64,000 bases of DNA, taken from assembly GCF_000226565.1 (NCBI RefSeq), contig NC_016041.1:3224001-3288000 (forward strand), read 5' to 3'. The first letter of the stretch is position 1; each line of letters begins with the position of its first letter. This document shows positions 1-64,000 of this stretch, in pieces. Position numbers and translations under genes: made by a program. The DNA comes from Glaciecola nitratireducens FR1064 (GTDB lineage Bacteria; Pseudomonadota; Gammaproteobacteria; Enterobacterales; Alteromonadaceae). The notes beneath the pieces were generated by a model. That model was not told the DNA's origin. It saw only the letters and a list, made by a program, of their open reading frames with translations, and ran no database searches.

Positions 1-1146
1 AGTGACAGACTTAACGATGCCAGCCAAATCTAGCGCAGCTTCAACGCCCGAGTTCCCACCGCCTATCACAGCAACGTCCTTACCCTTGTAAAAAGGCCCA
101 TCGCAGTGCGGGCAGTATGCCACACCGTTACCGATATTTTCTTTCTCACCCGGAACGCCTAGCTCTCTCCAATTCGCACCAGTCGCGATGATAATCGTTT
201 TAGTTTCAATCACTTCACCTGACGTCAGGGTCAAGGTTTTGATGTCACCTTTCTCAATTTTGTCCACACGTAAATGCTCACGGACGGTGACTTCATGAGC
301 TTTCAAATGCTCCACTAATGAAGTGGTTAACTGTGGACCCGTTGTTTTTGTGACTGAAATTAAGTTTTCAATACCCATAGTATCTTTAACCTGTCCACCA
401 AAACGATCTGCAACGATTGTCACTTTTAAACCTTTTCGCGCCGAATATATTGCAGCTGCAACGCCAGCAGGACCACCGCCAATAATCGTAACGTCTTGCA
501 TCGGAAGTTGCTCAGCAGCGTCGTTAGCCTCCAACATTTCGGGTTGTGCTTCTGTCAACTTATCAATTAATTTTGCTGTATCTATTTGACCCGTCGCAAA
601 TACTTTGCCGTTCATAAATACCGTCGGCACGCCTTGAATACCATTTTCTTCAACTAGATCTGGGTAAACGCTTCCATCGATCATTTCAGCTTCAATATTA
701 TCGTTCAATAAAGCAAACTGATTCATTGCTTGGACGACGTCAGGACATGCGTGACAGCTTAAGCTAACGTATACCTGAAATTTAAGTGGTTTCGTTACCT
801 TCTTGATCATATTCTGAATGCTTTCATTCAACTTGAGCTTCACGCCACCGGCTTGAAGTACCGCTAACACAAATGAGTTGAACTCATGTCCGCCTGGTAC
901 GCCAGAAAATGTAATACCGCTTGGCTTTCCGTTCACTTCTAAACCGAAGCTAACTGGGCTACGCAGACGAGCAGAGTCGTCACGCTCTTCAAGCGTAATT
1001 TTGTCTGAAATTGAAGAAAACTGAGTCAGCATTTCTTTCAGTTCAGCACGCTTTTCATGCTCTCCGGTTTGTAATACCAGGGTAACTGCATGTTTCATGT
1101 CTGCTGTATATTGCGCTAAAGCTTTTAAAATATCTGTTGTTAACAT
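1..1146 (-). CDS. ahpF: alkyl hydroperoxide reductase subunit F, 3' end missing
   Basis: Flavoprotein that passes electrons from NADH to the peroxiredoxin AhpC in the cytoplasm. The first 382 residues are present and the rest lies beyond the window edge. The N-terminal thioredoxin-fold domain carries a CHAC redox pair at residues 131 and 134. A GGGPAG dinucleotide-binding motif follows, then the thioredoxin-reductase-type pair in YCPHCDGPF (Cys345 and Cys348, the same numbers as in E. coli AhpF), then a second nucleotide-binding motif VIGGGNSGVEAA. The ATG at 1144-1146 is preceded by AAAGGA at good spacing. It lies downstream of ahpC on the same strand, 305 bases away and behind a hairpin, so it may be co-transcribed by read-through or have its own promoter. 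Confidence 0.95.
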   Translation of the reverse strand, partial: MLTTDILKALAQYTADMKHAVTLVLQTGEHEKRAELKEMLTQFSSISDKITLEERDDSARLRSPVSFGLEVNGKPSGITFSGVPGGHEFNSFVLAVLQAGGVKLKLNESIQNMIKKVTKPLKFQVYVSLSCHACPDVVQAMNQFALLNDNIEAEMIDGSVYPDLVEENGIQGVPTVFMNGKVFATGQIDTAKLIDKLTEAQPEMLEANDAAEQLPMQDVTIIGGGPAGVAAAIYSARKGLKVTIVADRFGGQVKDTMGIENLISVTKTTGPQLTTSLVEHLKAHEVTVREHLRVDKIEKGDIKTLTLTSGEVIETKTIIIATGANWRELGVPGEKENIGNGVAYCPHCDGPFYKGKDVAVIGGGNSGVEAALDLAGIVKSVT

Positions 1147-1404
1147 TGTTAGTTCCTTTCACTTTAATTGGGTTTCAGCAAAGGGTTTCACCATTTACTT
1201 ATAAGTTGTTTCATCAAAAAAAGACCGAAATAAAGCCGACTCAATGAATTTGAGCCTTGTATCAGCTATTTGGTATTTATCTAAATAAAGGGTGAAAGCC
1301 TTTGCTCTCAAGTTCTTTCTATCAATCTTTCGCTTTTTAGCATGTTGTCATCTCTAAAAGCAGTCTGTGCCGCGCTTTATGTTTATTTGTCGCGCCGCGC
1401 TTTG

Positions 1405-1433
1405 AAAATATTGGGGAGCGAGTGCTCCCCAAT
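1405..1433 (-). terminator. hairpin after ahpC, terminator or attenuator
   Basis: On the minus strand ATTGGGGAGC, a four-base loop and GCTCCCCAAT form a perfect 10-bp stem, followed by ATTTTC. It sits 19 bases past the ahpC stop codon and before ahpF. It probably ends most ahpC transcripts and lowers ahpF expression relative to ahpC; that role is inferred. Confidence 0.7.
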
Positions 1434-1451
1434 CATACTTGCTAACTGAGT

Positions 1452-2015
1452 TTAGATCTTACCAACAAGATCAAGACTTGGTGTTAACGTTGCTTGGCCT
1501 TGTTCCCATGCTGCTGGGCAAACTTCACCGTCATTGTTCGCAACATATTGTGCTGCTTTGACTTTACGTACCATGTCAGCTGCTGAACGACCGATACCTA
1601 GGTCATGAACTTCTTCAACTTTGATGATACCTTCAGGGTTCGCTAAGAATGTACCGCGCAATGCACGACCGTCTTCTTCAATCATAATGTCGAACGCGCG
1701 AGTCAGAGCGCCTGTCGAGTCAGCTAGCATTGGATACTTGATTTTGCCAATCGCTTCGCTTGTGTCGTGCCATGCTTTATGTACAAAGTGTGAGTCAGTT
1801 GATACAGAGTAAACTTCAACACCAAGACCTAATAGCTCTTCATGCTTTTTAGCCATATCTTCTAATTCAGTTGGACATACGAAAGTGAAATCGGCCGGAT
1901 AGAATACAAAGATAGACCACTTGCCTTTTACATCTTCGCTAGTAATAGTTTTGAACTCACCATCGTGGAAAGCTTCTACTTTAAAATCAGGGATTGATTT
2001 GTTAATCATTGTCAT
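1452..2015 (-). CDS. ahpC: alkyl hydroperoxide reductase subunit C (peroxiredoxin)
   Basis: Typical 2-Cys peroxiredoxin that reduces H2O2 and organic hydroperoxides and is recycled by AhpF. It has 187 residues, the same length as E. coli AhpC. The peroxidatic cysteine is Cys47 in FTFVCPTE and the resolving cysteine is Cys166 in GEVCPAAW. The C-terminal PSLDLVGKI is characteristic of the AhpC subfamily. AAAAGGAA lies seven bases before the first ATG; a second ATG two codons later is an alternative start. Peroxide control by OxyR would be usual for the family, but I found no convincing OxyR site upstream. Confidence 0.97.
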   Translation of the reverse strand: MTMINKSIPDFKVEAFHDGEFKTITSEDVKGKWSIFVFYPADFTFVCPTELEDMAKKHEELLGLGVEVYSVSTDSHFVHKAWHDTSEAIGKIKYPMLADSTGALTRAFDIMIEEDGRALRGTFLANPEGIIKVEEVHDLGIGRSAADMVRKVKAAQYVANNDGEVCPAAWEQGQATLTPSLDLVGKI

Positions 2016-2390
2016 GGTTTGATTCCTTTTAAGGTTGCTAAAATTAAGATTGCTAAATATCTTGCTAAAAACGCTTACCGTTTTGCTTGATATAAAGATA
2101 AGCGGTTTTGGTAAATAAATAAATTGAATAAAATCGATTCTCTTAACCAGTTAAATCGATTACATCTATGACTATCCATAAATGTATCCAAACACATCGG
2201 CAAAAAGATAAGAATCATGGGTATCTAATCAAGATTACTCATCCAACGAACTTTACCAGACGAGGTTTTTGTTCGGCAAACGCGATGTTGACTCAATAGT
2301 TACACCGCGAATTGCTATCCGGATCGATATTGTTGCGGGAGGGAAGTAATTCAAGGTTACAGTAAAATTTTTAAGCTAAAATAAGTCAAG
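2016..2390. other. intergenic region upstream of ahpC
   Basis: 375 bases between the ahpC start and the ygiF stop, AT-rich next to ahpC. It must contain the ahpC promoter. No gene, strong hairpin or clear operator was seen. Confidence 0.5.
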
Positions 2391-3881
2391 TTACCAATAG
2401 GTCTCAGCGCTCATTGCTACTTCTCGACTTTTCTCCATCACGGTGATAACACTACTTAGCTTATCATCAATCCAATCATCCAAGTCTTCAGCGTCTTCAA
2501 TATCAACTTCCTCGAGCGCACGGCGCAAAAACAACAGCGCTTTAACCTCATCAATCCCTTCAACTAAATCCAACCAAGGCGCTCTAAACTTTCCGCGGCT
2601 CTCTGCGAACAAACCTGCTAGTAAGAATCCGTTCAGCAATGTTTGGCGCAACAAAACCTCAAGCGCAATATATTTGGTATAGTCCATTTCAACTTTAGAC
2701 GGTAAGCTTTGCATAACGGTTTGCCAGCCCTGCGACAACCAACCTTTTGCATGTTTTAGCACTGGAATTTGATGACCTGTCGCTTGTGCTTGCCACGGCT
2801 TTTCAATAAGCAGCCTAGATGCACCTAACTGCACTTGACTGCTTTCCATCGAAACTAAGAGCTGTTCGGGTGATTGCACCGTTAGCAAGCCCTCGCGGCG
2901 CCCGTTCAAATAGCTCATTAACGCTTGATGTCTAGGTATACGGCGACTAAACGGCCCCTTATTAGAGCGCAGTTTACGAATGCACTGTAAGTCGTCTTGC
3001 CATGACCATTGATCCGACAAAACAAGCAGCTGTTTATGTAAGTTGAGCAATTCTTGACACTGCAACACGGGTAAATACAAAGACACACCTTGTAGCAGCA
3101 GCTGGACGCTTTGCGCGATTTCTTTGAGCGCATCGATATGCCCCGATTGCAAATACACGTATTCATGATGCTGCCAATGAGACAAAGCACATTCAATGGC
3201 CTTACATAAGGCATCTTCTGTGCTGTCTTCCTCATCTAAGTCTAAAAAGTTGGGAAGTAGAACTGTTTCTGCAACAGCGCCGTTCATTAGTTGATAGCCC
3301 CGCGCAGCTTTAGTGACGTTGCTCAATCGCACAGGTGTCACTTTGCTAATCTCATCGGCCAAGTCAAAGAGTGCCGTTGGCATGCCTGCTTTCAGTTCAA
3401 TCTCAATTTCTCCAATCGGTAATGTACCCAAGCTATGTTTAACTTCGCCGCTATCAAAAACGAGTTCAAGATGATTTTCGCCATCTATAATATCAAACGT
3501 AACGCGATGAAAATGGGTTGAAAACTGTACCTGTAGTTGACGGTTAACATCTTCGATATCGATATCATCAGCCCATATCTCGGAATCAAACTTTTCTAAG
3601 TCTGGATGAGCTTTGTCGAGATTAACGTTATATTCAGGACGTTGGTGTAAGCCACCTTCGACTTTTCCTTGGGTTTTTATTGTCTGCTCAATGTGATCGT
3701 TTACCCGTCTAATACGACAGCCCATTTTGCGTTTTCCCAAAAACTGCTCAGGCGTATCGTAGTAGTCGTTAAACACATCAAACGCGCTGCGCGTTACCTT
3801 ACCTTTTAACTTGGGCAATAATGTTTGTTCAAATGTGCTGAGGGCGTCTTGGTCTGCAACGAGTTTTAATTCAATTTCCAT
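2391..3881 (-). CDS. ygiF: CYTH and CHAD domain inorganic triphosphatase
   Basis: 496-residue protein resembling E. coli YgiF. The CYTH domain (roughly residues 1-200) begins with MEIELKL, the ExExK signature of triphosphate tunnel enzymes, and continues with basic and acidic strands such as CRIRRVN and IEIELK. A helical CHAD domain (roughly 230-490), a polyphosphate-binding fold, follows. The family hydrolyses tripolyphosphate with a divalent metal. The frame stays open upstream to a TTG at 3962, but I chose the ATG at 3881 because the CYTH signature starts there. It is divergent from ygiM, the arrangement also found in enterobacteria. Confidence 0.85.
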   Translation of the reverse strand: MEIELKLVADQDALSTFEQTLLPKLKGKVTRSAFDVFNDYYDTPEQFLGKRKMGCRIRRVNDHIEQTIKTQGKVEGGLHQRPEYNVNLDKAHPDLEKFDSEIWADDIDIEDVNRQLQVQFSTHFHRVTFDIIDGENHLELVFDSGEVKHSLGTLPIGEIEIELKAGMPTALFDLADEISKVTPVRLSNVTKAARGYQLMNGAVAETVLLPNFLDLDEEDSTEDALCKAIECALSHWQHHEYVYLQSGHIDALKEIAQSVQLLLQGVSLYLPVLQCQELLNLHKQLLVLSDQWSWQDDLQCIRKLRSNKGPFSRRIPRHQALMSYLNGRREGLLTVQSPEQLLVSMESSQVQLGASRLLIEKPWQAQATGHQIPVLKHAKGWLSQGWQTVMQSLPSKVEMDYTKYIALEVLLRQTLLNGFLLAGLFAESRGKFRAPWLDLVEGIDEVKALLFLRRALEEVDIEDAEDLDDWIDDKLSSVITVMEKSREVAMSAETYW

Positions 3882-4105
3882 GGTCTTAACTTGCCAATTA
3901 AACGGTCGTGTCGAATATTCCTGTACCATATCCTCGAATGCCTGCACGCGCAAACCTTTCAACGTTCAAACTAGCAAATAGCAGCGGCATCCCGGTACCT
4001 TATCAAAGATTGCCTTGTTATCGCTTCTAATACCAAATCTGGCCTTGTGAAATGGTGATAGAGGACCTAAAATCGCTGTCATCTTATTTTTTCACTGCAG
4101 ACGAT

Positions 4106-4720
4106 ATGCGTTTTTTGATTTTATTTTTTTCTATTACTTTATTTTATTCCTATGCAAACGCTCAATCTTCTTCACCAGATACAATAGCGCCCGATGAAGA
4201 TCGAGAAATTCGCTATATTTCAGACGAGTTATTTATCTTTTTGCATGCTGGTCCTGGTCGCGATTTTCGCATTATCGGGTCAATTAACGCAGGAACAACT
4301 ATCTCTCTTTTACAAGTAGATAGAGAGGCCGGTTATGCTCAGATACAAGATGATCGTGAGCGCACAGGCTGGGTTGAATCAAAGTTTGTAAGTCGCGACC
4401 CATCAAACAAAGTGGCACTTGCAGAAGCAAGCGAAAAGATGGAAACGCAACAAGAAGAAATGAGGGTGATGCAGGCGCGAATGAACACTGCTATCGACGA
4501 CTTTGCTAAATCTGAACAACAAAAGATCGCACTGAACAGAAACCTTACCAAAATCCTAGAACAAAATGCAGAATTAGAAAGACGCATTGCCCAAAAAGGA
4601 CGAAGCGACCAAATGCTGTGGTTTACTCGCGGCGCCATATTAGCCTTGATAAGCGTTGTTATTGGCTATTTATTAGGTTTATTTGGCCGCAAAAAAGGCA
4701 AATCAAATCCCTTGCTGTAA
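4106..4720 (+). CDS. ygiM: YgiM-type SH3-domain membrane protein (TIGR04211 family)
   Basis: About 204 residues. From the ATG at 4106 there is a signal peptide ending near YANAQ, a bacterial SH3 domain (LHAGPGRDFRIIGSINAG and TGWVESKFV), a coiled-coil stretch of about 80 residues rich in Glu, Gln and Lys, one transmembrane helix (ALISVVIGYLLGLFG) and a short basic tail. This matches E. coli YgiM in order and length. An in-frame ATG at 4052 would put 18 residues in front of the signal peptide, so the later start is preferred although neither has a strong ribosome site. The family's exact role is not established; the layout suggests an envelope protein with its SH3 domain in the periplasm. Confidence 0.8.
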   Translation: MRFLILFFSITLFYSYANAQSSSPDTIAPDEDREIRYISDELFIFLHAGPGRDFRIIGSINAGTTISLLQVDREAGYAQIQDDRERTGWVESKFVSRDPSNKVALAEASEKMETQQEEMRVMQARMNTAIDDFAKSEQQKIALNRNLTKILEQNAELERRIAQKGRSDQMLWFTRGAILALISVVIGYLLGLFGRKKGKSNPLL

Positions 4721-4797
4721 ATTATTGTCTTGTGCAAATTCGCCTTTCGCGACTTTAGCCCAGATCCAAGCCATGCAATCAATAAAAGGTCGATAAC

Positions 4798-5411
4798 ATG
4801 CTACTATTTTTGCTGATTATTAATATAGCAGGCACGGCTGCATTTGCCGTTTCTGGTGCCTTGTTAGCCGCTAAGAAAAAATGGATTGGGTAGGGTTTGT
4901 TTTTATCGGTAATGTGACCGGCATTGGCGGTGGCACGTTACGCGACGTAATACTGGACGTGCCGGTATTTTGGCTTGTCGATTGGTATTATGTCGTCATA
5001 TGCAGTGTGTCTGCTGTGATTACTTATTTCGCAACCCAACAAATATCCCGCAAATCAAATGCCTTACTATGGGCCGATGCGGTAGGTATGGCTTTGTTCA
5101 GTGTACTAGGTGCGGAGAAGGCGTTAAGGCTGGGCGCTGAAATTCCAGTTGCGGTCATTATGGGTGTCTTTAGTGCGTGTTTAGGCGGTATCGTTCGTGA
5201 CGTTATTTTGAATGATGTTCCCGTAGTCTTTCAAAAAGAAATTTATATTACTGCATCACTGTGCGGCGCAATTGCCTACTGCGTTTGTTTTGGTCTACTT
5301 GGCATTATCGGCATTTACGCCATCGGCATTGGTTGTGTTGTAGCATTTACTGTTCGTGCTATCGCTATTGTAACTAAGCTTTCAATGCCTGCGCACAAAG
5401 GCTTGGTCTGA
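4798..5411 (+). pseudogene. TRIC-family (YadS/YicG-like) membrane protein with an apparent frameshift
   Basis: The ATG at 4798, eight bases after AAAAGG, encodes a first helix ending ALLAAKKKWIG and stops at 4891-4893. The rest of the protein (176 residues, GIGGGTLRD and later GGIVRDVIL) continues to 5411 in the frame one base back. At the AAGAAAAAATGG junction (about 4873-4884) a one-base backward step gives AKKKMDWVGF, where family members have a similar Lys-Met-Asp segment. With that join the protein has the usual seven-helix TRIC length. The cause could be a real frameshift, an error in the A run, or ribosomal slippage. Bacterial TRIC homologues form trimeric cation channels; many of these proteins are uncharacterised. 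Confidence 0.75.
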
Positions 5412-5430
5412 GCTAGTCTACATCGGCCTC

Positions 5431-5466
5431 AAAAAAAAGCAGAACAGGCTGTCCTGTTCTGCTTTT
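5431..5466. terminator. bidirectional terminator between the TRIC gene and putA
   Basis: AAAAGCAGAACAGG and its exact complement CCTGTTCTGCTTTT flank a CTGT loop, a 14-bp stem with A residues on one side and T residues on the other. It lies between convergent genes and can serve both. Confidence 0.9.
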
Positions 5467-5538
5467 GATACCCCGTTTATATAAACCGATCTTCACCAAT
5501 GAGCCTTCATCAATTAGCTAAGCTAATCGAATCAAGCG

Positions 5539-8500
5539 TTATTCGTCGTCTTCCACCAAAGTCATTAATGACGTATTGCCACCAGATGCTGTCGTATCGA
5601 TGCTGATCGTCTTTTCGGTAACCAAACGTTGGATCAAATTGTCGTTATACTCAGCAGTAATTACCGGTAGTATTGCGCCCTGCCTTTCTGCTAATTTTGC
5701 AGAAATATACGCGCTTCTATCGGTCCGACTGTCAACAACCACACCCGCTAGTCCATCATTCATTAGCAATGCTTCTAAGTGACGTAAATTAGCAACTTGG
5801 AAAACGTGATTTGGTGCTCCTGTGCTAGCCAACTTATCTTTGAAGGTTAATGCTTCTTCATAAAACACGTCAGACACTACTGAAATAACGGGGTTACCAG
5901 TTGCCAAAGCAGTCACAATCGACAATACCCAATAAGAGAAGTTAACGTCTTTATCGGCGAAACAAACCAACACGCCTCGAGGCTCTAAGTGCAAGGTATT
6001 CGATTCACCAGTCGGCCCCGGCAACTGCATTGGTGAACGCAGTCTCCGCTCAATCGCAATCAACTGTGTTCTCGCTGTCGCCAGTGTTTTATTTAAATCA
6101 TCGGCAAGCTCTTCGACACTTTCAACATGAGCAATTTTTGCAAGCAATTGGCGCACAAACGAAATACGATCATTCAAAGGCGTTAAGCGCCACTGATTTT
6201 CGATTCCCATTGCCGACGACATTAGTTTATTAGCCTCGGTTACTGCGACTGAATCACTTTGAATAGCAACATCATCAGCATAATTTTCAACTTGTGACGC
6301 CTTTATGGGCGTCGCATTCTCTTTCATCAAGCGAGGCAGGTAGTTTGGACCGCCAGCTTTTGGACCCGTACCTGAAAGCCCTCGTCCACCAAATGGTTGT
6401 ACACCTACAATAGCGCCAATCATGTTGCGGTTAATGTAAACGTTACCTGCTCTTGAAAGACGCGCTAGCTCGTAAGCTCGTTCTTCAATGCGTGAGTGTA
6501 TGCCCATGGTTAAACCAAAACCGGTGCTGTTTATTCGATCGATCACTTTGCCGATTTCTTTACCTTTGAAACGGACTAAATGCACACAAGGACCGAAGAC
6601 CTCTTTTTTCAATACGTCAATGTTATCGATTTCAAAGAAATGGGGAGCAAAAAAGTTTCCATTTTCTTTAGGCAACTCACATTTGTGCAGTAATTTTCCA
6701 TGTTCCTTCATGTATTCAACGTGGTCGTTAAGTGTTTTTAATGCCTTTTCATCAATAACCGGTCCGATGTCACTCGACAAAAACGAAGGGTCACCTAGCG
6801 ATAACTCTTTCATAGCACCGATAATCATATCACTAACATCGTCCGCGATATCTTCCTGCACAAACAATACTCGTAAGGCAGAACAGCGCTGACCTGCACT
6901 TTGAAAACCTGAAGCAATAACGTCATCAACCACTTGCTCTGGAAGCGCAGTTGAGTCGACGATCATACAGTTTTGACCGCCCGTTTCTGCAATTAAAGGA
7001 ACTTGTTCTGTGCCGCGAGCAGCTAGTATTTGTGATATCAACGAGCCAGTTTGTGTTGAGCCTGTAAACATAACACATTGAATGCGCTCATCTGGCAACA
7101 GCACGTCACCGACGTCAGGACCTTTTGCAATCACCAAATTGACAGCATCTTCAGGTAGGCCGACAGATATCATCAACTCTAAAGCACGCTTTGCAATTAA
7201 GCTGGTTTGTTCTGCGGGTTTTGCAATAACGGTATTGCCCGTCACTAACGCAGCTGCCACTTGCCCCATGAAAATAGCGAGAGGGAAATTCCAAGGGCTA
7301 ATACATAGCACAACACCACGCGGCTTTAAGCGATCCTCAGGGTCAAGTCGTTTGGCCTCAACCGCATAATAGCGACAAAAATCGACCGCTTCGCGCACTT
7401 CATCAATGCTATCTAAGGTGACCTTTCCTGCCTCTTTTATACAAAGGCCTATTAGTTCGTCCATATGGCGTTCAAGAATGCCAGCGATGCGCATTAGCAA
7501 ATCCGCTCTTTCTTCAACGGGCTGCTGTGACCAAGTCTCAAATGCTGTTGTTGTGCGTTCAAGCATAGCCTGCATATCAGCTTTACAATGATACTGATGT
7601 ACGCCTACAATTTCGTCTAACTTAGAAGGGTTACGAACTATGATTTTATTCTCTGATTCTTGCACGTCTCCTAAGGCCTGAACGTGTCCTTCAAACCATT
7701 TTTCTAGGCGCAGAGATAAAGCTTGGGTGGCATTAACGTCATAGATATCGAAGCCACGTGAATTAGCTCTGTAAGGTGCGTACAGATCGACCGGCATAGA
7801 GATTTGCTTGTTCTCTCGAACTTGAAGACGCTGTGTGCGCTCAACCGGGTCCTCAAGCAATGACTCAACAGGCTGACTATCATCTACAATTGCGTTAACA
7901 AACGATGAGTTAGCACCATTTTCTAGTAAACGACGAACCAAATAAGCTAATAGGTCTTCATGAAAACCGACCGGGGCATAAACACGACACTGTATTTTGT
8001 CTTGAGTCACGACCTGATCGTATAATGAATCACCCATTCCATGTAAACACTGGAATTCGAAGCCTTCTTTGTCATCTCCTGCAAGCTCTATTATTACCGA
8101 GGCTGTGTAGGCATTATGCGTTGCAAACTGCGGGTATATGCTGTCGCGATAAGCCAACATTCTATTTGCACAGGCGTGAAAAGAAACATCGGTAGATGTT
8201 TTGCGAGTAAACACAGGAAAGTCTTCAAAACCACCCTGCTGAGTATGCTTTATTTCGGTATCCCAATAGGCACCTTTCACTAAGCGGACCATGATTTTGC
8301 GGCCTACTTTAAGGCTCAATTCTCGTAACCACTCGATAACAAAAATAGCGCGCTTTTGATATGCCTGCACCGCCAAACCAAAACCATCCCAACCGTCTAA
8401 ATCGGGATCGCTGTATACTTTCTCGATAATATCAAGCGATATATCAAGGCGCTCTGATTCTTCAGCGTCAACAGTTAACCCAATGTCATATTGCTTCGCC

Positions 8501-9339
8501 AGTAAACACAGCGCTTTCAACTTCGCAGGAATTTCATCCATTACGCGGTCGTATTTTGCGAAGTCATAGCGGGGGTGAATGGCTGAAAGCTTAACTGATA
8601 TTCCAGGGCTTCTGCGCGGCCCACGCCCTTTAGCCGCCTTACCTATTACTTTAATCGCTTGCTCATAAGCATTATAGTAATACGCAGCATCATCAGCTGT
8701 TCTCGCGCCCTCGCCTAGCATGTCATAAGAATACACGTAACCCTGCGTTTCTTTTTCAGCAGCTCTTTTCACAGCATCTTCAATATTTTCGCCCATGACG
8801 AACTGACGACCCATGACTTTCATCGCAATCTTCATTGCACGACGAATAACGGGTTCACCTAAGCGGCCCATGGTCTTTTTAAGCAATCCAAACTGTTCTG
8901 ATTTGCGTTTGTCTGCGTATTTTACCATGCTGCCCGTGAACAACAGTCCCCAAGCAGAGGCGTTAACAAATAGAGAGTCGCTGTTACCCAAGTGAGGCGT
9001 CCATTCTCCTTTTGAAAGCTTATCTCGAATAAGTTCTTCCTGAGTATGTTTGTCTGGCACGCGCAGCAAGGCTTCAGCCAAACACATTAAAACAACGCCT
9101 TCTGCTGTCGATAGTGAATATTCGTTCAATAGCGCATCAACCCCACCGTGACCCTCTTGCTCGCGGCGAATTTGTAACACCATGGTTCGAGCGCGCTCCC
9201 AAGCGCGTGAGCGAGCGGCCATATTTACCTCAGCTTCAGGAAGTATATGCTCAATAGCCTCCGATTCGCTGATTCGATAAAAATCACGTATTTTCTGACG
9301 GGTAGGACATGCATTACTGATACTATTGTTCACTAACAT
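5539..9339 (-). CDS. putA: bifunctional proline dehydrogenase / P5C dehydrogenase
   Basis: Oxidises proline to glutamate with FAD and NAD+. 1266 residues. The N-terminal helical region leads into a beta/alpha-barrel proline dehydrogenase domain (about 200-490) with VKLSAIHPRY, RLVKGAYWDTEIKH and HGMGDSLYDQV. The aldehyde dehydrogenase domain (about 560-1030) has the Glu in IAETGGQN and the catalytic Cys in GQRCSALRV. A C-terminal domain of about 200 residues follows, as in long PutA proteins. The ribbon-helix-helix DNA-binding segment of E. coli PutA is absent: the protein starts 80 or so residues later, so autorepression is not expected. The ATG has GAGG upstream. Confidence 0.96.
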   Translation of the reverse strand: MLVNNSISNACPTRQKIRDFYRISESEAIEHILPEAEVNMAARSRAWERARTMVLQIRREQEGHGGVDALLNEYSLSTAEGVVLMCLAEALLRVPDKHTQEELIRDKLSKGEWTPHLGNSDSLFVNASAWGLLFTGSMVKYADKRKSEQFGLLKKTMGRLGEPVIRRAMKIAMKVMGRQFVMGENIEDAVKRAAEKETQGYVYSYDMLGEGARTADDAAYYYNAYEQAIKVIGKAAKGRGPRRSPGISVKLSAIHPRYDFAKYDRVMDEIPAKLKALCLLAKQYDIGLTVDAEESERLDISLDIIEKVYSDPDLDGWDGFGLAVQAYQKRAIFVIEWLRELSLKVGRKIMVRLVKGAYWDTEIKHTQQGGFEDFPVFTRKTSTDVSFHACANRMLAYRDSIYPQFATHNAYTASVIIELAGDDKEGFEFQCLHGMGDSLYDQVVTQDKIQCRVYAPVGFHEDLLAYLVRRLLENGANSSFVNAIVDDSQPVESLLEDPVERTQRLQVRENKQISMPVDLYAPYRANSRGFDIYDVNATQALSLRLEKWFEGHVQALGDVQESENKIIVRNPSKLDEIVGVHQYHCKADMQAMLERTTTAFETWSQQPVEERADLLMRIAGILERHMDELIGLCIKEAGKVTLDSIDEVREAVDFCRYYAVEAKRLDPEDRLKPRGVVLCISPWNFPLAIFMGQVAAALVTGNTVIAKPAEQTSLIAKRALELMISVGLPEDAVNLVIAKGPDVGDVLLPDERIQCVMFTGSTQTGSLISQILAARGTEQVPLIAETGGQNCMIVDSTALPEQVVDDVIASGFQSAGQRCSALRVLFVQEDIADDVSDMIIGAMKELSLGDPSFLSSDIGPVIDEKALKTLNDHVEYMKEHGKLLHKCELPKENGNFFAPHFFEIDNIDVLKKEVFGPCVHLVRFKGKEIGKVIDRINSTGFGLTMGIHSRIEERAYELARLSRAGNVYINRNMIGAIVGVQPFGGRGLSGTGPKAGGPNYLPRLMKENATPIKASQVENYADDVAIQSDSVAVTEANKLMSSAMGIENQWRLTPLNDRISFVRQLLAKIAHVESVEELADDLNKTLATARTQLIAIERRLRSPMQLPGPTGESNTLHLEPRGVLVCFADKDVNFSYWVLSIVTALATGNPVISVVSDVFYEEALTFKDKLASTGAPNHVFQVANLRHLEALLMNDGLAGVVVDSRTDRSAYISAKLAERQGAILPVITAEYNDNLIQRLVTEKTISIDTTASGGNTSLMTLVEDDE

Positions 9340-9748
9340 TTAATCGCCTCACGGTTGTATTAGCGTCGTTTTTATTGCGCTAACCCTGCTAATTTTGTCT
9401 GTATTTTATCATGCTGTCGATGCACTTGCATTACAGCTTAAAAAGTGTTCGTAAGATAAGCTTTATCGAAGCGAAAAACTACCTTTGTAAACAAAAATTC
9501 CAGATGATTTCGTCAACTAATGTTTCAGGTTCTTATTCCCCTCTGTTATCAGCTTTATTTTTTAATAAAAAAGCACAAACAAAACCGCGTTTTCATTGGT
9601 TGTTGTAAGCTAATCAGCTATGATTGTTCAGAACGAAAATATAGAAGGTTGAGTAGCATGTGCCACGGCCTTTTTTCGTCATTCGTTTGCCTGCTAGCAA
9701 ACTGTGATATTCATCAGCGTTATTCATAAACACAATAAGGACTATTCC
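9340..9748. other. intergenic region between putA and the TIGR03545 gene
   Basis: 409 AT-rich bases separating divergent genes. Short open frames here have no family features. A small GATAA-GCT-TTATC palindrome lies near 9455-9467. Promoters for both neighbours must be here, but I could not assign them. Confidence 0.5.
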
Positions 9749-11506
9749 ATGTTTAGGCATCGTTTATCTTCACTTTCGAAAGCAAGGCAATGCGGTAAGA
9801 TATCACTCTGGATTTCCATCCCTTTAGGCAGTATTGCAGTTGTCGTCATTCTTTATTTGCTGTTTGCCAATACGCTTTTTAAATCACTGGCACAGAACGC
9901 TCTCGGTGATGCATCTGGAGCAGAAGTGAATTTAGAATCCGTTGATCATAGCTTTTTCCCATTTGGCCTAACACTCAGTCGATTACAAGCCACAGACAAC
10001 GTCAACCCTATCCGCAACAAGGTTGAAATTGCATTGCTGAAAGCTGATGTCGATTTCATGCCGCTGCTGAACAAAAAACTCATTGTAAATGAACTTATTG
10101 TGCAAGATGTGGAATTTGATACCAAGCGTGCAAATGCTGGCGCAGTCTATGTTCAACCTGATGCCCAAGCGTCCAATTTTGCATTCCCAACCTTAGCAGA
10201 CTTACCCAGCGTCGATGAAGTATTAGCGAAGTCGCCCTTGAAAACCACAGCAGCCATAGTAGAAGCGCAAAAGGTTGTGGAAGAATACAAGCAACCGATT
10301 CAAGACAAATATGCAGCGCTGCCAAGCAAAGATAAGTTAAGCGCTTACAAAGATAGAATTGAGGCACTGAAAGAAACCGATTATAAAAACCCGGTTGAAC
10401 TGGCTGCCGCTAAAAAAGAATTCGACGAAATAAAAGAAGCGATAAAAAAGGATAGAGACAACATTTCCGAATTTGTTGACCTTGCGAAAGAAGCCAAAGC
10501 CGCTTCAGCAAGTTCGGTCTCTGCACTCAAATCAGCACCTCAAGAAGACTATGCTCTGCTGAAAGGTTTGGTTGCCGGAGATGAGGGTGCCATTGGACAA
10601 GTAACGCAGCATTTGTTCGGCGAGAAAGCCAAAATGTATACTCAGGGCTTATTGCTTGCGATGGATATGTTATCCGGTAATTCAGATGAAACCGTTGTAG
10701 AAAAAACCGCAGTTGATGATGGATTACCCAACGTTTGGATAAAAAAAGCCGCCATCAATATTAAATGGCAGGACGAGCAAATAAAAACAGATTGGCAAAA
10801 CATTACCGACCAACACGCGATCGTTGGTAATCCAACTACATTTTTAATCAATTCAAGCAAAGCCAACAACTGGAATAAAATTGACTTAAAAGGTAGCTTT
10901 GAAATCATTCAGGGCAAGGTGAATTCTGTTCAAAACTGGGACATCAATGGCCTTGTGTTAGACGCTGTTGAATTGGTTCCAGCAGAATCCAAACAAAAAC
11001 TCAATGCATTGCTTGAGTCTGGCATACTCGCTAGTAAAGGTGGTTTGAACGTAGTTGATGGCAAGATTTCTGGCTCATCAGTATTCGACCTTAGCGCCCT
11101 GAAGCTGAAAGCGACAGGCGACAATGATTTAACCAGTGCTATCGCCGAAATCATTTCAGGCTTATCTGAGCTAGAGTTGGTCACAGACTTTTCTGGAAAG
11201 CTGAGCAATCCATCAATAAAAGTGAAGTCCGATTTAGATAAAAAAATGCTGCAAGCCCTTTCTAGTGGCTTGACTGGCAATAGTTCTGGTAAACTAGGCG
11301 AATTGAAAAGTAAGCTGAATGCAAAAGTTGCCGAGCAATTAGGTCAGTCGGGCGAACAACTTGCCTCTGTCGATGCTCTTTTATCTGCTGCGCAAGGCGA
11401 CTCTGAAACCCTAAATGAGTTGTTAAAAGCGCAAATGAGCAATGCATTAGATAAGAAAAAAGATAAGTTGCTGAATAAGTTAAGCGACAAATTGCTTGGT
11501 AATTAA
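9749..11506 (+). CDS. TIGR03545 family protein, AsmA-like, inner-membrane anchored
   Basis: 585 residues from the ATG at 9749, with AATAAGGA about ten bases before it. A single transmembrane helix near residues 26-44 (IPLGSIAVVVILYLLF) is followed by a long periplasmic region. The first part (SGAEVNLESVDHS and a later KKLIVNELIVQDVEFDT) resembles the AsmA/TamB-like strand pattern. A helical stretch rich in Lys, Glu and Ala (about 180-280) and a second beta-rich part come next. I place it in the uncharacterised family TIGR03545 from overall shape. It ends 29 bases before ftsB, so the two may share a transcript. Confidence 0.75.
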   Translation: MFRHRLSSLSKARQCGKISLWISIPLGSIAVVVILYLLFANTLFKSLAQNALGDASGAEVNLESVDHSFFPFGLTLSRLQATDNVNPIRNKVEIALLKADVDFMPLLNKKLIVNELIVQDVEFDTKRANAGAVYVQPDAQASNFAFPTLADLPSVDEVLAKSPLKTTAAIVEAQKVVEEYKQPIQDKYAALPSKDKLSAYKDRIEALKETDYKNPVELAAAKKEFDEIKEAIKKDRDNISEFVDLAKEAKAASASSVSALKSAPQEDYALLKGLVAGDEGAIGQVTQHLFGEKAKMYTQGLLLAMDMLSGNSDETVVEKTAVDDGLPNVWIKKAAINIKWQDEQIKTDWQNITDQHAIVGNPTTFLINSSKANNWNKIDLKGSFEIIQGKVNSVQNWDINGLVLDAVELVPAESKQKLNALLESGILASKGGLNVVDGKISGSSVFDLSALKLKATGDNDLTSAIAEIISGLSELELVTDFSGKLSNPSIKVKSDLDKKMLQALSSGLTGNSSGKLGELKSKLNAKVAEQLGQSGEQLASVDALLSAAQGDSETLNELLKAQMSNALDKKKDKLLNKLSDKLLGN

Positions 11507-11535
11507 CAAGTAATAACACCATTAAGGATTGAGCT

Positions 11536-11820
11536 ATGCGCAATAGATGGATACTCGTCATATTGATTTCCCTGCTCGGGTTATTGCAGGCTCGCCTTTG
11601 GTTCGGCAAAAATAGCATTGCCGACTACAACATGATGAAGTCAGAAGTAGAAGAACTGCAGCAACAAAACGCGAATTTAAAACAACGAAACGCACTGCTT
11701 CAAGCTGATATTAGCGATCTTCAATTGGGCTTAGAGTCGATTGAAGAAAGAGCACGCAACGAACTCGGCCTAATTAAAGAAGGCGAAACTTTTTATCGAA
11801 TTTTGCCCCAAGAGCAGTAA
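11536..11820 (+). CDS. ftsB: cell division protein FtsB
   Basis: 94-residue single-pass membrane protein of the FtsQLB divisome complex. A short cytoplasmic start, a transmembrane helix (ILVILISLLGLLQARLWFG) and a periplasmic leucine-zipper coiled coil from about residue 30 to 70 are visible, then ERARNELGLIKEGE, which is typical of FtsB ends. Length and order fit the family. It is the first gene of the ftsB-ispD-ispF set, with two bases between its stop and the ispD start. Confidence 0.95.
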   Translation: MRNRWILVILISLLGLLQARLWFGKNSIADYNMMKSEVEELQQQNANLKQRNALLQADISDLQLGLESIEERARNELGLIKEGETFYRILPQEQ

Positions 11821-11822
11821 TT

Positions 11823-12593
11823 TTGACAGCAGTAAAAACATATGTCGCCGTTGTTCCTGCCGCTGGTATTGGCAGTAGAATGCAGTCAACGGTAGCTAAA
11901 CAATATCTTACCATCGGGAATAAAACTGTTATCGAGCATACGCTTGACGCGTTGCTGTCTCACCCGCAAATTCAAAGTGTCGTAGTGGTTTTACATCCAC
12001 AAGACAGCACGTTTGCATCACTAAGAGTAGCAGATAGTCCATTAGTTGACGTCGTTATCGGTGGCACTGAGAGAGTTGATTCAGTCTTAAGTGGTTTGCA
12101 ACATTGTTTACGTAAAGTTCCGTCAAGCTTGCATTCTTGGGTGTTGGTGCACGATGCTGCTAGACCTTGTGTAACCCACAGTGAACTCAATGACTTATTG
12201 TCGTGCGAAAATACCTGCGATGGCGCGATATTGGCAGTTCCCGTCAGTGATACAATAAAAAGAGCGACGCAGTCCGAAAAAATCGCCACTTTTGAAATAG
12301 CAGAAACGGTCGATCGCGCTCAGCTTTGGCAAGCGCAAACACCTCAGTTTTTTCCCCTTCAGAAATTGATTGCTGCAATTCAACTAGCACAAGACAGTGG
12401 CATCAAAATGACCGACGAAGCTTCCGCAATGGAGCATACCAACGCGAGCATTCAGCTTATTGAAGGGCGCAGCACAAATATAAAAATAACGCGTCCAAGC
12501 GACCTAGCGCTAGCGGCGTTTTACTTAAGTAATAATATATCCTCAAACATGAATGAAAATAGTAAGCAAGGAGGCAACAGATGTTCCGTATAG
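11823..12593 (+). CDS. ispD: 2-C-methyl-D-erythritol 4-phosphate cytidylyltransferase
   Basis: Third step of the MEP isoprenoid pathway: CTP plus MEP gives CDP-methylerythritol. The nucleotide-binding signature [11 protein letters not shown], Lys in [15 protein letters not shown] and TDEASAME are all present in order. 256 residues, slightly long because of a hydrophilic tail after the conserved core. Translation appears to start at a TTG two bases after the ftsB stop, which implies coupling. The last 13 bases overlap the start of ispF. Confidence 0.96.
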
Positions 12594-13060
12594 GCCATGG
12601 TTACGATGTACACAAATTTGGTGGAATGGGTCCCATCACCATTGGTGGTATTTGCATTGCTCATGAACGGGGCTTGATTGCACATTCTGACGGTGACGTA
12701 GCTTTGCATGCGCTGTGCGATGCACTGCTTGGTTCATTGGCGTTGGGTGATATTGGCCATCATTTTCCAGACAGCGATAAATCGTATGAGAATATAAGTA
12801 GTCTTGAACTCTTAAGACAAGTTTATCAACGTGTTCAAGATTTGGGCTATATGTTGAGCAACGCAGACATTACGATTGAAGCTCAAGCGCCAAAAATGGC
12901 ACCGCATATTAACTTCATGCGTGAAGCAATTTCAGATGTTATGGGCGTCTCTGTAAAAGATATCAGCATTAAAGCGACGACGACTGAAGGGCTTGGCTTT
13001 GTAGGACGTGAAGAGGGTATTGCCTGCCACGCTGTCGTTCTCATATGTCCGCGTAGATAG
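12581..13060 (+). CDS. ispF: 2-C-methyl-D-erythritol 2,4-cyclodiphosphate synthase
   Basis: Fifth step of the MEP pathway, forming MEcPP with release of CMP. The metal-binding Asp and His are in GHGYDVHKF and the third ligand His is in [12 protein letters not shown]; the C-terminal FVGREEGIA is conserved. 159 residues, the usual length. AGGAGG (AAGGAGGCAACAGATG) gives a strong ribosome site inside the end of ispD. IspE is not nearby, as is common. Confidence 0.97.
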
Positions 13061-13064
13061 CCGA

Positions 13065-14240
13065 ATGTCACTATCTATTTCACACTGGTCTAGGTTGTAT
13101 GGTGATTCGCTAGGTTACGCTGATCTCAAACAAGAAATGCACGATTTCATTGTTGAAGAACAGCTCGGTTTTGAACCGAGCGGCGAAGGCGAGCATATCT
13201 TTCTGTGGTTAGAAAAGACAAACTTGAACACCGCATTCGTGGCTGAATCATTGGCAAAATTCAGCAAACTGCAGCTACGCGATATAACCTACGCTGGTAG
13301 AAAAGATAAGTTCGCGCTTACGCGACAGTGGTTTGGGGTGCATATCGCCAACAAAAAAGAACCTAACTGGGATGAATTCCAGCTCGATGGCGCAAAAATT
13401 TTAAAAGTGACGCGCAACGATCGTAAGCTTCGGGTCGGTGTTCTCAAAGGCAATAGATTCGAACTCATTTTGCGAAACTTAAGACCGAATATAGAGCATA
13501 ATATCGAGTCAAGTGCAGCTCCCTTTTTCGACGCATTAACGCACAGACTTGAGCTTATCAAACACCAAGGAGCGCCTAACTATTATGGTAGCCAGCGTTT
13601 CGGTGAAATACGGATCGCATCCCAAGAGCATCAGCCAACGGAGCCTCAGCCAAAAGAGTTAGAGCAAACAGGGCCGCAACAAACAGGTTCAAAACAATCA
13701 ACTAGCACTCACAGCTTGCGCCAAGGCGGCAACCTTGCCTTAGCCGAAAAACTGATAAGCGGCGAAGCAATTCGTAATCGTAACAAACGCTCTATGGCTA
13801 TTTCGGCATTGAGAAGCTGGTTGTTCAATGAAATTATTCATGAACGAATAGTGCAAGATCGTTTTCATCAAGCACTGCTTGGTGATGCGATGCAGCTCAG
13901 TGGGTCAAACAGCTTTTTTCTCTTCGATGATGAAGCAGAGCAAGCCAAGATACTGCAGCGCTTAGCTGAGTTTGACATAAGTATCACTGCTCCACTTTGG
14001 GGTGACGGGAAACTACATACAGTCAAAGCCGCGAAGGATTTAGAGCTGAACTGTGCAGGAAGATTTCCAGATATTACACAAGCACTAAATGCGCTAGGTT
14101 TAAAGCAAGAAAGAAGGGCTATTAGAATTGTTCCGCAAGATTTCACATGGCAAATAGAAGATAACACGCTCAAGATGCAGTTTTCGCTTCCCGCTGGTTG
14201 TTTTGCTACTTCCATTGTGAGGGAACTACTGAATGTTTAA
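13065..14240 (+). CDS. truD: tRNA pseudouridine(13) synthase with a low-complexity insert
   Basis: Converts U13 of tRNA(Glu) to pseudouridine. The catalytic Asp81 is in AGRKDKFALTRQW; GFEPSGEGEH, GAPNYYGSQRFG and RNRNKRSMAISALR match TruD. 391 residues, about 40 more than E. coli, largely because of an insert at residues 186-218 made of Gln, Thr, Pro, Ser and Glu. It falls right after the QRFG motif and probably forms a flexible loop. The protein ends at SIVRELLNV, slightly earlier than usual. The ATG at 13065 is chosen over an upstream in-frame start within ispF. Only four bases separate it from ispF. Confidence 0.95.
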   Translation: MSLSISHWSRLYGDSLGYADLKQEMHDFIVEEQLGFEPSGEGEHIFLWLEKTNLNTAFVAESLAKFSKLQLRDITYAGRKDKFALTRQWFGVHIANKKEPNWDEFQLDGAKILKVTRNDRKLRVGVLKGNRFELILRNLRPNIEHNIESSAAPFFDALTHRLELIKHQGAPNYYGSQRFGEIRIASQEHQPTEPQPKELEQTGPQQTGSKQSTSTHSLRQGGNLALAEKLISGEAIRNRNKRSMAISALRSWLFNEIIHERIVQDRFHQALLGDAMQLSGSNSFFLFDDEAEQAKILQRLAEFDISITAPLWGDGKLHTVKAAKDLELNCAGRFPDITQALNALGLKQERRAIRIVPQDFTWQIEDNTLKMQFSLPAGCFATSIVRELLNV

Positions 14241-14449
14241 ACTTATCGCTATTCAATTCTGCGAATTCATAAACATGACAATTTTGTTAGGCAATGAGCT
14301 TATCACTTGGACAAAAAGAGTGAACACACGAACGTAGACGCTGTAAATAATAATGATTGGCCTGTCATGCCATTACCGTTAACCAGGACGGCATGCCATA
14401 GAATAAGCATTTGCTTAATTACCAAAGAAACGATGAAGTAGGAATAGAA
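14241..14449 (+). other. truD-pcm gap where surE would be expected
   Basis: 209 bases without a gene. Related genomes usually have surE here. A short frame running through ATG codons at 14233 and 14275 to a stop at 14335-14337 contains MTILLGNEL, loosely like the MKILLSNDD start of SurE, but has no further similarity. CATGCC (about 14367) and GGCATG (about 14391) could form a hairpin. The role of the segment is unknown. Confidence 0.4.
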
Positions 14450-15088
14450 ATGGCAATATCATCACGCAAAGGCCTTCAGCTTGCGCAGTTATTAGAACAA
14501 GAGGGTGTCAGCGATAACAGAGTATTAAACGCTATCGCGAAAACACCACGTGAAATTTTTATTCCTGACGCGCTTAAGCATAAGGCCTATCAAAATACAG
14601 CCCTACCTATTGGCCAAGGGCAGACTATATCGCAACCTTATATTGTGGCGAAGATGACGGAGCTATTGCTAAACGCACCGGTGCTTCCCAAGAAAATTCT
14701 AGAGATTGGCACGGGTTCTGGTTACCAAACCGCTATTTTGGCCGGCATTTTTGGACACATCTACTCTGTTGAACGCATCAAGGCGCTGCAGTTTCAAGCC
14801 AAACGCCGTATGAATCAACTCGACTTTCATAACATCTCCATGAAGCACGGTGACGGCTGGCAAGGCTGGCAAAGTAAAGCGCCATTCGATGGTATTATCG
14901 TAACGGCCGCAGCAGCCCAGCTACCACAAGCATTACTGGATCAACTAAACGACGGTGGCCGCTTAATTATTCCGGTCGGCGACGAAAATCAAAGTTTGAA
15001 ATGCATTGATCGCCAAGGAGAAGAATTCATCGAAAAGACCATTGAATCGGTTCGTTTCGTGCCGCTGGTTGCAGGTGATTTACTGTGA
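14450..15088 (+). CDS. pcm: protein-L-isoaspartate O-methyltransferase
   Basis: Repairs isoaspartyl residues in aged proteins using S-adenosylmethionine. 212 residues from the ATG at 14450, which follows GTAGGA at eight bases. The SAM-binding motif I is [15 protein letters not shown], preceded by the family motif [15 protein letters not shown]; later DGIIVTAAA and GGRLIIPVG are also typical. The gene sits before yqaA, nlpD and rpoS as in other gammaproteobacteria, and its stop overlaps the GTG start of yqaA. Confidence 0.96.
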
Positions 15089-15663
15089 AAGTATTTGATA
15101 CCCTTTACACGCTGTGCCTAAAATGGGCGCAGCACAAGCACGCTGAGAAGTATCTCGCGGGGTTAAGCTGCTCCGAATCCATGTTCTTCCCTATTCCACC
15201 AGACGTGATGTTAGCGCCAATGGCGTTGAGCCAGCCGGAAAAAGCCTGGCGCTTCGCGCTAGTCACAACAGTGGCCTCCGTTCTTGGCGGTATTCTGGGA
15301 TATATTTTGGGTTATTTCGCATTCGAATCGTTTATTCAACCCTTAGTCGTCGAGATGGGCTACCAAAGCAAACTTAACCAAGCCTCGCTTTGGTTTGAAG
15401 AATATGGTGTATGGGTGGTCTTCTTGGCTGGTTTCTCTCCAATTCCCTATAAAGTATTTACCATCAGCGCTGGTTTCTTACAGATGGCGATCGTGCCTTT
15501 TATCGTTGCTTCAGCTGTCGGGAGGGGCTTGCGCTTCTTTCTAGTCGCTGCATTAATGAAATACGGTGGTCCCATGATGGAAGCGAAACTGAGAAAATAC
15601 ATAGAAGTAATCGGCTGGGGCACAGTTGCTGCCGCCGTTGTGCTCTATTTGATATTTAGGTAA
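15085..15663 (+). CDS. yqaA: YqaA-type DedA-superfamily membrane protein
   Basis: 192 residues with at least three hydrophobic segments. [19 protein letters not shown] and the [15 protein letters not shown] motif are typical of the DedA/VTT superfamily, in which some members translocate lipid carriers. The GTG start overlaps the pcm stop by four bases (GTGA), implying coupling. The specific substrate of this branch is not known to me. It is followed directly by nlpD. Confidence 0.85.
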
Positions 15664-15670
15664 TAAAAAA

Positions 15671-16516
15671 ATGCTTTGCTGGGTAAAACAAAAGCTGCTG
15701 TTTATCACAAAAATAGGGGCCGCAGCGTTCTGTTTTATGCTTATCGTTTCCTGCAGTGGACGCTCGAACCCCGCTCCCGTTGTTTCGTTAAATACCACCA
15801 TCGCAAAGCAAAATAACCTGACCGAAATTGAGGGTGAAACTTATCAAGTACAAAAAGGAGATACGCTGTTTGCTGTTGCATTTTACAGCGGAAATGATTA
15901 TCGAGATATCGCCAAATTTAATAATATACAAGCCCCCTACAACATCTTTCCAGGTCAAACACTAGCCCTAACTCCCTCAGCTAAAAATAACGATAGTGAA
16001 AACAAAGGGGTAAGGGAAAACTCAAATGCCACGACTAAAGTTGTAGTTGACCCATCCAGACCACAGGCGTATGGTGGAAGTGAACAAAAAATCCATCGAA
16101 AAAAATCAAAAAACGAAGTCGAACGCTCGAATAAAACTGACGGACAAGTCAATTGGATTTGGCCTGCATCCGGCAAGTCTACTTCTGCAGTAGTCGGTAG
16201 TGATGGGACCAATCGTGGATTAGATATTAAAGGTGATTTGAATTCACCAATATTTGCTGCAGCGAGTGGCAAGGTAGTTTATGCAGGAAACGCGCTAAAG
16301 GGATATGGAAACTTAGTTATCATAAAACACGATAACGACTTACTCAGCGCATACGCGCACAACGATATGATTTTAGTTGGTGAACAAAGTTATGTTAAGC
16401 AAGGACAAAAGATTGCAAGCATGGGACGCACTGGTTCTAGTGAAGTTATGCTACATTTTGAAATTCGTCGCAAAGGGAAGTCACTCGATCCCCTCAGTTT
16501 TTTACCCAAGAAATAA
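15671..16516 (+). CDS. nlpD: murein hydrolase activator lipoprotein NlpD
   Basis: Outer-membrane lipoprotein that activates the amidase AmiC at septation. A long signal peptide ends in a lipobox (LIVSC). A LysM domain follows (YQVQKGDTLFAVAFYSG to FPGQTLAL, about residues 55-100), then a polar linker, then a LytM (M23-like) domain from about residue 170. The LytM domain is degenerate as in the family: where active enzymes have a metal His, this has NRGLDIKG. 281 residues. In relatives the main rpoS promoter lies inside nlpD; I did not locate it here. Confidence 0.95.
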   Translation: MLCWVKQKLLFITKIGAAAFCFMLIVSCSGRSNPAPVVSLNTTIAKQNNLTEIEGETYQVQKGDTLFAVAFYSGNDYRDIAKFNNIQAPYNIFPGQTLALTPSAKNNDSENKGVRENSNATTKVVVDPSRPQAYGGSEQKIHRKKSKNEVERSNKTDGQVNWIWPASGKSTSAVVGSDGTNRGLDIKGDLNSPIFAAASGKVVYAGNALKGYGNLVIIKHDNDLLSAYAHNDMILVGEQSYVKQGQKIASMGRTGSSEVMLHFEIRRKGKSLDPLSFLPKK

Positions 16517-16599
16517 TGACCTAATGGGCTTGTCCTTCATCGGATCTGTTTTCCTGCCTATCACTGAATTAACGCAACGAAGCTAATAGGTGATGAACA

Positions 16600-17514
16600 A
16601 TGTCTATAGAACTAATTGGCAAAACAAAAGAACTTAAAACTACAACTGATGCTGAGGATGTCAGCACAAAGCAGCTTGACGCCACTCAAATGTACTTAGG
16701 TGAAATTGGCTTCTCGCCCCTGCTCACCGCAGAAGAAGAAGTGATGTTTTCGCGCGAAGCGTTGAAAGGCAATGAAAAATCTCGTGAACGAATGATCGTT
16801 AGTAATCTTCGCCTAGTCGTTAAAATTGCTCGTCGCTACAACAACCGAGGCTTAGCGCTTCTAGATTTAATTGAAGAAGGCAACATAGGCCTGATACGTG
16901 CCGTTGAAAAGTTTGATCCGGAACGGGGTTTCCGATTCTCGACATATGCCACTTGGTGGATCCGTCAAACTATTGAGCGTGCGTTGATGAATCAAACACG
17001 AACTATACGCCTACCTATTCACATCGTTAAAGAGCTCAACCTTTATTTGCGCACGGCGAGAAGACTCTCGCAAGAGCTTGATCATGAGCCCACTGCGGAA
17101 GAAATTGCTGAGGCAACGGGTGAGCCAATTGCTAGCGTTCAAAAAATGCTTAAGTTAAATGAGCGCATCAACTCTGTTGATACCCCTATTGGCGGCGATG
17201 ATGAGAACAAAGCGCTACTGGACATAATTGCAGATGAGCAAGGAAGCGGACCTGAAAATCAGCTGCAAACTAATGACATGAAGCTAAACATTATCAAATG
17301 GTTGCAGGAACTTAATCCTAAACAACGAGAAGTGTTAGCAAGACGATTCGGTTTGCTAGGCCACGAGCCTGCTACTTTGGAAGACGTGGGTGTTGAAATA
17401 GGCTTGACGAGAGAGCGTGTTCGTCAGATACAGGTTGAAGCTTTAAAGCGTTTGAAAGAAATTATGCGTCACCAAGGTCTTGATATAGAGTCATTATTTA
17501 CCTACGAAGGATGA
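16600..17514 (+). CDS. rpoS: RNA polymerase sigma factor RpoS
   Basis: General stress and stationary-phase sigma factor. 304 residues, shorter than the 330 of E. coli because the N-terminal region before [11 protein letters not shown] is compact. Region 2 ([20 protein letters not shown] to [16 protein letters not shown]), region 3 and the region 4 helix-turn-helix ([20 protein letters not shown]) are intact. It begins 83 bases after nlpD, and the ATG has TAATAGGTGATGAACA upstream. The order nlpD-rpoS settles the identity over the related RpoD and RpoH. Confidence 0.97.
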
Positions 17515-17529
17515 TTTTTTCTAAACCAA

Positions 17530-18031
17530 ATGACATTTTCTCTAATACGACTGACAATCTCAGGCATAGTTGCGTTTTTTTTCTATGCATTATGGGCTTA
17601 CTACGCTAACAGCTTGGTGACTGATAATACGCAAGTTTTATACAAAGCCGCATTGGTGCAAGGAACTTATAGCGGCATTATCACGCTAGTATTCACCTTC
17701 TTGCTAGAACTTTCCTACAAAATGTTAAGCAACAAACAATATTGCCTACCTTTTATGATCCCTTCAATGACAAGACCCGCTTTCTTTAGCAAAGAATGTC
17801 TAACAACAAAAACGGTTGAAACATCGCTGAGAAAAATTGAGCGTGCGTGCGATGGAACATGTTTGCCCGGTGCGTTGCTCACACCAATGCCGGCAATTGC
17901 CGTACAGAGTATATTTGTGATAAGTGTGAATGTCGCGTTTATGACGCCGAACTTATGGCTGACCGTGGCTCCGTCAGTCTTTTTCAGCGCAGTTTATGGC
18001 TATTCTTATAGTATGTCATTGACCAGAAAAC

Positions 18032-18051
<20 letters not shown>
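17530..18051 (+). CDS. predicted inner membrane protein of unknown function
   Basis: 173 residues with about four hydrophobic segments: two in the first 70 residues, two near the C-terminus (IAVQSIFVISVNVAFM and VAPSVFFSAVYGYSYSM). Between them is a polar loop with several Cys and Lys residues. I do not recognise a family with confidence. It starts 15 bases after rpoS and could be read from the same transcript. Its last 20 bases overlap the end of folA on the opposite strand. Confidence 0.65.
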
Positions 18052-19698
<1,647 letters not shown>

Positions 19699-19888
19699 CT
19701 AAACCTGTGGTTGGTGCATGTCAGCATGTTGCCTTCACACGAAATTACTTTGTAAGTATAACAGTTTTTACTAAACTGGTAACTGGTCTTTAAACCAGTT
19801 TTAAACTTGAAACAATTCAAATCTTTACACTCGATACTCTTGATTAACATAGTCAACACGTTGCTGAAAAGTCAAATGTAAGAGCCAA

Positions 19889-19996
19889 TGTATGCATAAG
19901 CCCCTTTTCAAAAGTTTTCAAATTTCAGAGATGAAATTAGAATGCAGGCCAAGGATAACCTTGATGCGGTTTTGCGAAGGGGGGCTTGTGCATACA
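19889..19996. repeat. 108-base imperfect palindrome, candidate structured RNA
   Basis: The arms TGTATGCATAAGCCCC (19889-19904) and GGGGCTTGTGCATACA (19981-19996) are complementary at 15 of 16 positions; the remaining pair is A against G in one direction of transcription and a G-U wobble in the other. Between them lie two smaller hairpins: AATTTC-AGAGAT-GAAATT and AAGG-ATAA-CCTT. The element lies between the rpmA terminator and the cgtA start, so it would be in the cgtA leader or an independent small RNA. No known family was recognised. Outside it, the 19690-20052 stretch shows no gene. Confidence 0.55.
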
Positions 19997-20052
19997 ATGA
20001 CAGTTTACTACTTAGATACCGAATTGCCTCAAAACAATAATAAAAAGCAACA

Positions 20053-20081
20053 CAAAAAAAACCCCGCTGATAGCGGGGTTT
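20053..20081 (-). terminator. terminator of the rplU-rpmA operon
   Basis: Read on the minus strand: CCCCGCT, a three-base loop, AGCGGGG, then a run of T. It lies about 20 bases after the rpmA stop. Confidence 0.92.
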
Positions 20082-20101
20082 CCGATATGCTTTAGACCGA
20101 G

Positions 20102-20359
20102 TTACTCAGCAATGATGCTGACGAATCTACGGTTTTTTGGGCCTTTGATGTCGAACTGTACTTTACCCGCAGAAAGTGCGAATAGAGTATGATCTTTACC
20201 AATACCCATGTTGTCTCCAGGGTGGAATTTAGTTCCACGCTGACGAACAATGATATTACCTGCTAATACAGATTGACCGCCGTAGCGCTTAACGCCAAGA
20301 CGTTTACTTTCTGAATCGCGACCGTTTTTGGTACTACCACCAGCCTTTTTATGTGCCAT
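20102..20359 (-). CDS. rpmA: 50S ribosomal protein L27
   Basis: 85-residue ribosomal protein whose N-terminus reaches the peptidyl transferase centre. [20 protein letters not shown] and [15 protein letters not shown] are the family hallmarks. It is 15 bases downstream of rplU and ends at a strong terminator. Confidence 0.98.
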
Positions 20360-20374
20360 GAGTTAGCGCTCCTA

Positions 20375-20686
20375 TTATGCGTTGATTGCAGTGATTTTCA
20401 CTTCCGTGAACCACTGGCGATGTCCCATCTGCTTGCGACTATGCTTACGTCGACGGAACTTAACTACTTTGATTTTTTCGCCGCGACCGTGAGTAACGAT
20501 CTCAGCTGTAACTTTACCACCAGCAACATAAGGCGTTCCGATTTTTACGTCTTCGCCATTGCTGATCATCAAGATATTATCGAATTCAATTGACTCACCA
20601 GGAGCCACTTCAATCTTCTCAAGACGAACGGTTTGACCTTCGGCCACACGGTGTTGTTTACCACCACTTTGGAAAACCGCGTACAT
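20375..20686 (-). CDS. rplU: 50S ribosomal protein L21
   Basis: 103 residues from the ATG at 20686, which has GGAGAAAT just before it; an open frame continues upstream but [14 protein letters not shown] is the normal L21 start. The conserved [16 protein letters not shown] stretch binds 23S rRNA. First gene of the rplU-rpmA operon, with a good promoter about 50 bases upstream. Confidence 0.98.
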
Positions 20687-20739
20687 ATATTTCTCCGCTC
20701 TGCGCATACAAGCGCTTTTATTCAAAAAACAGGGCGCGA

Positions 20740-20768
20740 ATTGTACGTTATGGATTGTAATCTATCAA
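20740..20768 (-). promoter_or_regulatory. sigma-70 type promoter for rplU-rpmA
   Basis: On the minus strand TTGATA (20768-20763), a 17-base spacer, then TACAAT (20745-20740). Transcription would start near 20733, about 47 bases before the rplU start codon. Confidence 0.65.
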
Positions 20769-20936
20769 GCATAAAACTGAATTTTATTTAGGCAATCTTC
20801 AATTAGTTTTAAAAAGTCTCATAAAACAAGCAAAATGCTGCTTATTTGCATCACTTTTGTGCATGGCATTATAGATTAATGTACAATAACGCGCATCAAT
20901 TATATTGCTTTATAACAGGGCATAACCGAGTTCAAT

Positions 20937-21908
20937 ATGGATTTAGAAAGTATTCAAACACTTTCTGCAGCAGACATGCAGGCAGTTAATAAACTAATAC
21001 AAACGCAAGTTGATTCAGACGTAGCCCTAATTAATCAGCTTGGTTTTTACATCGTTAACAGCGGTGGCAAGCGCTTACGTCCATTATTAACTGTTTTAGC
21101 GGCTCGTGCACTCGATGTAAAGAACGAAGAGCATCACACGCTAGCAGCCATTATTGAGTTTATCCATACCGCTACCCTACTGCACGACGACGTTGTAGAC
21201 GAGTCGACAATGCGACGTGGGCGAGAGACTGCTAATGCAGTATTCGGCAATCAGGCAAGTGTATTAGTGGGTGATTTTTTATACTCACGCGCTTTTCAAA
21301 TGATGGTTAGTTTGAAACGCATGAGAGTGATGGATATTTTATCTGATGCGACCAATAGAATTGCACAAGGTGAAGTAATGCAATTAATGAATTGCAACGA
21401 TCCGGATACCACTGAAGCAAGCTATTTAGAAGTCATATACAGTAAAACGGCTAGACTATTCGAAGCGGCAACTCAACTAGCAGCGATATTAACCGATCAA
21501 AATGCCGAAATTGAATCTGCCATGCAGGCTTATGGAAAACATCTAGGTACCGCTTTTCAACTTATTGACGATGTCCTTGACTATACCGCCGAGGCCGATG
21601 ACATGGGTAAAAACGCGGGTGACGATCTTGCTGAGGGTAAACCGACCTTGCCGCTCCTACATGCGATGTGGCATTGCGGTGCAGACGATGCGAAATTAAT
21701 ACGAGATGCTATTGAAAATGCAAACGGTATGCCTCATTTCCAGCATATACTAAAGGTCATGCAAAGCACCGGCTCATTAGCCTACACGCAAGAATGTGCT
21801 GAAATTGAAGCCCAAAAAGCGAAAGATGCTTTACGCATTATCCCCGACAGCAAGTTTAAAGAAGCCTTAATCGGTTTAGCGGATTTATCGGTTAATAGAA
21901 ACCACTGA
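20937..21908 (+). CDS. ispB: octaprenyl diphosphate synthase
   Basis: Makes the polyprenyl chain of ubiquinone and menaquinone from farnesyl diphosphate and IPP. 323 residues. The two Asp-rich motifs are LLHDDVVDESTMRRG and QLIDDVLDYT; GGKRLRPLL binds IPP. It is divergent from rplU-rpmA, the normal neighbour in gammaproteobacteria. The upstream region contains TGTACAAT, an extended -10-like element, near 20878-20885. Confidence 0.96.
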   Translation: MDLESIQTLSAADMQAVNKLIQTQVDSDVALINQLGFYIVNSGGKRLRPLLTVLAARALDVKNEEHHTLAAIIEFIHTATLLHDDVVDESTMRRGRETANAVFGNQASVLVGDFLYSRAFQMMVSLKRMRVMDILSDATNRIAQGEVMQLMNCNDPDTTEASYLEVIYSKTARLFEAATQLAAILTDQNAEIESAMQAYGKHLGTAFQLIDDVLDYTAEADDMGKNAGDDLAEGKPTLPLLHAMWHCGADDAKLIRDAIENANGMPHFQHILKVMQSTGSLAYTQECAEIEAQKAKDALRIIPDSKFKEALIGLADLSVNRNH

Positions 21909-21972
21909 TGTTGTAGACGATTCGCTGTGTTTTAAGCAGTGACGTTTTAAGCAATAACCATTCAGCAATGTA

Positions 21973-22000
21973 TTGGGGCCGTTAATTATGCTCGCCCCAA
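21973..22000. terminator. hairpin between convergent ispB and pepQ
   Basis: TTGGGGC and GCCCCAA form a 7-bp stem around a 14-base loop. It lies between two converging genes and could end either transcript. It lacks a good T run, so it may be weak. Confidence 0.45.
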
Positions 22001-22025
22001 ACAGTTTAGACTTGGGCGGGGAATT

Positions 22026-23363
<1,338 letters not shown>

Positions 23364-23508
23364 TTAGAGTATAAATTTCAATCTTACTTGATTAGTACAT
23401 CGTTTTTTGCGGTGTGAGCTGCCTTATAAGGCTATCATGCCGTGATTTATTTGTCAGCGGCGTATGAAAAACTTGCTTGTGCAGCTTCACATATTTAATC
23501 AACTACTA

Positions 23509-25494
23509 TTAATCTCCCACATTTATAGGAATTTGCATTTGCACTAACTCGCCAAATACTGAGTCTTTCACCAGCTTTGGTGTTTTTGAGTCACTAATTT
23601 CAAATAGCTGGTGCTGGTAGATTTGCTTATAGGCCATGACCGCTTTGACGTAGTTTCTAGTCTCCCGATAGGGAATGGTTTCCACCCACAAGTCTGCACC
23701 CACGGTTTCGCTCTCAGGTAACCAGCTTTTTACTCGACTCCAGCCTGCGTTATATGATGCCGTTGCAAGCAGCGTATTATTATCGACTTTATCCATCAGG
23801 TAACGCAGATACTTATTGCCCAACTTTGCATTCGTATTTGGATTCATGAGTGAGCGGTCGGATACTCGTTTCTTTTCTAAATACCGCGCAGTTGATGGTA
23901 ATACCTGCATTAAACCAAACGCTTTGGCGGACGAAACCGCATCACTCATAAACGAGCTTTCTCGTCGTGCAATGGCAAATGCCCATTCTGGATCGATTTT
24001 GTTGCGTTCAGCTTCTTTGATCAGGATCTCTGAGTACGCCATCGGGAAACGTCTATTCACATCATTTAAATAACCCGTATTTGCGAACGTGAATATTGCT
24101 TGATCGTGCCAGCCCCATTGTCCCGCAATAACGGCTGATGCAAGCCTTTCCTGATCGTCCAACTGCTGTTGCACAAAGCGCCACTCTAATCTCGCCTCAT
24201 GGAATCGCTCAAGCTCCTTAAGTTCAAATGCGCGCTTGGCACTCGGCAACGCCTGAATTCGCTCAACCACCTCTTGTGCGATAACCAGAGGCTGATCCTG
24301 AAAATTAAATGATTGTCCTAGCTTTGCACTGGCTAAAAACCCGTAATAATGACGCTCACTCGCCAATTGTTGAAATAACTCATTGGCCTTACTTTCATTA
24401 CCAAGCGCTGCATAACTTCGCGCTAACCAATATTGATATTCACTGGCGCTCGTCAGCGTAGGGGAGGCTTTTTCGACTAAGTTGATAATGCTCGACCAGT
24501 TTTGATCCTTCAATAATATCGCAAGATGCCAACGCAATACCTCGGGGTCTAGCTCTAAGCTCTCTGAAGTCACAAGCCAAGCTTCGGCATCTTCATGTTT
24601 AGCAATCGCCATACTGATCGCAAACTTGTTCGCAACATGTGCTTTTTGCTCGTTAGAAAACGCAAACTTCGTTTGTGCCTCTTCCCATGTTTTAAGAGCA
24701 GCAGCTTTATCTCTCCATATCAAACGGCCCAAACCATACGTAATAATTTCTGCCTCAATCTCTGGATACTGGCCTTTGAACTCGTTTAATTGAATAACTG
24801 TAGAAGGAGATCTTCTTGTTTTCTTCCATAAATCGGCAAGATACCTTTTCTCGTCAGGCAACAATTTCTTCAGATAATTAATGATAGAGTGTTGTCCACC
24901 GTTGGCAGCTTTCGCAATTCGCTGGAGTATTAATCCCTCGGTCACCCCCCCTTCCGCTTGCCATATTTTAAAGAGCGGATCACAGTCTTTCGGCTGTGAC
25001 TTACTGACATTCCAAAGTTCAGCTATTTGAGGATGCAATTCCGCTTTACTTTCGCCATCTTCGATTTGATACCGTAAATATTGACAAGCTAAGTTGGTGT
25101 CGCCAACTGGCGTATAAAATTCCATGAATAAACTTTTGCGATTTTTTTTGGCAAGATAACGCAACCAAGGCCGCAAAATTCGACGTTCAAGAGGAGTGCC
25201 GGCGTACTCTCTAAGAAATGCACGAACCTGGTCCGCTTTATCGGTATTTAGATCGTGTAAAATTTTGGTTTCTATCAGATACGGTACGAGAGGATAATCC
25301 CCTAGATGTATTACCCGTTGAACAAAATCTTCGTCACTCGTATTCCATATGTGCCTTTCAATTCTCAAAAACTCAGCGCGTTGACTCACCAGTTGTTCTT
25401 CTGGCGATTTGTTTTCCAACGAAAAGGCAGCATTAGAAAGAAAAATGCTGACTAGCAAAATAATGCAGTTAAAAGGAGCGATAGCGTTAGACAA
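23509..25494 (-). CDS. slt: soluble lytic murein transglycosylase
   Basis: Cleaves peptidoglycan between MurNAc and GlcNAc to make 1,6-anhydro ends in the periplasm. 661 residues: a signal peptide ending near NAAFS, a long superhelical domain of alpha-hairpins (about 40-470) and a C-terminal lysozyme-like domain with the catalytic Glu in IARRESSF, then AFGLMQVLPSTA and YNAGWSRV. This is the Slt70 architecture. Single gene, divergent from fadBA. Confidence 0.94.
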   Translation of the reverse strand: MSNAIAPFNCIILLVSIFLSNAAFSLENKSPEEQLVSQRAEFLRIERHIWNTSDEDFVQRVIHLGDYPLVPYLIETKILHDLNTDKADQVRAFLREYAGTPLERRILRPWLRYLAKKNRKSLFMEFYTPVGDTNLACQYLRYQIEDGESKAELHPQIAELWNVSKSQPKDCDPLFKIWQAEGGVTEGLILQRIAKAANGGQHSIINYLKKLLPDEKRYLADLWKKTRRSPSTVIQLNEFKGQYPEIEAEIITYGLGRLIWRDKAAALKTWEEAQTKFAFSNEQKAHVANKFAISMAIAKHEDAEAWLVTSESLELDPEVLRWHLAILLKDQNWSSIINLVEKASPTLTSASEYQYWLARSYAALGNESKANELFQQLASERHYYGFLASAKLGQSFNFQDQPLVIAQEVVERIQALPSAKRAFELKELERFHEARLEWRFVQQQLDDQERLASAVIAGQWGWHDQAIFTFANTGYLNDVNRRFPMAYSEILIKEAERNKIDPEWAFAIARRESSFMSDAVSSAKAFGLMQVLPSTARYLEKKRVSDRSLMNPNTNAKLGNKYLRYLMDKVDNNTLLATASYNAGWSRVKSWLPESETVGADLWVETIPYRETRNYVKAVMAYKQIYQHQLFEISDSKTPKLVKDSVFGELVQMQIPINVGD

Positions 25495-25735
25495 TGGGGT
25501 TCCCGTCGTAGTTGATAATTAATTACATTAAATAAACAAAAAAATAACTGGTACAATGAGTGCTTGAAAACGTAGTATTAAGACCCATGTTGATCATCTG
25601 TCCGAATGTTCTATCTTAAGTAGTACCATATTATATGGCAGACAGTTCAACAATAGTATAAGTCACCTATCGGAAAATGGTGGTTTATCTTAACAATTTC
25701 TATCACGCGTTTTGTAAATGTCACAGGAGAATATG

Positions 25736-29075
<3,340 letters not shown>

Positions 29076-29089
29076 AAACACTCAGAAAC

Positions 29090-29121
29090 AAAAAGGGATG
29101 CTAATTTAGCATCCCTTTTTT
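29090..29121. terminator. bidirectional terminator after fadA
   Basis: GGGATGCT and AGCATCCC flank a short AT loop, with A residues on the left and six T on the right. It lies between fadA and a converging gene and suits both strands. Confidence 0.92.
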
Positions 29122-29168
29122 ATGTCATATTGAGCATTTTAGTTAACGCGTTTAGAAACCTAAAGGAC

Positions 29169-30122
29169 TTAACCGTCGGCAGTGATTTTAGTGATCAGCG
29201 CCTGCTTTGTTTCTTCACAAATGTCATGCTCTACTTGACACGTGCCAGCAGCCTGATGTCCACCACCACCATATTGCAGACATAACTCACCAACGTTGGT
29301 TTTAGAGCTTCTATCTATAATTGATTTACCAACCGCAAATACCGTATTTTGCTTTTGAAATCCCCACATTTGATGAATTGATATATTGCATTGAGGGAAC
29401 AGCGCATAAATCATGAATCGATTGCCAGCATAAATAACGTCTTGATCGCGTAAATCTAGTAGCACTAAATTATCATAAACTGTAGAGCAATCTGTCACCT
29501 GCTTTTTGAACTTTTCAGCATGTTCAAAATATAGCTCAACGCGTTCTTGCACGTCAGGCAAAGCAATAATCTCGTCAATCGTGTGATTGCGACAACAATC
29601 AATCAGCTCCATCATCAACTGATAGTTAGAAATACGGAATTCTCTGAAGCGTCCTAAACCTGTGCGACTATCCATTAGGTAGTTTAGTAATACCCAACCT
29701 TCTGGGTTCAGAATTTCATCCTTACTAAATTGCGCAGCATCGGCTTTATCTACAGCAGCCATCATGTCGTCCCAAGCCGCTGGGAAAACCTCTCTGCCGC
29801 CATAATAATCATATACGACGCGAGCTGCTGAAGGCGCTTTTGGGTCGATAATATGGTTTTTCTTGGTCACGTTCCCACTTCGCGACATTTCACTTAAGTG
29901 ATGGTCAAACGCCAGGTAACATTCGGGAACGTAAGGAAGGTTAGTGGTAATGTCATTTGTTGAAATATCAATAATGCCATCTTGCATGTCTTTCGGGTGT
30001 ACAAATTTAATATCATCAATTAAATTTATTTCTTTCAATAAGACAGCGCACACTAGCCCGTCAAAGTCACTGCGGGTAACTAATCTATATCTAAATTCTG
30101 TTGAAGCGGTTGCTGTTGACAA
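29169..30122 (-). CDS. DHH-family phosphoesterase
   Basis: 317 residues. The N-terminal DHH domain has RSDFDGLVCAVLL and the namesake FDHHLSE; the C-terminal DHHA1 domain ends in GGGGHQAAGTCQV. Members hydrolyse short phosphodiesters or polyphosphate with manganese; the exact substrate cannot be read from the sequence, and both an oligoribonuclease-like and an exopolyphosphatase-like role are possible. Single gene between fadA and the rluA operon. Confidence 0.85.
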   Translation of the reverse strand: MSTATASTEFRYRLVTRSDFDGLVCAVLLKEINLIDDIKFVHPKDMQDGIIDISTNDITTNLPYVPECYLAFDHHLSEMSRSGNVTKKNHIIDPKAPSAARVVYDYYGGREVFPAAWDDMMAAVDKADAAQFSKDEILNPEGWVLLNYLMDSRTGLGRFREFRISNYQLMMELIDCCRNHTIDEIIALPDVQERVELYFEHAEKFKKQVTDCSTVYDNLVLLDLRDQDVIYAGNRFMIYALFPQCNISIHQMWGFQKQNTVFAVGKSIIDRSSKTNVGELCLQYGGGGHQAAGTCQVEHDICEETKQALITKITADG

Positions 30123-30478
30123 GCTAACTCTCCTAAAATGTGAAAAATGCGAAGCATTAGTAAAAATATAAAACTATGATAACAAGGATGCAGTTTAACT
30201 GATGATTTGTGGGTATTAGTGCAGATACGCAGGTGTCTTAAGTAATATGTAAATTGACTGCTTTGTATCTTAATTCTTTGTCCAAAGTCTTGTGGTTTGG
30301 AAACTGCGTAGGTTTTTTAATTTTTAAAAGGCTGTAGCTTATACTCAATATTTTTTCGACTTTAGTTTAATGGCAATTCTTAGATAGAAAAAGTTGCGCC
30401 TAATCATATCGATTCTCCCCGATTATTACCTTTGAAATATTGTTGTCGAAGCGAAATGTAACGATGTTTGCATTTTTT
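30123..30478. other. intergenic region without a recognised feature
   Basis: 356 AT-rich bases between the DHH gene start and the end of rluA. The DHH gene promoter is expected near 30125-30200. No hairpin, repeat or reading frame stood out. Confidence 0.5.
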
Positions 30479-31171
30479 CTAAAAGGGGCTGCTGCATTCG
30501 CTCAATAATCTTTCACCGCTCACAGGATGGTCGAATTCTAGGGTTTCAGCATGCAACATAAGTCGACTTGCTGCCTCGTAGCTTTGTTTTGTACCGTATA
30601 AGTCACAACCGAGAATAGGATGCCCCATATGCTGACTATGAATGCGCAATTGATGCGTTCTGCCAGTTTGTGGTTGATATCTTATTCGACTCGATAGAGG
30701 CCGCTGTATTCGTTCTAGCACCTCATAGTAAGTTTGCGCCTGCTTACCATTCACGCTGCAGGTTTTTAACCGAGGAAACAACAATGGGTCCTTAGCAATT
30801 GGCATATTAATCTGCCCATGATCACCAGCTACATGTCCTGCAACTATGCTCACGTAGGTTTTAAATACGCTTTGCATTTGGAATTGCTTGGTGAAATTAG
30901 CATTCGCTAGTTTACTCAAAGCAATCAGCATAATGCCAGAAGTACCAAGATCTAAGCGGTGCACCAGATTAGCTGTGGGAAAATCTTGAACTAAGCGAAA
31001 ATGCACTGAATCCTTGTTCAGCGGGTTTTTACCCGACAGAGATAATAATCCGCTGGGTTTATTGATTAACAAAAAGTGCTCGTCTCGACATAAAATGTCG
31101 ATTTTCTGTAGGCATTCTGGTGCTACAAAATTGTCAATTATTGGATGAACTATTTTCAAGGTTGACAACAA
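30479..31171 (-). CDS. rluA: RluA-family pseudouridine synthase
   Basis: 230 residues. The catalytic Asp is in VHRLDLGTSGI, and NKPSGLLSLSG, YQPQTGRTHQLRIHSQHMGHPILG and RLMLHAET align with E. coli RluA, which modifies U746 of 23S rRNA and U32 of some tRNAs. There is no S4 domain, which agrees with RluA rather than RluC or RluD. It is last in a three-gene minus-strand cluster, 18 bases after yacL. Confidence 0.85.
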   Translation of the reverse strand: MLSTLKIVHPIIDNFVAPECLQKIDILCRDEHFLLINKPSGLLSLSGKNPLNKDSVHFRLVQDFPTANLVHRLDLGTSGIMLIALSKLANANFTKQFQMQSVFKTYVSIVAGHVAGDHGQINMPIAKDPLLFPRLKTCSVNGKQAQTYYEVLERIQRPLSSRIRYQPQTGRTHQLRIHSQHMGHPILGCDLYGTKQSYEAASRLMLHAETLEFDHPVSGERLLSECSSPF

Positions 31172-31189
31172 TTCTGATTATGGCTTAGC

Positions 31190-31561
31190 TTACTTTTCAC
31201 AAACAAAATCGTTCCAAGAGCGCAACACTCGAGTAAAGTCCTCTAGTCCGCAACCCGCCATAGACTCTTGGTCATACAGCTGGGTGCCTTCTGGTAATTC
31301 ATCAGGCGCATCCACATCTAGTATTTTTGACCTAATTTCAACTTCATCAGGATCCAGTGATAGGTGGAATTCATTGCCTTCCATCAAAAACGCTTTCGTT
31401 TCTCGATTTTGCAATTGCTGGATAACATCAAGTAGCATCTTAATTTTGTTTTGGTCCGCGCCTAACTCGTGCGTAAACCAATGGGAAAACGTCTCGCTAC
31501 CCATATCAAACTCTGCCACTGGGCTACCTTGTAGATCTCGGATAAATTGATAATTCATCAT
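31190..31561 (-). CDS. yacL: UPF0231 family protein YacL
   Basis: 123-residue acidic protein that matches the E. coli YacL pattern from end to end: MNYQFIRDLQGSP at the start, FSHWFTHELG, a strand-rich middle with LSLDPDEVEIR, and GLEDFTRVLRSWNDFV near the end. The function is unknown. Spacing of 18 bases on each side suggests translation from one message with the YgjP-like gene and rluA. Confidence 0.85.
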   Translation of the reverse strand: MMNYQFIRDLQGSPVAEFDMGSETFSHWFTHELGADQNKIKMLLDVIQQLQNRETKAFLMEGNEFHLSLDPDEVEIRSKILDVDAPDELPEGTQLYDQESMAGCGLEDFTRVLRSWNDFVCEK

Positions 31562-31579
31562 TGCCTTAATATTGGTTAT

Positions 31580-32110
31580 CTAACTTTTAGTCATCAACGC
31601 TTGGCTTGTATAAACTTCACCCTTTGCTTCCAAGTGGGTAAGGTAAACTCTGACATCAAACTCTATCTGATGATAGTCAGGTAACATATGCAAGCAAAGT
31701 TGGTAAAACGCTTTGTTGTGTTCTTTTTCTTTCAAGTGTGCGAGTTCATGCACCACAATCATATTAAGAAATTCCAAGGGGACATTTTTGAATAATGTGC
31801 TGATACGAATTTCATTCTTACTCTTCAGCTTACCGCCCTGCACTCTTGATACAAAGCTATGTAAGCCCAATGCATTATTGACGACATGAATTTTCGGATC
31901 GAATACTATCTTACTCAGTGGCTGTGACTTTTTAAGATATTGGTTTTTTAAACTCATGACGTAATCGCGCAACGCTGCGTCATTCGGTACCTGACTGACC
32001 GTTGGATACTTCTGCAATAAATATGCAGCAAGGCGGTTTTGCGCGAGCAATTGGCCAATCTTTTGCTGCAAGCTAGGCGCATATGAGGACAAATACTTTA
32101 ACGAAGACAA
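31580..32110 (-). CDS. YgjP-like zinc metallopeptidase domain protein
   Basis: 176 residues with the gluzincin-type motif HELAHLKEKEHNKAFYQLC near residues 120-138: HExxH supplies two zinc ligands, and the nearby EHNKAF is typical of the YgjP/DUF45 group. Its N-terminal half has no clear domain. The open frame begins with a TTG at 32110 and I saw no strong ribosome site, so the true start is uncertain. First gene of the cluster with yacL and rluA. A proteolytic role is inferred only from the motif. Confidence 0.75.
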   Translation of the reverse strand: MSSLKYLSSYAPSLQQKIGQLLAQNRLAAYLLQKYPTVSQVPNDAALRDYVMSLKNQYLKKSQPLSKIVFDPKIHVVNNALGLHSFVSRVQGGKLKSKNEIRISTLFKNVPLEFLNMIVVHELAHLKEKEHNKAFYQLCLHMLPDYHQIEFDVRVYLTHLEAKGEVYTSQALMTKS

Positions 32111-32234
32111 AACGCTACTATCGGTTGTGAATAGAGAAGTAGTCTACGCTTTCGTAACAGACTGGGCAATCCTATCCTATTTATATTTATTCTAAATAGA
32201 ATGCCTCCACTCAAAAATATCGACAATGGATAAG

Positions 32235-34199
32235 CTAAAACTTATAGACTTTGATGCGGTCTTCCATATCGCGAGCAATTTGTAATAATTTTGAACTGGA
32301 TGCCGATAGTTGCTCCGCTCCCACGACATTTTCTCGCGCTTGCTCATCAATACTCCCCACATTCGTGTTGATGCTTTGAATAACGGTGCTTTGCTCTTTT
32401 GTTGAACTAGCAACAACGCGCGTGACATCATCAACCGATCTGATGTTATTCACTATTTTTGCCAACACTTCCGATATTTGCTGCGCGTTAACCACGGCTT
32501 CCTTGGCCTGCTGATTACCACTTTCAATGCTTGAAAATGCGTTTTGAGAACTTATTTTAAGGACGTCTACTACCTCAGATATTTCTTGCGTAGACTGCTG
32601 TGTTCGCTGTGCTAAAGAACGCACTTCGTCAGCGACGACAGCAAATCCGCGGCCTTGTTCGCCAGCTCTGGCGGCTTCAATTGCCGCATTTAGAGCGAGT
32701 AGGTTGGTTTGTTCTGCCACCGACTTAATTACATCTACCATGCTTAATATATCGTTAACTCTGCTATTTAACTCGGTGATTGTTTCACCTACTCTCGCCA
32801 CTTCATCGGCTGTATGAGAGATACCTAACATTGATGTTTCCACAGCCTTCTCACCGTTAATCGTTTCTTTCGCGGCACGTTGAGCGCCATCTGATGCGAC
32901 CAACATATTTTCCATAACCGATTTTATACTGCCACTCATTTCTTCGGTAGCACTGGCAATACTTGAAATATCCATTTGTAACTGGATCAAATTATCTTTG
33001 CTTTGCTCGGTAGCACTGGCTGCTTGAATTGTTGCTTCCGCAATTTCATGAGCATTTTTTTGGAAATTAGTGAAGTCTGTTCGAATATTAGTAAAGGTCA
33101 CATTAATTAATGTAGCAATCCTGCCTAGTTCATCCTCAGTTAACACTTCAATAGAATCTGTAAGGTCTTTTTCAGTGTCCACTGTTTTCATAAACCGATT
33201 TATTTCATGAGACTGTGCCGCTCGCAGCTGTATAGTGCTGAATACGCCATAGGCCAAAACTAGCATTAGAACCAATAAAATACTTTCGAGAACAATTACG
33301 ATAAACCTAGTTTCAACTTTTTCTTGTGCGTACTGTCTCATTTCATTAAGAAGCTTTTCTTCTGTCACTTTCAGCTTATTTATTCGCGCAGTCGCGGCCG
33401 CGAACCATTCGGCGGCATCGATGTTAAAACCATTTTGTGTAAACTTAAGGGTATCTCTAAATCTCTCCACGTCGCGGCTTTCTGTAGACTGAACAAATTC
33501 ATCTAGTAACATTTTGAAATCAGGGGTAGCGGTAACATAAGATGATTTGACATACGTATTTTGCTTTGTTGTCAACTCAATATAAGATGTTAGTAGAGCT
33601 GGGGTAACGCTGTCGCTGGCAAAAATATTGCTAAGTACCGCTCTTTCAATCCCTGCTTGTTCTTTTGCATAGGCGATGTTGTAAAGTGTAAGAAATTTTT
33701 GTGCTGAAGTACTTTCTTCCAACTGTGTAGCCAAGTAACCATTTAAGTCTAGAAGAAGTTGGTTGCTGCCACTATAATAAGCCAACGCCTCACCTAGGCC
33801 GATCGTTAGGGAATCAACTTTTTGGCGAATGTTTTGTATATTTTGCAACCTATTTATTAGTTGCTTTAAGGTCTGCTCAGTCTTTAGGTCGTAATCTGAA
33901 TTATCCAAAAAATTTGTCAGGTTCTGTATTTCTTTGTCCGTAGCAGTTCGTTGCGGTCTAATTTCCGATTTAAATTCAGCACCATTGGAGCCAATGTAAC
34001 CCGCTGACATACCTCGCTCTTTTTGCAGTTCGTGTGTCAGTTGGCTAGTAACGTTGACTAGGTTTGCATCTAAAATAGTCTTATTCGCTTGATCTAGGGC
34101 ATTATAAGCACGCATAACATCAAAGGAGATAAACACAATCAGAACAATCACAGGAATGAGTGTTAATAGTGATAAATAACGAGATAACCAGCGTTTCAT
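32235..34199 (-). CDS. methyl-accepting chemotaxis protein with NIT sensor domain
   Basis: 654-residue chemoreceptor. A first membrane helix (residues 7-28), a periplasmic helical domain of about 270 residues with the NIT signature [16 protein letters not shown], a second helix near 315-335, a HAMP segment and a long signalling coiled coil follow. The tip is conserved: [20 protein letters not shown] then [21 protein letters not shown] domains are associated with nitrate and nitrite sensing. Start at the ATG at 34199, which follows GGAG by five bases; the frame is open further upstream without a better start. No cheR-binding pentapeptide was seen at the C-terminus. Confidence 0.92.
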
Positions 34200-34470
34200 A
34201 TAGACTCCAAAAAATTCATAAATACTGACTTCACTATACCCAGCAGCCCACCGAACCAAATATATTGATTTACCAAGCTATGACGAGAAACATTGAAGAA
34301 AGTGTATTAACACACGAACCATAGAAGATATTGGCAACAACAGTCAAACGTTGAGTCACCAATAAATGGTAAGCCCTCAAATGCCAAAAAGCGTCCCTTG
34401 ACTAAACAACAACTGGAACATAAATATGCTCAATGATGCTTAAATGGAGCAAGATGATGCAATAAATAAA

Positions 34471-35661
34471 TTAACTGATGTAGCAAATTTGATTACGGCC
34501 ATTACTTTTCGCTTTATACAAACCTTCATCGGCTTTTTTGATAGATTTATCTAAACTTTCGTTAAAATCGCAGTTTGCAACTCCCCCACTGACCGTTACT
34601 TTCAAGTCCTGTGTGTCGCGATAAATAGCATTGTCTTCGATGTAAATCCTTATTTTATTTGCTACTAACATGGCTTCTTGGTGACTTGTTTCTGGTAAGA
34701 ATAAAATAAATTCTTCGCCACCAAGCCTTGATAATATATCGTGCTTGCGCAGTTGAGCCTTTAGCAACTGAGCTAAATTCTGTATTACTATGTCACCAAC
34801 ATCGTGACCATAATTATCATTAATCGCTTTGAATCTATCGATGTCGAATAACACAATACTGCAGGGTTTTTCTTTTCTGCGAAGAGACTGCAGCAATTTC
34901 TCAGCGATCCTGAAAAAAGCTCTTCGATTATAAAGCCCTGACAAATGGTCGTAATTTGCTTCATATTGTAAACGCGCAGCAAATTGACTTATACGAGCTA
35001 CCATAGGCCTAAACACAAACAAAGCCTCCAGAAGAATAGTGAGAATGACAACAACCAAAATAACTTGCTGAACTAGCCTCAGCCTTCCTATTTTTTCGAT
35101 ACTTTCCCTTTCATATTGCTCTACAGCGGCATTTAATGCATCCAAGAAAGGAGCTCGCGCCATCATTAAAAATTCTTGATGAACTTGTTCTGATGTATTC
35201 TCCGGTGTTGTAGGGACTTGTTCTAAACTTTGACTTATTAGCCTAGAAAACGTATCGATCTGTTTGTCTATTTGTGCGGGTGACTCAAAATAAAGTGACA
35301 ATAGTTCGTCTGAAAGAGGTGAATCAAGGCCTTTTTTTAAAGCCTCATCGTGTTCTGACAAGAGAGCAGCATGATTTGATTTCATTTGAAGTATGGCTGA
35401 TTCTGCAAGTTCCTTTGCTCCTTTAGAGCCTGAACTTTCGTATTCAATAGCGAACATACTTGCTCGCTGTGAAAGCATTCGCTGCTGACCACTTTTGTTA
35501 ACTAGATTTCCAGTTTGTGATTGTTGTTCTATCACTGAATCCAGAACAAAATGAGTAATGATGGATAAGATCGCGATTATTGCAAGTGATCCTGTATAGA
35601 CAAAAGTCATAAAACGCTGGGGGTTTTGAATATCGGTAAGGTCGTTTCTGTTATTGTTCAT
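34471..35661 (-). CDS. diguanylate cyclase with PilJ-type sensor domain
   Basis: 396 residues. Two membrane helices (about 20-42 and 200-220) bracket a periplasmic helical domain with VNKSGQQRMLSQRASM, the motif shared by PilJ and NarX-type sensors. The GGDEF domain (about 230-396) has the active GGEEF sequence and, five residues before it, RKHD, the RxxD inhibitory site, so the enzyme should make c-di-GMP and be product-inhibited. It lies 271 bases upstream of the NIT-domain chemoreceptor on the same strand. Confidence 0.92.
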   Translation of the reverse strand: MNNNRNDLTDIQNPQRFMTFVYTGSLAIIAILSIITHFVLDSVIEQQSQTGNLVNKSGQQRMLSQRASMFAIEYESSGSKGAKELAESAILQMKSNHAALLSEHDEALKKGLDSPLSDELLSLYFESPAQIDKQIDTFSRLISQSLEQVPTTPENTSEQVHQEFLMMARAPFLDALNAAVEQYERESIEKIGRLRLVQQVILVVVILTILLEALFVFRPMVARISQFAARLQYEANYDHLSGLYNRRAFFRIAEKLLQSLRRKEKPCSIVLFDIDRFKAINDNYGHDVGDIVIQNLAQLLKAQLRKHDILSRLGGEEFILFLPETSHQEAMLVANKIRIYIEDNAIYRDTQDLKVTVSGGVANCDFNESLDKSIKKADEGLYKAKSNGRNQICYIS

Positions 35662-36289
35662 ATTAAGCCCAAGGAAAAATCAAATTATCGTCACATCCTC
35701 CTTGAACATGATAGTTAAGGTAAAACATTAACATATTATAAATTTTAAGGTAGTAAAACATTTCCTAACGAAAAATCGCGGAGTGACATAAAGTCAAATC
35801 TTAATTTTTTACTCATCTTAGTCCAATTGAACATGACTTTATATGCTAACTGTCATGTGTATTTTATGGTGATTATTTAGTGCCCTCTAGCCGTATAAGA
35901 GTCGATGCTGCTATACCGAAACAAAAATCTTCACACGACAAAATCACTGCAAATGCGGAGAAGAAATTTTTACATATAGACAAGACACCTTTGCTCATCC
36001 ATATGAAAATTGGATTTCTATAAGGATAATGAACTGTGATAACATTTAACCATTGTAAGGTCTCTTACCCGCACTTAGCATCCAATTTATTTCGGTGGAT
36101 TCAATATAACCCTCAACTTCCTTATTACGTTTTAGTGAAGATTTAACTGAGTAATTGAAGCCATTTATGCCGAATATGAATAACATGTAAGCCAAGTATG
36201 GATTGCCAAGGGGAGATCTAACCAGAAATTTTCTTGAGTCGCGGTGACGCAATAGAAGTAACGATAATAATCATAAGGCAGAGTGGTTT
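35662..36289. other. 628-base stretch with no supported gene
   Basis: Between divergent genes. Small frames exist at 35880-36023 (plus strand, GTG start, 47 codons) and 36046-36252 (minus strand, TTG start, 68 codons); neither has a ribosome site or a recognised family. It is very AT-rich near 35700-35870. It could be decayed coding sequence. Confidence 0.45.
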
Positions 36290-36724
36290 GTGAGTTTAAT
36301 GAAATATAAGTTTATATTGGTTTCTATTGCTCTGATGCTCTTCGGGTGCAGTGATGAAACTGAAGTTGAACAAACGGCAGAAGACGTTGCGGTCGCATTT
36401 TTTGATGCCGTGTACAACCAAAACGACATTGATAAAGCGTTAACGTTGAGTACTCCTAATTTCGCTGAGGAATTAGGCAAGTATGTTACAACTAAAAATG
36501 CAGCACGACGGCTATTTAATATGTCCTTTGACTCAGTTCAAATTGATGCAGCTTTAGGCGATAAAAATGTTCGACGTGAATTTAAACGCTCTGGGAAGTT
36601 AGTCATTCTGTTTACAGGTTACCGCCAAGATAAACTGTATAAGGAGATGAAAGAAATTAGGTTAGTGAAAAAGGGAGATAACTGGTTAGTCGATGAGTTA
36701 TTGCCAGATCCTGACTTTTATTAA
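36290..36724 (+). CDS. small predicted lipoprotein, DUF4878-like
   Basis: 144 residues. A short signal peptide ends in the lipobox LMLFGC, so it should be anchored to a membrane by its Cys. The rest (AEDVAVAFFDAVYNQNDIDKA, then a Lys-rich strand region ending NWLVDELLPDPDFY) resembles NTF2-like/DUF4878 lipoproteins. The frame opens with GTG at 36290; an ATG at 36299 is an alternative, and AAGG lies upstream of both. Function unknown. 133 bases before ggt. Confidence 0.65.
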   Translation: MSLMKYKFILVSIALMLFGCSDETEVEQTAEDVAVAFFDAVYNQNDIDKALTLSTPNFAEELGKYVTTKNAARRLFNMSFDSVQIDAALGDKNVRREFKRSGKLVILFTGYRQDKLYKEMKEIRLVKKGDNWLVDELLPDPDFY

Positions 36725-36857
36725 TCAAAGATGCAGAATTTTAGTCGATTATAATACTTTGATGTTAACGGCATTCAGAGTTACCCTTTCATTAACCTCA
36801 ATTCAGATACGCCTCATATAGCAACAAAGCTATTACACTAATCAAGGAGAAGTCCTT

Positions 36858-38564
36858 TTGTCTTCAATTAATCGTTGGTCTTCAACTCGCCTTATTATTT
36901 TGGCTATGTTGTGTTATTTCGCACTCGGCTGCAGCCAGCAAACATCCTCCGCAGTTAATTCTGCTCCCACCAAAGCTGCTGTGGCAATGCCTGACAGCTA
37001 TAGTGCAGATGTGGCTAAAGCCGTATTGCAAAAAGGCGGTAATGCTATCGATGCCGCAATTGCAGCGCAATTCGTTTTGGCGGTGACACTGCCAGAAGCT
37101 GGGAATATTGGTGGTGGCGGCTTTATGCTAGTGTATAAAAACGACAAAGCCGACTTCATTGACTATAGAGAGCAAGCGCCGCTGTCTGCGCACAAAGATA
37201 TGTATTTAGATGAGCAAGGCAATGTGATCCCTTTTCAATCCGTTATCGGTGTATTGTCATCTGGCGTTCCAGGTACGGTAGCTGGAATGTGGTTAGCGCA
37301 TGAAAAATATGGCAGCTTAACGTGGAAACAGTTAGTGCAACCTTCAGTAACATTGGCAGAACAGGGCTTTATCGTTCATCCTAAGCTAGCTGACTCAATT
37401 GCACGGCATATCATAGATTTAGAGAAAGGCGGCTTTGACGTTAATTTTAAAGATTTCTTCGGCTCCGCGACTGCTAATGAAGTGTTTAAACAGCCTGAAT
37501 TAGCCGACGCGCTTATTCGCATAAGAGATCAAGGACGCGCCGGTTTCTATCAGGGTGAAACCGCTAAAATAATTAGCGACTTTATGCGCAAAGAACAAGG
37601 CTTAATTACTGAGAAAGACTTACTTTCATATCAGGCTAAAAGCAGACAAGCCATAAAAACCCAATGGCGTGATTATGAATTACTAACGTCGCCACCACCG
37701 AGTTCGGGCGGTGTAGCCATACTGCAGTGGTTAAAAATGTACGACGTATTGACCCAAGATCAGCAGAAGCTATCACACAATTCAAGCCCCTATGTACATT
37801 TGTTAGCAGAAATAGGCAAACGCGTATTTGCTGATAGAGCAGAGTATATGGGTGACCCCGACTTTGTTAATGTACCAATAGATAGCTTGATTGCCGATGA
37901 GTATATTGCTATGCGCAGCCAAGGCGTATTGCGCGACAGCATATCGGTAACTGAAAGCATTAAGCCAGGATTAAAAGAAAGTGAGCAAACTACGCATTTT
38001 TCAATTATGGATAAATGGGGTAACGCAGTGTCGAATACCACAACAATAAACTTGGGGTTTGGTAGCGGCGTCGTTGTGGAAGGTGCGGGATTTTTATTAA
38101 ATGACGAAATGGATGATTTCAGCGCAAAACCGGGTGTAGCGAATGTTTTTGGTGCGGTCGGAGGCCAAGCCAACGAGATTCAAGCGCAAAAGCGGATGTT
38201 GTCGTCTATGACCCCGAGCATGGTGCTAAAAGACAATAAAGTGGTAATGGTAACAGGGTCACCGGGTGGCACTACCATAATCAGTTCGGTCTATTTATCG
38301 ATGTTAAATGCGTTGGAATTTGAAATGGGTGCACAAGATGTTGTTGACCAACCACGCTTTCATCACCAGTTATTGCCTGAGAACGAAATCCGCTATCACA
38401 AAGGTCTTGATACAAAAGTAGTCGCAGAGCTCGAAGCAATGGGCTATAGCATGGTCGAGAGTCAATTTGGAGATATGCACGTTATTATGCGCACTCGTGG
38501 AGAAATTGAAGCAGCCTCGGAAACAGCGGGCCGCGGAAAATCGATTGTGTTTGAAAGCGAATAG
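36858..38564 (+). CDS. ggt: gamma-glutamyltransferase
   Basis: Cleaves the gamma-glutamyl bond of glutathione in the periplasm and matures by self-cleavage into two chains. 568 residues. The N-terminus carries a lipobox (YFALGC), so this one may be a lipoprotein. GGNAIDAAIAAQFVLAV and GGGGFMLVY are family motifs; the processing and nucleophilic Thr is in EQTTHFSI, followed by the small chain with SMTPSMVL and GSPGGTTII. Translation probably starts at TTG 36858, as AAGGAG lies ten bases before. Confidence 0.93.
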   Translation: MSSINRWSSTRLIILAMLCYFALGCSQQTSSAVNSAPTKAAVAMPDSYSADVAKAVLQKGGNAIDAAIAAQFVLAVTLPEAGNIGGGGFMLVYKNDKADFIDYREQAPLSAHKDMYLDEQGNVIPFQSVIGVLSSGVPGTVAGMWLAHEKYGSLTWKQLVQPSVTLAEQGFIVHPKLADSIARHIIDLEKGGFDVNFKDFFGSATANEVFKQPELADALIRIRDQGRAGFYQGETAKIISDFMRKEQGLITEKDLLSYQAKSRQAIKTQWRDYELLTSPPPSSGGVAILQWLKMYDVLTQDQQKLSHNSSPYVHLLAEIGKRVFADRAEYMGDPDFVNVPIDSLIADEYIAMRSQGVLRDSISVTESIKPGLKESEQTTHFSIMDKWGNAVSNTTTINLGFGSGVVVEGAGFLLNDEMDDFSAKPGVANVFGAVGGQANEIQAQKRMLSSMTPSMVLKDNKVVMVTGSPGGTTIISSVYLSMLNALEFEMGAQDVVDQPRFHHQLLPENEIRYHKGLDTKVVAELEAMGYSMVESQFGDMHVIMRTRGEIEAASETAGRGKSIVFESE

Positions 38565-38616
38565 AAGCGTTTTAATACGCGCTTTTTGTTGATTTCTAAT
38601 TACACTTGGGCAAACT

Positions 38617-38645
38617 GAGCTTCAGTCCATACCGTTCTGAAGCTC
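38617..38645 (-). terminator. hairpin after the molybdopterin oxidoreductase gene
   Basis: GAGCTTCAG and CTGAAGCTC form a perfect 9-bp stem with an 11-base loop, between the ends of converging genes. It is followed on the minus strand by only a weak T stretch. Confidence 0.5.
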
Positions 38646-38660
38646 TTGCCGAACAGCGAT

Positions 38661-40817
38661 TTAAGCGCTTGCCTTTATCCACACAGGTACACCATTAAGC
38701 ACAGCATTGCCGGACAATTCATCGACCACCATTTCGTCGGTTAAATCGTTAACGCTAACGCCTGCATGCTGCTGCGCAACTTGCCAACGCATGCCCTTCT
38801 TGTTATGGCCCCATCCATGAGGAATCGAAATAACACCCGGCATGATTTTATCGGTAATTTCAGCCGGTAAGCTAATTTCACCCACCCGCGATTTTACGTT
38901 AATCATTTGCTTGTCTTCGATCGACCATTTGGCAGCATCATCAGGATGAAGTTGTGCAGTGCAGCGAGATAAGCCATTGTTTGTGCCTTTTACCATGCGC
39001 TGACTATTGTGAAGCCAAGAGTTATTGGTTTTCAAATGGCGACGACCAATAAGCTGTAAACTATCGTCATCCGGCGTTTGGCTTTCAAAAAAGTGCTTAT
39101 CTAAACGCGTTAAGTCTGACATAAAATAATCGAAGCTCATGTCGATTTTTTTATCGGTATGAAAAATGGCGTCGGGTAAGTCAGGTTGCAGCGGCCCTAG
39201 GTCGATACCATGCGGCAAGTCTAGCAAAGTGGCTATGCTAATGGGTTTATCTGCGTGTTTATAACGCCCTGTTTGCAGCATGTCATCAATCACACCTGTC
39301 GGCGTTTTATCCCACAGCACCGAATACTTGTCCGTCGGTAAACCGTTTAAGCTATCGAGTCGTTCGGCTAGGCCTAAATATATTTGCCAGTCAGTTTTGC
39401 TGTTTGCTTCAGGTGGGAATATTGCAGGCGAATACTTGGTGCTATTACGTACAGCGAAATTATGAAAAACAATATCATAGTGGTCACGCTCTAAAGCCGT
39501 TACAGGCGGCAGAATGATATTTGCGTGCCTCGCCGTTTCCGTCATAAAGAAATCGATTGCCACCACAAAATCTAACTTTTCAAATGCAGTATCAAGCTGC
39601 TGCCCATTCGGCGTAGTTAGTACAGGATTGCCTGCACCTATCACCATGGCTTTTATTTGGCCTTCGCCCGGTGTTGTCATTTCTTCCGCCAAGGCGGAAA
39701 CCGGAAACTCCCCAGCAAAGGCTGGTAGCTTGCGCACACGGGTATGAAAGTTGCCAATAGAGCCGCGACCAGAGTGAGGCAAAAAGTCGGCGGCGGGTTG
39801 CGTAAACATCATGCCACCACGTCTGTCTAAGTTGCCGGTTAGCATATTGAACAACATGATTAAGTATTGGGTCAATGTACCAAATGCCTGCACACTGGCG
39901 CCCATTCGGCCATAGCAAACCGCAGACTCTGCGGCGCAAAAGTCACTCACCAAGTGTTCAATTTGTGCAGGTGTCATTCCTATTTTGCTTGCCACTTTTA
40001 GTGGTGTATAAGGCGCTACGTAGGCTTCAATGTCTAGTAAATGAGGAGCAAATTCAAGCAGTCTTTCTGGCGTCACTTTATCACTGGCAAACAAAGTATT
40101 GATCATCGCAAGTAACAATAGTGCGTCAGTGCCAGGCTTTATGAAGTGATGCTCGCTGCTCATATCAGCTGTTTCAGATTTTTTAGGATCGATAACAACT
40201 ACCTTGCCTTCTCTGCTTTGAATTGCTTTTAAACGGCGTTTAATATGTGGCACAGTCATAATGCTGCCGTTTGACGCTAAAGGGTTACCGCCAATGATCA
40301 TAAAATACTGAGTATGGTCGATATCAGGGATCGGGATTTGCGATTGATGACCAAACAGCTGTCGACTCACAATGTGATGTGGAAGCTGATCAACCGAGGT
40401 TGCGGAATACCGATTGTGTGACTTCAATGCACGGTAGAAATAGGGACCAAACAATATCGATCCCATGTTATGCGCGTTAGGATTACCTAAATACGTAGCG
40501 ACTGATTCAGGCCCATGCTTTTGCTGGGTTTCAAACAACGCCGTCGCTACTTTATCTAAAGCCTCTTCCCAAGGAATTTCTTGCCAACCTTCAGCGGTTC
40601 GCTCTAACGGCATCTTGATACGGTCAGGATCCTCGTACAGGTCTTTTAGCGCCATGGCTTTAGGACAAACATGGCCTTCACTAAATGGATTCTTTTTATC
40701 ACCTACAATCGATAATATTTCACGCTTGTCGGTAGTGACTTCGATACCGCACATCGCCTCGCATAAAGTACACGTGGAATAATGTTTTTGTTCTGTTGAT
40801 ACCGAGCCTGAAGTCAT
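38661..40817 (-). CDS. molybdopterin-dependent oxidoreductase
   Basis: 718 residues of the DMSO reductase superfamily. An N-terminal [4Fe-4S] site is formed by CTLCEAMC and HVCPKA. The molybdopterin-binding body follows, with IGGNPLASNG, VVIDPKKSE and AGNPVLTTPNGQQ, then a C-terminal molydopterin dinucleotide-binding domain ending with IPHGWGHN. There is no twin-arginine signal, so it is probably cytoplasmic. Neither electron-transfer subunit nor membrane anchor is encoded beside it. The substrate cannot be told from the sequence. The ATG at 40817 is preferred over an upstream TTG. Confidence 0.85.
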   Translation of the reverse strand: MTSGSVSTEQKHYSTCTLCEAMCGIEVTTDKREILSIVGDKKNPFSEGHVCPKAMALKDLYEDPDRIKMPLERTAEGWQEIPWEEALDKVATALFETQQKHGPESVATYLGNPNAHNMGSILFGPYFYRALKSHNRYSATSVDQLPHHIVSRQLFGHQSQIPIPDIDHTQYFMIIGGNPLASNGSIMTVPHIKRRLKAIQSREGKVVVIDPKKSETADMSSEHHFIKPGTDALLLLAMINTLFASDKVTPERLLEFAPHLLDIEAYVAPYTPLKVASKIGMTPAQIEHLVSDFCAAESAVCYGRMGASVQAFGTLTQYLIMLFNMLTGNLDRRGGMMFTQPAADFLPHSGRGSIGNFHTRVRKLPAFAGEFPVSALAEEMTTPGEGQIKAMVIGAGNPVLTTPNGQQLDTAFEKLDFVVAIDFFMTETARHANIILPPVTALERDHYDIVFHNFAVRNSTKYSPAIFPPEANSKTDWQIYLGLAERLDSLNGLPTDKYSVLWDKTPTGVIDDMLQTGRYKHADKPISIATLLDLPHGIDLGPLQPDLPDAIFHTDKKIDMSFDYFMSDLTRLDKHFFESQTPDDDSLQLIGRRHLKTNNSWLHNSQRMVKGTNNGLSRCTAQLHPDDAAKWSIEDKQMINVKSRVGEISLPAEITDKIMPGVISIPHGWGHNKKGMRWQVAQQHAGVSVNDLTDEMVVDELSGNAVLNGVPVWIKASA

Positions 40818-41055
40818 GTTGAATGCCAATTTAAGTGGTAATAACAGTAAATTAGCGGGTAAGTGGATTATATACAAGCATCATTGATATTTATGAGCAA
40901 GTGAGCAAAGGCAAAGCTTCCAATCGAGTTCGAAGCCTTTCAGGTTTAAGAGCATTCAACTATAGTGCATAGCATGGGCGTTGATCACGCCCTAACTAAT
41001 AGAAAAGAAGAGTCACATTTTCGGTCTAGTGATATAAACCAATTAACTCGTGCAC

Positions 41056-42321
41056 TTACTTTCTTCTAGGCTGTTTTGGTCTATCTCCACGACTTTCGCG
41101 ATTGCCATTTGCAGCATCAGCATTCGGGTTTCTTGGCTTTTTGGGGCGCTTCGGCTTTTGTGCTTTTAGCGCTACTGGCGCTAACTTCTCGGTTGGCTCA
41201 AAACCTTTAATGATCTCAGTTGCTATCACTTCGCCTATCAAGCTTTGTATTTCGCTAATATTTTTCTTGTCTTCTATTGTAGCAAAACTATATGCGTGAC
41301 CGGTGGCACCCGCTCTGCCTGTGCGACCAATTCTATGCACGTAGTCTTCGGCAATGTTAGGTAAATCGAAGTTAACGATTTGTGGAAGCTCACTAATATC
41401 GATGCCTCTAGCAGCAATATCCGTTGCCGCTAACACCTGAACGCCACCGCTTTTAAAATCGGCTAACGCTCTAGTTCTAGCACCTTGGCTCTTGTTGCCA
41501 TGAATTGCAGAGGCAGTAATATTTTGTTTGATTAAAAATTTAGCTAACCTGTCTGCGCCGTGTTTAGTTCTGCAGAAAACCAACACTTGATGCCAATTAT
41601 TCTCTTTGATTAAATGACTCAGCAATTTGTTTTTGCTTGTTTTATCAACAGGAATAATCACCTGCTCGACAGCCTTTGCAGTGCTGTTCTTTGGATTAAC
41701 CGAAATTTCTACCGGATTATTTACGATCGTTTTCGCTAACTTTCGAATGTCATCAGAAAACGTAGCAGAGAAGAGCAGATTTTGTCTCTTCTTAGGAAGT
41801 AACGCCATGATCTTCTTAATATCATGAATAAAGCCCATATCTAACATACGGTCGGCTTCATCAAGCACTAATATTTCAAGCTCAGAAAACTTCACTGCTT
41901 TTTGTTGATACAAGTCCATTAATCTGCCCGGCGTTGCAACTAAAACGTCAACACCTCTGCGCAATTTGATCATTTGCGGGTTAATTCCCACTCCACCAAA
42001 CACAACTTGCGTCTTCAGATTTAAATGTTTGCCATAGTAGCGAATATTTTCATCGATCTGAGCCGCAAGCTCTCTCGTTGGCGTTAAAATAAGCGCCTTA
42101 ACATTGTTTGCCGAAGCAGGTTTGGTATTCTCGAACATAGAGAGTATTGGTAGTGTAAACGCCGCCGTTTTTCCAGTACCAGTTTGAGCAGCGGCCATGA
42201 TGTCCTTGCCTTCTAGTACAACCGGGATCCCTTGTTCCTGGATTGGTGACGGTTGTTTATAACCTTTTTCTTCTACCGCTTGAAGGACAAGAGAGGATAA
42301 TCCTAAGGATTTAAATGACAT
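41056..42321 (-). CDS. rhlE: DEAD-box RNA helicase, RhlE type
   Basis: ATP-dependent RNA helicase thought to act in ribosome assembly and RNA turnover. 421 residues. Q motif [10 protein letters not shown], Walker [50 protein letters not shown] and [10 protein letters not shown] are all intact. A short basic tail ([11 protein letters not shown]) follows the core. The start [10 protein letters not shown] aligns with E. coli RhlE; an upstream in-frame start adds 12 unlikely residues. Confidence 0.94.
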
Positions 42322-42436
42322 GCTTTTACTCGTTTGAAAACTGATAGAACTTAACACGCTGTTAAGTAGGGGTCGGCTAGCGATATCACTTTTATATGGC
42401 TAACTGATACTAAGGGCGCAGAGGGTACAGCAGAAT

Positions 42437-42469
42437 GCAAAACACCGCAATTAAAATGCAGTGTTTTGC
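42437..42469 (-). other. perfect hairpin between the TraB/GumN gene and rhlE
   Basis: GCAAAACAC and GTGTTTTGC, with an inner GCA/TGC extension, form a long stem. It lies 124 bases after the end of the GumN gene, upstream of rhlE on the same strand. No T run follows. It could be a weak terminator or an element of the rhlE leader. Confidence 0.45.
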
Positions 42470-42592
42470 TCTTCTTATCAGGCATCATAAAGGCTTTGTG
42501 AAGAGTGAAAATAGAACCGTCTAATTAGCTCTCCTTCCTTTTTTAGCGCCTATATTTATCGCTTTGTTCGAAGCAGGCTATTAATCACTGGC

Positions 42593-43456
42593 CTATTTTA
42601 CTTTTTCAATCTTGTAGCCTTTGGCCTCTAATTTAGCAAAAATACTGTCCTTGCCCGCTAAGTGCGCAGCGCCAACGAGCACGAACTCAGTCGGCTTATC
42701 ATCTAACATGCCTATGATTTTTGGCATCCAGTTATTGTTTCGCTTTACGATTAAATCGTTATACATTTGCGGTGACGATGCCGCCATGTCCTCAATAATC
42801 GTCTTGTTCAGCGTTTTTAAATCACCCTCTTTCCAACTTACTAACATGTCGTCAATTAATGCCGGTAAGCTTTCTAGTTCATCTAGCGTGTAGTTGATAA
42901 TTGCATTGTCATCATCGCCGCCTAGATTTACGATAAACGCTAGCTGCTCATCCACAGATTCAAACCATTCAACTGGTTTTGCGTCTGCTTTTGCCTTTGT
43001 CGAAAAAGTTTGATCCACACCATCCTGGTCGAACCCGTTGGCCTGATACTCAAGCATAGTTATCGTCAAAGCCACCATTGAGGGCTTAAGTGAATTGAAG
43101 TTAATAATAGGCATCCCTTTCTCATCTAAATAGGTTTTCAATGCTGCGTATGTGTCTTCATTTAAGCGAGTTTGCAAAGTAGTTCCGTCCGTCAAAACTA
43201 CTTTTGACATCATTTTCTGTTGAAATGCAGAGGTTTGCATTCCCTCAATGTCAGACTCAAAAACGAGCTTATCAGAGGCTGCATAAGCTTTGTCGTATTC
43301 TGCAGGCAAGGGAAAATTATCGGCTTTTAATATGTGAACCGTACCGCCAAAATACACTGTATTCTCGCCGTTAGTGACTTTCCATACTGAAGCTCCTTGG
43401 GCTGAGACTGATGCAGCTAAAAGCGCTGCTATCGCTATTTTTTTAAATATTGTCAT
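42593..43456 (-). CDS. TraB/GumN family protein, exported
   Basis: 287 residues. A signal peptide ends near ASVSAQGA. The mature protein has the TraB/GumN hallmarks: GGTVHIL near the start and FVLVGAAHLAGKDS near the end. These carry conserved Gly and His positions that resemble metallopeptidase motifs of the Tiki relatives. Function in bacteria is unclear. Single gene; no partner is visible. Confidence 0.85.
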   Translation of the reverse strand: MTIFKKIAIAALLAASVSAQGASVWKVTNGENTVYFGGTVHILKADNFPLPAEYDKAYAASDKLVFESDIEGMQTSAFQQKMMSKVVLTDGTTLQTRLNEDTYAALKTYLDEKGMPIINFNSLKPSMVALTITMLEYQANGFDQDGVDQTFSTKAKADAKPVEWFESVDEQLAFIVNLGGDDDNAIINYTLDELESLPALIDDMLVSWKEGDLKTLNKTIIEDMAASSPQMYNDLIVKRNNNWMPKIIGMLDDKPTEFVLVGAAHLAGKDSIFAKLEAKGYKIEKVK

Positions 43457-43778
43457 TTGTATCTCTATTTAGGTGGCCGGTTGGCCTAATGGTAAATAAC
43501 GTAAATTGAATGCTGAATGATATTAACGACTGATTTGGAGCCTGAAAAGAAAAACTATCAAAGATACGACTCACAAACGTAAAAAAGAAAACGAATAAAA
43601 AAGGCATTTCAATCACAAAAGTGCAAAATAAAAACCGAATATCCACATTTTTTAAGCCTCAGTGAGTAACGCTGATTACAAAATGGACTGTCCGTGGCAC
43701 AATCTTAAAATAACGACAAAGGTGACTCGTTTTTTAACCCGTTATCGTGGAGTCGCCGCCACTTTAAACTCACTTAAA

Positions 43779-44405
43779 ATGAAGGTAAGCACATTGCTTC
43801 AAAAACACATTGGATTCTTACTGAGCGTTATCGCAATTGGGCTTTTCATACCCGGTATTTTAGCGCCTATGTTTACATTGAACATGGAGTTAGCGATTAA
43901 TCTTGCAGGCCCCACAATCTCTTCTGAATTAGTAACTAAAGAGCTTTCCATAATGGGAACAGTTCAAGAGTTATTAAATGACGATAGGATATTTGTAGCC
44001 GTATTAATATTTTCCTTTTCTGTCGTTATTCCACTAACAAAAACGAGTCTCATAATAGCTGCTTACTTCACAAATAATAGTGAATTTCAGCGTAAAATAA
44101 CAAAGTTTGTCGCCATAATTGGCAAATGGTCAATGGCTGATGTGTTCGTCGTCGCTATTTTTCTTGCCGTACTTTCAACTGACCATGGGCAAACTGCACA
44201 GCAAAATCAGCTGTCCTTTTTTGGCATGTCCCTAGACTTTGAAATCAGCACACAAACACTGTCAAATGTTGGAGTTGGATTTTATTATTTCGTTGCATAC
44301 TGCGTTGTTTCACTCATTGGTTCTCAGTTAATGTTAGGAGCCATAGAGCGAGCTCAAACACTGTTGGAAAGTAGAACTTACTTAAAAACGAAGGCTGAAG
44401 AATAG
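43779..44405 (+). CDS. PqiA-like inner membrane protein
   Basis: About 208 residues from the ATG at 43779, with three or four membrane helices. GFLLSVIAIGLFIPGILAPM, VVIPLTKTSLII and KWSMADVFVVAIFLAVL resemble one half of paraquat-inducible protein A, including the Pro and Lys residues of that fold. The CxxC zinc ribbons of full PqiA are missing. The frame is open back to a GTG at 43662, which would add a polar extension, and neither start has a clear ribosome site. There is no MCE protein partner beside it. Role unknown. Confidence 0.65.
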   Translation: MKVSTLLQKHIGFLLSVIAIGLFIPGILAPMFTLNMELAINLAGPTISSELVTKELSIMGTVQELLNDDRIFVAVLIFSFSVVIPLTKTSLIIAAYFTNNSEFQRKITKFVAIIGKWSMADVFVVAIFLAVLSTDHGQTAQQNQLSFFGMSLDFEISTQTLSNVGVGFYYFVAYCVVSLIGSQLMLGAIERAQTLLESRTYLKTKAEE

Positions 44406-44464
44406 AAAAACAAATAAAAATCGTAGAACTAAAATAATCTTATAAAAAATAAAAGGAGACCAAC

Positions 44465-45007
44465 ATGAGTCGTCATTTTGATCAAGCCGAAGGCTTAACC
44501 GAACATCACGATCCAGCTACTCATGAGTTTGTATTTAATCAAACTATGTTTAGAATTAAGGACCCTGAGCGCACACTCAAGTTCTATACCGAAGTACTAG
44601 GCATGACGCTAGTCAAGCGACTAGATTTTGAAGACATGAAGTTCACGCTATATTTTCTTGCGTCGATTCCACCAGAGCAGCTAAATGATTGGTCGAGTGA
44701 TAAAAACCAACGCATTGTACAAACCTTCAGTCGCCCGGCCATGCTAGAACTAACCCACAATTGGGGCGATGAGAGCGATGACAGTGTGTCTTATCACAGC
44801 GGTAACGAAGAGCCTAAAGGCTTCGGCCACATTGGTTTTGCTGTGCCTGATATCGACGCCGCCTGCAAACGATTTGAGTCGTTAGGCGTTGAATTTAAGA
44901 AGAAACCGAACGATGGCAGCATGAAAGGCATTGCGTTTATCAAAGACCCCGACGGCTATTGGATTGAGATTTTCACACCAGCCCGCTTGCCTGATTTATT
45001 AGGCTAG
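44465..45007 (+). CDS. gloA: lactoylglutathione lyase, long zinc-type
   Basis: Converts the hemithioacetal of methylglyoxal and glutathione to S-lactoylglutathione. 180 residues, longer than the 135 of E. coli GloA and closer to the human and Pseudomonas long form, including [16 protein letters not shown]. The four metal ligands are seen as Gln in NQTMFRIKD, Glu in MLELTHNWG, His in GFGHIGFAV and Glu in WIEIFTP. The long form is usually zinc-dependent, whereas the short form uses nickel. The ATG has AAGGAGA just before it. Confidence 0.92.
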
Positions 45008-45171
45008 CATTCGTAATAAATGCCGATATTACGCGCCAAAGGGTCCCTCAAGTGGGAATGCGCAACATAAAGCAGAGCAAATTAAACCTTGTGTTGAATG
45101 ACGACAATCTGTTGTCTAGTTCAGCCATAGGGTTCAGTTTGCTTCGCCTTCAAATTTTAGTGCTTTGAAAT

Positions 45172-45891
45172 TTACTTATCTTCCCGTTCTTGCTTAGGCA
45201 GGTACTTATAACCATTTATCATGGAGGAAACTAAAGCTGTTTTTTCCCTACGTTCACTAATAATGACCCCGATAATATGAAGAGGGATCAAGAAACATAA
45301 GAAGTAAAAAGTATAAACATGAGCAGTGATGAACGGTTTCCGAACTTCGCGCATGGCTTGATAGGCTTGTTCATCCACATTTTCTTTTGAGTAGGGTTTA
45401 ATCATCTCAACCTTACTGCTGTCAACCGCAATACTTTTAGCAAAATATTGCCCTAAAGGCGGATAGTAAATATCGGTTCCGGCGATAACTAAGCCGCTCA
45501 CCATTTGGATACACATTGAAAGCAGTAATGCGCCTACCATTAGCTTACCCAATGGGTTATGCCCTTTATGTTTTTTATCGGGTTGTTGTTTAAGATCGGC
45601 TAGCTCTGCAGTAAAACCTTTGGCAAAGGGCAAGGTTTTGCGCCAACGCTCATAGCCCTTACCGAAGAAACCCATTCCAATCCGTATAACTAAATTGCTT
45701 GCAAAGACATAACCTACAATGACATGAATGGTTTTCAGTAAAATTTTGCCATCATTACTTATCCCTAAGGTACTCGCATTGAAAATAATTAGCCCTAGCA
45801 CGATAAGCAGCATCACGACTGATACATTAATCCAGTGAAAGAGTCTTAGATATTTACTCCACACATAGACTTGTTGGAATTGACGGTTCAT
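45172..45891 (-). CDS. cytochrome b561-type membrane protein
   Basis: 239 residues from the ATG at 45891 (GAGG six bases upstream). Four main membrane helices with His residues suited to bind two hemes: RLFHWINV, IHVIVGYVF, and in the last helices AHVYTFYF and PLHIIGV. The layout resembles the b-type cytochrome of Ni/Fe-hydrogenase and thiosulfate reductase. It would move electrons between the quinone pool and a periplasmic partner. The partner is not known; it lies just downstream of qseBC on the same strand and may belong to the redox island. Confidence 0.85.
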   Translation of the reverse strand: MNRQFQQVYVWSKYLRLFHWINVSVVMLLIVLGLIIFNASTLGISNDGKILLKTIHVIVGYVFASNLVIRIGMGFFGKGYERWRKTLPFAKGFTAELADLKQQPDKKHKGHNPLGKLMVGALLLSMCIQMVSGLVIAGTDIYYPPLGQYFAKSIAVDSSKVEMIKPYSKENVDEQAYQAMREVRKPFITAHVYTFYFLCFLIPLHIIGVIISERREKTALVSSMINGYKYLPKQEREDK

Positions 45892-46075
45892 GTAACACCT
45901 CATGGTAGTTAGAAAATACATTGTTTTAGTTTAAGCGGGCTTAGTGTCTGAAGTATTGATCTACAGCATAAACTAAGCCTTCATATTGATTTCAAGTAGA
46001 TTAGCAAAGGTCCCAATAGAATCAGCCTCAAAAAGAAGACTCGCTATTTAGCACGATTTTTTTTGTTTGTGTTAA

Positions 46076-47398
46076 TCACTGAATGGGCAACTGAATTACA
46101 GCCTCAAATCCCCTTTTAGAATCAGTCGCTGGTGACAAGAACTTCAATTGCGCTCCGATCCCTTTTACCAAGGCTTCGACAATAGCTAGGCCAAGCCCAG
46201 AACCTGAGGTATTGCTAGATGCACGGAAGAAACGCTCATGCAGACGTTTCAACTGTTCAGCGCTTAAGGGCTCACAGGCATTAACAACGCGCAATTCACC
46301 TTTATTGCTTAACTGAACATGGATAGACTCATTCGCATCGCCATGCTTTACCGCATTCTCAATCAAATTCTTGGCCAAAATATAGAAGGCATCCGCATCT
46401 ATGCAGGCCATAAGCACTTGCTCAGGAAGCTGAAGACGAATATCGTGTTTTCCCGACCGCACGTACTCATCAACAATCAATAGCAACAGCGCGCTTAAGT
46501 TTTCAGGTTTATCGGTAAGTAGCCCGCTACTATCTGCTTTAGCGAGTTGCAGAAGCTTATCGGATAGGCTCACAAGATGATTCAGGGTAACAACCAACTG
46601 ACCTGCTTTTAGGCGTGACGCTTCATCACTTAGTGTTTTTTCTAAGCGCTGAGTTTGCGCCATCATGGTTGCCAGTGGAGTGCGTAATTCATGCGCGGCA
46701 TTAGCAGTAAAATGACGCTCTGTTTCAAGCGCAGTCTGTAAACGCAGCATAAGTTGGTTAACTGCTTGTGTCATTGGCTCAAGCTCAAGTGGAAGATGCT
46801 CAGGAATAATAGGAGTCAGATCGCCAGCGCCACGGAGTGCTAATTGCTTACCATATTGTGTAACCGGATTAATCACTTGGCGCACCAAAAAAATAGCCAT
46901 TAACAAACACAATGGTAATAACACCAACAAGGGAATAGCCATGATCAATAAGGTGTGTAAAACAGCCTCTCGACGATGAGAGAGAGGCTCGGCTACTTGT
47001 ATAAAGTAGGCTCCTTGAACGGCTGAAACAGTAAAAACCCGATAGCCATCCTGACTTTCAAAGCCATCTCGAAGGGCAAGATTGAAGTCATGTTGCTGAG
47101 CAGTGTGTGATTGCAGTAAAACTTGGTTCGCGGCATTTCTTACTTGATAAGTTAAGCGTTCTTTGTGAGCGCCTAATGCAGGCAACTGTTGCAATAATTT
47201 CGATTCTTCGCGGTTGTAAATCTCAACTAACGCTAATGGTAAGATTCGCTCTGCGGTTTCTTGCAAGGCACTATCAAAGGTTTTGTTAAGTTCTTCGTTT
47301 AACTGCATTGTTGCAATCACTAATCCTAGCACCCATAAGCAAGCAACCACTATTAGAAGGCGCAAAACAAGCTGTTTTTGTAAGCTTATCGGTCTCAT
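46076..47398 (-). CDS. qseC: sensor histidine kinase, QseC-like
   Basis: 440 residues: a first membrane helix, a periplasmic domain of about 120 residues, a second helix (LLIMAIPLLVLLPLCLLMAI), HAMP, a dimerisation domain with the phosphorylated His in AAHELRTPLATMMAQ, and an ATPase domain with NLIENAVKHG and GSGLGLAIVEAL. This is the QseC/PmrB-like organisation. The start overlaps the end of qseB by four bases, so they are coupled. The signal is unknown here; E. coli QseC is reported to respond to host catecholamines, which need not apply. Confidence 0.88.
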   Translation of the reverse strand: MRPISLQKQLVLRLLIVVACLWVLGLVIATMQLNEELNKTFDSALQETAERILPLALVEIYNREESKLLQQLPALGAHKERLTYQVRNAANQVLLQSHTAQQHDFNLALRDGFESQDGYRVFTVSAVQGAYFIQVAEPLSHRREAVLHTLLIMAIPLLVLLPLCLLMAIFLVRQVINPVTQYGKQLALRGAGDLTPIIPEHLPLELEPMTQAVNQLMLRLQTALETERHFTANAAHELRTPLATMMAQTQRLEKTLSDEASRLKAGQLVVTLNHLVSLSDKLLQLAKADSSGLLTDKPENLSALLLLIVDEYVRSGKHDIRLQLPEQVLMACIDADAFYILAKNLIENAVKHGDANESIHVQLSNKGELRVVNACEPLSAEQLKRLHERFFRASSNTSGSGLGLAIVEALVKGIGAQLKFLSPATDSKRGFEAVIQLPIQ

Positions 47399-48054
47399 TT
47401 TTGTGGCATCCGGTATCCCATTCCTCTGATTGTTTCAATGCATCCTTTGCCTAATTTTTTGCGCAAGCGGCTGATATACACCTCTATAGTGTTACTTTCA
47501 ATTTCAGCGCCAAAGGCGTAAAGAGCATCTTCTAAACGTGCACGAGTCAGTAATTGTCCCGGTTTTTGTATAAAGGTTTCAAAAATAGCCCACTCACGCG
47601 ATGTTAGCTCGATTGCTTGGTCTTTAAGGCAGACGGTTTTATCAGCTAAATTCACACGTAACTCACCCAATATAATATTCGGGTTGGGGTTACCGCTGTA
47701 GCGTCTTGCTACCGCAGCGACGCGTGCGGTCATTTCATAGAGATCAAAGGGCTTAACCAAATAGTCATCGGCGCCGGCATTTAGCCCGCTAATACGATCA
47801 GCTATTTGGTCTTTCGCTGTCATAATAATGACCGGTAGGAAGGAGCTGGTTTTTCTTAATTTTTGTAGGAAGTTCAATCCTGAGCCGTCAGGTAGCATCA
47901 GATCTAGTAACAACAAATCATATCGCGTGCTGCGCAAACAGCTTTCTGCCGCCTCTATACGCATAACCCAGTCAACAGCGTAGCCTTCATCCTGCAATTG
48001 ATCACGGATCGCTTCGCCGAGACCTTCGGTATCTTCCAGTATGAGTATTCGCAT
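47395..48054 (-). CDS. qseB: response regulator, QseB-like, OmpR family
   Basis: 219 residues. The receiver domain has the phosphoacceptor Asp in YDLLLLDLMLPDGSG and Lys in YLVKPFDLYEM. The C-terminal winged helix ends in SNTIEVYISRLRKKLG then IRGMGYRMP. It precedes qseC and is divergent from the PepSY-ferric reductase operon; an inverted repeat lies in the shared promoter region. Confidence 0.9.
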   Translation of the reverse strand: MRILILEDTEGLGEAIRDQLQDEGYAVDWVMRIEAAESCLRSTRYDLLLLDLMLPDGSGLNFLQKLRKTSSFLPVIIMTAKDQIADRISGLNAGADDYLVKPFDLYEMTARVAAVARRYSGNPNPNIILGELRVNLADKTVCLKDQAIELTSREWAIFETFIQKPGQLLTRARLEDALYAFGAEIESNTIEVYISRLRKKLGKGCIETIRGMGYRMPQK

Positions 48055-48090
48055 AATACGTCCTTAAAAAAACCAGCTTATTCCTTTTTT

Positions 48091-48159
48091 CTGACAGTCA
48101 CCTGAATAGATTTTATTTTTTCCTCAATATTAAAAGTTCACCATTCAGCCCTCTGTCAG
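48091..48159. promoter_or_regulatory. dyad element in the qseB / PepSY divergent promoter region
   Basis: CTGACAG-TCAC-CTGAAT (48091-48107) and ATTCAG-CCCT-CTGTCAG (48143-48159) are inverted copies, 13 of 17 positions complementary, 35 bases apart and centred at about 48125. The right copy lies next to a likely -35 region, as TATAAC at 48178-48183 is a plausible -10 element for the PepSY operon. It may be where QseB binds. Confidence 0.5.
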
Positions 48160-48216
48160 GAACCTCCGGTAGAGTCTTATAACACTAACATATCAATCAA
48201 AAAACGGAGATACACC

Positions 48217-48537
48217 ATGAATAAAATTTTTCACATGCTACTCATCGCAAGTTCTCTTACAAGTGCAGCATCATTTGCAAGCGATAGCTGCAATGACCCT
48301 ATTGATAAGTGGCAGCCTCAGGAAAACTTACAAAAGAAGTTAGAGATAAAAGGCTGGAAAGTTAACCGGATCAAGATAGACGACGGCTGCTACGAGGCTA
48401 AAGGGCTTGATACCTTGGGCAACCGCTTTGAGGCGATATTTCTACCCGCCTCTCTGAGTATATCTAAACTCGAAATAGAATTTAACGCACAAGGCTCGGC
48501 TGAAGATTACCTTGATAAAAACGCGAATACATATTAA
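48217..48537 (+). CDS. periplasmic PepSY-domain protein
   Basis: 106 residues with a signal peptide ending near ASFAS. The mature part (about 85 residues) has the short alpha-beta PepSY pattern: LQKKLEIKGWKVNRIKIDDGCYEAKGLDTLGNRFEA, split here only by the alpha helix and strands, and two Cys residues that could pair. It is first in a plus-strand set with a ferric-reductase-like protein and a DUF2271 protein. This combination recurs next to QseBC-type systems; the protein's role is not known. Confidence 0.8.
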   Translation: MNKIFHMLLIASSLTSAASFASDSCNDPIDKWQPQENLQKKLEIKGWKVNRIKIDDGCYEAKGLDTLGNRFEAIFLPASLSISKLEIEFNAQGSAEDYLDKNANTY

Positions 48538-48631
48538 CTGCAACGGAATTCTTAGTTACATGAAATTTTACCTTCAGTTGAATATTAGAAACAAATTACA
48601 GAATGGAATCTTTAGCTAAAGGAGTCAACAC

Positions 48632-49918
48632 ATGACCAATTTGCGTCTACGCCTTAGCCTGCTGCTACTGCTGGCATTGCAACTAAGTATCTGGCAATGG
48701 GGGCTTAGCTACGAACATTTTTTGACACTTAGTGGCTTTCTTGCCATCAATTTTATGTCCATTACGATGATACTCGCTACAAGACCAGCGTACCTTGAGC
48801 GTATATTAGGCGGACTTGACAAAATGTACCACCTGCACAAATGGACGGGTATATTGGCCGTGATTTTTGCGCTGGGCCACTGGCTTATCGAGATGGCTGA
48901 TGATGTATTAAAAACACTCTTTGGAAAAGACCGTAGTCTGAGGGAATCTGACTTTACGGGCCTACTGGATGACATGCAAGATATGGCTGAAGATCTCGGA
49001 GAGCCGAGTCTTTATCTGCTTATTGCACTAGTGACAATTACGCTTGTGAGATGGATCCCCTATCGTTTTTGGCGATATCTGCATCGTGTCATGCCGCTTA
49101 TTTATATTGCACTAGCTTCTCATGCCTTATTACTAGCCCCGATGGTTTGGTGGCAACAAGCCACCGGTTGGCTAATGGCGGTATTGATGATGGGAGGCAT
49201 AATCGCTACCGTACAATCGTTGACAGGCCAAATTGGAAGAACCCATCGTTGGAAAGGACTGGTTCAAAGCGTAAAGCAAGCGTCTAAAAATACGATTGAG
49301 GTGTTCTGCGATATGGGTAAATGCTGGCCAGGGCACAAAGCAGGTCAGTTTGCCCTAGTAAGCTTCGATTCGGGCGAAGGCGCGCATCCATTTACACTAT
49401 CATCAGCAGATCAGAAAAATGGTTTACTTAGCTTTCAAATTAAGGCGTTGGGAGATTACACCCGCACATTAGCAAATGACATAAATAGTGGCAGCAAAGT
49501 CACCATTGAAGGCCCCTATGGACGCTTTCAGCCTGAAAATGGCCGCGCTAAGGCTCAGCAAATTTGGGTAGCAGGTGGGATTGGTGTTACTCCGTTTCTT
49601 GCTGTCCTCGAAAACCGTATGTATATGAGAAAAGAAAAATACCCAGAGGTGACCCTGCATTATTGTACTCAAACAGTACAAGGGGATCCCAATGTATTGA
49701 GATTGAAAAACTTAGCTGAAAACTTACCGCAAATAACGCTGATAGTTTACGACAATCGAAAAGGTCAGCGATTGAACGCCGAACAACTGCAGATCCACTC
49801 CAAAAAAGCGGATATCTGGTTTTGCGGACCACAAGGTTTAGCAGGTGCTTTGCGTAAAGCCCTAAAAAATCATCAGGCTTCAGTGCGTTTCCATCAAGAG
49901 CGTTTCGAGTTTAGATAG
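48632..49918 (+). CDS. ferric-reductase-like transmembrane flavocytochrome
   Basis: 428 residues. Five or six helices in the first 205 residues carry paired His positions (MYHLHKWTGILAVIFALGHW and RYLHRVMPLIY ... ASHALLL) that would bind hemes. The second half is a ferredoxin reductase-like module: HPFTLSS binds flavin, EGPYGRF and VAGGIGVTPFLAVL bind flavin and NAD(P)H, and WFCGPQGLAGAL closes it. It should pass electrons from cytoplasmic NAD(P)H across the membrane, to iron or another acceptor. Upstream AAAGGAG is nine bases before the ATG. Confidence 0.88.
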   Translation: MTNLRLRLSLLLLLALQLSIWQWGLSYEHFLTLSGFLAINFMSITMILATRPAYLERILGGLDKMYHLHKWTGILAVIFALGHWLIEMADDVLKTLFGKDRSLRESDFTGLLDDMQDMAEDLGEPSLYLLIALVTITLVRWIPYRFWRYLHRVMPLIYIALASHALLLAPMVWWQQATGWLMAVLMMGGIIATVQSLTGQIGRTHRWKGLVQSVKQASKNTIEVFCDMGKCWPGHKAGQFALVSFDSGEGAHPFTLSSADQKNGLLSFQIKALGDYTRTLANDINSGSKVTIEGPYGRFQPENGRAKAQQIWVAGGIGVTPFLAVLENRMYMRKEKYPEVTLHYCTQTVQGDPNVLRLKNLAENLPQITLIVYDNRKGQRLNAEQLQIHSKKADIWFCGPQGLAGALRKALKNHQASVRFHQERFEFR

Positions 49919-49959
49919 AATTCAAGAAATTTAACGATGAATTAAATCAGAGGTACAGC

Positions 49960-50430
49960 ATGAAAAAATTACTTTTAAGAACAGGGCTAGTGGCGGCAGT
50001 AATGCTTCCGTTTTTCACCCAGGCCAAGGACGTTACTTTTACCACTACATTAAGCGATTACCGTGGTGATGGCGCGTACTTGGCAATTTACCTCACCGAT
50101 TCAGCGGGTGTGTACCAGAAAACATTTTGGGTTTCCGGAAAAAAAAGCAAACATTTCAAACACCTGAGAGACTGGGCGCAGGGGAGCGCGATGAGGCGTT
50201 CAGAATACGATGGAATGACAGGCGCAAGTGTTTCTCGTGGTCAAACCCTGCAAATTACGGTGGATTTAGATCCTTCGTTTATTGATAGCGGCTACCAAGT
50301 TCGCGTAGATTCAGCGGTAGAAGACATGGGCGATAAGCCAGCGGATATTATTGCTCCCTTAACGACCAAAGGCGCAGCAACACCTATAAATGGCGAAGGC
50401 TACGTTTATTCATTTACCTATGTGTTTTGA
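49960..50430 (+). CDS. periplasmic DUF2271 protein
   Basis: 156 residues, signal peptide ending near FFTQAKD. The mature domain begins TFTTTLSDYRGDGAYLAIYL and is strand-rich, with TFWVSGKKSKHFKHLRDW and DGMTGASVSRGQTL, which fits DUF2271 proteins. These are commonly encoded with PepSY and flavin-transfer or ferric-reductase-like proteins. The ribosome site is AGAGGTACAGC. Function unknown, but its place 41 bases after the flavocytochrome suggests a shared redox role. Confidence 0.78.
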   Translation: MKKLLLRTGLVAAVMLPFFTQAKDVTFTTTLSDYRGDGAYLAIYLTDSAGVYQKTFWVSGKKSKHFKHLRDWAQGSAMRRSEYDGMTGASVSRGQTLQITVDLDPSFIDSGYQVRVDSAVEDMGDKPADIIAPLTTKGAATPINGEGYVYSFTYVF

Positions 50431-50564
50431 GTTGTGTCAGCGAGGCTTATTGAACAGTAATCTTATAACTGCTGCAAGCGAGTAGCTAAAGCGCAAAAAA
50501 TGGACTGTTTAGAGCAGGTTGGCGGCGACTTAAATGCTAATGCACTGCTCTTAATTCATCCATT

Positions 50565-51785
50565 CTATTGAGTATTATAGACTCGCTGGATAACACTAAC
50601 TCCACTAACAATTTGATCATTTGGATGCAACACATAAGCTTGGTTTTCCTCAAGACCAGAAATGATTTCTGCAAAAAAGTGATTCATATTACCCAGTTCA
50701 AGATGATGCTTTTCAACTTTACCATCAACGACGGCATAAATAGCCCACTTTTGCTGGTCACGAAAAAGCGCCGTGATGGGCACTATAAGAACGTCTTTAG
50801 ACTCCGATAGCAGGATATCGACATCTAGCTGATACGCATGCCCTAGTCGTTCCCATTCGGAAAAGTCACTGTGAATATCGACAATGACATTAACGCGTTG
50901 CTCTTCGATCCCCAAGGCTGATATTTTTTTAAAACCAATAGGCTCAACTAAAATAACTTTGCCTACCAAAGGCTTATTTCCTCCCCAGTTTGTAATCAAT
51001 ACGTTTTGACCTGGCTTTGTTTTCACGGCATCGAATGAAAGCAATTCCACCACGACTTCCAAATTTTTAGGATCACCAATCTGAACAAGCGGGGTACCTG
51101 CGGCAACAACACCTTCACTTTTATTTAGCACTTTCAGAATTCTTCCATCTATCGGTGACAAAATATTCACACACTCACAGCTTCCGCGGGATAGTTGCGA
51201 CGCAGCTGGAGACATCAATACCGCTTTCGCACGTTCTAATTCAAATAAGCTCATTTGCAGGCTGGCCTGAGATGTAGAAAGCGCAGCGCGGCGCGTTTTA
51301 TAGTCCCGCTGTGCGTTATCTAACTCTCTTTGTGAGACGCTGTTATTGCTGCGCAATTCGCGCATACGGCGCAACTCAGCTTCGGCAAACTCCAGTTCAG
51401 CTTGTGCCTGTTCAACATTTGCGCGAGCAAATTCAGTGGATGACGTTGCAGCGTCAACGTCTGCTTTAGCTTGCGCTTCAGTCCGAGGGTCTAAAAAAGC
51501 GGGATCAATAGGCTCGATGCTGGCAATCACCGTTTGCGAATGGGAGACGGGATCACCCACTTCGGCCTCAATTCTGCGCAGATATCCACTTACTGGTGCT
51601 GACATCACATACACATCATGAACGCGGGTTTTGCCCTCTTCACTAATGGTAATTCGTAAATCACCTTTGGACAACTTGCCAATATCAGTGATGACTGGCT
51701 TTGGCCAAAAAGTAAATGACAGCGCAATGATCAGCACAGCAGTAATAACAAGCCATAGTAGGGCACGAGAACGTTGAAAATTCAT
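50565..51785 (-). CDS. HlyD/MacA-type periplasmic adaptor of an ABC exporter
   Basis: 406 residues. One N-terminal membrane helix (ALLWLVITAVLIIALSFTFW), then a biotinyl-lipoyl-like half (SAPVSGYLRRIEAEVGDPV), a coiled-coil hairpin from about residue 85 to 185 (FARANVEQAQAELEFAEAEL), the second lipoyl half (LSPIDGRILKVL) and beta-barrel domains. It links the inner-membrane ABC permease to the outer envelope. It is last in the three-gene set, three bases after the permease. No outer-membrane channel gene is nearby. Confidence 0.85.
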   Translation of the reverse strand: MNFQRSRALLWLVITAVLIIALSFTFWPKPVITDIGKLSKGDLRITISEEGKTRVHDVYVMSAPVSGYLRRIEAEVGDPVSHSQTVIASIEPIDPAFLDPRTEAQAKADVDAATSSTEFARANVEQAQAELEFAEAELRRMRELRSNNSVSQRELDNAQRDYKTRRAALSTSQASLQMSLFELERAKAVLMSPAASQLSRGSCECVNILSPIDGRILKVLNKSEGVVAAGTPLVQIGDPKNLEVVVELLSFDAVKTKPGQNVLITNWGGNKPLVGKVILVEPIGFKKISALGIEEQRVNVIVDIHSDFSEWERLGHAYQLDVDILLSESKDVLIVPITALFRDQQKWAIYAVVDGKVEKHHLELGNMNHFFAEIISGLEENQAYVLHPNDQIVSGVSVIQRVYNTQ

Positions 51786-51788
51786 AAC

Positions 51789-54164
51789 TTATTCCCTAGT
51801 TTTAAGCACTTTAATAAAATCGAGACGATTCACTCTACTGCGAACAATCATTGCAGAAATGGCGGTGGAGATAATCACCAACACTATCGAAAAGCCATAG
51901 GTAGATGTTTCTATGACTAATGGAACTCGGTACATTTCGGTATCAAAAGCATTGGCCATAGTGAGAACGAGCAACCAACCCACTCCGCAGCCCATAGGTA
52001 AACCGATAAGAATAAGAAAAATAACTTCACCCAATAATACATATGAAATTTGCCCTTTAGAAAACCCTAATACACGTAGCGTAGCCAATTCTCTAGCTCT
52101 TTCGGATAAAGCGATACGTGTACTGTTGTAGGTTACACCAAATGCAAGGACTGCCGCTAAACCAACGAACATATAAATGAAAACATATAAATGTTCGATG
52201 ATAGTTTGATTGAATGCATCAAGCGCAGCTTGTCGCATCATAACTGCACTAATTTGAGGTGTGTTTTTTAATGTTGTAAAGATCTCTTGTTGATAATTAT
52301 CATCGATGACCAAATTTACGTAAGCAAAACTAGGTGAAGACTTGATTGTGCGATTTAAGGCATGCAGTTCCATAAACACAGGAGTGCCAATGAAGGTTTC
52401 AAACAGTCCAACAATAGGCAATAAAACGCTTGGGCGGCGACCTTCTAAAATATCTACCCAAACCAGATCCCCTACCCTTACTTTTAGCTTTTGCGCCAGG
52501 CGGGTAGACATCATCAAACCGTTCTCAGGGACAGGCACGGTGGTGTGTTTTGCATCATCATATATCGGCTGGAGTCGACTACCAGACTCGATGCCATTGA
52601 TAGCTCCACGATGAGAAACACTACCAGAATGAAACTCTGCACTAATAAAGCGCATAGGCTCTGCGTCTAATACACCAGGCAGCTTTTTGAATTCATGAAT
52701 TGCTCGCATTTCAACAGGCTCAGTCAAACCGAGCATAATGTCTTGTCTCTGAGCCTCGAAAAAATATACCCGAGATAAGTGAGATAATGAATCCGTCCAC
52801 TGCAGATTCATAACGATAAGACCTGTAGAAAAAGCAATGCCAATGCTAGTAAGAAAAGAGCGAACAGGCCATCGGCCTATCTGACGAAGCGCAATACGAG
52901 TGGGTTGATCGAGCCATTTACCCCATACGGTATTAAATTTAATTGCGTGCTTGTAAACTGGAGGGGATGGCGGTGTCATTGCTTGCGCAGGAGGTAGTTT
53001 TACGGCTTTATAAACCGCGCCTAAAGCGCCTGCAATAGCAGCAACGGTAGAGATGACTCCACTTATCATAAAAGACTGCACGCCAGGCTGATAAATGAGG
53101 ATTGGAAACCGATACAACTCAGCATACATCATCATATTCAAGTGGCCAAAAAATGCACCTAGCAACGAGCCTAATACAAAGCCAATCAGACAAATTACCA
53201 ATACCATTTTTGTATAATGCCAGCCTATCTGCAGACTGCTGTAACCAAAGGCTTTAAGTAAACCAATTTCCGTGCGTTCGGTAGCGATAAGCCGAGATAA
53301 CACCATATTAGTTAGGAACACCGACACCAGAATAAAAATGCTGGGTAATATCGTAGCCATCGATTCTTGTTGGGCAATTTCATTCATCACAAACCAGTTT
53401 GAAAGCTGGTCTTTGCGGGTTATCGCACTAACTCCGCCATACGGTTCTAGAATATTATCAATGTGCTGCAAAACAGGTTCTGCAGGCGCATTGTAGAGAA
53501 GCTTAACAGCGATGGTATTAAACGACTCGTTCAAGTCGTACGCCGCCTCTATGACTTCTCGACTCATCCATATTACACCAAACCTGAGGTCGTCCGGTAA
53601 TAGCGAACCTGGACCAATGCTATAAATAAACTCAGGACTTAAAGCCATGCCGACGATATAAAACGACCTCTGATGACCATTCATTAGAATACTTATTTGG
53701 TCATTTAGGTCTAGCTTATGAGCCTGTGCAAATGGTTCGCTGACAATAATTTCATCATCGTTTTCAGGTGAAATCCAGCGACCTTTGCGCAGCACTAACT
53801 GATTTAGTAATGGCTGTCCGCTTTCCGGAATAGAGGTGATTTGACCAATAATAGGTTCTGAAAAGCCATTTACATCGAGTGTAGCGTAACGAGTAATAGA
53901 AGTTTGTACGGTCTGTACACCCGGAATATCAGAGATTTGTTGTCTCTGCCGCTCAGGAACCCGAGTTGCGTGAGCAAATACATCGGCAAATCGATATCGC
54001 TCATAGTATGCGTCCGTGGTCGCTTGCAGCCCCTCCACAGTAGACAGTGACATCACTAAGGTAGCCACACCTGAGCCAATCACAAACGCAATCGCCATGA
54101 CTTGACCACGTAAGCGCCATAAATCACGTAGCAGTTTATGGTCTAAGGCACTCATTGCTACCAC
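51789..54164 (-). CDS. ABC transporter permease with two FtsX domains
   Basis: 791 residues with two copies of the MacB-like periplasmic core plus FtsX module (about 1-400 and 415-791). Each has a first helix, a periplasmic region and three more helices; the repeats [19 protein letters not shown] and [19 protein letters not shown] are the cytoplasmic coupling segments. The double-domain form needs no second copy of the gene. The start overlaps the ATPase end by seven bases. Substrate unknown; such systems move lipoproteins, peptides or lipids. Confidence 0.85.
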
Positions 54165-54889
54165 ACCAAGTTTTTCGCTGGCTGGCGAGATTGATTGATG
54201 ACAATATCTGATATCACACCATCAGAAATATTGACAATACGATCTGCCATTGCACCGATAACCGTATTGTGGGTAATAACGGCTGTGGCGGTTCCTAGCT
54301 GACGATTAATGTTCTCGATAGCTTCCATAACTAATATCCCAGTTTGTTTATCCAAAGCCCCTGTGGGTTCGTCACATAACAAGATATCAGGCTGTTTGGC
54401 GATGGCTCTGGCGATTGCAACCCGTTGCTGCTCGCCACCGGACAACTGCGAAGGAAAGTGATGCATCCTATCACCTAATTTGACCAATTTAAGAGCCTCT
54501 TCAGGGGGTAAAGGATTAGGTGCAATTTCAGTGACTAAGGCCACATTTTCATAAGCAGTAAGGCTGGGTATAAGGTTATAAAATTGAAAAACAAAACCTA
54601 CGTGGTCGCGCCGGAAAAGCGTGAGCGTTCGCTCGTCTGCATGACTTATATTTTGCTCACCATAAAAAACCTCACCGGAGCTTGGCAAGTCTAGTCCACC
54701 GAGGATGTTGAGTAAGGTTGATTTACCGCTCCCAGATGCGCCTAACAACACCACCATTTCATTTGGATAAAGTTCAAAATCCACACCGCGCAGAGCGTTG
54801 ACTTCAACGTCACCGGTAACATACGTTTTGACCAGATTGTGTGCTGACAATGTGGGTGTCGGTTTGAGCATGGGTGCCGCGTCAGACAT
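54158..54889 (-). CDS. ABC transporter ATPase, LolD/MacB type
   Basis: 243 residues. Walker [11 protein letters not shown], signature [14 protein letters not shown], Walker [13 protein letters not shown] and the switch His in AVITHNT are all intact. It belongs to the LolD/MacB subfamily, in which ATP use drives export through an FtsX-type permease. First gene of the exporter operon. There is no C39 peptidase domain on any of its members. Confidence 0.92.
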
Positions 54890-55153
54890 GTCGGATCTCG
54901 TTTGATTTTATGCTACTAAAATATCTCCTGTTTTTGTTTATCCAATTTTGACGCAGATCAAGATGACCCACGACCATCCCTATATTTCGATAAAATGGCT
55001 AACGACTTATTGATATTCAAAGCATCAGTTATTGACCTTATATATTTGCATCCAATTTGTTATCTACCGCGTTTGGCTGAGCAGAGGGCAATTTAATTGC
55101 TGTATTACCTTCTCAAATGAAACAACAAGAACAACTATACGGAGATAATAACT

Positions 55154-57277
55154 ATGAAAAATATAGGCAGTGACATGAAGAATGCAAAAGCATCATCGTT
55201 GAAATTCGGAAGAGCACTCTTAGCTTTGTCGGTCATAATGGCTCTGACGGCTTGTAATGGCGACGATGGTGATACAGGACCTGTTGGCCCAGCGGGTATG
55301 GATGGTCAGGACGGCATGAATGGTCAAGATGGTAGTGACGGTGCAAACGGCAGTCCTGGTTTTTCGGCTGGTCTATTTTTATTAAGCAATAACGGTCCAA
55401 CAAATGCGGGCACTGTCGATTTAATCGATCAAAACGCAGCCTCTTTAAAATCCTTCACCTCAGGTAACAATGAAGGAGTTGCTATAGATACTCTGGGCAA
55501 TTTAGTACATGCCGGTGATTCTGTAAATGGTAGCCTTCGCAGTGTTTGCCAAGTAGTTAATCGTAGCAGCGACGATAGTTACAATATGAACATCGACCGT
55601 GAGATTACAGGGCCAAATACCGGACTTATTAACCCTAAAGGCATCCATTTAGCTCAGCAAAGAGGCTTAGTTTTAGTTGCTGACTTTAACGGTATGCGCG
55701 TTAGTGTATTTGGTTCAGCCGCAGCCGGAGATGTCGCCCCGATCTCTGAAACGGTTCTAAGTGCAGCTCCTTGGGATTTGGCTTACGATGACGTTAACGA
55801 CCGATTGTTTGTTGCGTTAACAAACGGAACTATCGAAGTTTATGACAATTATGTTGACTCGAATTTTATGAGCAACACGCCTCGAATTATCATTCCAAGC
55901 GATGAAAACCAAACGCAAATTTCTGTTAATTTGCACGGAATAGCCTATGACCATCTGAGCGATAAATTAGTCGTCAGTGATGTTGGTTTAGCAAGTTCGC
56001 CTGATGATGGTGCATTGTTTGTCATTGAAAACGCCGCTATGGCGAGCGGCAATACTGCGGTTTCTCGTTCAATAGCAGGCCCCTTAAGTATGTTAGGAAA
56101 CCCTGTCGATATTATTTTAACTGACACTACTTTGCGCGTGGCAGAAAAATCTAACGATGCCGTATTAATTTATTCCAACATATTTGCCGGAGAAAGTGGA
56201 GATATAGCACCAAACTTGATGTCAAGCACCAGCAAACCTGAATCTTTGGTCGAGATTATGCCATCGACAACGCAGTCTGATGTGTCAGATATAGACCAAG
56301 GCAATGTGAGTTTTCGTGGTATCGCAGCTAGCAGCAATGTTGCTTCAGGTCCTACTTACGGCAGCGTGAGCACGTTTAGTCCCGCACTAAATACAACCTT
56401 ATCCACTTTTTCATACAATATCGATATTGAAAGTATGACCTTTGACCTACTCGGTGACCAATACACTACATTTGATAACAGCGCGACCTTAATGGGCGGT
56501 ATTGCAATTGCTAGTAGAGTGGCGACAGATCGTGACAACGGTATGTACAATACATCAAGAGATCGCGTGATAATGGGGGCTAATACAGGCTTAATATCAC
56601 CGAAAGGAATCGATGTTTCATCTGCTAATGGTTTAGTCTTTGTTGCAGAAAACAATGAAACAAGCCCCGGTATTAAGATATTCTCATCCTGTGCTTCAGG
56701 CGATGCAAAGCCTCTCGCAACGCTAGTTCCTGCCAATGGAGCAAGGCCTTGGGATGTGGACTACGATGCACAAACTGACAGAGCCTACCTAGCTTTGACC
56801 AACGGTACAATTGCGGTATTTGATCAGGTCGCTGCTAAGCTGATGTCTGGCATGACAACAATTACAGGTGAAGATAGGAACATCATTCCAGCCATCAGTG
56901 GCGTTGGCGTTGCGGCACCTACTAACCTGCATGGTATTGATTTTGATCCTGCAAGCGGTTCTATTATTGTGTCCGATGTGGGCAGTGCAGCAAGCCCAAC
57001 AGACGGCAAAATTTACGTTATCCCAAATGCAGAGCGTGTAAGCGGCTTAACTGATATTGCTGTTAATATTGCAGGGCCGAACTCATTGTTGGGAAATCCG
57101 GTCGATATAATGTACGACGGTAACAATCTTTTTGTCGCAGAGAAATCGAATGGGATCATCATGCGTTTTGACAATGTTCTTAGCAGCGCAGGAGGTGATG
57201 TGGCGGCGAATAGCAGTGTTCCACTCTCAGGTGCAGAGTCGGTTGCAGTATTGCCAAGTTATATCAATAGACTGTGA
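55154..57277 (+). CDS. collagen-like lipoprotein with duplicated beta-propeller lobes
   Basis: 707 residues. The signal peptide ends in a lipobox with Cys34 (MALTAC). Residues 36-68 are eleven Gly-X-Y triplets (GDD GDT GPV GPA and so on), a collagen-like stalk. The rest is made of NHL-like strands in two homologous lobes, about 150-360 and 470-705. Paired signatures are GPNTGLINPKGI / GANTGLISPKGI, LTNGTIEVYDN / LTNGTIAVFDQ and IVSDVGSAASP / VVSDVGLASSP. It is probably a surface-anchored protein; its ligand is unknown. GGAGAT lies before the start, and a hairpin terminator follows. I know of no named family that fits the whole. Confidence 0.75.
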   Translation: MKNIGSDMKNAKASSLKFGRALLALSVIMALTACNGDDGDTGPVGPAGMDGQDGMNGQDGSDGANGSPGFSAGLFLLSNNGPTNAGTVDLIDQNAASLKSFTSGNNEGVAIDTLGNLVHAGDSVNGSLRSVCQVVNRSSDDSYNMNIDREITGPNTGLINPKGIHLAQQRGLVLVADFNGMRVSVFGSAAAGDVAPISETVLSAAPWDLAYDDVNDRLFVALTNGTIEVYDNYVDSNFMSNTPRIIIPSDENQTQISVNLHGIAYDHLSDKLVVSDVGLASSPDDGALFVIENAAMASGNTAVSRSIAGPLSMLGNPVDIILTDTTLRVAEKSNDAVLIYSNIFAGESGDIAPNLMSSTSKPESLVEIMPSTTQSDVSDIDQGNVSFRGIAASSNVASGPTYGSVSTFSPALNTTLSTFSYNIDIESMTFDLLGDQYTTFDNSATLMGGIAIASRVATDRDNGMYNTSRDRVIMGANTGLISPKGIDVSSANGLVFVAENNETSPGIKIFSSCASGDAKPLATLVPANGARPWDVDYDAQTDRAYLALTNGTIAVFDQVAAKLMSGMTTITGEDRNIIPAISGVGVAAPTNLHGIDFDPASGSIIVSDVGSAASPTDGKIYVIPNAERVSGLTDIAVNIAGPNSLLGNPVDIMYDGNNLFVAEKSNGIIMRFDNVLSSAGGDVAANSSVPLSGAESVAVLPSYINRL

Positions 57278-57336
57278 TAGCCGTTTATCAACGCAGTGTT
57301 GGTTAAAATAGTAAAGACTGCAATACAAATTTAAAG

Positions 57337-57374
57337 AGTCCCCGATTGCCAGCTTGGCAAGTATGGGGACTTTA
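57337..57374 (+). terminator. terminator after the collagen-like lipoprotein
   Basis: AGTCCCC and GGGGACT close a stem that also contains TTGCCA-GCT-TGGCAA; TTTATTG follows. It is 60 bases after the stop codon. Confidence 0.75.
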
Positions 57375-57469
57375 TTGTGTTAGCTACGTTTTGCTTGATT
57401 GAACTGATAAATTCTCACAAAGCACGTGCTCGCAAACAATGCTTTGAGAGATGCCAGTAGAATCGGAAC

Positions 57470-58870
57470 TTAATCAAGATTGATGCTGTTATCCTTGATA
57501 TCTACTTCTGTAATTTTGCCATATTGTTTAACGCTTTCCTTGATATCTGCCGCTTTTCCTACGATCACAAACTGCATATTTTCTTTTGGGAAATAGTTAG
57601 CGATGACTTCTTTACTGCGCTCTACGTCAAGTTTATTAACCTGCTGGGTAAAGGTATTGATAAATGACTCATCAAATTCGTACACAAACATTTCAGCCAA
57701 CAAAAACGCGACATCAGAGGATGTCTCATATCTTGGGGGAAACTGCCCTTTTACGTAGGCCTTAGCTGAATCTAATGTGGCAGCATCGATGCCCTGCTCC
57801 CATATTTTAGCGTATGTTTTCAACGCAAGATCAATGGCATCTGTCGTTGTCTCTGTTTTTGTAAACGTAGAAATAGCGAAACTTCCTCCTTCTTTATTGC
57901 TCGAAAAGGAACTTCGTGCTCCATAAGTTAGGCCGCTATTCACACGCAGCTCGTCATTTAACCAGCTTGTAAACCTGCCGCCTAAAATCGTATTCACAAC
58001 GGAAACCGCAACAAAATCTGGGTTACTGCGTTTAATCCCAGGACCGCCAATCAAAAAAGTACTTTCTGTAGCATCTGACTTGTTCACCAAAATGACTCGG
58101 GCCTCTTTAGGGCTTGGCAAGGTTGAACTTACATTGGCTAACACCTTTTCACCTTCCCATTTACCAAACAGCGCCTTCAGCTTCTTTGCCATACCCTTAG
58201 GGTCAATATCGCCGGTAACAATAACGGCAGAGTTACGCGGACTAAACCACTGCTTGTGAAAAGTTTTAACGTCATCTAGTTCAATGGTTTTCACAGAGTC
58301 TACCGTGCCGCTGACGGAATTCGCATATGCATGATCGCCATATAAAAGTGCATTAAAAAACGGCCCTACTTTCGCTCTCGGACTTTCTTTTTGGCGTTCC
58401 AAATTAGCTAAGTATCTAGATTTTTGTTGCTCAAATTCAACTTGGTCAAATGCTGGATTAAGCAATACATCTCGTAAAATAGGTAATACCGTGTCAATAT
58501 CTTTACTCGCCAAAGATGCGCTCATAACACTGTATTCTAGTGTTGCGCTGCTCGAGGTTTGCGCACCAATAAAATCAAGCTTTTCCTGAAAGGCTTGTCT
58601 ATCCAACGATTTTGTTCCTAACAATAAATTGCCCGCAGTCACTTGCGCTAAACCTGCTTTGGTGTCGCTCACCGCCCCCGCCTTAACGATAGCAACAACG
58701 TCAACCAAGGGCACTTCATCTTGCTGCATTAAATAGATGGTTAAACCATTTTTAAGCACCATTTTTTCATACTTTGGCAATGTAAAATCTGCTGCGCTAG
58801 CAATACTCGTGATGCTAATCAAAACGGTCGACACACCACTTATTAATAGCTTATTAAAGATCGTTTTCAT
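57470..58870 (-). CDS. M16-family protein without the zinc motif (inactive partner)
   Basis: 466 residues with a signal peptide ending near SIASAAD. It has the pitrilysin fold in two halves (about 35-250 and 255-460) but where active enzymes have HxxEH it reads GLAQVTAGNLLLG, so no zinc can be bound. The second half keeps the partner features (TLGGRF-type segment as TILGGRFTSWLNDELR). In known bacterial pairs the inactive subunit completes the cavity. Its start overlaps the end of the active subunit gene by 17 bases. Confidence 0.85.
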   Translation of the reverse strand: MKTIFNKLLISGVSTVLISITSIASAADFTLPKYEKMVLKNGLTIYLMQQDEVPLVDVVAIVKAGAVSDTKAGLAQVTAGNLLLGTKSLDRQAFQEKLDFIGAQTSSSATLEYSVMSASLASKDIDTVLPILRDVLLNPAFDQVEFEQQKSRYLANLERQKESPRAKVGPFFNALLYGDHAYANSVSGTVDSVKTIELDDVKTFHKQWFSPRNSAVIVTGDIDPKGMAKKLKALFGKWEGEKVLANVSSTLPSPKEARVILVNKSDATESTFLIGGPGIKRSNPDFVAVSVVNTILGGRFTSWLNDELRVNSGLTYGARSSFSSNKEGGSFAISTFTKTETTTDAIDLALKTYAKIWEQGIDAATLDSAKAYVKGQFPPRYETSSDVAFLLAEMFVYEFDESFINTFTQQVNKLDVERSKEVIANYFPKENMQFVIVGKAADIKESVKQYGKITEVDIKDNSINLD

Positions 58871-60236
58871 TGCTATCCTCCTCGGCAGCTAATACACCAA
58901 CAGTACGATTTGCTTTTCGTAAATATTGATTTGCAACCCGCTGCACATCTTCTTTGCTAACATTATTCAATGATTCTGGTAATGAAAACAACGCGTTATA
59001 ATCACCAAAATAGAATTCGTAGGTTCCTACTGTATTCGCTTTACCATTAATCGTTGACATTTCTCGATAGAAATTCACCAGTTGCCGATTTTTAACTTTT
59101 TGCAGTTCAGTATCAGTAACGCCGTTCTTCATCACTTTATTAATTTCAGCAATTAAACCCTTTTCTAAAGCACTAGCGTCAACATTCGGCGCTGCAACGG
59201 CATAAAAATAAAATAAATTAGGATCAATAGACTCTGAGCTAAAAGCAAACACTTGAGCAGCTAGCTCCTGCTCATACACTAAGGCTTTTGTTAGCCTGGA
59301 CGTATCGCCATCGCTTAGAATGCCCGCAAGAACTTGCAGTGCATAATAGTCTTCATGTTTGGTTTCTGGAACATGATAGGCAAGCATGATATTCGGGCTA
59401 GTGACCGATGCTTTCTGCACGTAAACGCGTCGTTCTCCCAACTGAGTGGGCTCTACGGTATGCACCTCTCGTGGGGCGGCCTGCGCGGGAATAGGTTCGA
59501 AGTACTGTTTTGCTAGGCGCTTTACATCATCAAATTTCACTGCACCCGCGACTACGACAATCGCGTTGTTAGGCGCATAGTAGGTTTTATGATAATCCTT
59601 TAAATCTTGCAGCTTCCAATTAGCAATATCCGACTCATGGCCAATAACAGACCAGCTGTATGGGTGGGCTCGAAAAGCCGCTGCCTTAACTTGTTCGCTC
59701 AGCATTCTGTAGTTTGAGTTTTCAAGACCCGTTGAACGCTCAGAAGTAACCACACCTCGTTCACTTTCCACAACATCAGGGTCGATATCTAGGTTTTGAA
59801 TACGGTCCGCTTCAAGGTCAAACATTAGCTCTAGCGCATCCGCTGGAAACCAATCTGTATAAACCGTTGAATTCTCAGTTGTATAGGCATTATTTGAACC
59901 ACCAGCAGCTTCCATTGTACGGTCAAACATCTTCGGTCCGTACTTTTTAGAGCCATTAAACATCATGTGTTCGAAAAAATGCGATAGGCCTGTAATCCCC
60001 GGGTACTCATTACGAGAGCCTACCTTCCAAAATAAGTACATATTGGCGTTGGGAATCGAGTCATCTTCCAAAACGATTATTTTCATTCCGTTATCGAGGG
60101 TAAATTGCTTGATATCTTCAGCTTTCGTCACCGCAAGTGACTGTGCTGAAAATAGCAACGATGACAACAAAATTGCTGAACTGAGTATGCCAAGTAAGCT
60201 TACTCTAGCAGCGTGCTTTGATTTTGGTTGGTGCAT
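58854..60236 (-). CDS. M16-family zinc metallopeptidase (active subunit)
   Basis: 460 residues, signal peptide ending near AQSLAVTKA. The inverted zinc motif is HFFEH in GLSHFFEHMMFNGSKKYG, and the third ligand Glu lies in VVESERGVV about 75 residues later. It should degrade peptides in the periplasm together with the downstream non-zinc partner. First in the pair on the minus strand. The upstream region has two palindromes (60325-60359). Confidence 0.92.
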   Translation of the reverse strand: MHQPKSKHAARVSLLGILSSAILLSSLLFSAQSLAVTKAEDIKQFTLDNGMKIIVLEDDSIPNANMYLFWKVGSRNEYPGITGLSHFFEHMMFNGSKKYGPKMFDRTMEAAGGSNNAYTTENSTVYTDWFPADALELMFDLEADRIQNLDIDPDVVESERGVVTSERSTGLENSNYRMLSEQVKAAAFRAHPYSWSVIGHESDIANWKLQDLKDYHKTYYAPNNAIVVVAGAVKFDDVKRLAKQYFEPIPAQAAPREVHTVEPTQLGERRVYVQKASVTSPNIMLAYHVPETKHEDYYALQVLAGILSDGDTSRLTKALVYEQELAAQVFAFSSESIDPNLFYFYAVAAPNVDASALEKGLIAEINKVMKNGVTDTELQKVKNRQLVNFYREMSTINGKANTVGTYEFYFGDYNALFSLPESLNNVSKEDVQRVANQYLRKANRTVGVLAAEEDSNENDL

Positions 60237-60324
60237 GTCGGACTCCGATTAATTGTCTGATATCGCGAGAGTTGATTGGCATGGCGATAATCTTGCGAGG
60301 AATAATAGAATTTCATATTTAAAT

Positions 60325-60359
60325 ACACAATATTTGTGTCCATCTCCTTTGTTAACAAA
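60325..60359. promoter_or_regulatory. two palindromes upstream of the M16 pair and metY
   Basis: ACACAA-TAT-TTGTGT at 60325-60339 and the perfect TTTGTTAACAAA at 60348-60359 lie nine bases apart in the 318-base divergent region (60237-60554). They look like operator half-site pairs. No regulator is assigned. The rest of the region has a TATAAT at 60468-60473 that may serve metY, without a clear -35 match. Confidence 0.4.
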
Positions 60360-60554
60360 TGTAACCGACACTCATTGCGACTAACAGACGCGTTTTGAAT
60401 TATGAAAAGAGGTGGCGATCAAAAGTTATTATATAAATGGTTTTAATCTGCTTTTATGTGTTCATAATATAATCAATTCATAGCATTATGAAACAAGCTT
60501 TGTAGTAACATGAAAGCAATCAGAAAGACTAATGACAATGTCGTGGAGAACAAT

Positions 60555-61844
60555 ATGAAACCAGAAACTATCGCACTACACGCCGGCTATACAAGTGAGC
60601 CAACAACTAAAGCTGCAGCAGTCCCCATTTATCAAACAACGTCTTTTACTTTTGATGATACTCAACATGGTGCAGACCTATTTAACTTAACGGTTCCTGG
60701 CAATATTTATAGCCGTATTATGAATCCGACCAACGCAGTTTTAGAGCAGCGTATTACTGAGCTTGAAGGGGGTGTAGGTGCTCTTGCGGTGGCATCAGGA
60801 ATGGCAGCAATTCGATATGCAATTGAAACCATTGCGGAGGTTGGTTCCAATATTGTTAGCTGCAGTCAGCTTTATGGCGGTACTTACAATTTATTTGCAC
60901 ATACATTTCCTCGTCAAGGCATCGAGACGCGCTTTGCAGAAGGAGATGATTACACAAGACTAGCTTCATTAATTGACGAAAATACAAAAGCCTTATTCTG
61001 TGAATCGATTGGTAATCCAGCCGGCAACGTTATCGACATACAACGATGGGCTGAGATTGCTCACGCTGCGGGCGTTCCACTGATTGTTGACAACACTGTT
61101 GCCACACCTGTCCTTTGCCGCGCTTTTGACTTAGGCGCAGATATTGTTATTCACTCACTGACTAAATATATTGGTGGTCATGGTACGACTATTGGCGGCA
61201 TTGTTGTTGACTCAGGTAAATTCGATTGGTCAGCAAATGCACAGCGCTTTTCCATGCTGACTAAGCCAGACCCATCTTATCATGGTGTGGTTTATACCGA
61301 GGCGCTCGGGCCCGCAGCTTATATAGGCAGGTGCCGTGTTGTTCCACTCAGAAATACAGGCGCTACGCTGTCAGCACAAAGCGCATTTCAAATTATGCAA
61401 GGACTAGAAACGCTTTCTTTGCGAATGGAAAGACACTGTGAAAACGCGCTAAAAGTAGCGCATTACTTGGAATCACACAGCACGGTGAGTTGGGTCAACT
61501 ATGCCGCTTTGCCAACAAGCAAATATTACGAAACTTGTCAGCGCATTTGTGGTGGAAAAGCGGCTGGCATTATTAGCTTTGGTCTAAAAGCAGGCAAAAA
61601 TACCGGTATTGAGGCGGGGTCAAAGTTTATTGATGCACTTCAATTGATCCTGCGCTTGGTCAACATTGGTGATGCAAAGTCACTGGCTTGTCATCCAGCG
61701 AGCACGACGCATAGGCAGCTGAACCCAGAGGAACTCGCAAATGTTGGTGTCTCGCAAGAAATGGTTAGAATTTCGGTTGGTATCGAGCATATTGACGACA
61801 TTATCGCGGATATAGAACAAGCTTTGGCTGCAAGCCAAGCATAA
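60555..61844 (+). CDS. metY: O-acetylhomoserine aminocarboxypropyltransferase
   Basis: PLP enzyme that makes homocysteine from O-acetylhomoserine and sulfide in the cytoplasm. 429 residues from the ATG at 60555, seven bases after GGAG; an upstream ATG at 60510 is less likely. The PLP Lys is in IHSLTKYIGGHGTTIGG, and VPIYQTTSFTF, YSRIMNPTNAVLE and VRISVGIEHIDDI are typical of the MetY group, which is longer than MetB or MetC. Single gene. Confidence 0.93.
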   Translation: MKPETIALHAGYTSEPTTKAAAVPIYQTTSFTFDDTQHGADLFNLTVPGNIYSRIMNPTNAVLEQRITELEGGVGALAVASGMAAIRYAIETIAEVGSNIVSCSQLYGGTYNLFAHTFPRQGIETRFAEGDDYTRLASLIDENTKALFCESIGNPAGNVIDIQRWAEIAHAAGVPLIVDNTVATPVLCRAFDLGADIVIHSLTKYIGGHGTTIGGIVVDSGKFDWSANAQRFSMLTKPDPSYHGVVYTEALGPAAYIGRCRVVPLRNTGATLSAQSAFQIMQGLETLSLRMERHCENALKVAHYLESHSTVSWVNYAALPTSKYYETCQRICGGKAAGIISFGLKAGKNTGIEAGSKFIDALQLILRLVNIGDAKSLACHPASTTHRQLNPEELANVGVSQEMVRISVGIEHIDDIIADIEQALAASQA

Positions 61845-62091
61845 ACTAACCTTTAGTTCAGCTGCAAAAAATCAAAGTAGCTGTTATCTTTATGACTGGT
61901 GGCGCAACGATTGAGCTACGCCATCAAATGCAACGCTAGCGTTATTAGTTTTGATTCCGAGAGATAGAACCGAATCGACCTAATGCATGCTCGCATTGAC
62001 TACTAAACGAGGTTAGTGCAGTTTGACTCGGATTATTGTAAAAATGCACTTTTCTTCAATATCAAATGAATAATTTAAGGATAAATTAAAC

Positions 62092-62259
62092 ATGAAAAAA
62101 TTAACTACTGCAGAAACTGAGCAAGTATCCGGTGGAGCATTACAATTTTTTATAGGCTACTTTGGGTCCAAACTGTTAGATGGAACGCTGAGGGCAGCTT
62201 CAGATGTTCACGACATGTATCAAGACCAGAACAGATCTCTACCCTATAATCGTCTGTAG
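62092..62259 (+). CDS. small peptide with double-glycine leader (bacteriocin-like)
   Basis: 55 codons, too short for most gene finders. The start is MKKLTTAETEQVSGG, the classical leader of double-glycine peptides, with Gly14-Gly15 and hydrophobic Val12 at the expected places. Cleavage would release ALQFFIGYFGSKLLDGTLRA and 20 more residues, a 40-residue peptide with an amphipathic first half and a polar tail. TTTAAGGA is ten bases before the ATG. The neighbouring gene encodes a membrane protein. No exporter with a C39 peptidase is in this window. It could be an unmodified bacteriocin or a signal peptide. Confidence 0.7.
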   Translation: MKKLTTAETEQVSGGALQFFIGYFGSKLLDGTLRAASDVHDMYQDQNRSLPYNRL

Positions 62260-62313
62260 TCTGGCGGGTTGATTACTTCATCAAAGACATAAATGAAGTG
62301 TAAACTCAAAAAG

Positions 62314-62360
62314 AAGAGAGTTATGCTTTGTGAACCATATTAAGAATAGCCTCTCTTTTT
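62314..62360 (+). terminator. possible terminator between the peptide and the membrane protein
   Basis: AAGAGAG (62314-62320) and CTCTCTT (62351-62357) pair across a 30-base loop that has an inner GCT/AGC; a T run follows. A weak terminator or attenuator here would reduce read-through into the next gene. Confidence 0.4.
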
Positions 62361-62394
62361 ATATTGCTAGTCTGTCATAAATAAGGAAATTACT

Positions 62395-62751
62395 ATGAAC
62401 AAGGAATGCTTTTTAAAACAAAGAACTTATGCTTGGCTTGCCTTTTTTTTTCTAACACTGACACTGGTTACAACTGCTTTTCGACATTCTGTTGAGACAC
62501 CGTACATTTTCAATACCATTGCCCCAATTGTATTTTTGTTGTTATTCATCACGTGCACCATTCCTGTCGTAAAGCCATCGCTGCCTGTCAAAAAATTTGC
62601 TCTTAGCAATATTTTTTGTGGATTGGGTGGCTTTGTCTACCTGATTGAAATTTATTGGTCAAACGCTGAGTTAATCATTGCAAGCTTTATTACTATCAGC
62701 CTCGTGCTTTCTATCAATAGCATTGTATTTCTAAAAATAGATCGACTTTGA
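62395..62751 (+). CDS. small four-helix membrane protein, possible immunity protein
   Basis: 118 residues. Four hydrophobic segments: YAWLAFFFLTLTLVTTAF, IAPIVFLLLFITCTIPVV, FCGLGGFVYLIEIYW and IIASFITISLVLSINSIVFL, with short polar loops and a basic end. I do not recognise a family. AAGGA lies seven bases before the ATG. It is the first gene after the double-glycine peptide, 135 bases away, which is where bacteriocin loci often place an immunity protein; that function is inferred only from position and membrane character. Confidence 0.6.
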   Translation: MNKECFLKQRTYAWLAFFFLTLTLVTTAFRHSVETPYIFNTIAPIVFLLLFITCTIPVVKPSLPVKKFALSNIFCGLGGFVYLIEIYWSNAELIIASFITISLVLSINSIVFLKIDRL

Positions 62752-62843
62752 TTTAATACGTTTTGCATACGAACAAATTCAATGACTCTGCACACGAAAG
62801 CGTGGGGATTTTTTCGTTTGTCGCAATGAAGTTATATGATGAG

Positions 62844-62888
62844 ATGTTTGTTGAAGATGTTTTCGTTTATGTTTGCTGAAGATGTTTT
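62844..62888. repeat. two direct 20-base repeats, 25-base period
   Basis: ATGTTTGTTGAAGATGTTTT and ATGTTTGCTGAAGATGTTTT differ by one base and are separated by CGTTT. They lie between the membrane protein gene and csp. No function is evident. Confidence 0.8.
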
Positions 62889-62932
62889 TGAAGGGTGTTA
62901 TTTACGCAATTTATCTCGAGGGGGGAGATAAC

Positions 62933-62956
62933 GAGGCGATGCAGAAGCATCACCTC
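62933..62956 (-). terminator. hairpin after the cold-shock gene
   Basis: On the minus strand GAGGTGATGC, a TTCT loop and GCATCGCCTC form a 10-bp stem with one G-U pair, ten bases after the csp stop. The T run is poor. Confidence 0.7.
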
Positions 62957-62965
62957 ATAAGAAAC

Positions 62966-63175
62966 TTAGATTGTTTCAACGTTTGCAGCTTGCAAACCTT
63001 TTTGGCCTTCTTCTACTTCGAAAGACACTTTTTGGCCTTCTGGAAGAGTTTTGTAGCCTTCAGCAACGATCGCTCTAAAATGAACAAAAACGTCTTTGCC
63101 GCCATTGTCCTGTGTAAGAAAACCGTAGCCTTTATCGGCGTTGAACCACTTAACTGTGCCTGTAACTTTAGACAT
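62966..63175 (-). CDS. CspA-family cold-shock protein
   Basis: 69-residue single-strand nucleic acid-binding protein. RNP1 is KGYGFLTQ and RNP2 is VFVHF; the start [16 protein letters not shown] is standard, and the ATG at 63175 has GAGG five bases before. An in-frame upstream extension of 21 residues has no family match. Proteins of this type act as RNA chaperones; whether this copy is cold-induced cannot be seen from the coding part, although its leader has a hairpin. Confidence 0.96.
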
Positions 63176-63204
63176 GTAAACCTCAAATATATATAAATTT
63201 AACC

Positions 63205-63220
63205 GCGCAAATAGCTGCGC
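63205..63220 (-). promoter_or_regulatory. leader hairpin of the cold-shock gene
   Basis: GCGCA and TGCGC pair around a six-base loop, 30 bases before the csp start codon. Cold-shock mRNAs often have long structured leaders; the region from 63176 to 63467 contains no gene. Role inferred. Confidence 0.4.
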
Positions 63221-63467
63221 ATTTCGAATTCCTGGCAAGATGACTTACTGAGATTTTACTTACAAATGGAAAAACGTCTAACTAAAGGTCACGCGGGTGA
63301 ACAAAGAGGTTTATAGCACTTACAGTAACAAACTAAATAACATTGTCTTTTCAGAAACACCGTAAGTGTAGCACAAAAAACACCATTGCAAATTTTTTAT
63401 TCTCAAATATTGCTAATTATTTGAACAGTTTTTCGCAATGGCGTTTTTCATGATTTGACAAAAGGCG

Positions 63468-63965
63468 CTATGGGCGAAGGGCTTTATCCCCTCTAGCAAG
63501 GCCACAGACGCCAGTTCGAGCAGACTCAATAATATCAGCACATTGAGACATAACATCCTCGAAGGCACATAGTTTTTCGCTCGTACCTGTTATTTCTATC
63601 GTGTAGTTATTGGCATTCACATCGAGGATGCGAGCTCTAAAAATATCCACGTTTCGCTTAACTTCTGCACGCGCCAATTCTGTTCTCGTTCCCACCTTAA
63701 TTAGCATTAGCTCACGCTCAATGTGCGGACCTTCCGATAATACTGCTACTTTTAGCACATCGATGAGCTTATTTACCTGCTTTGTAATTTGTTCAATTAC
63801 TTTGTCATCTCCCTGCGTAACGATGGTTAAGCGAGACAAGCTTTCATCGTCGGTTGGTGCAACACACAATGAATCAACGTTAAAACCACGTTGTGAAAAC
63901 ACTCCCACGATTCTAGATAGTGCGCCAGGCGCGTTTTCCATTAATACTGAAATAATTCTTCTCAT
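63468..63965 (-). CDS. ilvH: acetolactate synthase small subunit
   Basis: Regulatory subunit that gives valine feedback control to acetolactate synthase III, the first common step of branched-chain amino acid synthesis. 165 residues: an N-terminal ACT domain (MRRIISVLMENAPGALSRIVGVF, then GFNVDSL) and a C-terminal regulatory domain. The start codon shares one base with the ilvI stop (TAATG), so translation is coupled. Confidence 0.97.
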   Translation of the reverse strand: MRRIISVLMENAPGALSRIVGVFSQRGFNVDSLCVAPTDDESLSRLTIVTQGDDKVIEQITKQVNKLIDVLKVAVLSEGPHIERELMLIKVGTRTELARAEVKRNVDIFRARILDVNANNYTIEITGTSEKLCAFEDVMSQCADIIESARTGVCGLARGDKALRP

Positions 63966-64000
63966 TATGTACGCTCCGTTTTGCTCAAGCGCATATCGTC
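63965..64000 (-). CDS. ilvI: acetolactate synthase large subunit, last codons only
   Basis: Reading the minus strand from the window edge gives DDMRLSKTERT and a stop that overlaps the ilvH start. The LSKTERT end matches the IlvI C-terminus. The rest of the gene is outside the window. Confidence 0.85.
   Translation of the reverse strand, partial: DDMRLSKTERT

Follow-up and report, generated by a model that had tools for sequence, protein, structure and literature searches.

A double-glycine peptide gene and an adjacent candidate immunity gene in Glaciecola nitratireducens FR1064 form a putative class II microcin-like pair

In the stretch of 64,000 nucleotides analysed here (the window), a small gene encodes a precursor peptide with a double-glycine leader and is followed on the same strand by a gene for a small membrane protein (Table 1). 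Comparison with related genomes supports the peptide gene as real, the conservation of its leader and C-terminus, its pairing with the membrane gene and the presence of a set of export proteins elsewhere in the genome. With moderate confidence, we interpret the pair as a class-II-microcin-like peptide, exported in trans, together with a membrane immunity protein.

Table 1. Features of the peptide and membrane protein genes in the window.
Feature	Position	Strand	Evidence
5' block with ribosome site AAGGA at 62077-62081	62066..62091	+	conserved across genus relatives
Precursor peptide gene, 55 aa	62092..62259	+	present in 4 of the 13 genus genomes (window's own counted); dN < dS
MKKLTTAETEQVSGG, a double-glycine leader with L (-12), E (-8) and V (-4)	62092..62136	+	invariant residues and leader-profile match
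Predicted mature peptide, 40 aa, C-terminus LPYNRL	62137..62256	+	LPYNRL invariant in homologues
Membrane protein, 118 aa, four helices; putative immunity protein, probable remote VanZ-like relative	62395..62751	+	orthologues 3' of peptide gene; hhalign

An earlier note on this DNA, made from the letters alone, had described a 55-codon frame with a ribosome site, a double-glycine leader and a remainder of 40 residues, and all of these were found at 62092-62259. The AAGGA site is placed 10 nt 5' of the peptide ATG, and the leader carries L4, E8, V12 and G14-G15 at positions -12, -8, -4 and -2/-1, a spacing which is canonical for double-glycine leaders. A canonical leader of this type occurs in one of the 457 ORFs of 30-130 aa in the window, and 30 first-order Markov versions of the window contained 29 such ORFs (of 21,595). 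Since about one is expected per window, the leader motif by itself does not exceed chance, and it is the conservation in relatives which lifts the peptide gene above it. Homologues with a conserved leader, on which the earlier note had made its claim depend, are present in 4 of the 13 genus genomes (the window's own, G006, G002 and G011). All of them are 55 aa long, and those from the three relatives share 44-71% identity with the window peptide. 20 of the 55 positions are invariant among the four genus peptides, including M1, K2, L4, T5, E8, V12, S13, G14 and G15 of the leader, and the LPYNRL end is kept in all five aligned homologues, one of which comes from another genus (G054). Between the window and G006 the peptide gene shows a dN of 0.21 and a dS of 1.69, the latter from just 36 synonymous sites. 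These comparisons indicate that the peptide gene is a real gene under purifying selection; a chance ORF was ruled out by the orthologues and the selection, despite the expected frequency of the motif.

The 26-nt block in front of the peptide ATG is identical in the window, G006 and G002, and its last 20 nt are nearly identical in G011, where the DNA further upstream aligns poorly. A promoter scan gave 5 sites (2.9 expected), none of them on the plus strand upstream of the peptide gene. With a profile of the leader, the window peptide was found in its own genome at an E-value of 5.2e-8, the next match having 0.95. At E 0.1, a profile of the peptide had matches in 63 of the 395 genomes of the family, many of the weaker rows falling within frames of hundreds of residues, and just 17 rows in 16 genomes reached E ≤ 1e-3. 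Spread of the close peptide family by plasmids was considered and rejected, as a tblastn search of the peptide against 72,556 plasmid records gave no match at E 0.1. The predicted mature peptide has a pI of 6.8, a charge of -0.1 and no Cys. It is thus near neutral, and the corresponding charges are -1.2 in G006 and G002 and +0.6 in G011. Its structure was modelled as a helix at low confidence (mean pLDDT 64.3).

The second gene starts 135 bp downstream of the peptide gene and is preceded by AAGGA at 62383-62387. The 118-residue, four-helix protein in the same direction that had been claimed is borne out by the ORF at 62395-62751, which has four predicted helices. Hydropathy peaks lie at residues 11-29, 41-59, 68-86 and 93-111, and an AlphaFold2 model likewise shows four helices at low confidence (mean pLDDT 55.9). 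It had also been proposed to check whether peptide and membrane protein occur together in related genomes. This is the case, as the membrane gene is located directly 3' of the peptide gene in all four peptide-bearing genus genomes, with a broken frame in G011. The membrane protein of the window is 39-43% identical to its genus orthologues (39-41% to those of G006 and G002). Identity is 93% for metC, 95% for ilvH, 100% for cspA, 84-89% for two M16 peptidases and 66-67% for the export adaptor described below, so that the membrane protein is the most diverged among the genes compared. A known anti-phage family was set aside, as no PADLOC match was obtained at E 1. The spacer between the two genes (62257-62395) is rich in hairpins (z -2.6) but shows no apparent conservation in G006 and G002, which gives no ground for a regulatory role.

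In the four peptide-bearing genus genomes the pair adjoins cspA-ilvH-ilvI, of which ilvI was not seen in the window. The neighbour on the other side is metC in the window, G006 and G002 and a desaturase gene in G011. In G010, metC and cspA lie 262 bp apart with no pair between them, compared with an interval of 1,121 bp in the window, and the remaining eight genus genomes have no pair in the stretch examined around cspA. Elsewhere in the window, a 707-aa lipoprotein-like ORF (55154-57277, plus strand) has Gly-x-y in a collagen-like stretch close to the N-terminus, followed by two similar halves.

The earlier note had predicted that a C39 exporter would be encoded elsewhere in the genome, and one was detected. 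The genome (one contig of 4,134,229 bases) contains a single C39 match, a 746-aa ABC protein about 77 kb from the peptide gene, in which the three catalytic residues C51, H124 and D140 are intact. Their spacing of 73 and 16 residues is that of CvaB, whose triad is given as Cys32/His105/Asp121 (PMC9746304). The exporter is adjoined by an HlyD-type protein (Pfam HlyD_3, 48.1 bits, cut-off 22.2), and a TolC is encoded about 14 kb from it (TIGR01844, 350.9 bits, cut-off 225.15). Exporter and adaptor score above the Pfam cut-offs and below the cut-offs of the NCBIfam families shown (for the adaptor TIGR01843). The exporter has counterparts with 81-82% identity in G006 and G011 and with 83% and 71% in G002, where it is found in two pieces. 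C39 exporters do not track the peptide, because they are present in all 13 genus genomes. The peptide had been claimed to be secreted; this part of the claim is well supported by comparison, while its antibacterial action and the immunity function of the neighbour are inferences. An ORF of 64 aa, located about 6.5 kb beyond the exporter and not within the window (L015:17617-17811 (+), G000:C1:3215616-3215810), has a double-glycine leader of another type, VLSVAQQLEVFGG; ORFs similar to it occur in G002 and G006 (39% and 31%). The leader profile misses this differently built candidate, which may be a second cargo of an exporter with more than one.

Neither member of the pair matches a family in Pfam or NCBIfam over the cut-off. 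For the membrane protein in particular, no VanZ match was found at E 10 in Pfam, where the curated cut-off of PF04892 was not reached, or at E 1 in NCBIfam, and most of the VanZ-like motif YE..Q..FD..D is absent. A profile of the membrane protein matched 33 of 395 family genomes at E 0.05, four of them strongly, and many of the remaining matches carry stops or lie in large frames. After the orthologues, and amid noise, small VanZ-like proteins appeared in G338, G270 and G047, with E-values of 3.5e-4 to 3.2e-3 that apply to a single genome each in a search of 395. Comparison of alignments by hhalign gave a probability of 89.1 (E 2.3e-6) for the window family against 17 VanZ-like proteins and of 76.7 (E 2.1e-5) against 13 such proteins, the nearest kin being left out, both sets having been gathered with a profile that held rows of the window family (3 of 9) and therefore not being fully independent. 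Against a VanZ-like alignment of three sequences the probability was 0.3. The membrane protein is thus likely, but not certain, to be a remote VanZ-like relative.

Across the family, a VanZ-like profile found 44 matches in 37 of the 395 genomes at E 1e-3, of which 43 loci were analysed (G344 was left out and five duplicate loci were skipped). One of the VanZ-like sequences used, L147, began at an inner codon. We searched their surroundings for double-glycine ORFs of 30-130 aa that end between 450 bp before and 100 bp after the VanZ-like start. Such an ORF lies upstream on the same strand in 18 of the 43 loci and in none of 43 in either control, downstream or on the opposite strand. Without the window orthologues and the loci already matched by the peptide search (L118, L120, L121, L123-L125, L139 and L155), 13 of 35 loci have one. 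The other 25 of the 43 loci fail this strict test. On a tree of the VanZ-like proteins, peptide presence requires 10 changes, the mean of shuffled labels being 14.7 and 8 of 500 shuffles reaching so low a number; here 21 of the 43 loci were labelled by eye as peptide-bearing, those beyond the strict test being L123 (decayed), L125 and L140. For peptide class, sorted by eye, the tree needs 4 changes, compared with 6.4 on average after shuffling, and 4 of 500 shuffles gave as few; this test covered 16 rows, the labels 'none' and 'other' and two genus orthologues being left out. This points to peptide classes which follow the VanZ-like tree, i.e., to co-inheritance by class, on a quickly built tree with long branches in which 17 of 40 inner branches are open. 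The window group falls into an unresolved set together with the peptide-less VanZ-like proteins nearest by profile and the peptide-bearing L118, L126 and L127. No peptide was found beside these nearest VanZ-like proteins (G338, G270 and G047) or their kin L122, L145 and L159-L162. In 375 genomes of the order, the VanZ-like profile matched seven at E 1e-5; two of these belong to another family, and neither has a double-glycine ORF just upstream.

Several of these loci are described here individually. In G054, the relative beside the LPYNRL peptide passes the Pfam cut-off for VanZ (L074, 35.3 bits, cut-off 30.1). Double-glycine peptides that carry SSGGQMN..RR close to their end were observed in L118, L126, L127 and L151, each 5' of a VanZ-like gene, and this class spans three genus codes as given (g1, g9, and g9 twice in G020). 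In G376 (L076:5880-6515), an in-frame stop interrupts the peptide gene, in which no GG was seen, while the VanZ-like frame after it is open, so that the locus looks like an orphan immunity. G032 (L082:5926-7006) encodes a related double-glycine peptide, followed by a gene for a Rce1/CPBP-type membrane protein, which is above the Pfam cut-off, and by a short VanZ-like frame. CAAX-type proteases have been reported at bacteriocin loci (PMC9298176).

From these comparisons, the following mechanism is proposed. The double-glycine leader of the 55-aa precursor would be recognised by the sole detected C39-peptidase ABC exporter of the genome, and the precursor would be cleaved after Gly15. An unmodified peptide of 40 aa would then leave the cell via the HlyD-type adaptor and TolC. 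It would kill close relatives which do not have the locus, probably by acting on their inner membrane or on a membrane protein. The four-helix protein (probably VanZ-like, though diverged) would reside in the inner membrane of the producer, where it most likely confers specific immunity. Its fast divergence and the VanZ-like gene that is kept beside the decayed peptide gene of G376 are as usual for immunity genes. Three points do not fit the microcin reading, namely the broken partner gene in G011, the split exporter in G002 and the mature peptide without positive charge. G011, with an intact peptide and a frame-broken membrane gene, is awkward for an essential immunity; this frame break or the split in G002 may be a draft error or decay.

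Double-glycine leaders and C39 exporters serve signals too, and the exported peptide could be a pheromone with the membrane protein as receptor or accessory. Being short and near neutral and ending invariantly in LPYNRL, the peptide could act as a recognition signal. We regard this as unlikely, since no kinase or regulator was seen beside the pair, whose neighbours are metC, cspA and ilvH/ilvI or a desaturase gene (G011), and since related peptides differ widely in their mature parts. Furthermore, a membrane protein of merely 118 aa that matches no family and diverges faster than any other gene compared at the site argues against a receptor.

Quite unlikely in our view is a peptide exported for matrix or biofilm control, with the membrane protein as a helper or unrelated. 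Small double-glycine proteins of Synechococcus that act in this way are described (PMC4997328), so that non-antibacterial representatives exist, and the retention of the peptide beside a broken membrane gene in G011 would agree with it. The recurrence of one and the same membrane-protein family as neighbour (18 of 43 loci, 0 of 43 in the controls) and the co-inheritance by class speak instead for a cognate partner. That the peptide is bacteriocin-like and its VanZ-like neighbour a helper in maturation or export, rather than an immunity protein, appears very unlikely. The close spacing in many loci would suit such a helper, and G011 and the VanZ-like genes without a peptide misfit a strict immunity; against it stand the fast divergence, the VanZ-like gene retained beside the decayed peptide gene in G376, and the description of C39 exporters as proteins which themselves cut and export such precursors (PMC9746304).

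The preferred reading, a microcin-like peptide with an immunity protein, was compared with known systems. Class II microcins of the microcin V type in Enterobacterales, as described in PMC9746304, share with the present system a precursor with a double-glycine leader and a small adjacent candidate immunity gene (here 118 aa with four hydropathy peaks), as well as a C39 ABC exporter with an intact Cys-His-Asp triad of equal spacing, an HlyD-type adaptor as membrane fusion protein, and TolC. The present system differs from them by its mature part, which has 40 aa and no Cys, by the distance of about 77 kb between exporter and precursor genes, and by an antibacterial action that is putative. In Moraxella catarrhalis, the double-glycine peptide gene mcbC is likewise followed by a small gene without database relatives, mcbI, whereas mcbA and mcbB, which encode its transporter, belong to that operon too and a protective effect of McbI has been demonstrated (PMC2761928); for the window pair, the exporter is encoded far away and the membrane protein is a putative protector. 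The VanZ-like family PF04892 also consists of small multi-helix membrane proteins, from which the window protein differs in the points given above. VanZ is known for glycopeptide resistance, and its molecular action is described as not clear (PMC6697439); a role of it in peptide immunity is not known from the literature found. The window leader resembles that of the lactobin A/cerein 7B family of class IIb bacteriocins (TIGR03949). The window peptide itself gave no match to TIGR03949 at E 1 and did not reach the curated cut-off, and its three genus homologues scored 12.3-15.8 bits (cut-off 21.5) over the leader and its edge. A literature search that covered few subscription papers found no link between VanZ-like proteins and double-glycine peptides and no paper which combines double-glycine, Alteromonas and bacteriocin.

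By 2022, only 10 class II microcins had been validated, most of them from E. coli (PMC9746304). The marine bacterium studied here adds a peptide family for which its genome encodes the complete export set. Cluster-based searches would miss it, given the distance between exporter and peptide gene. From the recurring VanZ-like partner, a function of small VanZ-like proteins can be proposed and put to the test. Tentatively, these proteins could be an immunity fold that is widespread in Alteromonadaceae and matched to double-glycine peptides, with the window pair as a fast-diverging branch, and the VanZ of glycopeptide resistance may descend from proteins that shield the envelope against secreted peptides.
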